From: a virus
Strand: one strand, 5' to 3'
DNA: 30,944 bases
Virus record (IMG/VR): IMGVR_UViG_3300027796_000032
Span: 1 to 30,944 of that record
Made by a program: the position numbers and the translations under genes
The notes under the pieces: model-generated
The model's database searches: none
Told to the model about the DNA's origin: nothing
Seen by the model: only the letters and a program-made list of their open reading frames with translations
Shown: positions 1-30,944 of the stretch, piece by piece
How the letters are laid out: the number at the start of each line of letters is the position of its first letter
How positions within the stretch are numbered: the stretch's first letter is position 1

Positions 1-182
1 CCCGCCCTACGCTTAAACCTAATGTTACCATTTCGGCTCCAAGGAACTGGGTACAGGCTACTGGTTAGGTATTACCTGGTGGGATTCTCCCACTGTATAT
101 TATCAGCTTACAAATGAAAACAGAATTCCTTCCGCCTTCAAGTGGAAACGTCACGCTTTGCGTGCCGCTTCGCAGCTCGCAC
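1..182 (-). ncRNA. Probable 5' part of a structured RNA or group II intron
   Basis: No convincing ORF is seen on either strand. Read on the minus strand, the segment begins at base 182 with GTGCG, the usual 5' end of group II introns, and continues leftward out of the window. It contains hairpin-forming stretches, such as a GTGGGA/TCCCAC stem with a GAA loop (about 81-95) and GC-rich pairing in the first 25 nt. A consensus-like promoter ends 9 nt before the GTGCG. Either a group II intron inserted just behind a promoter, or an independent structured RNA starting at its own promoter, would fit. Too little is present to see a domain V, intron-encoded protein or EBS sites, so the class is unsettled. 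Confidence 0.4.
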
Positions 183-190
183 TATGTTTG

Positions 191-219
191 ATTATAACAC
201 AATATCCAACATATTGCAA
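191..219 (-). promoter_or_regulatory. Sigma-A type promoter reading toward the left window edge
   Basis: On the minus strand TTGCAA (214-219) is followed after 17 nt by a perfect TATAAT (191-196). The expected start is near base 184, almost exactly where the structured GTGCG segment begins. It would drive whatever lies left of the DUF6017 gene. Confidence 0.6.
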
Positions 220-250
220 TAATTTTCTCAAATTTTAGTGCTTATCCCTA

Positions 251-1150
251 TTATGTGCCGTAAAGGTCATGATTGACCTGTGCGGCGTAATAATTATCCA
301 TGGTTGACGGCGCATTGAACAGAGTGGCAAGTAAATATTTTTTAATATTGCGGATATAACCTGTATTGCTTTTCATAGCGTCAAAAATATACTCAATATG
401 CGTACTGTTGATCTTGAGCAGCCTTGACCGCACAACGTCGGCAGGATAGTCGTCTCCGGCGATACGGACGGTTTTTCTGGCGGTACAGACCGTATCAAGC
501 ATCAGTTCCGCAATTTCATCCAGACGTTCTTTGCTTTCACGCTCACACAAGACCTCATAGCCGATATTCTCTAAAATGACAGACCTGTAGTGTTCTCTCA
601 TCACAATCCCATCCGATCCTTCCCTCTCCGCAGGATTGGATGGGATAGGATTTGATAGATTAGTACTTGATAGATTAGTATTTAATTTATTATATATTTT
701 ATTATTATATATATTTAATTGCGTTGGATTCTCCAACATAGGCTTCTCCAATATTGGTTTTTCCAACATAGGTTTTTCCAACATAGGTTCCGCCTGCATA
801 GGCTTTTCCTGTATAGGCTGTTTCTCTGTCGCTTCATCCGGCTCGGGTGTATTATGCACAGGCTTTTCATAAATCACATATTCTGTATCCGTCAGCTGGC
901 CCTTTGCGTTCCTGATTCTACTCCTAACAACATACCCTTCCGCCTCCAGCTCCTGCAGCGCCTTCCGGATAGCGTCCACGCCTTCAAGGCTAATACACGC
1001 CAGCCCGTTCATTGTATAATTCCAGTTCTCCGGCAGGGAAAGCATAAGGGACATCAGCCCCTTCGCCCTAAGAGACAAACGTATATTTTTCAAGTGATGA
1101 TTCGACATCACCGTATAATCCGCCACTTTTTCTACTCTGAATACCGCCAT
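251..1150 (-). CDS. DUF6017-type HTH / replication-initiator-like protein
   Basis: The 299-residue protein has an N-terminal winged-helix part (about residues 1-100, opening MAVFRVEK, then TVMSNHHLKN and GLMSLMLSLPENW). A Pro/Glu-rich pentapeptide repeat region follows (about 110-145), then an Asn/Ser-rich linker and a C-terminal conserved part (about 200-299). I recognise this layout from DUF6017 proteins of clostridial integrative and conjugative elements, where they are annotated as replication initiator or HTH proteins. The ATG at 1150 has GGGAG 8 nt upstream and is preferred over longer in-frame starts up to 1204. The gene follows the recombinase operon in the same direction but does not belong to a usual phage set, so it probably marks DNA next to the inserted phage. 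The exact function is inferred. Confidence 0.75.
   Translation of the reverse strand: MAVFRVEKVADYTVMSNHHLKNIRLSLRAKGLMSLMLSLPENWNYTMNGLACISLEGVDAIRKALQELEAEGYVVRSRIRNAKGQLTDTEYVIYEKPVHNTPEPDEATEKQPIQEKPMQAEPMLEKPMLEKPILEKPMLENPTQLNIYNNKIYNKLNTNLSSTNLSNPIPSNPAEREGSDGIVMREHYRSVILENIGYEVLCERESKERLDEIAELMLDTVCTARKTVRIAGDDYPADVVRSRLLKINSTHIEYIFDAMKSNTGYIRNIKKYLLATLFNAPSTMDNYYAAQVNHDLYGT
730..819 (-). repeat. Six tandem 15-bp repeats inside the DUF6017 gene
   Basis: Six contiguous 15-bp units (starting at 730, 745, 760, 775, 790 and 805) with the core CCAACATAGG encode five-residue units of the type KPMLE. Because the unit is a multiple of three, gain or loss of copies would keep the frame. The repeats lie in the linker between the HTH part and the C-terminal domain. 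Confidence 0.85.
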
Positions 1151-1190
1151 GTTCACCGCTCCCATCCATATATTTTTATAAATAGAAAAT

Positions 1191-1214
1191 GGGAGATACC
1201 GCATGATATCTCCC
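1191..1214 (-). terminator. Hairpin after the recombinase operon
   Basis: GGGAGATA (1191-1198) and TATCTCCC (1207-1214) form a perfect 8-bp stem with an 8-nt loop, 21 nt past the recombinase stop. On the minus strand it is followed by ATTTTCTATTT, a weak U tract. It is a plausible terminator for the recombinases and may lie near the phage/host junction. Confidence 0.5.
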
Positions 1215-1234
1215 TGCCTATTAAATTTGCTGCT

Positions 1235-2830
1235 TTAAAACTGCCGGTCTATTCTCGTTCCGTCACGGAAAGCAAAGGTGAATGTATTTTTGTCCTTCAC
1301 AATCACCGTTTCCACAATGCCGTTAAATAAATCAATATCAAATTCAGGAATGATTTTACCCGACTTTTTCATCTGCCGGATGAAATCCTGTCGGTATACC
1401 AGCCGTGTATCCCACAGTAGCTTTTCGTCCTTCAGCCTCTGAATTTCGGTTTCAAGGCGGTTATGCTCTTTGGCAAGCGTGGCATAATCCCTATCGTATT
1501 TTTTCTGATTCATAACGCTGTGGGCGTTGGTTTCAATCAGCTTTTTTATTTTTTGTTTCATTACATCAAACTGTTCTTCCGTTTTTGCCAGTGCCGCCTC
1601 AATTTCATCAGATTTTGTACCACCTGCAAGGGACTGCTCCAACACGGAAATGAAGTTCCCCTTATTCTCCACCATGCCGTTGTAAACCTCAACGAATGCC
1701 TGTTTAACGGCTTCTTCATTGACATACGGCAAGCTACAGGATTTTTTTCCCTTCTTCCTATATTTCCCGTTGCACTGCCAGATCACCTTGCGGTACTTGC
1801 TGGTGGAATGCCAGACTTTTGGACCGTAAATGCCTCCACACTCTCCGCAGATAATTTTACCTGACAGCTCCCTACTGCCGTTGGAAACGCCCCCACTCAT
1901 CTCCCTGCGCTTGAATTCGCCCTGTGCCATCTGAAATATATCTTTTGAGATAATTGCTGGATGGGAGTTTTCTACGAAATACTGCGCTACCGTGCCGTTA
2001 TTGACCGCTTTTTTCTTGGTTAAAAAATCAACCGTATACGATTTCTGCAGGAGCGCGGCTCCAAAATATTTTTCATTTTGGAGGATACTAGTAACGGTAT
2101 TGGCATGCCAGTTTTCCGCACCGCACGGTGTTTCGATGCCCTCCCGCGTCAGCGTAGCGGCAATGCCTTTCAAGCTCTGCCCCTCCAGAAAGCACTTATA
2201 TATCCTGCGCACCGTTTCCGCTTCCTGCGGCACAATCTCCGGTGTGCCGTCCTTCCCTTTCTTATACCCCAGAAAATGCTCATAAGGTATAATCAGCTTG
2301 CCATCGGCAAACCGCTTCCGGATACCCCAAGTAACGTTTTCTGAAATATTACGGCTTTCATCCTGCGCCAATGACGATAATATAGTCAGCAGAACCTCCC
2401 CTTTACTGTCCAGCGTCCGGATATTTTCCTTCTCGAACAGCACTTCAATACCGCATTCTTTCAGCTTCCGCACAGTTTCCAACGTATCTACCGTGTTCCT
2501 AGCAAAGCGAGAAACACTTTTAACCAGTATTAAATCAATCCTGCCGCCGATTGCGTCCTCAACCATGCGGTTGAACCCTTCCCTTCCTTTGGTGGAAGTC
2601 CCTGTTCTGTCCTGATCGGCATAAACATTCACATACTCCCATTGTGGGTTATTTTGAATATGATTTGTATAATAGTCCACCTGCGCCTCATATGAATTGG
2701 CCTGTTCCTCCGTATCGGTAGAAACTCTGGCATACGCCGCGACCCGTATTTTCCTAAGTTTTGGGGCGGATGTGACCTGGGTTATGAATTGTTCTCTTGC
2801 CGGAATAAATGTGACTTTTCTTTCTGACAT
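1235..2830 (-). CDS. Large serine recombinase with coiled coil (second of pair)
   Basis: A 531-residue large serine recombinase that would cut and rejoin attachment sites through a Ser-DNA link. The catalytic domain opens with AAYARVS (Ser37) and includes KSVSRFARN. The recombinase domain follows (about 170-290), then a zinc ribbon CGECG...C...C (about 335-375), a long charged coiled coil (about 410-480) and a C-terminal beta-type tail. The ATG at 2830 is chosen because GGAGGAG lies 8 nt upstream; an in-frame ATG at 2851 lacks such a site. The gene starts 49 bp inside the preceding recombinase gene, so the two are translationally linked. In large serine integrases the coiled coil governs integration versus excision, and only this member of the pair has it. 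Confidence 0.93.
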   Translation of the reverse strand: MSERKVTFIPAREQFITQVTSAPKLRKIRVAAYARVSTDTEEQANSYEAQVDYYTNHIQNNPQWEYVNVYADQDRTGTSTKGREGFNRMVEDAIGGRIDLILVKSVSRFARNTVDTLETVRKLKECGIEVLFEKENIRTLDSKGEVLLTILSSLAQDESRNISENVTWGIRKRFADGKLIIPYEHFLGYKKGKDGTPEIVPQEAETVRRIYKCFLEGQSLKGIAATLTREGIETPCGAENWHANTVTSILQNEKYFGAALLQKSYTVDFLTKKKAVNNGTVAQYFVENSHPAIISKDIFQMAQGEFKRREMSGGVSNGSRELSGKIICGECGGIYGPKVWHSTSKYRKVIWQCNGKYRKKGKKSCSLPYVNEEAVKQAFVEVYNGMVENKGNFISVLEQSLAGGTKSDEIEAALAKTEEQFDVMKQKIKKLIETNAHSVMNQKKYDRDYATLAKEHNRLETEIQRLKDEKLLWDTRLVYRQDFIRQMKKSGKIIPEFDIDLFNGIVETVIVKDKNTFTFAFRDGTRIDRQF

Positions 2831-4104
2831 GCTTTCATCTCCTCCGTCCATTTCCGTGATTTATCCTGCCATGATTTTTCTGTCCTTTTTCCATCCTTAC
2901 AAACAAAAACCACCTTGTTCCACTCAGAAACCTCTATCCTTTGTATTTTCTGTTTGAAAACCTTCTCGTCAAATTCATTGAGTCCCAAAACTTCCGCGGT
3001 GATTTCCATCAGTGTATCCTCGGGTATCTGCTTGGTATGGCAAGCAGCCTTTCCTTTTTCCAGAAAAGTGGCACAATTCCAGAAAACGCGTCTGTGCTTG
3101 TTACTGCAGTTGCTGACCTTGCGGGTATAATTTTTGCCGCAGTTCCGACAAAGGATTATGCCGGTAAAGGGATATTTGAATTTGGGCTGAACGCTCGCGT
3201 TCTCACGAGCGCGTTTTTTCAATTCCGCCTGCACGGCGAAGAAGGTTTCCTTTAAAATAATGGGTTGGTGGTTATCCTCCACAAAATACTGATCCCGCTC
3301 GCCCCTGTTTATGACCCTTCTTTTTGTAATATGGTCTGTGCGGAAGCTTTTCTGCAATAACAAATCCCCACAGTATTTTTCATTAATTATCAGGTGTTTC
3401 AGCCCTTTTACGTTCCACAGCCCGCCTTTGGGGGACGGAATCTCCTTTTCATTCAGCATATCGCAGATACGTTTCAATCCCAATCCTGACAAATAGGAGG
3501 AAAAAATCAAACGGACGACTTCGGCTTCCTCCTGTATAATCCGAAAGCCTCCGTCATCCGTTCGCCTGTACCCGTAGAGCCGTTTCAGGCTCATGGGCAA
3601 AATCCCCTGTTCAAATTGTTTTTTCAGCCTCCATTTACAATCTTCTGAAACGTTGTAGCTCTGCTCCTGCGCGAAGGCGGACAGCACCGTCAGCATCAGC
3701 TCCCCGTTTTCTGACAGGCTGTTTATGTTCTCCTCCTCAAAAAACACCGCCACACCCAACTCTTTCAGTTCCCGTACGCAGGTGAGGGTTGTAACCGTAT
3801 TTCGGGAAAATCTTGAAATTGCCTTGGTAATAATCATGTCGACATTGCCGTTTCGGCATTCCGCAAGCATTTTCTGAAACTCCGGTCGATCCTGCTTTGT
3901 GCCGGTGGTCGGCTCGTCGGCAAACACGCCGGCAAATTCCCATAATGGGTTTTTCTGAATCAACTCGCTGTAATAACTGACCTGCGCCGACAGGGAATGC
4001 AATGCCGCGTCTTTTTCTGCCGACACCCTTGCATAGGCACATACCCTCTTCCTGCGGCAGGCTTCGGCGGCAAAGGGTTCAATTTTGGTTATTATTTTCT
4101 GCAT
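2782..4104 (-). CDS. Large serine recombinase lacking the coiled coil (first of pair)
   Basis: A 440-residue serine recombinase. The catalytic Ser28 lies in CAYARVS and further resolvase-domain residues are in KAISRFSRN. A recombinase domain (about 160-280) and a zinc ribbon CRNCG...C...C (about 325-365) follow. Compared with its neighbour it lacks about 90 residues of coiled coil: soon after the zinc ribbon it goes straight into a short segment (IQRIEVSEWNKVVFVCKDGK) that matches the other protein's extreme C-terminal part. GGGAGG precedes the ATG at good spacing. It follows an unknown small gene by 4 bp and overlaps the next recombinase. It may act with its partner as a heteromeric integrase, or be a truncated helper; which one is not shown by sequence alone. 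Confidence 0.92.
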   Translation of the reverse strand: MQKIITKIEPFAAEACRRKRVCAYARVSAEKDAALHSLSAQVSYYSELIQKNPLWEFAGVFADEPTTGTKQDRPEFQKMLAECRNGNVDMIITKAISRFSRNTVTTLTCVRELKELGVAVFFEEENINSLSENGELMLTVLSAFAQEQSYNVSEDCKWRLKKQFEQGILPMSLKRLYGYRRTDDGGFRIIQEEAEVVRLIFSSYLSGLGLKRICDMLNEKEIPSPKGGLWNVKGLKHLIINEKYCGDLLLQKSFRTDHITKRRVINRGERDQYFVEDNHQPIILKETFFAVQAELKKRARENASVQPKFKYPFTGIILCRNCGKNYTRKVSNCSNKHRRVFWNCATFLEKGKAACHTKQIPEDTLMEITAEVLGLNEFDEKVFKQKIQRIEVSEWNKVVFVCKDGKRTEKSWQDKSRKWTEEMKACQKEKSHLFRQENNS

Positions 4105-4108
4105 ACCA

Positions 4109-4381
4109 TCATTCCTCCCTCATCCGGAACAAAAACCGCAGTGCGTCACCAAATCCTGCCCGGTAATAAAAATTGATTTCTTCACCTGATTGTACGCTTA
4201 TCGCGGATTCATAGGCGTTCCACAGCTTATGCTGTTCTTCGGTAAAGCTGCCCTTTAGTTTTTCTTCCTGCTGCACGACATTTTCGGCGGCTTCAGAGAC
4301 TGCCTTGGAAGAAACGAGACCCCAGTCGTTGATGCGCCCGGTTATAAATTCCTCCATGGTTTTTTCAAATTTTTCGTTCAT
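4109..4381 (-). CDS. Small unknown protein in the recombinase operon
   Basis: A 90-residue acidic, mostly helical protein of no family I can name. It contains GRINDWGLVSSKAVSEAAEN and ends with YRAGFGDALRFLFRMREE. GGGAGG precedes two in-frame ATGs: 9 nt before the one at 4381 (chosen) and 3 nt before the one at 4387. It is the first gene of the recombinase transcription unit, directly after a terminator and 4 bp before the first recombinase. A role linked to recombination, such as a directionality factor or regulator, is only a guess from position. Confidence 0.75.
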   Translation of the reverse strand: MNEKFEKTMEEFITGRINDWGLVSSKAVSEAAENVVQQEEKLKGSFTEEQHKLWNAYESAISVQSGEEINFYYRAGFGDALRFLFRMREE

Positions 4382-4405
4382 ATTCATGAACCTCCCTTTT
4401 ATTTC

Positions 4406-4414
4406 ATCATACCA
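4406..4414 (-). promoter_or_regulatory. Extended -10 promoter candidate for the recombinase operon
   Basis: TGGTATGAT on the minus strand is an extended -10 (TG-N-TATGAT). It lies between the terminator at 4459-4483 and the small gene starting at 4381. No good -35 is visible. Position supports it more than sequence does. Confidence 0.35.
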
Positions 4415-4458
4415 TATATGCCATAAAGCCGCCTCATTATCAAGCTTTATATACGATA

Positions 4459-4483
4459 AAAGCGCCGAATTTACCGGCGCTTT
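4459..4483 (-). terminator. Intrinsic terminator after the lysis/sigma-like genes
   Basis: AAAGCGCCG and CGGCGCTTT form a perfect 9-bp stem with a 7-nt loop, followed on the minus strand by TTAT. It lies 7 bp past the stop of the SHOCT-like gene and separates the late operon from the recombinase unit. Confidence 0.75.
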
Positions 4484-4489
4484 CTTGTA

Positions 4490-4654
4490 TCATTTACACC
4501 ATAGACTCCCGACCGCCGGACGGTATGCGCGGAGCAGTTTTCTGAGCGCAACTTGATGTTCTTTCTCAGAAAGCCACCCCTGATCCAGCATAAATTTCAA
4601 AACGGCGGCGGACGCGCGATAGTGTCCCTCATCCCGCAATTGATCCTGTGTCAA
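4490..4654 (-). CDS. SHOCT-like small protein, TTG start
   Basis: A 54-residue protein opening TQDQLRDEGHY, with a central segment FMLDQGWLSEKEHQ and an ending YRPAVGSLWCK. The pattern (helix, short loop with 'G-hydrophobic-S/T-E-K/E-E', helix) is that of SHOCT domains, short oligomerisation modules. Similar proteins often stand between sigma-like zinc proteins and serine recombinases in clostridial elements. An in-frame TAG two codons upstream leaves only the TTG at 4654 as start, and GGGGAGATAGGG stands before it. The gene is easily missed because of its size and start codon. Confidence 0.7.
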   Translation of the reverse strand: MTQDQLRDEGHYRASAAVLKFMLDQGWLSEKEHQVALRKLLRAYRPAVGSLWCK

Positions 4655-4672
4655 TCCCTATCTCCCCATTTC

Positions 4673-5092
4673 TCATCTTTCTTCAGAATAATAATAATCT
4701 TTTATATAACACGCATGGCTGCAATATTTACGGTTTTTATTGCCGTAGCTATCAAATTTCTTTCCGCAGCATTTACATTTAAAATGATACACCGCCTTTT
4801 TCGCCATGTGCTCCCGGTTAGCATTCCACCACGCAAACCGGCATTCCGGGCAGCAGAACTTTTTCTGTTTTTGTTTCGGTATCTGTGCAAGCGATTTTCC
4901 GCATTGCTTACATCCGCCGATGTCCTTCTTATCCGCTTCGTCCGTATGCGTGGATGCGGATCCGCTAATGCTGTTTCGACGGCAGAAGGATTTAACTGTG
5001 TTTTCTGAAATATTGAGCGTCGCCGCAATTTTAGAATAGCTCAGCCCGCTATGACGCAAACGGACTGCTTCGCGCTTTTCTTCTGATGTCAT
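4673..5092 (-). CDS. Sigma-70-like HTH protein with two zinc ribbons
   Basis: A 139-residue protein. The N-terminal HTH (about residues 1-45, LRHSGLSYSKIAATLNIS then NTVKSFCRRN) resembles sigma region 4 or Hin-type HTHs. Two Cys4-like zinc fingers follow: CKQCG...CCPEC (about 60-85) and CKCCGKKF...YCSHACY (about 105-130). Such proteins are commonly annotated as RNA polymerase sigma-70-like and sit beside recombinases in clostridial phages and conjugative elements. It lacks sigma region 2, so it is unlikely to be a complete sigma factor. The ATG at 5092 is preferred because AGGGGG lies 8 nt upstream; GTG/ATG starts up to 5101 are possible. It follows the endolysin closely and leads into the SHOCT-like gene. 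Confidence 0.8.
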   Translation of the reverse strand: MTSEEKREAVRLRHSGLSYSKIAATLNISENTVKSFCRRNSISGSASTHTDEADKKDIGGCKQCGKSLAQIPKQKQKKFCCPECRFAWWNANREHMAKKAVYHFKCKCCGKKFDSYGNKNRKYCSHACYIKDYYYSEER

Positions 5093-5104
5093 ACTCATCA
5101 CCCC

Positions 5105-5746
5105 CTATATGTCATGTTTTTTCATATAGCTTAACGCTTTTCTTGCCAGCCAGTACAGCCGCCCGTCCGGGTTCTGCTCCATATCCTTTAAAAACCCGTC
5201 CACATCCGTAACTATCCCCCTGTTTCCGTATTCCCAGGCTATATCATTGGGATCTATCAATTCATCCGTTTTTCTGATCTGCATTTTAAAATCCTCCCAT
5301 AAATTCTGTGTCAGCATAATCGCCGGACACCACTTGCCGCTGGCGTCATTATGGGTGACAACCTGATCAGGCGAAAGGCTGGTTATTTTCATCAGATATC
5401 GTACCAGTTCAATGGCATTTTGGCGGGCAGCGGTGTAATTTCCATCACTGTTGACGCATATCTCCAGTCCGATGGCATTATTGTTCGTGATATCGCTGTG
5501 TCCTTTGTTATCCCCAACATGCCATGCCTTTGCGTCGAGCGGCAGCAGCTGAAGAATTTTAGTATCATCCACCACAAAATGCGCGCTGGCATTGGCATAT
5601 TCATTTGTGTTCCAATAGGTATAATGCGAATCAGCATCTGCACCGGCGGCGGTGTTTGCGGTTTCGTGAACAACAATATATTTTGGCGTGATTACCACGC
5701 CTTTAGAGTAATTTCTGGATATAAACCTCTGTTCAATTTGAATCAT
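5105..5746 (-). CDS. Endolysin: N-acetylmuramoyl-L-alanine amidase (Amidase_2)
   Basis: A 213-residue zinc amidase that cuts the bond between muramic acid and the stem peptide of peptidoglycan at lysis. The Amidase_2/PGRP fold covers about residues 15-155, with zinc ligands visible as His27 (IVVHETAN), His132 (VTHNDASG) and Cys140 (GKWCP). The short C-terminal part (about 165-213) is not a cell-wall-binding domain I recognise. No signal peptide is present, so export depends on the holin encoded just upstream, whose end overlaps this start by 14 bp. AGGAGG precedes the ATG. Confidence 0.95.
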   Translation of the reverse strand: MIQIEQRFISRNYSKGVVITPKYIVVHETANTAAGADADSHYTYWNTNEYANASAHFVVDDTKILQLLPLDAKAWHVGDNKGHSDITNNNAIGLEICVNSDGNYTAARQNAIELVRYLMKITSLSPDQVVTHNDASGKWCPAIMLTQNLWEDFKMQIRKTDELIDPNDIAWEYGNRGIVTDVDGFLKDMEQNPDGRLYWLARKALSYMKKHDI

Positions 5747-6149
5747 TGTTATTATCCTCCTCTGTCTGTCCTTTTAACTTTGCAAGCGCATTTTTTAAGG
5801 CTTTGGGTAAGGGAAGCCCCAGTTGGCCCCAATTTTCCAGTATCGAAAAACCCTCGTTCGCCGTGTAATAGGAAATGGCGGCAGTGCGCAGTAAGACTGT
5901 GCCGCCGAGGATCAGCTGATCCAGCTGTGCCGCTACCACTACGATAAGCAGTATCCCTATCTTTTTGACCCCGCCGATATAAAAGACGCTTGAAGTGAAT
6001 TCTTTTTTCGCCCAAGCCTTAATGAACCCGCTGACGAAATCTATCAATATGAAAATAATAAGTATGGATAACAGCTTATCCATACCGCCGAATATGTAAC
6101 TGAATAATCCGCATAAAGCGGCATAAAACCATTTCATTTTTTCTAACAT
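5733..6149 (-). CDS. Phage holin (toxin secretion/phage lysis holin family)
   Basis: A 138-residue membrane protein with hydrophobic segments at about residues 5-22, 25-45 and 60-85, and a hydrophilic, Asn/Asp-rich C-terminus. The segment LIIFILIDFVSGFIKAW matches the D(F/Y)xxGxxxAW signature of the Cph1/TcdE-like (Phage_holin_4) family. It would form membrane lesions that release the amidase encoded immediately downstream, which it overlaps. GGAGG stands before the ATG. It comes after the tail-fibre genes, the usual place for a lysis cassette. Confidence 0.93.
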   Translation of the reverse strand: MLEKMKWFYAALCGLFSYIFGGMDKLLSILIIFILIDFVSGFIKAWAKKEFTSSVFYIGGVKKIGILLIVVVAAQLDQLILGGTVLLRTAAISYYTANEGFSILENWGQLGLPLPKALKNALAKLKGQTEEDNNNDSN

Positions 6150-6162
6150 AATGAAATCCTCC

Positions 6163-7020
6163 TCATTTTTTGTAGATCTGGAGATAGCTTTCTCCTATTT
6201 CTGTGCTGTTGTAATAATGGGTGACGGATATATAATAAAGACTCCCACCTGTTAAAGCGAAAGCCTGATTGTAAAAATATGACTCCGACAACGGAGTAAA
6301 AGTTGAGTCATACAGTCGGATTTCATGGTCGCCGGAGATTTTTTTCTGCGTGATGGTATAGGTTCCGTTTGATGGAGGTGTGAATTCAAATACCCTCATT
6401 TCTTCTTTGGTTGATTTGAAATACCCTGAATATACCTTCGGCAGTTCATTGAGCGTGCCGTCGACGTTGACAAAGATTTTCTTTGCCTTTGTCAGCGTGC
6501 CGCCGATGTTGACAAACACCTCGGTGGGCTGCTGGGTAACACCGTACCGGTTGGGAAATATGCCGTACTGGAAATCTCCCGTTACCAAATCAGCTGTCGT
6601 AACATTCTCGGTGATTATCAGCTGTTCCACCCCGAACCAGCTGTCCCATGTCCGGCTGCTGCCGGGATTGGATGACGGCACTACGGCAAACTGGCTGATG
6701 TTATATCCCGGAATATCGCAGTCTATGGTATAGGCTCCACCGTCCGGCAGAGTAAAGGTTTCTATATCTGTCCAGCCGTAGCTTTGCCGGTAAACCATGA
6801 AATCCCACGCCCTGTCGTATACTGTTCCTGAGCCTGTATTGGTGATTTCCACACTGATTTTCATGTGTCGGCATCCGGGAATGGTGTTATTAAATGCCAT
6901 CGGATAAGTATAACAGCCGTTAAGCGTAATTCTGTTATCAGACCACCGGTTCCCATATTTTGCAGTATCTTTGTACCCGCAATATGGGTAATCATAAATA
7001 AAACTGACTGATCTACTCAT
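6163..7020 (-). CDS. Putative receptor-binding / tail tip protein with C-terminal beta-sandwich
   Basis: A 285-residue, beta-rich protein rich in Tyr and Thr. Its N-terminal 150 residues resemble nothing I can name. A middle segment carries two near-copies of an IFVN(I/V)(D/G)GTL motif (FVNIGGTLTKAK, FVNVDGTLNELP), which I know from phage tail adhesion proteins. The C-terminal part (about 205-285, FEFTPPSNGTYTITQKK ... IRLYDS ... GGSLYYISVT) looks like a pre-peptidase C-terminal (PPC) type beta sandwich, often carbohydrate- or surface-binding. It lies between a fibre gene and the holin, where host-range proteins are usual. GAGGT precedes the ATG. Confidence 0.65.
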   Translation of the reverse strand: MSRSVSFIYDYPYCGYKDTAKYGNRWSDNRITLNGCYTYPMAFNNTIPGCRHMKISVEITNTGSGTVYDRAWDFMVYRQSYGWTDIETFTLPDGGAYTIDCDIPGYNISQFAVVPSSNPGSSRTWDSWFGVEQLIITENVTTADLVTGDFQYGIFPNRYGVTQQPTEVFVNIGGTLTKAKKIFVNVDGTLNELPKVYSGYFKSTKEEMRVFEFTPPSNGTYTITQKKISGDHEIRLYDSTFTPLSESYFYNQAFALTGGSLYYISVTHYYNSTEIGESYLQIYKK

Positions 7021-7028
7021 AAATTACC

Positions 7029-7649
7029 TCAAAAAATTTTGACTAATATGTCCCCATACCCGCTGGCAGGCGGGGTGTCGCCGCTCGTCCAGATCACAAT
7101 ATTCCTAACCTGCTTGGTGGTGTACGAAATATTGGACTGCGCTGTCAGCATGGCGGACATAGTTGTCGCTGTGTTTTTTGCTACAAAGTTATCGTCCACA
7201 TAAGATTTGTTGGCGATATCAAACGAGGAAGCGGGAGACTGCACCTGTGCCCTGCCGTAGCTGTCGCGGAGTATCAGCCGGTTTGCTGTATAGGCTGATA
7301 CGGCATTGTCCAGCTTCTGCTTATCCAGAGCGGACATAAACCCGGCTGCGCTGCCGGTTGCGTCTGCGTGCGTGCCGTTTTGTATATGTCCGGCACAGTC
7401 CTCCAGCGTTACAGCGGGCGAATCCCACCAGCTTGATTTACCGGTAATGGTTTTGATCCGGTTAGCAAGCCATCCTAATATAGCGGATATTTTTCCTTTC
7501 TGATTGGTCGTTGGCGGTGCATTACTTTGGCTGACCGTCGGTGCCAGCTCTATATCCAGCAGTTCAAAATTTTCATTGAGCACGCCGATATCGGCGTTAT
7601 CGGTATAATACGGCTTTTTAAAACCATAGTTTGTTGTATTTGCAGGCAT
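7029..7649 (-). CDS. Tail fibre-like protein
   Basis: A 206-residue protein. The N-terminus NYGFKKPYYTDNADIGVLNENFELLD has the 'GF..P...D.ADI..LN.NF..ID' pattern common at the start of phage fibre proteins, which probably attaches the fibre to the baseplate. The remainder is low in Cys, rich in Ala/Thr/Ser and predicted elongated, ending near SGYGDILVKIF. It sits directly downstream of the large G2-domain fibre gene, 7 bp away, with GAGGTGAT before its ATG. It could be a short secondary fibre or a chaperone-like partner of the larger fibre. Confidence 0.7.
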   Translation of the reverse strand: MPANTTNYGFKKPYYTDNADIGVLNENFELLDIELAPTVSQSNAPPTTNQKGKISAILGWLANRIKTITGKSSWWDSPAVTLEDCAGHIQNGTHADATGSAAGFMSALDKQKLDNAVSAYTANRLILRDSYGRAQVQSPASSFDIANKSYVDDNFVAKNTATTMSAMLTAQSNISYTTKQVRNIVIWTSGDTPPASGYGDILVKIF

Positions 7650-7656
7650 TGTTCTA

Positions 7657-9549
7657 TCACCTCACCCAGATCATAATTATATTGGCGGATATCCTCTCCA
7701 GAACCGGATATCCGTTGTTGATGGATTTTGTCGCAATCCCGCCTGCTGTCGGGCGCACCACATCACCGACATTTGCTGTTCCGTCATCCCTGACCGGCAG
7801 TTTTCCTAAAACCCCGACCGCCGCCCACTCTGGGCGATCCATTCGGGGAACATATTCCTTTGCCTGGTCATAGTCCGGATTCAGCATGGGCTGCACTTCG
7901 ATTTTTGCCTGCTCAGTGATATTGCCCTGTTCGTCCGTAACCGCCGGGATTTCCACCTCATGATACCGAATCCGACCGAAATCGTCGGTGTCGTATTTTT
8001 TATTCCACCTCAAGCCGGCGCTATCCCCTAGGATGGCGGGATTGCCGGAAGTAATGCCAAGGACAGTTTCAAAGTCCTCCGCTTTTTTTATCTTCCCGTT
8101 TTGAAGCTTTACAAAATATCCAACCCTGTCCTCATTATCGGTATTCCCGTCCGCCCATTCAAAACACTCTGCATAGTCGGCGCAGGGGCTGGAATAGGTA
8201 CCGTCAATAAACATATTGCCGGACTGCAGGATTTTTGCCGCCAGCCCCATTGCAGAAAATGATGTTCCGTTCCCGAGGCACCATGAATAGGTTTCGGGCG
8301 TGACTCCATATTTGCCGTAAATGCTCGCGCCTTCGTGTGCAGCGATGGTATAATACCCATGTGCCTGAGAATATTTGTTGCCTGCCATGCCGTAGCCGGA
8401 CGCGAAGTTATATCCGTAGGTAGTTTCGATCCTGAAGATATACCCGTCCGGCATGAGCGCCTCGCCGAAGCTGCCGCCCCCGAAGGATTCCTCCACATAG
8501 ATTTTCTGCCCGCTCACGCTTTTGACCGTAAATAGGCCGAATATAATGGTATTTGCGTTATTTTTGTACCGTATCAGAATTTTGTTTCCCGCGTACAGCC
8601 CGCTCAGCGATTCCCCGGCTGACGCTGTGACCGACTGTTCAGCGCAGCTGAGGGATGTGCACTTGATAGGCCGCCCTGCGGCTCTGCCATAGCCCGCGGC
8701 GAACGAATAGCCGCCGTAAGCGTATCCGTTATTGACGGCGGCGCCGTATTCCTGATACACCTGTGCGTAATTCGCCGCAAATCCATACGATCCCGATGCC
8801 CGGCCGAAGTTGCATGCAAAGGCAAAAGGAGCGCTTGCCGCCGCGGAGTTGATAGCCGCTGCTGTGGAAGCGGACGCGGTTCCGCTGTTGGCGCTGAAGC
8901 TGTTCACATCGGACGATCTGTATCCCATGGTAACCGACCCGTTTCCGATGACCTTTGCGTCCTCCCTTAGCAGGTCAAAGAAATATACATAGGTCATGGA
9001 AAGCTGGGTATGAATATCATCCGGCGGAGAACCGCTCAGCGGCATATCCGCCACTGTAAAATTTCCCTCACCAACCGCTGTAATGGTTGTAACAACCTTT
9101 TCTGTTTCAATCACGGTTTCCTCCGTCCAGTCACTGTTGTACCATGACTGTCCGAATTTCAGTACAGTTTTATCACCTACTGCAATATCGGCGGCTCCGT
9201 TACCGGCGTAGTAATAGATTGTCTTTGAGGGTATATCGACATTTTCAAAACTTAGGCCACTGACCCCGTTATAGATATTCTTATCCAGTCCGATCACAAT
9301 ATGATTGTCGCCTACAACAACATTCCCTGAACCGATGATTTTGTTGTTATTGCCGTAGATAATATTGCCGCTTCCAAGCACGGCGTTTCCTTCGCCCTCC
9401 ACATAAATCTGGTCTGAATCCGCCGCCCCGGCGTTCGCCAGCAGTTCATTGATGGCCTCCACCACCGTTTTGCTCTGTGTGTTCAAGTTTGCCACATCTC
9501 CCACATCTGTGGCTGTCGCCAGCCCGATATCGTTTGGCATCACCGCCAT
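7657..9549 (-). CDS. Tail fibre/appendage with C-terminal G2 autoproteolytic domain
   Basis: A 630-residue fibre. Near residues 55-90 it has Gly/Asn/Ile repeats (GSGNIIYGNNNKIIGSGN). In the middle (about 210-300) are Ala/Gly/Ser repeats of the AxGxxSxAxG kind, as in trimeric autotransporter heads; both suggest a trimeric beta-structured shaft. The C-terminal ~180 residues, from SPCADYAECFEWADGN onward with NEDRVGYFV and DRPEWAAVGVLGKLPVRDDG, match the Peptidase_G2 intramolecular-chaperone domain. In phi29-like appendages this domain trimerises the fibre and then cleaves itself off. GGAGGG lies 6 nt before the ATG at 9549. The gene follows the last baseplate gene. Confidence 0.85.
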   Translation of the reverse strand: MAVMPNDIGLATATDVGDVANLNTQSKTVVEAINELLANAGAADSDQIYVEGEGNAVLGSGNIIYGNNNKIIGSGNVVVGDNHIVIGLDKNIYNGVSGLSFENVDIPSKTIYYYAGNGAADIAVGDKTVLKFGQSWYNSDWTEETVIETEKVVTTITAVGEGNFTVADMPLSGSPPDDIHTQLSMTYVYFFDLLREDAKVIGNGSVTMGYRSSDVNSFSANSGTASASTAAAINSAAASAPFAFACNFGRASGSYGFAANYAQVYQEYGAAVNNGYAYGGYSFAAGYGRAAGRPIKCTSLSCAEQSVTASAGESLSGLYAGNKILIRYKNNANTIIFGLFTVKSVSGQKIYVEESFGGGSFGEALMPDGYIFRIETTYGYNFASGYGMAGNKYSQAHGYYTIAAHEGASIYGKYGVTPETYSWCLGNGTSFSAMGLAAKILQSGNMFIDGTYSSPCADYAECFEWADGNTDNEDRVGYFVKLQNGKIKKAEDFETVLGITSGNPAILGDSAGLRWNKKYDTDDFGRIRYHEVEIPAVTDEQGNITEQAKIEVQPMLNPDYDQAKEYVPRMDRPEWAAVGVLGKLPVRDDGTANVGDVVRPTAGGIATKSINNGYPVLERISANIIMIWVR

Positions 9550-9551
9550 AA

Positions 9552-10196
9552 TCATCCCTCCATTCTCTTTGCTGCGGGTTTCCCGTTAATAAACGCAATA
9601 TATGCGTTTCCGTCGTTTGTATCCCTATAATACACCAATCCATCATCCGAAATATATAAATTAGACGTGATTTCAAAGCTGCGCATCCATTCCCATGAAT
9701 TGCTTTTTGCCGCTTCCCAGTTTTCGATTGTGCTTTTTACATCCTGCCACAGCCGGTAGGTAAAGATATACCGCACCTCCAGATGGGCCGGTTTGATATC
9801 CTCCACTACTTTTTTAATATCATCCAGATTCACGGGCACACCCTTTTTGGACACAAACTTGATGGCGAAGGCATATTCGCTTACATATTCAACAACCTCA
9901 ATTTCGCCGCCCTCATAGGAAGCGACGATATTTTTCAAGGCATTAATATTGGTCGTCCCTGAACCGCGCAGCTTTGATAAAATATTGCTCCGTCTGGACT
10001 GAGTATCCGCATTGCTGGCGCTAAGCCCTACATCTTTTTCATGCTCCGGCAGGCTTTTATCCGCCAGCAGAACAAAGAACTGATTTTCGGTCAACGATGC
10101 CTCTCCCGATAATCTTTCCATTTCTTGATCCAGCACGTTATAAATGCTGTTCATAACCTTGGAGTGTTTATAATAGGGCGGTTTTGTAATATTCAA
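9552..10196 (-). CDS. YmfQ/DUF2313-like tail baseplate protein (XkdU type)
   Basis: A 214-residue protein. The early part (PPYYKHSKVMNSIYNVLDQEMERL) and the segment NILSKLRGSGTTNINALKNIVASYEGGEIEVVEY follow the pattern of YmfQ-like (DUF2313) tail proteins. In contractile-tailed phages these close the baseplate and help hold fibres (P2 gpI position). Trp-rich C-terminus ends in an added ~50 residues with ISDDGLVYYRDTND. It overlaps the baseplate J gene by 4 bp and is followed at once by the fibre gene, the normal J-I-fibre order. Confidence 0.8.
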   Translation of the reverse strand: MNITKPPYYKHSKVMNSIYNVLDQEMERLSGEASLTENQFFVLLADKSLPEHEKDVGLSASNADTQSRRSNILSKLRGSGTTNINALKNIVASYEGGEIEVVEYVSEYAFAIKFVSKKGVPVNLDDIKKVVEDIKPAHLEVRYIFTYRLWQDVKSTIENWEAAKSNSWEWMRSFEITSNLYISDDGLVYYRDTNDGNAYIAFINGKPAAKRMEG

Positions 10197-11227
10197 ACGC
10201 TCACCTCCAGTGTGCCCAGTACCGGCACCTGATTTTCTGACACAACCACATTGCCGCTTCCACTATTTACCAGAAGCTCCTGATAATCCAGAACACCGTC
10301 CTGCACAAGAACCCTGCTGCCAATCTGTGCGTAGGACACATAATCCTGCTGAAACGCAATATTTTTCAAATAGGCTGATACGGCGCTTTGAATATTGGTT
10401 TTTATATCTTCCAATAGATATCCTTCCTTAATATATATCCTTACGCTGATGTTGATCGGCAGAGGCTCGGCGCTGACCACCGTCACACTCGCTCCCACGG
10501 GGCGCTTCTGTTCAATATTGGCCGTTACCTTCGCGATCAGCGTACTGTCCGCCGCCGCGCCACCAGAATCAATCACCATAACCTTCACCGTTCCGTTGCC
10601 GTTCCACAGTGGCTGTACCTTGACCTCACCCACGCCGCCTACTTCTTTTGCCCACAGCATATAATCGTAAATATTGCCGCCGGCAAGCGGGCGGGATACC
10701 TTTTCAAAATACCGTTCCCGCAGTTCATCATCCGTTTCGGCATCATACCCGCCGGAGGTTGGCTCAGTGTTTGTGACGCTGATGATTCCGGATAAGGTAA
10801 CAGGAAACCGGTTAATTATACCAGCGGGCAGGTTGCCGACAGCACCGGCCGTATCGCATTCCACCGAAACCGCAACGTTGCCGTTTGTAACTGTGCCGTT
10901 TTGCATTACAGTGAATGTAACTGTATCCGATGCTACCTTATCGCTCGCCTTAATGACCGCACCGTTATTGCCGCTGACCGTTACCGAGCCGGATGCTTTT
11001 GCCGCTTCTTTTCTTGTCAGCCCCTGCTCCGCTGCTTTATAGTCCAGATAAATCCCCGCGGCGGTTTTGGCGAACGCATGTGGCAGTATTTTTTCTATAT
11101 TCGCATAAATGCCTTCCAGAACAATCGCCGCCGGCATCAGCGCATCATAAAAGAAGCTGCCCGCCGATTTGTCGTATTCATCAGAAATATTACCCAAGAG
11201 CTGTGCTAAAAGTTGCTGCCGTGTCAC
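10193..11227 (-). CDS. Baseplate J-like protein (XkdT/gp47)
   Basis: A 344-residue baseplate wedge protein of the J/gp47 family, which builds the outer baseplate of contractile tails. The N-terminal helix TRQQLLAQLLGNISDEYDKSAGSFFYD, the segment RKEAAKASGSVTVSGNNG, and TEPTSGGYDAETDDELRERYFEKVSRP are typical. The GTG at 11227 is used as start, with AGGTGGAG upstream; the start lies 38 bp inside the XkdS-like gene, showing tight coupling. It precedes the YmfQ-like gene as expected. Confidence 0.92.
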   Translation of the reverse strand: MTRQQLLAQLLGNISDEYDKSAGSFFYDALMPAAIVLEGIYANIEKILPHAFAKTAAGIYLDYKAAEQGLTRKEAAKASGSVTVSGNNGAVIKASDKVASDTVTFTVMQNGTVTNGNVAVSVECDTAGAVGNLPAGIINRFPVTLSGIISVTNTEPTSGGYDAETDDELRERYFEKVSRPLAGGNIYDYMLWAKEVGGVGEVKVQPLWNGNGTVKVMVIDSGGAAADSTLIAKVTANIEQKRPVGASVTVVSAEPLPINISVRIYIKEGYLLEDIKTNIQSAVSAYLKNIAFQQDYVSYAQIGSRVLVQDGVLDYQELLVNSGSGNVVVSENQVPVLGTLEVSV

Positions 11228-11615
11228 CCGTCTCCACCTCCATACTGATGATGATTCCCGTTTCTGTTTTCTCCGCTGTGAAGTTTGATATGCCCGTAAT
11301 ATCCGGATGCGTCAGCAGCGCCTCCTCAATCTCGCGTTTCAGCTCGCTCTGCACAAACGCCTGATCATAATTTGTGCCGATAATCAGATCCTCCAGATGC
11401 ACCCCGTAATTCGTATCCGCGTAAATATCAAACCTGTCTTTTTCTGTGCGGAGTATTTTCTCAATCCAAACGGATATATCCTCAGTTTCTACCAGCCTGC
11501 CGTTTTGGATGACAAACTCGCCGGCGGAAAAATCAAACAAAAAGGACTTGCCCGTTCCAGCGGCTGCACTTTCGCTAGCTGCTGAATCAGACAAATCCTG
11601 CGTATTCGGAAACAT
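11190..11615 (-). CDS. DUF2634 / XkdS-like baseplate wedge (gp25-like)
   Basis: A 141-residue protein. FLFDFSAGEFVIQNGRLVETEDISVWIEKILRT and YADTNYGVHLEDLIIG followed by a helical segment match DUF2634/XkdS, the gp25-type wedge core protein. It starts sheath contraction from the baseplate. An Ala/Ser-rich stretch (SDSAASESAAAGTG) near the N-terminus is low-complexity and unusual. The ATG at 11615 has GAGGAGG 7 nt upstream; a GTG at 11621 is less well placed. Confidence 0.88.
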   Translation of the reverse strand: MFPNTQDLSDSAASESAAAGTGKSFLFDFSAGEFVIQNGRLVETEDISVWIEKILRTEKDRFDIYADTNYGVHLEDLIIGTNYDQAFVQSELKREIEEALLTHPDITGISNFTAEKTETGIIISMEVETGDTAATFSTALG

Positions 11616-11648
11616 ATCCACGCCTCCTCATTAATAATGATTAAATTT

Positions 11649-11918
11649 TTAATTGATTATTACTCCAATCAGTATAAATTTCTGGTCATCCGCGAAGGGA
11701 AGCAAAACCGCTTCTTTCCCTAAATTTTCATATTCTCCATCTTCATCTCTGCCGTCAATCGAAACGCACCGGACAATATGTTCTTCTGTCAGAATGACCT
11801 TCCCGCCCAAATGAATTTGTAGTCCCGGCAGGTCAATAATTGTTCCGAAAACCGGACTGTATCCTTGTTTGTTTTCTCTCTCCTTCAGCAGTTTTGCAAG
11901 TTCTTCTATACCGTTCAA
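11649..11918 (-). CDS. DUF2577 / XkdR-like baseplate protein
   Basis: An 89-residue protein with YSPVFGTIIDLPGLQIHLGGKVILTEEHI and a C-terminal beta segment FADDQKFILIGVIIN, the pattern of DUF2577 (XkdR of PBSX). In PBSX-type tails it stands between the XkdQ and XkdS genes, as it does here. It is thought to belong to the baseplate hub/spike. TTG is used as start, with GGGGTG 7 nt upstream; no in-frame ATG gives the conserved N-terminus. A terminator hairpin ends only 17 nt upstream of this start. Confidence 0.82.
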   Translation of the reverse strand: MNGIEELAKLLKERENKQGYSPVFGTIIDLPGLQIHLGGKVILTEEHIVRCVSIDGRDEDGEYENLGKEAVLLPFADDQKFILIGVIIN

Positions 11919-11934
11919 ATCTCATTCACCCCAT

Positions 11935-11968
11935 CAAAAAAGACGGTTGTTTTAATGACAATCGCCTT
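11935..11968 (-). terminator. Terminator hairpin between XkdQ- and XkdR-like genes
   Basis: On the minus strand AAGGCGATTGT and ACAACCGTCTT pair over 11 positions with one mismatch (one G-U) around a 7-nt loop, followed by TTTTT. It falls inside the tail operon, 12 nt past the XkdQ-like stop and 17 nt before the next start, leaving no room for a new promoter. Confidence 0.75.
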
Positions 11969-11979
11969 AAAAATATTTA

Positions 11980-12918
11980 TTACAACCTCTTCAAATCAAG
12001 CTTGACCTTATAGATACCGTTCACGATACTGTGCTGCGTTCCTTCAATCACAAAATCCGCACCATCAATGGTGATAACCGCGCCTGCCCTGGTATAACTA
12101 TCCTCCGATTCGATAATTTCAAATGAAAACTGTTCCTTTATTTTTGATAATTCCAGCAGTTTCGCCTGCGTTGCCGCACCCGGATCTTCCTTTTCCGGAT
12201 CAATTGACACAACCTCCTGCAGAAGCCCGTACCTGCCGATGAGCGCGTCATCTTTCGCGGAAGCCAGAACCGAAAATCCATCCTCATTGCCGGATATAGC
12301 CTTAACAGAGTTTTTCGTATCCTCAATTGATATGGAATGTGATACGTTTCCCCGCGCGCCCGGCGAGTAAATCAACCTTGTATTCGGAAAAATCCGGAAT
12401 TCGGGATAGGCATAGATATCTCCGATCCTGTATATACGGATCCCCTTCGGCGTCATGTCAAAGTTGTACCAGCCGCCGCACTGGGTCAGCACATCGGATA
12501 TGATTTCACTGATTGTTTTATCAAGGTATATTTTCGTAATCTCCACTATAAGCTCGGATATGCTGTCGATCCCTATGTCAAAATCGGCGCACACTGTCTC
12601 AATCACTTTTTTTGCCGGCATCCTGTTAAACTGATACGTTTCTTTCGACTTATTGAGGTACCATCCGAAGTCCACAGCCGTGTATTTATTTGAATTTTTC
12701 GCCCCGTCATCCATGGTGATGACAATCCCACGAAATACCTCTTCATTGGTATACAGCCGTATAATGCTTCCCAAGTCCGGCTGATAGATGTTCATGTACT
12801 TTGCGTCTGTTTTAGCTACCTCAAAAGACATTGTTGTCGCAAGCTCTGAAATGGTGTTCTGCCACGACAGCCCTCCGGCGGCGTTTGTTATATCCATATC
12901 ATCAGCGTAAAGCTTCAT
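11980..12918 (-). CDS. XkdQ/YqbQ-like baseplate hub protein
   Basis: A 312-residue protein opening MKLYADDMDITNAAGGLSWQ, with SELATTMSFEVAK, then YTAVDFGWYLNKSKETYQFN and a C-terminal repeat-like beta segment (GAVITIDGADFVIEGTQHSI). This is the XkdQ/YqbQ family, related in fold to the gp27/gpD hubs that seat the tail spike at the centre of the baseplate. It begins within 4 bp of the end of the XkdP-like gene. Length is near that of PBSX XkdQ. No catalytic site is visible despite the 'hydrolase' label sometimes used for the family. Confidence 0.88.
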   Translation of the reverse strand: MKLYADDMDITNAAGGLSWQNTISELATTMSFEVAKTDAKYMNIYQPDLGSIIRLYTNEEVFRGIVITMDDGAKNSNKYTAVDFGWYLNKSKETYQFNRMPAKKVIETVCADFDIGIDSISELIVEITKIYLDKTISEIISDVLTQCGGWYNFDMTPKGIRIYRIGDIYAYPEFRIFPNTRLIYSPGARGNVSHSISIEDTKNSVKAISGNEDGFSVLASAKDDALIGRYGLLQEVVSIDPEKEDPGAATQAKLLELSKIKEQFSFEIIESEDSYTRAGAVITIDGADFVIEGTQHSIVNGIYKVKLDLKRL

Positions 12919-13310
12919 ATCAGCTTCACCTCCCCCAGACTGAGCATATAGTATAAATCCCCGTCCTGACGGATGGTATATTCAAAGTTTTCAACAGACA
13001 CTGCCATATTGATGGGCGTTTCTGTTATAACCAGCCGCATCGGCAGCTTCTGCAATATCCATGTATCAATAATAAAAACATATTCAAATCCTTTATACGT
13101 CCTGTCCCGAAGGAAAGTGTAATCCCTTACAGGAAAGAAAGAATTGATAACAATCCCTTTCAACCCCGGAGTGCCGATCAGCCGCAGTTCTCCCTGAGAG
13201 ACTGTTTCAAATACTTCGTTTTTCTGCGGTTTTGTGATTGTAAATTCTTTCGGCACAACCGGAAGCTTTAAAACCTGCTCCCTATTATTAGTGCAAAGAT
13301 ATATCTCCAT
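12915..13310 (-). CDS. XkdP-like baseplate protein without LysM domain
   Basis: A 131-residue protein with KLPVVPKEFTITKPQKNEVFETV, GLKGIVINSFFPVRDYTF and a C-terminal beta segment YMLSLGEVKL. The pattern matches the N-terminal half of PBSX XkdP and related proteins that link the tube to the hub. Many such proteins end in a LysM peptidoglycan-binding domain of about 50 residues, and this one stops before it. AGAGGTG stands 9 nt before the ATG at 13310; a GTG at 13322 overlaps that site and is less likely. The gene lies after the toxin-like locus and before the XkdQ-like gene. Confidence 0.8.
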   Translation of the reverse strand: MEIYLCTNNREQVLKLPVVPKEFTITKPQKNEVFETVSQGELRLIGTPGLKGIVINSFFPVRDYTFLRDRTYKGFEYVFIIDTWILQKLPMRLVITETPINMAVSVENFEYTIRQDGDLYYMLSLGEVKLI

Positions 13311-13353
13311 ATAAAAAAACACCTCTCGTTCCGGTAAAAATGATACAAAATCA

Positions 13354-13382
13354 TTGACATTACCAAAATTAAGGTGTATAAT
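13354..13382 (+). promoter_or_regulatory. Consensus promoter for the antisense (antitoxin-like) RNA
   Basis: A perfect TTGACA (13354-13359), a 17-nt spacer and a perfect TATAAT (13377-13382) read on the plus strand, against all neighbouring phage genes. The expected start is near 13389. It is the best promoter match in the window and has no ORF behind it. Confidence 0.88.
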
Positions 13383-13388
13383 AAATAT

Positions 13389-13482
13389 ATAAAAGGCAAG
13401 ACCTCAAACGGTTATGCCAAAATATGTGTTATAAAATAACCGCTACATTTTGACGGATGGGGCGGTTATTTTACTTTTATAG
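13389..13482 (+). ncRNA. Candidate antitoxin RNA of a type I toxin-antitoxin locus
   Basis: RNA of about 90 nt expected from the strong plus-strand promoter. It should end at the 12-bp hairpin (13432-13443 with 13462-13473) followed by the U-rich TTTACTTTTAT. Its 3' part is antisense to the end of the 24-residue peptide gene and to that mRNA's own terminator region, an arrangement like RatA/TxpA of Bacillus subtilis. The ends are estimates from promoter and hairpin positions. Confidence 0.6.
13432..13473. terminator. Bidirectional terminator shared by toxin-like and antisense RNAs
   Basis: TAAAATAACCGC and GCGGTTATTTTA form a perfect 12-bp inverted repeat with an 18-nt loop. A/T tracts flank it on both sides, so it can end transcripts arriving from either direction. 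The toxin-like stop codon lies inside the right arm (13466-13468). Confidence 0.78.
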
Positions 13483-13540
13483 TAAATGCTATCAGCAGAA
13501 TCAATATCAGAAAAAAAATTCTCAATATGTATTTTCTCAT
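13466..13540 (-). CDS. Type I toxin-like hydrophobic peptide, 24 residues
   Basis: The 24-residue peptide begins MRKYILR, has a hydrophobic core of about 14 residues (IFFLILILLIAF), and ends TIKVK, with basic residues on both sides. This is the make-up of membrane-acting type I toxins such as Ibs, BsrE/BsrG and TxpA, though I recognise no specific family. A very strong ribosome site (AAGGGGGTGG) lies 7 nt upstream and is partly folded into a GAAA-capped hairpin. It has its own consensus promoter and faces an oppositely directed RNA gene that overlaps its 3' end. It stands between the tape measure and the XkdP-like gene, where no structural gene is needed. Holin or leader peptide are alternatives. 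Confidence 0.65.
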   Translation of the reverse strand: MRKYILRIFFLILILLIAFTIKVK

Positions 13541-13548
13541 AGCAACCA

Positions 13549-13563
13549 CCCCCTTTCGGGAAG
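13549..13563 (-). promoter_or_regulatory. Hairpin masking the toxin-like ribosome site
   Basis: In the mRNA, UUCCC-GAAA-GGGGG can fold into a GNRA-capped stem of three G-C and two G-U pairs that takes up the GGGGG of the Shine-Dalgarno. Masked ribosome sites in full-length mRNAs are common in type I toxins. The stem is short, so the effect is uncertain. Confidence 0.45.
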
Positions 13564-13632
13564 CGGCATAACCGTCCGGTTTTTAAGCCGTTAAGAGATC
13601 TCACCCTTCGCCGGAATTTATCCGACTTCATT

Positions 13633-13661
13633 ATTATACACCATCTTTTAAGTCATTGCAA
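13633..13661 (-). promoter_or_regulatory. Consensus promoter of the toxin-like gene
   Basis: TTGCAA (13656-13661), a 17-nt spacer and a perfect TATAAT (13633-13638) on the minus strand, 18 nt past the tape measure stop. The start should be near 13626, giving an 86-nt leader before the peptide. The 12 bases GGTGTATAATAA around the -10 are identical in the facing antisense promoter. Confidence 0.82.
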
Positions 13662-13680
13662 GATTTTTGTCATATTTAAT

Positions 13681-16011
13681 TTATAAATTCTGCATCACAA
13701 GCTTCAGTTTGGGCACAACCTCATCCACAATTTCTTCCGATGATTTCCCGTCAGCATAGATATTAATGATGATGGTATTATTGTTTCCTGCCTTACCAAG
13801 CGGCGTCACTTGCGCACCTCTGGGCAGATCCAGAAATTCAGGCCCTCTTTCTCCGACAAGCACACGCCCGGGACTACGCAGGATACCGCCTTCCGCCAAC
13901 TTCGGCACTTCAATTAATGCAAGCTTGGTTATATTAACCCCCGGTATCTTATTGATAACATCAATCGACCAGTTGATCGCTTTGATAAACCCGTTGATGG
14001 TGTTTTCCGCAAAGGAAATGACGCTGTTTACAACAAACTTGAACGCGCCGGCGATTCCGTTGCCGATTGCAGTGCCGATAGTGGTGAAGATGCCGGTAAT
14101 GGTATCCCATACCCCGCCGAAAAAGTTAGCCACGCCCGAGAAGGCGGATACAATCATGTTCCACGCGCCGGCAAAAATCCCGCCGAACCATGCGCCCACT
14201 GCTGAGAAAATGAAGGTTATCCCATTCCATACATTCTGAAATATCCCCACAACCGTCGTTACAATAGGCATAAAAAATGCGATCACTGGCTGTATCACCG
14301 TATTATTAAACCAACCTGCCAGAACGCCGAACAGCACGGTGATAATCTCCCACACCTTCATAAAGATTGATGCGATTCCGGTAACGATCGGCCCAAATAC
14401 CCGCCACACCGGCTGTATTACCGAATTATTGAACCACGCTGCCGCGCTGACAAACACACCCGCGATGGCATTCCAGCAGAACACCGCGCCGGATTTGATG
14501 TTCTCCCATGCCCAAATGAAAAAGGCGGTGACCTTCGACCAATTCTTCCAAAGTAGGATACCCACCGCTACTAGCGCGCCGATGGCAAGTACCACAAGAA
14601 AAACAGGCGACATTACAAACGCCAGCGCTGCTCCGAAAGCCGTGGTGACTGCCGTTGCCGTGCCGGTAATGGCGATATGTGCAAGTTCCGCAATAGACAG
14701 CCCGGCCAGCGCCGCCGCCTTTTTCCCTGATACCACTGCGGCGTAGGTTACCAGCGCGTTGTTGATTCCGACAGCGATGCTGTACGCGCCCACCGCCGCC
14801 GCAATGCCTCCCACAATCGGAGCGATCACTCCCCAGTTGCTGCTGATAAAGTTATATACGTCAGCCGCTCCGCTGATCACGCCGGACAATACATCAACAA
14901 CCGCCGGAAGCCCCACATCCTTCAGCCATGTAATTACCGGCTGTGCGCTTTCAAACGCCATAACAAGCTTATCCTTAATATCCAACAAAACGGTTTTGAC
15001 CGAATCGAACGCAGGGGCGTTATTTTCTACAGCGCCCTTTATATTCTCAAATGCCGATACACCAAAGCTCCATATATTTTGAAATACCGAAACCAGCGGC
15101 GGCAGAAGAGAATCTTTAATCCACATCAGCGGAGGTTTTACCGCGTTCACAGCGTTTGTTACCAACGTCTGCGCTGCGGGGATTTTTGCCGCCATAAAAT
15201 TCACGACGTTTGTGATTACCGGCAGAACGGCGTATCCCACAATATCCTTGACCGATCCCCACGCGTTTTTAAGCTGTACAATCCTGCCCTCCGGGGTCTG
15301 CGCCATCTTCTGCGCCAGCCCGCCGAAGTTCGCGCCCAGCACCTCCACCAATGCTGCGGCTTTCTGTGACTCTGTTCCTGTTTTTAAGATACTTTCCTGC
15401 GTTGCTGTAAATGTAACGCCCGCTTTGGTCAGCGCACCGGTCTGCCCCATCATGACCTTGCCCATCAGGTTGCCGCTTTGAATCATCTGATCCTGCGATA
15501 CATTCACGCCGTACTGTGCGACGGCAAGATCCTGAAACGCCGGCAGAATGGTTTTGATGGTATCGGCATGCAGCTGGAAGGTAGCCAGCTGTGACGCTCC
15601 GGCGACAGTCGCGTCACCCTCAATAGTGGTCACCTGTTCCAGCGCGTCGCCATAGCTGATAATATCGTCAATCTGTGTTTGCGTGGTGCCGGATACATTC
15701 ATCATTAATGTTCCCAGCCTGGTGTTAGCACGCTCCAGCTCCATCACACCCGTGACACAATCAGTCAAAAAATCCTTTGCCTGTGAAAACCCCAGATACG
15801 CCGCGGCGGCGCCCATTACCTTTTTTGCCATGCCTCCCAACACATCGCCGGTGGCGCTGCCCTGGCCGCCCATCTTTTTCAGACTGCCTGTGGCGTTTGT
15901 GACCGCGCTTTTGAGCTGGTTTGTTCCGGTGATGGCGGATTTGATATTAGTAAAAAAATTCCCATTGTTTAAAGTTAATGTCGCGCCAATACTTTTACCA
16001 CTTTTTCTCAA
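13681..16011 (-). CDS. Tail tape measure protein
   Basis: A 776-residue tape measure protein that sets tail length and is packed inside the tube during assembly. It has an N-terminal helical part, a long hydrophobic middle (about 395-490) as expected for the membrane-insertion segment, and tandem Trp-rich units of about 45 residues (WFNNxVIQPV ... PIVTxIxxIFxxVW, about 520-640). The C-terminus (LAEGGILRSPGRVLVGERGPEFLDLPRGAQVTPL) is typical for the family. The TTG at 16011 has GAGGTGAT just upstream. It follows the frameshifting chaperone gene, the standard order. No lytic transglycosylase or peptidase motif is seen. Confidence 0.95.
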   Translation of the reverse strand: MRKSGKSIGATLTLNNGNFFTNIKSAITGTNQLKSAVTNATGSLKKMGGQGSATGDVLGGMAKKVMGAAAAYLGFSQAKDFLTDCVTGVMELERANTRLGTLMMNVSGTTQTQIDDIISYGDALEQVTTIEGDATVAGASQLATFQLHADTIKTILPAFQDLAVAQYGVNVSQDQMIQSGNLMGKVMMGQTGALTKAGVTFTATQESILKTGTESQKAAALVEVLGANFGGLAQKMAQTPEGRIVQLKNAWGSVKDIVGYAVLPVITNVVNFMAAKIPAAQTLVTNAVNAVKPPLMWIKDSLLPPLVSVFQNIWSFGVSAFENIKGAVENNAPAFDSVKTVLLDIKDKLVMAFESAQPVITWLKDVGLPAVVDVLSGVISGAADVYNFISSNWGVIAPIVGGIAAAVGAYSIAVGINNALVTYAAVVSGKKAAALAGLSIAELAHIAITGTATAVTTAFGAALAFVMSPVFLVVLAIGALVAVGILLWKNWSKVTAFFIWAWENIKSGAVFCWNAIAGVFVSAAAWFNNSVIQPVWRVFGPIVTGIASIFMKVWEIITVLFGVLAGWFNNTVIQPVIAFFMPIVTTVVGIFQNVWNGITFIFSAVGAWFGGIFAGAWNMIVSAFSGVANFFGGVWDTITGIFTTIGTAIGNGIAGAFKFVVNSVISFAENTINGFIKAINWSIDVINKIPGVNITKLALIEVPKLAEGGILRSPGRVLVGERGPEFLDLPRGAQVTPLGKAGNNNTIIINIYADGKSSEEIVDEVVPKLKLVMQNL

Positions 16012-16028
16012 ACCGCATCACCTCATTT

Positions 16029-16199
16029 TCAGCCATTTGTAATGGAATTGATTTTATCGATTTCTTCTTCAAGAAAGAGCTCTAAACTAGCCTTGAAAAA
16101 CAGCTTTTCTGCAATCGGAAGGTTAATAATATATGCCGGTTTGAATCCCCGCTGGAGATAATGATGCAGCATATACATCTCGCCGTCCGATTTTATGAC
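16029..16199 (-). CDS. Frameshift extension of the tail assembly chaperone (GT-like)
   Basis: An open frame of 56 codons without its own start or ribosome site fills the gap between the chaperone stop and the tape measure. Read in the -1 frame after the A-AAA-AAG site it gives VIKSDGEMYMLHHYL and continues to EEEIDKINSITNG. The fused product would be 130 + 56 = 186 residues. A short product plus a longer -1 product, encoded just before the tape measure gene, is the classic G/GT arrangement of tailed phages. The extension's coding quality and exact fit argue that it is real. Confidence 0.82.
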   Translation of the reverse strand, partial: VIKSDGEMYMLHHYLQRGFKPAYIINLPIAEKLFFKASLELFLEEEIDKINSITNG

Positions 16200-16588
16200 T
16201 TTTTTAAGTCATCTACCATTTTGACGCCATCTACATACCCTGATAATTTCAGGCATTCCATGGCAATCTGCGGGATTTCGCCTACGTCAAAGATTTTCTC
16301 GACGATCTCCATCGGTTCCACGCAGGAAAAGGCCTCATGAAGTTCCTTGGATTTGAGATCCGGCTCAACCATACACTGATAAACCAGATACGCGTCGCCG
16401 CCCTCCATTTCCTGTGACTCTTTTGCGAGAGCGGAATCGGGGCCTTCGATGGTAATGGTACCGTCAAGGGATTTTACATATAAGGTACCGGTCTTTTTAA
16501 TTTTTTTGCTCTCCAGCATCTGCTCCTTGCGACGAAGCAGCTCCGCCAGGGTTATTTTTTTTAATTGATTTTTAGACACTGTTATCAA
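16193..16588 (-). CDS. Tail assembly chaperone (XkdN-like, short product)
   Basis: A 131-residue acidic protein with ITLAELLRRKEQMLESKKIKKTG near its start and a helical remainder (EIPQIAMECLKLSGYVDG). It matches XkdN-type tail assembly chaperones, which coat the tape measure protein before the tube polymerises. Its last codons run through the slippery A-AAA-AAG before Ser and stop, so a fraction of ribosomes should make the longer form. It lies between tube and tape measure genes. Confidence 0.85.
   Translation of the reverse strand: MITVSKNQLKKITLAELLRRKEQMLESKKIKKTGTLYVKSLDGTITIEGPDSALAKESQEMEGGDAYLVYQCMVEPDLKSKELHEAFSCVEPMEIVEKIFDVGEIPQIAMECLKLSGYVDGVKMVDDLKKS
16199..16205 (-). promoter_or_regulatory. 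-1 programmed frameshift site A-AAA-AAG
   Basis: The heptamer AAAAAAG is in the correct phase (TTA AAA AAG in the chaperone frame), two codons before the zero-frame stop. It is the same heptamer used by E. coli dnaX. No convincing pseudoknot within 5-9 nt is seen by eye; a GAGAT/ATCTC stem starts about 17 nt downstream. Confidence 0.82.
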
Positions 16589-16616
16589 TTCCTTTCTTTG
16601 GGCTATTTTATAAAGC

Positions 16617-17057
16617 TTATCTTGGGGTAACTAAATCGGGGAAGGAGTAATCCGTAAACCCGCCGGAAAATTCTTCTTCCCCCAGTTTTTTCGATTCAAA
16701 TTTCATTAAAGATATATCCGAAAACCAACAGTTCGAGAGTACCACCCGCTCGCTGCCGTAGGCGTCCGGGTCTGAAATCTTGCCGATCAGCTGGCTGCGC
16801 GGGTCTATGCCGCTTTTGATTGCGTTTGCGATCTTAATCTGTCCCCTTGAAAACACCTTGTTTACCTTAAAGCTGAATTCACCCGCGAGGCCGGTCATTT
16901 TGCTGTCCTCCATCAGGTCTCCCGCAAAATTAACAGTTTCTCGGTTTATCTTCAGTTTTGCTTCAAAGGATGAAACCTCAAACACGGGTTCCGAATCCCA
17001 GTATAACATGCCGTAGGTGCCTGACATCACCCTCGGCGCGGTCGGTTTTGTCGCCAT
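16617..17057 (-). CDS. Tail tube protein (XkdM/DUF2001-like)
   Basis: A 146-residue protein with MSGTYGMLYWDSEPVFEVSSFEAKLKINRE, LAGEFSFKVNKVFSRGQIK and DISLMKFESKKLGEEEFSGGFTDY. This is the XkdM/DUF2001 family, the inner tube of contractile tails. It directly follows the sheath gene and precedes the chaperone, as in PBSX. Length is as expected. Confidence 0.92.
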   Translation of the reverse strand: MATKPTAPRVMSGTYGMLYWDSEPVFEVSSFEAKLKINRETVNFAGDLMEDSKMTGLAGEFSFKVNKVFSRGQIKIANAIKSGIDPRSQLIGKISDPDAYGSERVVLSNCWFSDISLMKFESKKLGEEEFSGGFTDYSFPDLVTPR

Positions 17058-17073
17058 CTGCCATCACCTCTTT

Positions 17074-18123
17074 TCATGCGATTGCAACATTAAATTGTAT
17101 ATCCTCGATGCTGTCCTGCAGTTTTACATCAGCGGAAACGAAAATATATGTACCCGTATCCGCCTGCTTGACCTGCTCATCCGACCAGTCGGATATATCT
17201 TCTTTCTGTATCAGATATTCACGCTGGGCGGTCAGGTCAATCGCGGCAAGATTATCATATTTATCATATAACACGCCCTGCTGCTCCAGCAGCTGAAAAT
17301 ACTGATTCACAGCGGCAATAAAAAGCACCTTATTATCGTAATCGTTATTCTCACCAATGTAATTATCCTCAAATGTCGTCCGTATATCATCCCTGATGAT
17401 ATCGATTCCTTCGACAATTTTGACCTTTTTGAACTCTTCTGTTTTTCCGTCTGACAGCGTGACCAGCGAGTTTACGCCGCGTGCGATTTTGATTTTGCTG
17501 CCGTCGTTTATAAGGATCAGCTTACCCGCGTCAATATCAGTGTCGGGCGTAACGCTTTCCGTAATGCTTTCCACCTCGGCGAGCGGCTCATATGTCGCAC
17601 TCTGCGTCAGCGGCAGGCCGGCAAGCAGGCCGGCGACCCTCGCGCAGTATTCAGCTGTGGTATATGTTTTGGTACCAACCTTGATATTTTCTGTTGAAAA
17701 ATTAATAATCCCCTCATGATTGGCGGCGGCACCGGGCAGCACGGCTTTATACGTCTTTTTATCCGCCCGCTGGGTTTTAACCCAATCCGCGATTGTTGTA
17801 ACGTCTTCTGTGGCAATCGACGGAATGGTGAGATAATTCCACGCTTTGTTCCGCAGCCTCGCAAGCGCGGCGTCATAGGTATCGGTTGTACCGATCCTCT
17901 CCACGATCACCTTAGACGGCCCGCCCAAAAAGATTTTAGCCAAATAATCCCTATTTGTGGTTGTATAATGGCTCTGCACGATATCGCTCTCTTTGACATA
18001 AATTTTTGTATCAAACGTACTTGTGTTATCCTTTAAAATAACAGCGACCACGCCGCTTCCGCTTCGTTTAACCGCCGTATCCGCCTTTGCCTTAAATTCA
18101 ATGAGTATCTGCGGCAGACCCAT
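17074..18123 (-). CDS. Contractile tail sheath protein (XkdK-like)
   Basis: A 349-residue sheath protein. The N-terminal part (LPQILIEFKAKADTAVKRSGSGVVAVILKD), AALARLRNKAWNYLTIPSI and the C-terminal ISDWSDEQVKQADTGTYIFVSADVKLQDSIEDIQFNV are typical of XkdK/YqbK-type sheaths, whose C-terminal arms interlock subunits. Its presence defines the phage as a myovirus. The start overlaps the end of the tail terminator gene by 26 bp, with GGAGGTG upstream. Length is near the ~350-450 residue range of short sheaths. Confidence 0.94.
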   Translation of the reverse strand: MGLPQILIEFKAKADTAVKRSGSGVVAVILKDNTSTFDTKIYVKESDIVQSHYTTTNRDYLAKIFLGGPSKVIVERIGTTDTYDAALARLRNKAWNYLTIPSIATEDVTTIADWVKTQRADKKTYKAVLPGAAANHEGIINFSTENIKVGTKTYTTAEYCARVAGLLAGLPLTQSATYEPLAEVESITESVTPDTDIDAGKLILINDGSKIKIARGVNSLVTLSDGKTEEFKKVKIVEGIDIIRDDIRTTFEDNYIGENNDYDNKVLFIAAVNQYFQLLEQQGVLYDKYDNLAAIDLTAQREYLIQKEDISDWSDEQVKQADTGTYIFVSADVKLQDSIEDIQFNVAIA

Positions 18124-18550
18124 AATTCTCTACACCTCCAATCTCTATATTTTCTATTTTTTCATACTCCTTTGTCTGTATATTACGCTCCTGTAAAAAC
18201 TCCAGTTCAAAATATGATATAAGGTTACTTTCATCGATGTCAAACAGGATTTCATTGACGGAAAGAAACCTGTCCTCCACCGGCAGCGGCGTTTGTAAAA
18301 ACATCTGTTTGACCTGCTCTGATTTGTTTACGCATTCTTCGCGCGTTTCCACAGTAGGAATATATTTTAGTTCTACGCCGACATTGACCAGTTCATGAAA
18401 CTGATTCTGCACCTCTGTGCCGTTGGTAAACAGATTTATAAAAAATGTCGGTTTCGAAAATCCTTCTATCACCTCCGCCGCCGTTACCGTATTGCCGTTA
18501 TCTGTCAGCCGCTTCACAATGGCTGTCTGTATATCTTTTAATTCAATCAT
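18098..18550 (-). CDS. Tail terminator-like protein (DUF6838/XkdJ position)
   Basis: A 150-residue protein with IELKDIQTAIVKRLTDNG, PTFFINLFTNGTEVQNQFHELVNVGVELKYIPT and a Glu/Asn-rich C-terminus. It resembles the phage tail terminator family DUF6838 found directly before the sheath gene in PBSX-type phages. It would cap the tube and join it to the neck. The family call rests on pattern memory and position. Confidence 0.75.
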   Translation of the reverse strand: MIELKDIQTAIVKRLTDNGNTVTAAEVIEGFSKPTFFINLFTNGTEVQNQFHELVNVGVELKYIPTVETREECVNKSEQVKQMFLQTPLPVEDRFLSVNEILFDIDESNLISYFELEFLQERNIQTKEYEKIENIEIGGVENYGSAADTH

Positions 18551-18564
18551 CTGTCATTTCCCTT

Positions 18565-19035
18565 CTATACCTCAACGTCGTTTGTCAAAATGTCAAGCAT
18601 TTTTTCAGCGTTCCGGTAGAATCGGCTTTCCGCTTCACGGATGGATTTTTCAAGCATCTGTTTGCCTTCAACCCTCCCGCCGGACTGAATCCCCCGGACG
18701 GAACGCTGCACACGGTTGAGCGTCCGCCCATTCACTCTGGTTTTTCCGCCGCGCACTATTTGATGTCCTTGCTCTACCAGATGCGCATGAGGCGCCTGGG
18801 ACTGTACCCGTACCACGCGCACCGTTCCGTTTTTGTATACCTTCGGCTTTTTTACCCGCCAGCTGCCGCGCAGCTTCTTTGTTTTTCCTACAGGGGACAG
18901 CAATTTTGTCTTATCCGCTACCGCCTTCCCCTGTGCCACCAGCATTGCGTCCGCCTGATTCGGGTATTTCGCCTCCAGCTTACGAAAAGAGGCGGTAAGC
19001 TCTTCAAAACCGAAAATATTATAATCCTGTGCCAT
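18565..19035 (-). CDS. HK97 gp10-like head-tail protein
   Basis: A 156-residue, very basic protein. An N-terminal helix FEELTASFRKLEAKYPNQADAMLV is followed by TKLLSPVGKTKKLRGSWRV and QAPHAHLVEQGHQIVRGGK. The 'S/T-P-x-x-T-G/K ... L-x-x-S-W ... Y/H-A-x-x-V/L-E-x-G' pattern is diagnostic for the HK97 gp10/XkdI-type neck proteins. The ATG at 19035 is chosen (GGAGC upstream); a GTG at 19044 has no ribosome site. It overlaps the preceding adaptor gene by 17 bp. Confidence 0.88.
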   Translation of the reverse strand: MAQDYNIFGFEELTASFRKLEAKYPNQADAMLVAQGKAVADKTKLLSPVGKTKKLRGSWRVKKPKVYKNGTVRVVRVQSQAPHAHLVEQGHQIVRGGKTRVNGRTLNRVQRSVRGIQSGGRVEGKQMLEKSIREAESRFYRNAEKMLDILTNDVEV

Positions 19036-19489
19036 TTGTATCACGCTCCGTACAAATAATCTGCAGCTCAGTATTCCGTTCCTCCAGATTTAAAACCGAT
19101 ACAATATCAAAGGTCTTTTTACCGTACAATATCTTCATATCAGCCGTTATATCCGGAAAATACCGTGTAGAAACTTTATACGTCGTTTCGGCGCGTATTT
19201 TTTGGCTTTCCTCATATTCCCGCCCGGTCATAGGCGATACATTTGCCCATACGGCAAAATCATTTATAGAAAGCGGATGGGCGTAGGGTTTTCCATCCTG
19301 ATGGACAAGAACGGCGTTGCCCAGATAATCCATGGTGAGGTACACCTGATTTTCATCATTCACAGTAAGATTTGGATTCAGAGTCGGTTTGAACGGAATC
19401 CACAGTGGCACGGATTCGCCCATCGAATTGGACGCGGTTTTGAGCGGTTTTAAAAATATGATCCTGTGCCTGAGCCTTGAAAATACCAT
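19019..19489 (-). CDS. Head-tail adaptor / head closure protein
   Basis: A 156-residue protein with LRHRIIFLKPLKTASNSMGES, FAVWANVSPMTGREYEESQKIRAETTYKVSTRY and KKTFDIVSVLNLEERNTELQIICTE. This is the pattern of SPP1 gp16-like head-tail adaptors, which close the portal channel after packaging. It comes right after the gp6-like gene (start 1 bp past its stop) and before gp10, the standard neck order. Confidence 0.88.
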   Translation of the reverse strand: MVFSRLRHRIIFLKPLKTASNSMGESVPLWIPFKPTLNPNLTVNDENQVYLTMDYLGNAVLVHQDGKPYAHPLSINDFAVWANVSPMTGREYEESQKIRAETTYKVSTRYFPDITADMKILYGKKTFDIVSVLNLEERNTELQIICTERDTNGTGL

Positions 19490-19762
19490 CTAAAACACTG
19501 CTTTCCTATATGGATTTAAAAGCGTATATACCGCTGACGGAATACCATCCTTTGTGCCTTCCCTGTTTTCAAAGAAATACCCGATGACCATCAGCATTGC
19601 CTGACGGATACTCTCCGGCAAGGGATCCGGCAGAGCTGTCCTTATATAATTCTCCGACATCTCCCCTGCCAGCAGGATGAGTATATTTAAATATCCATCC
19701 TCAGTATGATCATCAATTTTTAAAAATAACTTTACTTCGTCCAGATTTAGCAAAGCAATCAC
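19490..19762 (-). CDS. gp6-like head-tail connector
   Basis: A 90-residue helical protein: LDEVKLFLKIDDHTEDGYLNILILLAGEMSENYI, then ESIRQAMLMVIGYFFENREG and AVYTLLNPYRKAVF. It matches the HK97 gp6-like connector family that docks below the portal ring. The start is uncertain: GTG at 19762, or TTG at 19753, the latter with GAGAGGTG 7 nt upstream and giving the usual MLNLDEVK beginning. Confidence 0.88.
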   Translation of the reverse strand: MIALLNLDEVKLFLKIDDHTEDGYLNILILLAGEMSENYIRTALPDPLPESIRQAMLMVIGYFFENREGTKDGIPSAVYTLLNPYRKAVF

Positions 19763-19770
19763 CTCTCATC

Positions 19771-20967
19771 CTACGCCTGCTTTATCTGAAGCACCTTAAC
19801 CGCTTCGTTCAGCGTTAATTTCCCATCGACGCGCTGGCCTGCGCGATACCCGATCTGTCCGGTTTCGGCGTACAGCTCATTCAGCCGCTGGAATGTCCTA
19901 CCGGTTCGATCGGCGATCCAGTAGTATGAAAAATCACCGAACATCACCGCCTTGGCGTTTGGGGCAATCACCGGCATAAAGCTCGATGTTTTCACCGGAC
20001 GGCCTAAAATTGTGTCCGGCGTTCCCGCCGTCAGCGACGGCTGCCATAGGTAATTGTTGTTTGCGTCCTTGAACTTACGGATTGCCTTAACCGTTACGTC
20101 ATTGGCGATAAAGACCGCCTTTTTGCGGTACGGGGTTTTCAAGCTGTGGTACAGGTCGATCAGCTCGTCGCTTTTTAACGTATCTGCGGCGGCGGACGTA
20201 ACGCCCACCTCAGCGTTTATTAGAATCCCCGTCGGTTTTCCAGTGCCGTTTCCTGTGATAAACGCGTCTTCTTCAGCGGACGCCATTCTTCTGGCGAATT
20301 CTCTGGCAAGATAATTCTCAATACTGAACACACTGTCGTTGATCAGCTCCTCGCTGACTTTAATGATAGTTGCCAGCTTATGCGCCCCCAGCGTTACCAT
20401 GCCGAAGCTGTCGTCGCTTTCGGTCAAAGCCGCTTCCTCATCCGTCCATGCCGCACTGCCGTGGCCGGCTACAACGGGAATCTTCCTCTCGCCGAACGAG
20501 GTTGATATGACGTTGGCAACCTGCCTTATGATATTTTCTTCCGTTAAGCCGTCGATCAGGGTGGTTTCATACTCATCCGGCACTAAATATCCGCCCTCGC
20601 TGCCGTCGTCGCCACCGATCTGCAGGGCGTTGAGCACCTCTGTCGTGGCGTTTTTATTGCGCATATATTTCCAGTATGAGGTTTTGTAATTCTCGCCTGC
20701 CCTGCCTGTTTTCGAATCAGCGCCGCCTTTGGGAGCGTTTTTAATAGGTGTATTCAAAGGTTTATTCAGTTCCAGTTCCATCTGCGCCTGCCGTTCCAGA
20801 ATATCAATCTCCCTGCCCAGCGCCACAATATCGGATTCCATTTTTTCATAACTTGCCGTGTCCTCCGCCGACAGCACGTCGCCTTCCCGTTTGGCATGAT
20901 CCAAAAATGTTTTGGCCTTCTCCCATGCCTTAGCTCGTTTTTCCCTGAGTTCGAGTATTTTGCTCAT
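19771..20967 (-). CDS. Major capsid protein (HK97 fold)
   Basis: A 398-residue capsid protein. The first ~100 residues are a charged, helical delta/scaffolding domain (ILELREKRAKAWEKAKTFLD ... IDILERQAQMELELNKP) that the prohead protease should remove. The HK97 core follows, with GGYLVPDEYETTLIDGL, GKPTGILIN, YRKKAVFIANDVTVKAIRKFKD and ILGRPVKTSSFMPVI. It follows the ClpP-type protease gene by 12 bp with GGAGG upstream, the usual HK97 order. Confidence 0.96.
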   Translation of the reverse strand: MSKILELREKRAKAWEKAKTFLDHAKREGDVLSAEDTASYEKMESDIVALGREIDILERQAQMELELNKPLNTPIKNAPKGGADSKTGRAGENYKTSYWKYMRNKNATTEVLNALQIGGDDGSEGGYLVPDEYETTLIDGLTEENIIRQVANVISTSFGERKIPVVAGHGSAAWTDEEAALTESDDSFGMVTLGAHKLATIIKVSEELINDSVFSIENYLAREFARRMASAEEDAFITGNGTGKPTGILINAEVGVTSAAADTLKSDELIDLYHSLKTPYRKKAVFIANDVTVKAIRKFKDANNNYLWQPSLTAGTPDTILGRPVKTSSFMPVIAPNAKAVMFGDFSYYWIADRTGRTFQRLNELYAETGQIGYRAGQRVDGKLTLNEAVKVLQIKQA

Positions 20968-20979
20968 AATTGCCTCCTT

Positions 20980-21693
20980 CTATCTCCTCAAAAGTTCCAG
21001 CCTATTTTCAAAACCGGATATTTCCCCGCCTGTTTTTTCAGGCTTTGCAATGGGATTCAGCTTTTTTCTCATCGCTGCTATGGTATTGGTGACCATCACC
21101 GTTTTGTCGAAAATATAACTGTCTCTCGTATCCTCTGTTTTGCTTTCCGTATACATCATCCTGTCGCAGAACCCCAGATCAATCGCCGACCGTGCGTTCA
21201 TCCAGGTTTCGGCGTCCATAATCTTCGATATTTTCGCCCTGGAAAGCCCGGTTTTCATCGCGTAAGCGTTAATAATAGATTCCTTGACTTCGTTTAAAAA
21301 CACGATCCCCTGCTCCAGCTCCGCTGCTTCCCCATAAAGCATCATGGACGGATTATGCGCCATCATCATAGCCGTCGGCGACATTTCCACCATATCGCCC
21401 GCCATGGCAATAACGCTGGCGGCGCTGGCTGCGATGCCGTCAATTTTTACGGTAATCCTGCCTTTGTGCTCTTTTAAAGCTGTGAAAATTTCACTGGCGG
21501 CAAAGCAGTCGCCTCCAGGGCTATTTAAAAATATCGTGATATCCCCTTCGTATCCGGACAGTTCCGATTTAAACAGCTTGGGCGTGACCTCATCGCCCCA
21601 CCATGACTCCTCCGCAATCGGTCCGTTTAAAATTAAAATGTTTTCTGTGCCGTCTTCATTAACGGCGCGTTTAAAATTCCAGAATTTTATCAT
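20980..21693 (-). CDS. ClpP-like prohead protease
   Basis: A 237-residue serine protease of the Clp/S14 type that matures the procapsid. FLNSPGGDCFAASEI, KIDGIAASAASVIAMAGD with the likely nucleophile Ser90, and MMMAHNPSM with the likely His113 are visible. Helical C-terminus includes DAETWMNARSAIDLGFCDRM. It stands between portal and capsid genes. A ribosome site (GGAGGG) lies 12 nt upstream of the ATG, inside the end of the portal gene. Confidence 0.95.
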   Translation of the reverse strand: MIKFWNFKRAVNEDGTENILILNGPIAEESWWGDEVTPKLFKSELSGYEGDITIFLNSPGGDCFAASEIFTALKEHKGRITVKIDGIAASAASVIAMAGDMVEMSPTAMMMAHNPSMMLYGEAAELEQGIVFLNEVKESIINAYAMKTGLSRAKISKIMDAETWMNARSAIDLGFCDRMMYTESKTEDTRDSYIFDKTVMVTNTIAAMRKKLNPIAKPEKTGGEISGFENRLELLRR

Positions 21694-21695
21694 AC

Positions 21696-22910
21696 CTATT
21701 TGTTTCCCTCCTTTTTCACCCAGGATCCTGCCATTTCTAAATCTACCATATTTCCGTTACATAAGTACCGGCCCCCTCCCATGCCTTTGGGCAGCTTATT
21801 CATATTCTCCAGCTCCCGGATATCGTCAGCCGACATCCATCCGTTCTGCCGTGCGATGGAATATCCTGTCATGCGACTCTGGAAATCTCCTCTTAAAAGT
21901 CCGTCCACGTTAAACTTAACAAAGGTTTTCCCTTTTTCCGCAGGCAAGAGAAGCTTCTGACCGATTGCCTGTTCCCAGCGAACCAGCCAGGGGCGGACTG
22001 TGTTGACCACGAAATCAAGTGACTGCTGCTCAATGTTGGAAAAGCTGGACTTTTCTAAGTCCGCCACCATGTGCGGCGGTACCCTGAAAATGCGGCAGAT
22101 TTCATTCACCTGAAACTTGCGCGTCTCCAAAAACTGCGCTTGTTCCGGGGGAATAGAAATGGATTTAAATTCCAGTCCCTCTTCAAGCACAGCTACGCGG
22201 TTTGAATTGCTGCTCCCTCCGTATACGCTGTTCCAGCTTTCCCGCACCCGTTCCGGATCCTTCAATTGCCCTGGATGCTGCAAAACCCCTCCGGGGTTAG
22301 CGCCGTTGGCAAAGAATTTGCTGCCGTATTCTTCTGCGGCTATGGCAACTCCTATTGCATTTTTGGTCATCGCAATGGGCGAATACCCCACGAGTCCATC
22401 GAAACCTAGCCCCGGAATATGCAGAACCTCCTCATGTCTGAGCGGTATCTGACCGTTATCATCAGACGAATAAGTATAATAGATCTGCTTGTTCGTACCC
22501 CTGTCCACCCGCATTTTATCGGGAAGAAGCGGATACAGCGACAATACCCTGCCCCTGCCGTCCCTTATAATCTGCGCGTAGGCGTTGCCGTATATTAAAA
22601 GATGGCTCATCAGCGTTTCCCTAAACACGAAGGATGTCATCTCGTCGTTAGGTTCGTCATGGAGCAGGTAATATAATGGGTGGGCGTAATCTTTTTCCTT
22701 ACCGTCATCCGTGTATTTATATGTATGCAGCGGCAGGCTGGCGATGGTTTCAGATATTATCCGGACGCAGGCGTAAACCGCTGTCGTCTGCATGGCGGTG
22801 CGTTCGTTTACGTTTTTCCCCGACAGCGCTCTGCCGAAATAGAACTGCCGCCCGCCGATCTGATTTTTTGGGCTGGCTCTGCTTTGAAACAATCGTGTTA
22901 ATAAATTCAT
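21696..22910 (-). CDS. Phage portal protein (HK97 family)
   Basis: A 404-residue portal that forms the 12-mer entry ring for DNA and docks the terminase and neck. TAVYACVRIISETIASLPLHTY, LLIYGNAYAQIIRDGRGRVLSLYPLLP, VLHIPGLGFDGLVGYSPI and QVNEICRIFRVPPHMVADL are hallmark HK97-portal segments. AAGGAGAT precedes the ATG. Three bases separate it from the protease gene. Confidence 0.96.
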   Translation of the reverse strand: MNLLTRLFQSRASPKNQIGGRQFYFGRALSGKNVNERTAMQTTAVYACVRIISETIASLPLHTYKYTDDGKEKDYAHPLYYLLHDEPNDEMTSFVFRETLMSHLLIYGNAYAQIIRDGRGRVLSLYPLLPDKMRVDRGTNKQIYYTYSSDDNGQIPLRHEEVLHIPGLGFDGLVGYSPIAMTKNAIGVAIAAEEYGSKFFANGANPGGVLQHPGQLKDPERVRESWNSVYGGSSNSNRVAVLEEGLEFKSISIPPEQAQFLETRKFQVNEICRIFRVPPHMVADLEKSSFSNIEQQSLDFVVNTVRPWLVRWEQAIGQKLLLPAEKGKTFVKFNVDGLLRGDFQSRMTGYSIARQNGWMSADDIRELENMNKLPKGMGGGRYLCNGNMVDLEMAGSWVKKEGNK

Positions 22911-22925
22911 TGATATATCATCTCC

Positions 22926-24476
22926 TTAGCCGAGAACGATGAGGCCCCTTTTGTCATAAACGCTGCCCGCGCTTTTCCTGTTCCTGACCGCCCGATCCAG
23001 CGCCATAATTGTTGCAACAGCGCCGTCGATACGCTCTGTACTGCATTTTTTAGATGGCTTTATATTTTCAGCAGAATCCGTTTCCACATGGACGTTGTCA
23101 AAGTTCCAGCGGAGGACGGGGTGGCAGTTGTGTATCAGCTGTTTCTGCAATACCATCGTGAATATTTCCTTTGTCGCCGGGCTCATATCCTTAAACCCCT
23201 GCCCGAAGGGGATCATTGTCAGGCCGTCGTCCTGCAGGTTTAATATAATCTGCGTGGCGTTATACCGGTCATAGGCGATTTCTTTAACGACATATTTTGA
23301 TGCAATTTCCTTAATATCCGCTTCAATCCGGCGGTAATCCACCACATTACCTTCGGTTGTCCGTATATGCTCCTGCGCCTGCCACACGTCATACGGCACA
23401 TGATCCCGGTTTACCCTTTGTTTCAGGTTTTCCTCCGGTATCCAGAAGAATGGAAGAATAATATATTTCTCGTTTTCATGCCTCGGCGGGAACACCAGTA
23501 CAAAAGCGGTCAGGTCAAGGGTAGTGGATAAATCCAGCCCGGCAAAGCATTCTCTGCCGATTAAAGTAGATGGATTAACCATTTCATTGCAGGCGTCCCA
23601 TTTGTCCATGGGCATCCATCTTAAACTCTGCTTCACCCATTGGTTCAGCCTGAGCTGACGGAATATATTTTCCTCAGCCGGGTTATCCTTGGCTGAATTG
23701 CAGGCGTTCCTGACCTTCTCAATGTCAATGGTATACCCCAGCGACGGGTTGGACAGATACCAGTTCGCCTCGTCTGTCCAGTCCGCTTCATCCGGAATGC
23801 CATATATAACAGGGTAAAAAGTCGGGTCGATTTTCCTGCCTGCGATGATATCCGCCGCTTTCTGATGCACCTCATAGCAGATACTGTTTCTGTCCGTACC
23901 AGCTGTAGTTATCAGGAAAAACAGCGGCTGAGCCCTTGCGTCGCCGGAGCCTTTGGTCATAACGTCATATAGGTCGCGGTTGGGCTGGGCATGCAGTTCG
24001 TCGAACACAACGCCGTGGACATTGAGGCCGTGTTTTGTAAAGACTTCGGAGGATAAGACCTGATAATAGCTGCCCGTCGGCTTATATACCAGCCGCTTTA
24101 CCGACATAATCGGTTTAAAATGTTTCTTCAGCGGCGGGCACTGATCCACCATCGCAACCGCCACGTCAAATACAATGCTCGCCTGCTGACGGTCGGCGGC
24201 GCAGCCGTATACCTCCGCGCCCCATTCCATATCGGCGCAGGTCAGGTATAGGGCGACCGCCGCGGCAATCTCACTCTTGCCATTTTTCTTTGGGATTTCA
24301 ACATAAGCCGTGTTGTACTGCCGGTATCCGTCTTTTTTTACTGTCCCGAAAATATCCCTGATAATCTGATCCTGCCAGGGCAGCAGGTCGAACGGAACTC
24401 CGCGCCATCTTCCTTTGGTATGCTTGAGGGCATTGATAAAGTGAACGGCTCGTTCCGCCTTTTCCTTGTCAAACAT
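22926..24476 (-). CDS. Terminase large subunit (TerL)
   Basis: A 516-residue packaging motor and nuclease. The ATPase has a Walker A-like VEIPKKNGKS (about residues 59-68) and Walker B VVFDELHAQ (156-163). The nuclease domain begins with FAGLDLSTTLD (Asp315 as a metal ligand). The protein is somewhat short because the N-terminal extension of many relatives is missing, but GGAGGAGG before the ATG and the preceding stop place the start firmly. It follows the small subunit and leads into the portal gene. Confidence 0.96.
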   Translation of the reverse strand: MFDKEKAERAVHFINALKHTKGRWRGVPFDLLPWQDQIIRDIFGTVKKDGYRQYNTAYVEIPKKNGKSEIAAAVALYLTCADMEWGAEVYGCAADRQQASIVFDVAVAMVDQCPPLKKHFKPIMSVKRLVYKPTGSYYQVLSSEVFTKHGLNVHGVVFDELHAQPNRDLYDVMTKGSGDARAQPLFFLITTAGTDRNSICYEVHQKAADIIAGRKIDPTFYPVIYGIPDEADWTDEANWYLSNPSLGYTIDIEKVRNACNSAKDNPAEENIFRQLRLNQWVKQSLRWMPMDKWDACNEMVNPSTLIGRECFAGLDLSTTLDLTAFVLVFPPRHENEKYIILPFFWIPEENLKQRVNRDHVPYDVWQAQEHIRTTEGNVVDYRRIEADIKEIASKYVVKEIAYDRYNATQIILNLQDDGLTMIPFGQGFKDMSPATKEIFTMVLQKQLIHNCHPVLRWNFDNVHVETDSAENIKPSKKCSTERIDGAVATIMALDRAVRNRKSAGSVYDKRGLIVLG

Positions 24477-24494
24477 ACCAAACTCCTCCTCCGG

Positions 24495-24971
24495 CTATTT
24501 GCTTCTGTTTACGCCGGACAGCAGCCCCTCCATGGAATCGTCCTCCCCGCTGTTATCCTCGCCCGACAGCCTGCTGCGCGCAGAAGGAGTCATGCCGAAT
24601 TCCTCGCAGAATTTCTGCATGCATTTTAAATACGTCTGCGCAATGGCTACATGCGGAATCTGCTGAAGATACCCCGACGGGGTTTTAATGACAAAGCCGT
24701 GTTTTGTGACAAACTCCTCCGCCTGTTTCCACCGGGCGTAGGACTGGCAGTATCCCGCGAAAGCGCTGCCGTCCACCTCGGTCAGCATCCCAAGGCTGTC
24801 CAGCCGTTTGGACATCCGCGCCCATTCCTTTTTTGCCTCATCGTCCAGCCATGACGGACAGCGCGGAACGATTGCCTTCGGTTTAGGCTCATTCACGTTC
24901 AGCGGCCGCCGCCCCGGATTGCCTTCCAGCACTTTGATTGCCGTTGGTTTGGGGATTTTTCCCTTTGCCAT
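24495..24971 (-). CDS. Terminase small subunit (P27 family)
   Basis: A 158-residue DNA-recognition subunit. KIPKPTAIKVLEGNPGRRPLNVNEPKP and RCPSWLDDEAKKEWARMSKRLDSLGMLTEVDGSAFAGYC are typical for P27-type small terminases of HK97-like phages, usually linked with cos packaging. AGGAGGTGG precedes the ATG. A perfect terminator lies only 34 bp upstream. Confidence 0.95.
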   Translation of the reverse strand: MAKGKIPKPTAIKVLEGNPGRRPLNVNEPKPKAIVPRCPSWLDDEAKKEWARMSKRLDSLGMLTEVDGSAFAGYCQSYARWKQAEEFVTKHGFVIKTPSGYLQQIPHVAIAQTYLKCMQKFCEEFGMTPSARSRLSGEDNSGEDDSMEGLLSGVNRSK

Positions 24972-25005
24972 ATTGAACCACCTCCTGTTTTAAAATGTAA
25001 ACACC

Positions 25006-25038
25006 AAAAAAGGCCTTGCATTTCGCTTGGCCTTTTTT
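25006..25038. terminator. Strong bidirectional terminator before the terminase genes
   Basis: AAAAAAGGCC and GGCCTTTTTT form a perfect 10-bp inverted repeat with a 13-nt loop; U tracts follow in both directions. It lies between the DUF6900-like gene and the small terminase, all read leftward, with only 34 nt left before the terminase start. Confidence 0.88.
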
Positions 25039-25053
25039 GAAAATATATATGTT

Positions 25054-25218
25054 TTACCGTTTCTCCGCTTCCTTTTTACCCAGCGCGTATGCCGCTTCCA
25101 ACGCCTTGCGCAGCTGCCATACCGATACCTCATGAAAATCCATAATATCGGAATTCCTTGTTTCCAGCGTATCAATCAGAAGCATTTCCTTCGCGATTTT
25201 CGCAAGCTCCTCTTTCAT
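25054..25218 (-). CDS. DUF6900-like small protein
   Basis: A 54-residue protein: MKEELAKIAKEMLLIDTLETRN, then SDIMDFHEVSVWQLRKALEAAY and ALGKKEAEKR. The segment 'LETRNSD...DFHEV(S/A)VW.L..AL.AAY..G' is what I recall for DUF6900, small proteins of phages and conjugative elements of Firmicutes; function unknown. The start at 25218 has GGGGG 8 nt upstream; a longer start at 25233 overlaps the previous gene by 10 bp and has a poorly spaced ribosome site. The gene is short and easily missed. Confidence 0.72.
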   Translation of the reverse strand: MKEELAKIAKEMLLIDTLETRNSDIMDFHEVSVWQLRKALEAAYALGKKEAEKR

Positions 25219-25223
25219 CCATT

Positions 25224-25430
25224 TTACCCCCATATGCCTTTAAAATTAAAATTTCCTTTTTTGATCTGTTCGTGATCCGCTTCCACCGCTTTGGAATAAT
25301 CAGGATCCTCACGTTCCCTTTCCGAGCAGCCCATACAGATTGTCTGTTGATTAAACATGGAGCAGATCCTCCCGCCTTCCAGCGACCCGCCGCACCTGTC
25401 GCATCGTGTCTTTTTGAAAAATGCGTCCAT
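25224..25430 (-). CDS. Small zinc-ribbon-like protein
   Basis: A 68-residue protein with two Cys pairs, CDRCGG (residues 10-13) and CMGC (32-35), spaced as in a zinc ribbon, plus a lone Cys at 23. An acidic/basic tail ends NFNFKGIWG. Similar short zinc proteins are common in clostridial phages ahead of the terminase genes; none has a known function that I can name. Confidence 0.75.
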   Translation of the reverse strand: MDAFFKKTRCDRCGGSLEGGRICSMFNQQTICMGCSEREREDPDYSKAVEADHEQIKKGNFNFKGIWG

Positions 25431-25453
25431 AATTTACGCTACTCCCTTCGCCC

Positions 25454-25816
25454 TTAATCAGCTATTTTAAATCCCTGCTTTTTATACAGCGCGGTGTAGG
25501 CTGGAAATTCCTGTTTCCTGCATTCCACCAGAATGCCTATGTCCTCATTGCCCTTCTGAACCACCAGCAGGCAGTGCCAGAAATTATTTGCGTCCACCGT
25601 CATCAGCGGTATATTGTCCGCGATGAACTGCCTTGGCATAATCAAGTCGCTTGAAAGATTCTCAAATTCAATTTTGCTGAGGGTAATCACCTTTTCAATC
25701 ACATACCGCTGCGGCTTTTTGCCGCGACTGATACATTCCGTCCGGTAATCCTCCAGCTCGCTCAGCCTCCGCGCCTGATGCTTGAAATACGCCGTTCCCG
25801 TTTGTTTTTCCTGCAT
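25454..25816 (-). CDS. Small phage protein, DUF6329-like
   Basis: A 120-residue protein. N-terminal helix FKHQARRLSELEDYRTECISRGK, then a beta-rich part with IMPRQFIADNIPLMTVDANNFWHCLLVVQKG and GILVECRKQEFPAYTALYKKQGF. The 'P..(F/Y)I..N.P.L..D....WHCLLV...G..DGILVE' pattern reminds me of DUF6329, of unknown function, seen in gut Firmicute phages. The ATG at 25816 has GGAG 8 nt upstream; a GTG at 25825 does not. Confidence 0.7.
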   Translation of the reverse strand: MQEKQTGTAYFKHQARRLSELEDYRTECISRGKKPQRYVIEKVITLSKIEFENLSSDLIMPRQFIADNIPLMTVDANNFWHCLLVVQKGNEDIGILVECRKQEFPAYTALYKKQGFKIAD

Positions 25817-25843
25817 AGATAACACTCCAATCGTTTATTTTCC

Positions 25844-25860
25844 CTGAGATTCTCAGGGTT
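25844..25860. repeat. Perfect palindrome between methyltransferase and DUF6329-like genes
   Basis: CCCTGAGA-T-TCTCAGGG is a perfect 8-bp inverted repeat with a single central base. No U run follows on either strand, so it is not a normal terminator. It could be an operator or an mRNA-stabilising hairpin in the 96-bp gap between the genes. Confidence 0.55.
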
Positions 25861-25912
25861 ATCGTATATGTTAAACGTAAACAGGATAATAATCAACATG
25901 TAAATCTGACAA

Positions 25913-27682
25913 TCATTTTTTGTTAATTTGTGTATAATACCGTACGATTCCAGCCATGATAAACTCAGCACACTGCCTTACAACGCCGTTGCCGCAGAGC
26001 TTGTAGACCGCCGAATCGGAGTTAGGATTTTTCAGCCACTTGATGATCTGGTTTCTGCTTTTGGGCTTTGACGACGTTCCCATAATCCGGCGGTGGGTTT
26101 CAAATACCTCCGTCCAGAACGCGATATCCACCTCTGTCGGATTTTCCGTTTCAAGATGGCTGCACCAGCCGTCCGGCAGACCCATGAGCCTCAGGCATTC
26201 CATTATTGAAAGTCGCCTCACGATATATTCCGTTTCAGCAGTTTCGCCGTTAGGCACGTAAGCCACACTATGCCTGTCAGCAGTGTTTAGTGTAAATGAT
26301 ACATCCTTATTCACCCCACTGCCCTGCGGTCCGTTTTTATGTTTCCTTCCTATCATGGAGCCCTGCAGGGCATACGTTTCCACAACAGCAACGCCTCCCT
26401 GATTGCATGCCGGGTCGCCTCCGCTTGTATCAAGCGTTCTCGCCGTTTCCGCCTCATAAATTCCGCTGTATGCATTATTTGAAAGCATTGCATTACTGTT
26501 TTGCGAACAGATACCAAAGGCTTTTTTTTCCTCACAGATGCGCTGCATGCCCTTATAATCGCTGCCCATCAGAGTCTGCGCGATATCCTCCGTTACCGGC
26601 AGGGACAGCTGTCTTTCGCTCATAACCATCGGGACGCTGCATCCGCCCGTACCCATTCTTGATGTTAATGTCTGAGACATGCCGTCAGATGACAGCTTTA
26701 CTCTGCTGTCAGCCGGATAATTTTCAACCGCGATTGCTCCGGTAGCCGCACTTTTTTTAACAGGGATCACAACTGCCGCGAGATTATCCCCCATCTGCGC
26801 CCTGAGCGTACAGGTATGCTCTTTGGAGCAGTGGCCTCCGAGGCGACTTGCAGCCCCGGGTTCGAAGCAATAGGTATCCAGGCTGCCGTCGCCCGACTGG
26901 TTTCGAAGCGCTGCGTCAAGCGGTTTCGGAAGCGTTTTCCCACGCAAAGCGGCGCGGCGGAGGATTCCCTCGCAGGCCTTTTGGGACAGGTTGTATTTCG
27001 GATCGGGGTTATCCTCCAGAATATCTCTCAGGAAAGTCTGTACCGGCGTAAATTCCGCTGTCGCAATCCCGTAAAACTGCAGGCCGTCAAAACCGTTGAG
27101 GGCTCTTTCGATTGCTTTTGCTCTCGGCACTGTTTGTTTCAGCGATGACGCTGTAACAAGCCTTTTTTGAACGCCGACCATAAACACCCTGTTTCTCCGC
27201 TGCGGAACGCCCATATACTGCGCCTGCAATATATTCATGTCAACTGCAAACCCCAAACGGCTGAATTCATGCAGCACCCGTTTTACATCTTCTCCCTTTT
27301 TGCTGGACAAAAGACCTTTCACATTTTCTGCTATTATGAATTTTGGATTTTCGCCGCCGGTTGCCGCCAGCATCTCTTCAATAATACGGATCGCCTCAAA
27401 AAACAGGCGCGACCTGCTGCCGTCAAGTCCGGAACGCTTCCCAGCGCACGATAAATCTTGACAGCAAAAGCCAAATGTTACCAAATCTACAGGCTGTATT
27501 TCCCCGCCGTTTATTTTGCAGATGTCACCGAGATGCTTCATTTCCGGCAGCCTTTTTGTGGTTACCCTTATGGGGAACGGCTCAATTTCGCTCGCCCAGA
27601 CCGGTGTAATGCCGTTCAGCTTTCCAGCAAGCGGAAAAGTGCCTGAGCCATCAAACAAACTGCCCATCGTTATATCAGGCAT
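25913..27682 (-). CDS. DNA C5-cytosine methyltransferase
   Basis: A 589-residue enzyme that moves a methyl group from S-adenosylmethionine to C5 of cytosine. Motif I is SLFDGSGTF (residues 8-16), motif IV is GFCCQDLS with catalytic Cys74, ENV is at 119-121, QRRNR at 161-165, and a motif X-like KLCGNGVVRQC lies near the C-terminus. In motif IV the usual Pro before the catalytic Cys is itself a Cys. The region between motifs VIII and IX is long, the target-recognition part. The ATG at 27682 has a good ribosome site and overlaps the preceding methyltransferase by 8 bp. No restriction endonuclease is nearby, so it is probably an orphan protecting phage DNA or methylating the host. Confidence 0.93.
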   Translation of the reverse strand: MPDITMGSLFDGSGTFPLAGKLNGITPVWASEIEPFPIRVTTKRLPEMKHLGDICKINGGEIQPVDLVTFGFCCQDLSCAGKRSGLDGSRSRLFFEAIRIIEEMLAATGGENPKFIIAENVKGLLSSKKGEDVKRVLHEFSRLGFAVDMNILQAQYMGVPQRRNRVFMVGVQKRLVTASSLKQTVPRAKAIERALNGFDGLQFYGIATAEFTPVQTFLRDILEDNPDPKYNLSQKACEGILRRAALRGKTLPKPLDAALRNQSGDGSLDTYCFEPGAASRLGGHCSKEHTCTLRAQMGDNLAAVVIPVKKSAATGAIAVENYPADSRVKLSSDGMSQTLTSRMGTGGCSVPMVMSERQLSLPVTEDIAQTLMGSDYKGMQRICEEKKAFGICSQNSNAMLSNNAYSGIYEAETARTLDTSGGDPACNQGGVAVVETYALQGSMIGRKHKNGPQGSGVNKDVSFTLNTADRHSVAYVPNGETAETEYIVRRLSIMECLRLMGLPDGWCSHLETENPTEVDIAFWTEVFETHRRIMGTSSKPKSRNQIIKWLKNPNSDSAVYKLCGNGVVRQCAEFIMAGIVRYYTQINKK

Positions 27683-28964
27683 CCTTATCACCCTTTTCGA
27701 TTTCAGCATACGCTGTTTTTACGCCGTCCCGAATCAGGAAAACATTATCGCTGCCGCCCATTTGATTGATGAACCGTTCCACTATCACATCCGCGTACCG
27801 TTCGTCCAATTCAATCATACAGCATATTCTATCTGTCTGTTCACAGGCAATCAGAGTGCTGCCCGATCCGCCGAACGGATCCAGAACAACGGAATTCACC
27901 ATGCTGGAATTCATAATGGGGTACGCAATCAGCTGCAGCGGTTTCATGGTTGGATGGACATCGTTTTTCTTCGGGCGGTCATAATTCCAGACCGTCGACT
28001 GTTTCCTGTCCGAATACCATTTGTGGCTGCCGCCCTGCTTCCAGCCGTACAGAACCGGTTCATGCTGGTAATGGTAGTCACACTTGCCCATGGCAAAGCT
28101 GTTTTTCACCCACAAGCAGGTTTCATGGCAGAAAAAACCCGCCTCTGTAAAGGCGGTTCTGAAATTTACCGTTTCCTTATCCGCGTGAAATACATAAATG
28201 CAGGCGCCGTCCGCCATAACTTCGTATGTGTTTTTGTAAAAGGCGAGCAGGAACTTTTTAAATTCCGCGCCCGCCATATTATCGTTCTGAATTTTTCCGG
28301 CTGTTCCTTCGTAAGCCACGTTATACGGCGGGTCGGTTATAACAAGGTTCGCTTGTCTGCCCTCCATCAGAACTGTATAACTCTCCGGTTTCGTGCTGTC
28401 ACCGCACAGTAACCTGTGCCTGCCGAGGAGCCAGATATCTCCCTGTCTGGATACAGGATTTTCAGGCGGCGGAATCTCACAATCGTCCTCTTTTACGTTC
28501 TCGTTTGTTATATTGGACATCATTTCATCCAGATCCTGCACGGTAAAACCGGTCAGCTCGAAGTCGATATCACCGCTTGCCTTGATTTCCGCTAAAATAT
28601 CCGCTGCCATATCTTTGTCCAGCTCGCTGAGCTCGGACAATCGGTTGTCCGCCACCAGATCCGCCCATTCCGCCGCTTCGCTCTCATAATCCTGATAATC
28701 CACCGGAGCCTTCTCCGTTTTCATTTCGACTGCCGCTGCCAGCCGCCCGTGCCCTTTGACAATAAAACCGCTTCGTTTGGAAACGGTAATAGGCGCACGC
28801 CATCCCTGGCTCTGTATAATCCTCGCAAGCAGTTTAATCTGCTCCTTACTGTGGGTGTTGGGGTTTCTCGGATTGCCCACAAGCTTTGTGATATCCACAA
28901 TTTCGTCGTGGGCACAGTAGACGGGAATATCCCCCGCCATTGCCTTTGGAAACACTTTCTCCAT
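27675..28964 (-). CDS. ParB-domain DNA methyltransferase (N4-cytosine/N6-adenine)
   Basis: A 429-residue fusion protein. The N-terminal ParB/Srx-like domain (about residues 15-110) has NPRNPNTHS and GHGRLAAA (71-78). The methyltransferase domain has DPPYN (211-215) and the SAM-binding DPFGGSGST (362-370), the beta-type motif order of N6-adenine or N4-cytosine enzymes. This fusion is common in prophages, often beside a C5 methyltransferase as here, with no cognate endonuclease. The likely role is modification of phage DNA against host restriction. AGGAGAG lies upstream of the ATG. Confidence 0.94.
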   Translation of the reverse strand: MEKVFPKAMAGDIPVYCAHDEIVDITKLVGNPRNPNTHSKEQIKLLARIIQSQGWRAPITVSKRSGFIVKGHGRLAAAVEMKTEKAPVDYQDYESEAAEWADLVADNRLSELSELDKDMAADILAEIKASGDIDFELTGFTVQDLDEMMSNITNENVKEDDCEIPPPENPVSRQGDIWLLGRHRLLCGDSTKPESYTVLMEGRQANLVITDPPYNVAYEGTAGKIQNDNMAGAEFKKFLLAFYKNTYEVMADGACIYVFHADKETVNFRTAFTEAGFFCHETCLWVKNSFAMGKCDYHYQHEPVLYGWKQGGSHKWYSDRKQSTVWNYDRPKKNDVHPTMKPLQLIAYPIMNSSMVNSVVLDPFGGSGSTLIACEQTDRICCMIELDERYADVIVERFINQMGGSDNVFLIRDGVKTAYAEIEKGDKDA

Positions 28965-29000
28965 GCATCTTCACTCTCCTCTGCTGATGTTTTTTATATG

Positions 29001-29043
29001 CAAAAACACCGCAACCCCTCATTAAATCAGAGGATTCCGGTGT
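29001..29043 (-). terminator. Terminator between HNH and methyltransferase genes
   Basis: On the minus strand ACACCG pairs with CGGTGT and an inner part (CCTC with GAGG, flanked by AA/TT) extends it; TTTTTG follows. It lies 32 bp past the HNH gene, with only 36 bp left before the methyltransferase start. Confidence 0.8.
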
Positions 29044-29075
29044 TCAACTGCATACGAAATTAAAAAAATTACGTA

Positions 29076-29435
29076 TCATTTGGTTTTATTATACCGATAC
29101 TTTGGTATACTGTCCTGCATTCCGGTCTTGGTGTTATGACATTTCTTACACAATGGCTGCCAATTCCTTTGATCCCACAGCAGCTTTGGGTCGCCGCGGT
29201 GCGGAACAATATGATCAACAGCAGTCGCTTCCACCAGCCTACCCTGCCTGTTACACTCAATACAGAGCGGATGCGACTGCAGATACAACTTGCTCAGCCT
29301 GCGCCATCTGCAGTCATATCCGCGATCATGCGCAGAAGGGCGGTTATGTAATTTATTATGTTTTTCGCAGTAGGTATCGAGCGTCAGCTCCGGGCATCCC
29401 GGATGCCTGCACGGTTTTTTTGGTTTTGTCGGCAT
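29076..29435 (-). CDS. HNH endonuclease
   Basis: A 119-residue HNH nuclease. The N-terminus has a Cys/His cluster (CRHPGCPEL ... YCEKH). The core carries zinc pairs Cys58/Cys61 and Cys96/Cys99 and the catalytic series His75 (DHIVPHRG), Asn91 and His100. Phage HNH proteins of this type work with the terminase in cos cleavage and packaging and usually sit beside the small terminase; here two methyltransferases and three small genes intervene. GGAGGAG precedes the ATG. Confidence 0.93.
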   Translation of the reverse strand: MPTKPKKPCRHPGCPELTLDTYCEKHNKLHNRPSAHDRGYDCRWRRLSKLYLQSHPLCIECNRQGRLVEATAVDHIVPHRGDPKLLWDQRNWQPLCKKCHNTKTGMQDSIPKYRYNKTK

Positions 29436-29456
29436 CTACAGCTCCTCCATATAATT

Positions 29457-29548
29457 GGACAAAGCAAAAGCCCCAACACTTTATATGGCAGGGCTGTTCT
29501 CCGTCTATCCAATTTCTCTGATTATATATATATCATACTTTGCCAGTG
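29457..29548 (-). repeat. Repeat copy B: promoter-like plus terminator-like unit
   Basis: This ~92-bp unit matches copy A (30591-30682) at about 80 of 92 positions, in the same direction. On the minus strand it holds TATGATATA, TATAAT, the identical block CAGAGAAATTGGATAGACGG, then an AGCCCTG/TGGGGCT hairpin and TTTTG. It lies exactly between the ArpU-like gene and the HNH gene, the usual place of the late promoter. It may encode a short RNA of about 65 nt, or be the target of a late regulator. Confidence 0.7.
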
Positions 29549-29562
29549 TCATACAATGTCTT

Positions 29563-29970
29563 TTAGTGTCCTGTTTGAATTTCTTTTAAACTTTTTGCAT
29601 GAATTTTATGTGTGTACCGAAGATCATACCCCAATTTATCAGCAATTACAGACCAATCTTTTCCTGATAAGTACCGCAGTTCAAGCAAAAGCCTGTGTGT
29701 GGAATTTTTAACTGTATTGATTTTTTCCATAATTTCAAGCTTTACCTCAACCAGCCGTTCGGCATCCAGACTGACCTCATTCTGTAAATCCATGAGCTTC
29801 ACCATCAGGTTTTCCATCCTTTGTGGATCTTTGGTACCGTTTACATTTCCGATGTCCATCCCTACCGTTATCTTACACGCAAGTTCCTGCAGCGACTGTA
29901 CCTGCTCCAGCTTGCTTACAATCCGCTGATCCAGAAGATACGCCCTTGATAGATATTCTTTTGCTGTCAT
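29563..29970 (-). CDS. ArpU/DUF1492-like late gene transcription regulator
   Basis: A 135-residue, largely helical protein: MTAKEYLSRAYLLDQRIVSKLEQVQSLQ, a central coiled coil, and a C-terminal HTH with LELRYLSGKDWSVIADKLGYDLRYTHKIHAKSLKEI, like sigma region 4. This is the pattern of DUF1492/ArpU-type phage regulators that switch on late genes. The ATG at 29970 is preferred because GGAGGT stands 7 nt upstream. It directly precedes repeat copy B and the late genes, as expected for the activator of that operon. Confidence 0.85.
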   Translation of the reverse strand: MTAKEYLSRAYLLDQRIVSKLEQVQSLQELACKITVGMDIGNVNGTKDPQRMENLMVKLMDLQNEVSLDAERLVEVKLEIMEKINTVKNSTHRLLLELRYLSGKDWSVIADKLGYDLRYTHKIHAKSLKEIQTGH

Positions 29971-29984
29971 TTTCAGTACCTCCG

Positions 29985-30203
29985 TTAAAGCTTTATGACT
30001 TTGCACATGCTGTCCAGCACGGGATATGTACACCGGTAGTTTTCCAGAATCCCAAGTTTTTGCAGCCGATTTTTACTTTTCAAAAAGTCCTGTCTGAATT
30101 TATCCTCGCTTTTACGAAAACCACAGTTGTCCGGACAGCTTTCATTGTTTGTAATCAGGCACTTCGTTCCTCTTTTCGCAAAGCATATACTGTTATCCGT
30201 CAT
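29985..30203 (-). CDS. Small Cys-containing phage protein
   Basis: A 72-residue protein whose N-terminus has Cys at 8, 15, 23 and 27 (RGTKCLITNNESCPDNCGFRKS), perhaps a zinc-binding motif, followed by a basic helix and CTYPVLDSMCKV. Very similar short proteins stand before ArpU-like genes in clostridial phages; no function known to me. AAGGA lies 6 nt before the ATG. It ends 14 bp before the regulator start. Confidence 0.78.
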   Translation of the reverse strand: MTDNSICFAKRGTKCLITNNESCPDNCGFRKSEDKFRQDFLKSKNRLQKLGILENYRCTYPVLDSMCKVIKL

Positions 30204-30234
30204 TTCTTATCCTTCTTTCAAATTCATATTTAGG

Positions 30235-30288
30235 TTACCTGTTGCTTCTGTGTATTTCGCGCATATTCGTTTTTCTTCTTATCACCAT
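30235..30288 (-). CDS. Possible 17-residue basic mini-ORF
   Basis: The peptide MVIRRKTNMREIHRSNR has a very strong ribosome site (GGGGAGGTG) 7 nt upstream. It follows a strong terminator by 39 nt and precedes the Cys protein. No family is known to me. It may be a true small basic peptide, a leader, or just a ribosome site for coupled translation. Confidence 0.35.
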   Translation of the reverse strand: MVIRRKTNMREIHRSNR

Positions 30289-30327
30289 AATTTTCACCTC
30301 CCCTCAGTATGCCGGTATGGCAGAAAC

Positions 30328-30362
30328 AAAAAAACAGGCAGCAAACGCAAGCCTGTTTTTTT
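30328..30362. terminator. Strong bidirectional terminator at the right end
   Basis: AAAAAAACAGGC and GCCTGTTTTTTT form a perfect 12-bp inverted repeat with an 11-nt loop and U tracts on both sides. It probably ends the transcription unit coming from the right. Confidence 0.9.
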
Positions 30363-30392
30363 GATATCCCATTAGAAATTTTACCGCACAAT

Positions 30393-30552
30393 TTATAAAA
30401 ATACCGAATCCTGCCAGCCCTTGCGGCTCTCACCACGCAAAGGCCGGCCATCTCCGGAAGCAATCATTTTTGCTCTGCCTGAATATGGAACTTTCAGGTT
30501 ATTTTCATAACCCGGTCACGCAAAGCCCATATCCCTGCATATCCTGATTCAT
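30393..30552 (-). pseudogene. Possible frameshifted small gene
   Basis: One frame from the ATG at 30552 reads MNQDMQGYGLCVTGL and stops. A second frame, shifted by one base at a GGG, reads on as GYENNLKVPYSGRAK and continues to GWQDSVFL, ending just before the terminator at 30328-30362. Removing one G would give a protein of about 53 residues with natural-looking composition. I do not recognise it. It may be a decayed gene, a +1 frameshift, or chance. Confidence 0.3.
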
Positions 30553-30590
30553 TATGCTTTCTACAATACCATTTTGTACCTCTTCAAAAT

Positions 30591-30682
30591 GGGCAAAACA
30601 AAAGCCCCGACACTTTATGTGGCAGGGCCTTTGTCCGTCTATCCAATTTCTCTGATTATAAGTATATCATACTTTCATAGTG
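30591..30682 (-). repeat. Repeat copy A: promoter-like plus terminator-like unit
   Basis: Copy A of the ~92-bp direct repeat. On the minus strand it has extended -10-like TGATATACT and TATAAT, the same block CAGAGAAATTGGATAGACGG, and a stronger hairpin (AAAGGCCCTG/CGGGGCTTTT, 10 pairs with G-U) followed by TTTTG. Differences from copy B fall mostly at positions that keep the pairing or lie in loops. Confidence 0.7.
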
Positions 30683-30944
30683 GACTTAAATAGACATTAC
30701 TGTACATTTTTAAAATTTTTTAAAGGCTTCCTCCATATTCACTTTACTATACTATCATTATATCACGTTCCTTTCGGCATTTTCGGCAAGTTTTCATTTT
30801 TCACAGTTTTTTATAAATTCATTATCCTTTCACCTCCACAGTTTATAGTATATCACAGGTAAACGTGACAAAAAGGACAACTTTTATTTTTTCAAAAATT
30901 CTTTTCTATTCTCTGAAAATAGTTCCAGTATGCGTACCGGCATT
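30683..30944 (-). promoter_or_regulatory. Promoter-rich, gene-free right edge
   Basis: No credible gene of ordinary length is seen. On the minus strand there is TTGTCA-18-TATAAA (30842-30871), an extended -10 TGATATACT (near 30847-30855), an extended -10 TGATATAAT (near 30757-30765), and a ribosome site GGAGGTG before a 3-codon ORF. The region is AT-rich and probably regulatory; the early genes would lie further right. Confidence 0.4.

What the first reader, a model, noticed from the sequence alone, without database searches (positions are those of the whole stretch)
13354..13661. Compact type I toxin-antitoxin-like locus inside the tail operon
The sequence directly shows two facing promoters (TTGACA-17-TATAAT on plus, TTGCAA-17-TATAAT on minus), a 24-residue hydrophobic peptide with basic ends behind a strong ribosome site, and a 12-bp bidirectional terminator where the two transcripts overlap. 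This is the architecture of type I systems such as txpA/ratA of the Bacillus subtilis skin element, which, as I recall, also sits next to PBSX-type tail genes. The peptide itself matches no family I know, so it may be a new toxin class serving prophage maintenance.
Basis: partly seen in the sequence, partly recalled or inferred. Interest (0 to 1): 0.82.

Follow-up and report, generated by a model that had tools for sequence, protein, structure and literature searches.

The report
Tiny toxin-antitoxin module in phage
A 300-base stretch inside a phage tail operon looks like a self-contained killer switch, a 24-residue membrane peptide kept silent by an antisense RNA, and it belongs to an apparently unnamed family found in many copies in the genomes of gut Clostridia.

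Summary
The module (13354-13661) has a consensus antisense promoter, a weaker toxin promoter, a 24-aa hydrophobic peptide with basic ends, a hairpin after the stop codon, and an inverted repeat that lets the toxin mRNA fold end to end. Nine distinct copies sit at the same tail-gene junction in related prophages; other relatives of the site are empty. An antisense-RNA model matches 47 of 95 genomes of one clostridial order, up to 12 copies each, and 0 of 26 non-clostridial genomes. Peptides are under purifying selection (dN/dS 0.07-0.41) and several peptide types share one RNA frame. Antisense units without a toxin leader are common (24 of 102), toxin leaders without antisense rare (2 of 48). 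No Pfam, NCBIfam, PHROGs or Rfam family reached its threshold. It works like Fst, hok, AapA and BsrG systems but meets the membership features of none. Most copies were found in bacterial genomes, 14 of them checked beside unrelated genes, so prophage maintenance is not supported as the family's general role; the phage copy looks like a moron.

The parts
13633..13661 (-). toxin promoter TTGCAA-17-TATAAT
   Evidence: 10 of 12; toxin-side promoter match in 58 of 60 loci
13610..13626 (-). 5'-terminal hairpin of the predicted toxin mRNA (GUCGGA..UCCGGC)
   Evidence: fold; recurs in many but not all relatives
13565..13605 (-). toxin leader: arms GGTGAGATC (13605-13597) and CGGTTATGCC (13574-13565), which copy the antisense 5' hairpin and can pair with the 3' end of the same mRNA
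13546..13553 (-). Shine-Dalgarno GGGGGTGG, predicted to be paired locally
   Evidence: probability unpaired 0.05
13466..13540 (-). toxin ORF, 24 aa MRKYILRIFFLILILLIAFTIKVK (type A)
   Evidence: homologues; dN/dS of type A 0.34 over codons 2-18, 0.41 over codons 2-23
13432..13473 (.). hairpin after the toxin stop codon; probable terminator of the antisense RNA (its T tract is the complement of toxin lysine codons), possibly a weak terminator of the toxin mRNA
   Evidence: 3 stem positions with compensatory changes
13354..13382 (+). antisense promoter TTGACA-17-TATAAT
   Evidence: 12 of 12; antisense-side promoter match in 60 of 60 loci
13389..13480 (+). predicted antisense (antitoxin) RNA, about 92 nt
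   Evidence: covariance model R1; ends inferred
13395..13418 (+). antisense 5' hairpin GGCAAGACC-UCAAA-CGGUUAUGCC; [quoted passage not shown]
   Evidence: same 24-mer in 50 of 73 full-length loci
13390..13626 (-). predicted full-length toxin mRNA with 5'-3' foldback
   Evidence: MFE -90.4, z -8.05; ends inferred

Best explanation
A type I toxin-antitoxin module of a family absent from the libraries searched here, carried as a moron between the tape-measure gene and the XkdP-like tail gene. A weaker promoter makes a roughly 235-nt mRNA for a 24-aa membrane peptide. A stronger facing promoter makes a roughly 90-nt antisense RNA complementary to the mRNA's 3' part. The mRNA is held silent twice: its Shine-Dalgarno is paired locally, and its 5' leader, a copy of the antisense 5' hairpin, pairs with its own 3' end. 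The antisense RNA takes the same 3' end, and the duplex would be cut by RNase III. If the module is lost, or transcription stops, the antisense RNA would run out first and the peptide would be made and damage the membrane. Shown here: sequence, conservation, selection on the peptide, structure potential, promoter match, orphan antisense units. Inferred: transcripts and their ends, promoter strength in the cell, binding, decay, toxicity, killing.
For: Peptide under purifying selection, dN/dS (JC): type A 0.34 (25 ORFs, codons 2-18), type B 0.15 (25 ORFs, codons 2-16), type C 0.07 (11 ORFs, codons 2-21). Facing promoters conserved, antisense closer to consensus than toxin (60 and 58 of 60 loci against 29 of 207 control windows). 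Antisense hairpin and terminator conserved, 3 positions with compensating changes. End-to-end arms: 1230 of 1254 cells pair in 66 of 73 loci, 3 positions with double changes; 53 of 53 modules with distinct peptides fold with 14-27 such pairs, z -4.8 to -10.8. Antisense model: 20 of 20 seed genomes, 63 of 391 of a class sample, 47 of 95 of one order, 0 of 26 non-clostridial genomes at E <= 1e-3. Asymmetry: 24 of 102 strong antisense hits lack a toxin leader, 2 of 48 strong leaders lack antisense, Fisher p 0.0025. Nine distinct same-site copies. Peptide GRAVY 1.65, net charge +5.
Against: No transcript, growth or decay data. One intact toxin ORF lies without the antisense half (L132/L273). Some copies lack the leader's 5' arm and the toxin promoter (L097, L102, L103). 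If the toxin mRNA ends at the hairpin there is no 5'-3' foldback. The Shine-Dalgarno is as closed in the 3'-shortened RNA (mean unpaired 0.07) as in the full one (0.11), so the foldback does not itself hide it. The loci were chosen for having both arms, so pairing and foldback are partly built in, and the local leader hairpin has no compensating change in 8 pairs. The Fisher test ignores relatedness of the genomes and different sensitivity of the two models. Small membrane peptides with antisense RNAs can have non-toxic roles.
Confidence: 0.82

Rival explanations
1. An antisense-regulated small membrane peptide with a non-toxic task (for example tuning a membrane process or prophage induction); the antisense RNA only sets its level.
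For: Purifying selection on the peptide would be the same; fixed phage site in 9 copies.
Against: No shared neighbour gene in 14 loci scanned apart from different hexapeptide transferases at two; many copies with several peptide types in one RNA frame; more antisense-only than toxin-only units; antisense promoter closer to consensus than the toxin promoter.
Confidence: 0.12
2. A short mobile or repetitive element (MITE-like, symmetric, with inverted-repeat ends) whose ORF is incidental.
For: Mirror-image ends, many dispersed and tandem copies, truncated copies.
Against: dN/dS well below 1; ribosome site and start kept; peptide types replaced while the frame stays. Target-site duplications were not looked for.
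Confidence: 0.04
3. A leader peptide or attenuator controlling the next tail gene.
For: Lies directly before the XkdP-like gene, on its strand.
Against: Own promoter and hairpins; many relatives of the site have no module; copies in bacterial genomes lie beside unrelated genes.
Confidence: 0.02

Closest known systems
par of pAD1 (Fst, RNA I / RNA II)
   Same: Convergent promoters, shared hairpin terminator, stem-loop over the Shine-Dalgarno, intramolecular pairing that sequesters the 5' end of the toxin RNA (PMC7472228, passages).
   Different: Fst is 33 aa with a PXXXG motif; the window's 24-aa peptide has no P or G. par uses DNA direct repeats (complementary between the RNAs); here the repeat is inverted, so both RNAs carry the same hairpin.
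hok/sok and aapA/IsoA
   Same: 5'-3' long-distance pairing of a translationally inert full-length mRNA (PMC6733600, passages). One subtype here has an upstream ORF overlapping the toxin, like mok (mok recalled).
   Different: No Pfam or NCBIfam hit; predicted overlap is at the 3' end; the Shine-Dalgarno is closed locally whether or not the 3' end is present.
txpA/RatA, bsrG/SR4, bsrE/SR5 of Bacillus subtilis
   Different: Toxins 28-60 aa in B. subtilis (PMC6563280, passages), other sequences; Rfam BsrG reaches only 15.4 bits against a gathering score of 55.
Clostridioides difficile type I modules (CD0977.1-RCd11 and others)
   Same: Convergent modules in prophages and elsewhere, hydrophobic peptide with basic end; an effect on stability of prophage phiCD630-1 is reported (PMC7699646, abstract and passages).
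   Different: Toxins of 34-59 aa (PMC6563280, passages); a direct sequence comparison was not made.

Membership tests
Type I toxin-antitoxin (general) | small hydrophobic peptide gene plus antisense RNA from the opposite strand | tested here: met
   (sequence and conservation, no transcripts)
Type I toxin-antitoxin (general) | peptide is toxic; antisense RNA neutralises it | not testable with these tools
   needs growth assay
Type I toxin-antitoxin (general) | antitoxin RNA less stable than toxin mRNA | not testable with these tools
   needs half-life measurement
Fst/Ldr (par) | PXXXG motif in the transmembrane part | tested here: not met
   the peptide has neither P nor G; motif; no Pfam hit
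Fst/Ldr (par) | convergent promoters with shared terminator | tested here: met
   (sequence only)
Fst/Ldr (par) | direct repeats DRa/DRb read in opposite directions | tested here: not met
   the conserved repeat is inverted; the direct repeats found are two-copy and imperfect
TxpA/BsrG and BsrE/BsrH | similarity to the RNA or protein family models | tested here: not met
   no Pfam or NCBIfam hit above cut-off; Rfam BsrG far below its gathering score
hok/sok, aapA/IsoA | 5'-3' foldback of full-length mRNA | tested here: inconclusive
   predicted in 53 of 53 modules folded, but loci were chosen for having both arms and the mRNA 3' end is inferred
C. difficile type I toxins | 34-59 aa, hydrophobic N-terminus, lysine-rich C-terminus | tested here: not met
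   24 aa with basic residues at both ends; range
Phage moron | own promoter and terminator, inserted between phage genes, different base composition, absent in relatives | tested here: met
   GC 34.4% against 40.9% and 51.5% in the neighbours; empty sites and same-site copies; definition recalled, terminator inferred

The most novel reading that the evidence does not exclude
The antisense 5' hairpin is so conserved (the window's 24-mer is identical in 50 of 73 full-length loci, of several peptide types) that antitoxins may act across loci. Orphan antisense copies, which keep promoter, hairpin and terminator after losing the toxin, would then be anti-addiction RNAs that disarm the module brought in by phages, and each genome would hold a shared pool of antitoxin guarding up to a dozen module copies.
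Probability: 0.3. Interest if true: 0.85.

Novelty: new variant of a known kind. Interest (0 to 1): 0.68.

Why it matters
It would add a large type I family in uncultured gut Clostridia (records named Clostridia, Ruminococcus, Oscillospiraceae, Monoglobus), for which the paper searches made here showed no described type I system. The peptide, at 22-24 aa, is easily missed by gene callers. The mirror layout (both RNAs start with the same hairpin, and each hairpin lies at or near the other RNA's end) gives a simple scheme for how such modules can arise, swap toxins and decay, and the orphan antisense copies make anti-addiction by RNA testable.

Tried and rejected
Rfam at relaxed threshold over the locus: ohsC, BsrG and others, all far below gathering scores; treated as chance. 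DNA search of the locus in named phages: only short matches, E 0.4 or more among the rows shown. Peptide tblastn in named phages (types A and B) and plasmids (type A): no match. Shine-Dalgarno patterns: mostly unrelated genes; they led to L062, L063, L071 and L074. RNAalifold of 23 aligned leaders gave a weak structure; the two-arm hairpin came out with 53 leaders, without any compensating change. The idea that the 5'-3' foldback hides the Shine-Dalgarno was tested and not borne out (it is closed either way). A relation of some peptides (MNFYELLMYLITLIVLIIITKK) to TxpA or Hol_Tox was suspected from memory and not supported. As a frame control, frame +1 of type A has an early stop in 25 of 25 ORFs but frame +2 only in 6 of 25, so openness of the frame alone says little. 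The paper search was too loose to be of use. That the family was not seen in print rests, in open-licence PMC papers only, mostly from listings; PMC8040213 (passages) predicts 3161 candidate structured RNAs in human microbiomes, 301 overlapping another on the opposite strand, and could hold this RNA unnamed; its tables were not searched.

Rows dropped and results against the reading: one search found 115 antisense hairpins in the fetched loci; the 73 full-length loci are those with a recognised peptide, leader and 3' arm, and L084, L097, L102, L103 and L199 were left out beforehand as truncated or aberrant. In one search, 7 of 73 were not recognised, and the first arm was found by likeness to a motif (up to 3 substitutions), which favours pairing. 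In one search one locus per distinct peptide with a leader of 40 nt or more was folded (53). In one search 13 of 73 loci with short flanks or leaders were left out. In one search, 3 of the 24 leaderless antisense hits (L290, L294, L296) were not found again by my pattern; of the 21 seen, L276, L280, L292 and L300 (contig edge) have a toxin-like ORF, L295 is ambiguous, and 16 have none (L293 and L299 gave ORFs that do not look like toxins). Of the 2 leaders without antisense, one lies at a contig end and one (L272) has lost its start codon. Searches used stricter filters, and the hit list was cut. PHROGs was run on 3 of the peptides, NCBIfam on 6 and Pfam on 13 entries in all, repeats included; some gave Pfam matches at E 0.065 to 2.7, all below cut-off.

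Full report
What is in the window. The window is an IMG/VR virus record of 30,944 bases with a contractile-tail gene cluster read on the minus strand: tail sheath, DUF2001 tail tube and XkdN-like chaperone by Pfam, tape measure by PHROGs. The gene after the tape measure I call XkdP-like from gene order (recalled); its best PHROGs have no known function or are named endolysin. Between the tape-measure stop (13681) and that gene (start 13322) lie 358 bases of 34.4% GC, against 40.9% and 51.5% in the two neighbours. Two more were found: an exact 11-bp inverted repeat (13408-13418 / 13565-13575) and a 47-bp, 70% inverted repeat of the two promoter regions. The module is therefore roughly mirror-symmetric: in most relatives both RNAs begin with GGYAAGAYY...CGGUUAUGCC (GGTGAGATC in the window's toxin leader).

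Same place, other phages. The XkdP-like protein found 53 viral loci and matches in 36 of 391 genomes of a clostridial class sample. The antisense model R1, run over 64 sources (window and loci chosen from these), gives 12 matches, 9 distinct modules after merging overlapping or identical loci: window, L002, L003, L011/L074, L078/L079, L205, L235, L210 and L234 (the last two are weak, 36-37 bits). They lie at the tape-measure / XkdP-like junction; in L003 about 1.5 kb of other DNA separates the module from the tail gene. L004-L010 and L012-L024 have no match, and there the upstream gene runs to within a few bases of the next gene's ribosome site (by eye). In the viral collection the window's 24-mer 3' arm occurs in 4 contigs besides the window, all of them members of this set.

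The family at large. A two-part pattern (GGTTATGCC, then GGTGGTTNNTATG) in the genome collection gave 54 stretches. The 27 whose records are titled Clostridia, Clostridiales, Ruminococcus, Oscillospiraceae or Monoglobus all encode a 20-24 aa hydrophobic peptide of this kind (L104 with an insertion in it, L118 shortened, L102 and L132 of another type); the 27 from other taxa do not. The antisense model R1 (28 sequences) matches 20 of 20 seed genomes with up to 9 copies, 63 of 391 genomes of the class sample, 47 of 95 of one order with up to 12 copies and 4 of 9 of another order. In 26 non-clostridial genomes (one more was not held) no match reaches E 1e-3, the best being 0.005. Copies are dispersed or in tandem (for example three at about 350-bp steps in G004). 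For 14 loci, 20 neighbouring proteins were scanned; 16 have Pfam matches, among them ATP synthase subunit D, MurJ, TypA/BipA, phosphofructokinase, SDF symporter, pseudouridine synthase, ABC transporter and Fic; the only kind seen twice is hexapeptide transferase, of two different sorts (L103, L129), and L097 lies beside a recombinase fragment. Prophage location of the other copies was not examined.

Peptides. Type A, the window's, is M-x-K-Y-I-x-R-I-(hydrophobic)-KVR/K; type B is MDNEYIISFMIILLLLVISIKK; type C is MEYVYIMIYIITLIVLIITIKK; others exist. dN/dS by a Nei-Gojobori count with Jukes-Cantor correction is 0.34 for A (codons 2-18, upstream of the antisense overlap; 0.41 for codons 2-23), 0.15 for B (codons 2-16; 0.26 for 2-21) and 0.07 for C (codons 2-21). 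No family reached its cut-off in Pfam, NCBIfam or PHROGs. Ten copies, among them those at the tail site in L205 (as L170), L210, L234 and L235, have a further type in which a strong ribosome site starts an ORF (MKSKH..YG.. or similar) and the toxin (MAKKLLIAVFVIVLVMIILSIKAQ and the like) starts inside it in another frame. This resembles translational coupling of mok and hok (recalled).

RNAs. The antisense RNA has a near-invariant 5' hairpin and a terminator whose stem includes the toxin's last codons and whose T tract is the complement of lysine codons; 3 stem positions show compensating changes. This ties the C-terminal KVR/KVK to the RNA, which is why I give dN/dS without it. Promoter matches: antisense mean 11.9 of 12, toxin mean 10.5, controls 7.5. 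The toxin mRNA, if it runs to the conserved T tract past GGTCTTGCC, folds end to end: 53 of 53 modules with distinct peptides, z -4.8 to -10.8, mean -7.1. In 66 of 73 loci with recognisable arms 1230 of 1254 cells pair and 3 positions have double changes. The arms are too invariant, and the loci too much chosen for having them, for a strong covariation argument. The Shine-Dalgarno is closed by a local partner (by eye GCCACC for GGUGGU, AUCAUCUCC for GGAGGUGAU; alignment) in both full and shortened RNA.

Orphans. In 95 genomes of the order, 24 of 102 strong antisense hits have no toxin leader within 330 bp, and 2 of 48 strong leaders have no antisense match (Fisher p 0.0025). This does not correct for relatedness or for different sensitivity of the two models. 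On reading 21 of the 24, 16 have no toxin ORF, typically with the edge just upstream of the antisense terminator's T tract. In the 20 seed genomes 36 of 38 strong leaders have an antisense partner (my count); one of the other two, L132/L273, keeps an intact peptide ORF. Losing the toxin but rarely the antitoxin is what addiction predicts.

How it most likely works. See Best explanation. Shown: genes, promoter matches, selection, structure potential, asymmetric loss. Inferred: transcript ends, antisense binding to the 3' end, RNase III decay, membrane damage, post-segregational killing. In the phage the toxin lies on the strand of the tail genes, so late transcription could run through it; whether this matters is open.

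Compared with what is known. par/Fst has the most similar layout, hok and aapA the foldback, txpA/bsrG the 3' overlap, and C. difficile modules the setting and a reported effect on prophage stability. Membership in each named family fails, or is not shown, on motif, length, repeat type or family model. I call it a new variant of a known kind: type I in working, a family of its own, with mirror-symmetric RNAs, exchangeable toxins and orphan antitoxins.

Noticed in passing
L057 344-364 (+), L058 250-270 (-), L059 2873-2893 (-): Other phage contigs have 42-44 aa peptides (basic, then hydrophobic) behind the same AAAGGGGGTGGTT ribosome site, followed (by eye) by a hairpin; possibly other type I toxins.
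   Followed up: no
L170/L232, L178, L210/L233, L234, L235, L244, L261, L276, L280: Toxin subtype with an upstream ORF overlapping the toxin in another frame, like mok/hok.
   Followed up: partly
L139, L144, L166, L181, L194, L243, L252, L283-L289: Orphan antisense units without toxin ORF; in L139, L194, L243 and L252 next to a complete module.
   Followed up: yes
L104, about 5295-5600 (+): A short insertion with inverted-repeat ends (AGAGCTTATCCGTAA...TTACGGATAAGCTCT) splits the toxin ORF of an otherwise complete module.
   Followed up: no
L097, L102, L103: Copies whose sequence upstream of the leader's second arm is unrelated, so the toxin promoter is missing; decay or assembly artefact.
   Followed up: no
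window 1235-2851 and 2782-4104 (-): Two recombinase-like genes that overlap slightly, side by side; the first matches PHROG integrase, the second looks alike in sequence but was not scanned.
   Followed up: no
window 251-1204 (-): ORF with a run of repeated EKPMLEKPILEKPM-like units in its middle.
   Followed up: no
window 12915-13322 (-): The XkdP-like gene is only 135 aa; several close relatives are equally short (open frames 133-148 aa), others have 200-311 aa.
   Followed up: no

Follow-up and report, generated by a model that had tools for sequence, protein, structure and literature searches.

The tail assembly chaperone gene of this phage very probably (at about 94%, as judged by sequence comparison) uses programmed -1 ribosomal frameshifting in the manner of lambda G/GT. 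Ribosomes on the XkdN-like chaperone mRNA would arrive at the slippery heptamer A_AAA_AAG, where an RNA stem downstream would slow them and both tRNA-Lys, in the P and A sites, would shift back by one base to pair with AAA AAA. A minority of ribosomes would then go on in the -1 frame and add a 56-residue helical domain, yielding a protein of 183 aa, and most would terminate two codons past the heptamer, yielding one of 128 aa. By analogy to lambda gpG, the short form would presumably coat the tape measure protein; the long form is expected to recruit tail tube subunits, as does lambda gpGT. We infer the occurrence of the shift as well as its efficiency, the latter by comparison with lambda.

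The chaperone gene and its slippery site

The window, i.e. the whole stretch of DNA analysed, is the complete 30,944-base IMG/VR record IMGVR_UViG_3300027796_000032. It represents a contractile-tail phage with genes on the minus strand, among them terminase, portal, ClpP-like protease, major head protein, connector and terminator as well as the tail genes for sheath, tube, chaperone, tape measure and Baseplate_J. The presence of a contractile tail sheath gene identifies the phage as a myophage. The chaperone gene sits between the tail tube and tape measure genes, and the features of this region are as follows.

17074..18123, minus strand: contractile tail sheath gene (PF04984/PF17482; phrog_1480, E=9.6e-131)
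16617..17057, minus strand: tail tube protein gene, upstream of the chaperone (PF09393, E=5.4e-45)
16193..16579, minus strand: tail assembly chaperone, G-like 0-frame product of 128 aa, GTG start (PF08890, phrog_4976)
16199..16205, minus strand: slippery heptamer A_AAA_AAG, phased as X_XXY_YYZ relative to the 0 frame
16193..16195, minus strand: 0-frame stop TAA; the heptamer's first base lies 10 nt ahead of it
16113..16192, minus strand: predicted stimulatory RNA structure with outer and inner stem that starts 6 nt past the heptamer
16029..16205, minus strand: -1 reading frame, T-like domain of KK plus 56 codons, ending at TGA 16031-16029; predicted fusion of 183 aa
13681..16011, minus strand: tape measure protein gene, downstream of the chaperone (phrog_1535 tail length tape measure, E=4e-38)

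Elsewhere in the window, two adjacent and overlapping large serine recombinase genes (1235-2851 and 2782-4104, minus strand) each encode Resolvase, Recombinase and Zn-ribbon domains; two integrase-like genes within one phage are unusual. Overlapping genes for a C5-cytosine and an N6/N4 DNA methyltransferase (25913-27709 and 27675-28964, minus strand) lie upstream of the terminase genes, with an HNH gene farther out (29076-29435).

The chaperone matched PF08890, the XkdN-like family Phage_TAC_5, with E=1.4e-9 and 38.4 bits, above the curated cut-off of 27, and the tail assembly chaperone family phrog_4976 with E=1.5e-41. The only plausible PDB match was 3klu, the structure of YqbN (E=0.0015). 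In the listed open reading frame (16193-16588), the start codon TTG 16588 abuts its own AGGAA Shine-Dalgarno sequence. The GTG at 16579 follows an AGGAA at the normal spacing of approximately 10 nt and agrees with the N-termini of relatives. Spacing and N-termini thus favour GTG 16579 as the likelier start, and the products of 131 and 186 residues predicted in an earlier note on this DNA become 128 and 183 aa.

At the end of the chaperone gene (5'-GAC TTA AAA AAG TCA TAA-3'), a single sense codon, TCA, separates the heptamer from the stop. The earlier note had placed the heptamer here in correct phase without naming a strand; it was located at 16205-16199 on the minus strand. After a slip the -1 frame would read AAA AAA GTC ATA AAA and onward, and counted from the heptamer it stays open for the 56 codons given earlier, up to TGA 16031-16029. 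The distance from this stop to the tape measure start, TTG 16011, amounts to 17 nt and not to the 18 bp first reported. In-phase A_AAA_AAN is not rare in the window, occurring 16 times among 9,429 codons and twice in the chaperone gene, so that the heptamer alone is weak evidence. The second occurrence in this gene, an in-phase A_AAA_AAA at 16562 (minus strand) near the chaperone start, is not followed by a long -1 frame.

Conservation of the heptamer and of the -1 domain

The search for relatives covered viral contigs, genome contigs and phage records and provided 59 distinct sequences including the window. This sample is Bacillota-heavy with one Fusobacterium phage, and many of its members come from metagenomes and cannot be counted as wholly independent. 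A second sample was drawn independently as PF08890 matches from approximately 400 Bacillota genomes and comprised 33 loci, 30 of them new. The earlier note had proposed to align relatives and look for absence of the heptamer or of the -1 frame. An in-phase A_AAA_AAC or A_AAA_AAG was present at the same position, with the stop 7 or 10 nt further on, in 59/59 relatives, and the heptamer was likewise found in 33/33 family loci sampled across Bacillota; this retention places it far above chance expectation. After omission of three of the 59 relatives whose contigs end early, a -1 open reading frame of at least 47 codons encoding recognisably the same protein was present in 55 of 56 complete relatives. 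The sole exception, L084 (1501-1900), carries the heptamer with a -1 frame that closes after 7 codons, possibly as a result of decay, of a sequencing error or misassembly, or of loss of the long form. L109 has lost the 0-frame stop right after the heptamer but keeps both the heptamer and the -1 domain. Heptamer, phase, -1 frame and gene order persist in relatives spanning 95% to less than 40% identity. Over 89 distinct sequences, the slip codon was AAC in 83 and AAG in six, namely the window, L021, L022, L070, L019 and L109.

Several of these records showed peculiarities of their own. Two divergent PF08890 chaperone genes lie about 13 kb apart on one contig of Alkaliphilus peptidifermentans (L085 and L087), each with the heptamer. 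In the GenBank record of L017 (MW512572.1) the chaperone (499-882) is named 'portal protein' and the upstream gene in tail tube position (1-450) 'terminase', both probably annotation errors. Dulem virus 31 (L019, PP511318.1; 35.8 kb) carries genes for sheath, tube and tape measure, yet its record is filed under Microviridae, a placement that does not fit its tail genes.

The -1 frame bears the marks of a protein-coding sequence. Among 43 close pairs, substitutions at codon positions 1, 2 and 3 numbered 305, 100 and 670, a pattern indicating that the -1 frame evolves as coding sequence. In an alignment of 65 predicted -1 products, KK was invariant and LI nearly invariant at the slip site, followed by a common residue pattern, so the codons that would be read through the shift are conserved. 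An AlphaFold2 model of the domain consists of three helices with a mean pLDDT of 87.9. Searches for a Pfam family of the domain returned no credible match and PHROG matching gave only phrog_10264 (E=0.0014), and a viral fold comparison with the predicted domain gave no significant match.

Could this domain instead be a separate small gene, translated from its own ATG by termination-reinitiation after the chaperone stop? The window has two in-frame ATGs early in the -1 frame, at 16178 and 16172, with weak ribosome sites and 15-21 nt past the stop, and GenBank lists 'hypothetical protein' reading frames at this place in L014, L015, L016 and L018. In 20 of 87 loci, however, the first 24 codons of the homologous frame contain no ATG, GTG or TTG (no ATG in 31 of 87), so expression from a start of its own cannot be the rule. 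The most conserved residues, KK and LI with the heptamer codons, precede any start, and a separate gene would leave heptamer and phase without need for conservation. We therefore regard independent initiation as very unlikely. The former statement that the -1 frame needs no start codon of its own holds for these 20 loci; the window itself does possess candidate ATGs.

RNA structure downstream of the heptamer

Folding energies were compared with synonymous-codon shuffles, which held the -1 protein and the codon set constant. Among 38 representatives, 45-nt windows beginning 0-6 nt past the heptamer had a mean z of approximately -2, and those farther along of approximately 0. A de-clustered set of 18 representatives (less than 70% identical) gave a mean z of -1.9 just after the heptamer, and 29 PF08890 loci reached -1.6, slightly further downstream than in the relatives. 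A sub-clade of 16 sequences showed compensatory paired changes, for example G-C to A-T in columns 11/35 and C-G to T-A in columns 13/33. RNAalifold found no consensus structure for the 38 ungapped representatives because the hairpin register shifts between clades; what is maintained thus seems to be the effect of the structure rather than particular base pairs. Taken from these comparisons, RNA structure 3' of the heptamer is indicated to be selected beyond the protein sequence.

Most relatives have a short local hairpin that the window lacks (60-nt z of -0.7). The window instead is predicted to form a two-helix structure with an outer stem of 7 bp (16192-16186 with 16119-16113) and an inner stem of 10 bp (16176-16167 with 16138-16129), scoring z=-3.87 against dinucleotide shuffles and z=-3.2 (p=0.001) against synonymous-codon shuffles. 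This fold is common to L021 and L022 only, three close sequences in all, so that selection on the longer stem of the window is suggestive and not proven. A stable structure 5-9 nt after the heptamer, selected beyond the coding sequence, is the mark of a frameshift stimulated from downstream; the relatives show it, the window itself through one three-member clade only. The clade of the window appears, from these predictions, to have exchanged its slip codon as well as its structure. An upstream Shine-Dalgarno-like signal, which a dnaX-like stimulator would place about 10 nt ahead of the site, had a weak mean peak at 9-12 nt, not separable from codon bias and accompanied by a similar peak at 29-31 nt; the window's own sequence of this kind is only weak.

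Bacterial RNA polymerases are known to slip on runs of A, and the site is such a run; slippage in transcription might alternatively generate mixed mRNAs, some encoding the fusion. This explanation is still less probable than independent initiation. The run comprises six A in the contexts of relatives and PF08890 loci, which is short for slippage, and transcriptional slippage would need neither an RNA stem at ribosome-pausing distance nor a fixed phase, yet the stem appears selected and the phase is invariant. Coincidence of heptamer and open -1 frame by chance, or a single gene broken in two by a sequencing error, would draw on the frequency of A_AAA_AAN in the window, but is refuted by the survey, where sequences from separate sources all carry the same arrangement, and is the least credible reading of all.

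Relation to known systems

In lambda and the majority of long-tailed phages, -1 frameshifting in the gene at this place is an established fact (PMC5009743). The window shares with lambda G/GT a chaperone gene flanked by those for tail tube and tape measure, a predicted slip near the end of the first reading frame, a start-independent -1 extension, and predicted short and long products (PMC5009743). The parallel to lambda drawn in the earlier note is thus borne out by slip position, gene order and conserved -1 extension, the fixed product ratio being a prediction by analogy. Unlike lambda, the window has a PF08890 chaperone, a contractile tail, the heptamer A_AAA_AAG and a downstream RNA structure that appears selected. 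The E/E+E' system of P2 is likewise a -1 frameshift in the chaperone gene of a myophage, but slips at T_TTT_TTG with no predicted downstream hairpin (PMC3091744), and such structures have been called rare in tail chaperone frameshifts (PMC3091744). An equivalent A_AAA_AAG site was proposed in tail assembly genes of Paenibacillus larvae phages, which unlike the window are siphophages, with A_AAA_AAC possibly used in phage Dragolir (PMC6003738).

XkdN and YqbN, encoded by PBSX and the skin element of B. subtilis, belong to the same Pfam family as the window chaperone, and the B. subtilis genome carries PF08890 matches. The E. coli gene dnaX has the same heptamer as the window, but is a cellular gene; its -1 product is the shorter one. 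Within its class, A_AAA_AAG is the most shift-prone heptamer in E. coli (PMC5009743). No description of frameshifting in XkdN-type genes was found in the open-access papers searched; a 2025 survey of C. difficile phages, which uses the XkdN gene for its tree, yielded no passage on frameshifting to a term search of its text.

While the lambda-type shift is known, its generality in the XkdN family, the apparent selection on downstream structure and the apparent exchange in the clade of the window are modest additions. A wider proposal, which we advance tentatively and at somewhat short of even odds, is that frameshift and selected RNA stem together form a family-wide trait of XkdN (PF08890) chaperones that lineages re-tune. 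The clade of the window would then have exchanged the common A_AAA_AAC and short hairpin for the more slippery A_AAA_AAG and a two-helix stem, the product ratio being held by compensation.

The predicted long chaperone form is usually overlooked in annotation, its -1 domain being listed in relatives as a stray hypothetical reading frame or omitted, as in the GenBank record of L017 (MW512572.1). A family-wide slip site would offer a simple rule for annotating XkdN-type phages and contractile tail relatives. The setting of the product ratio in myophages, a little-tested question, may thereby become approachable, possibly in B. subtilis.
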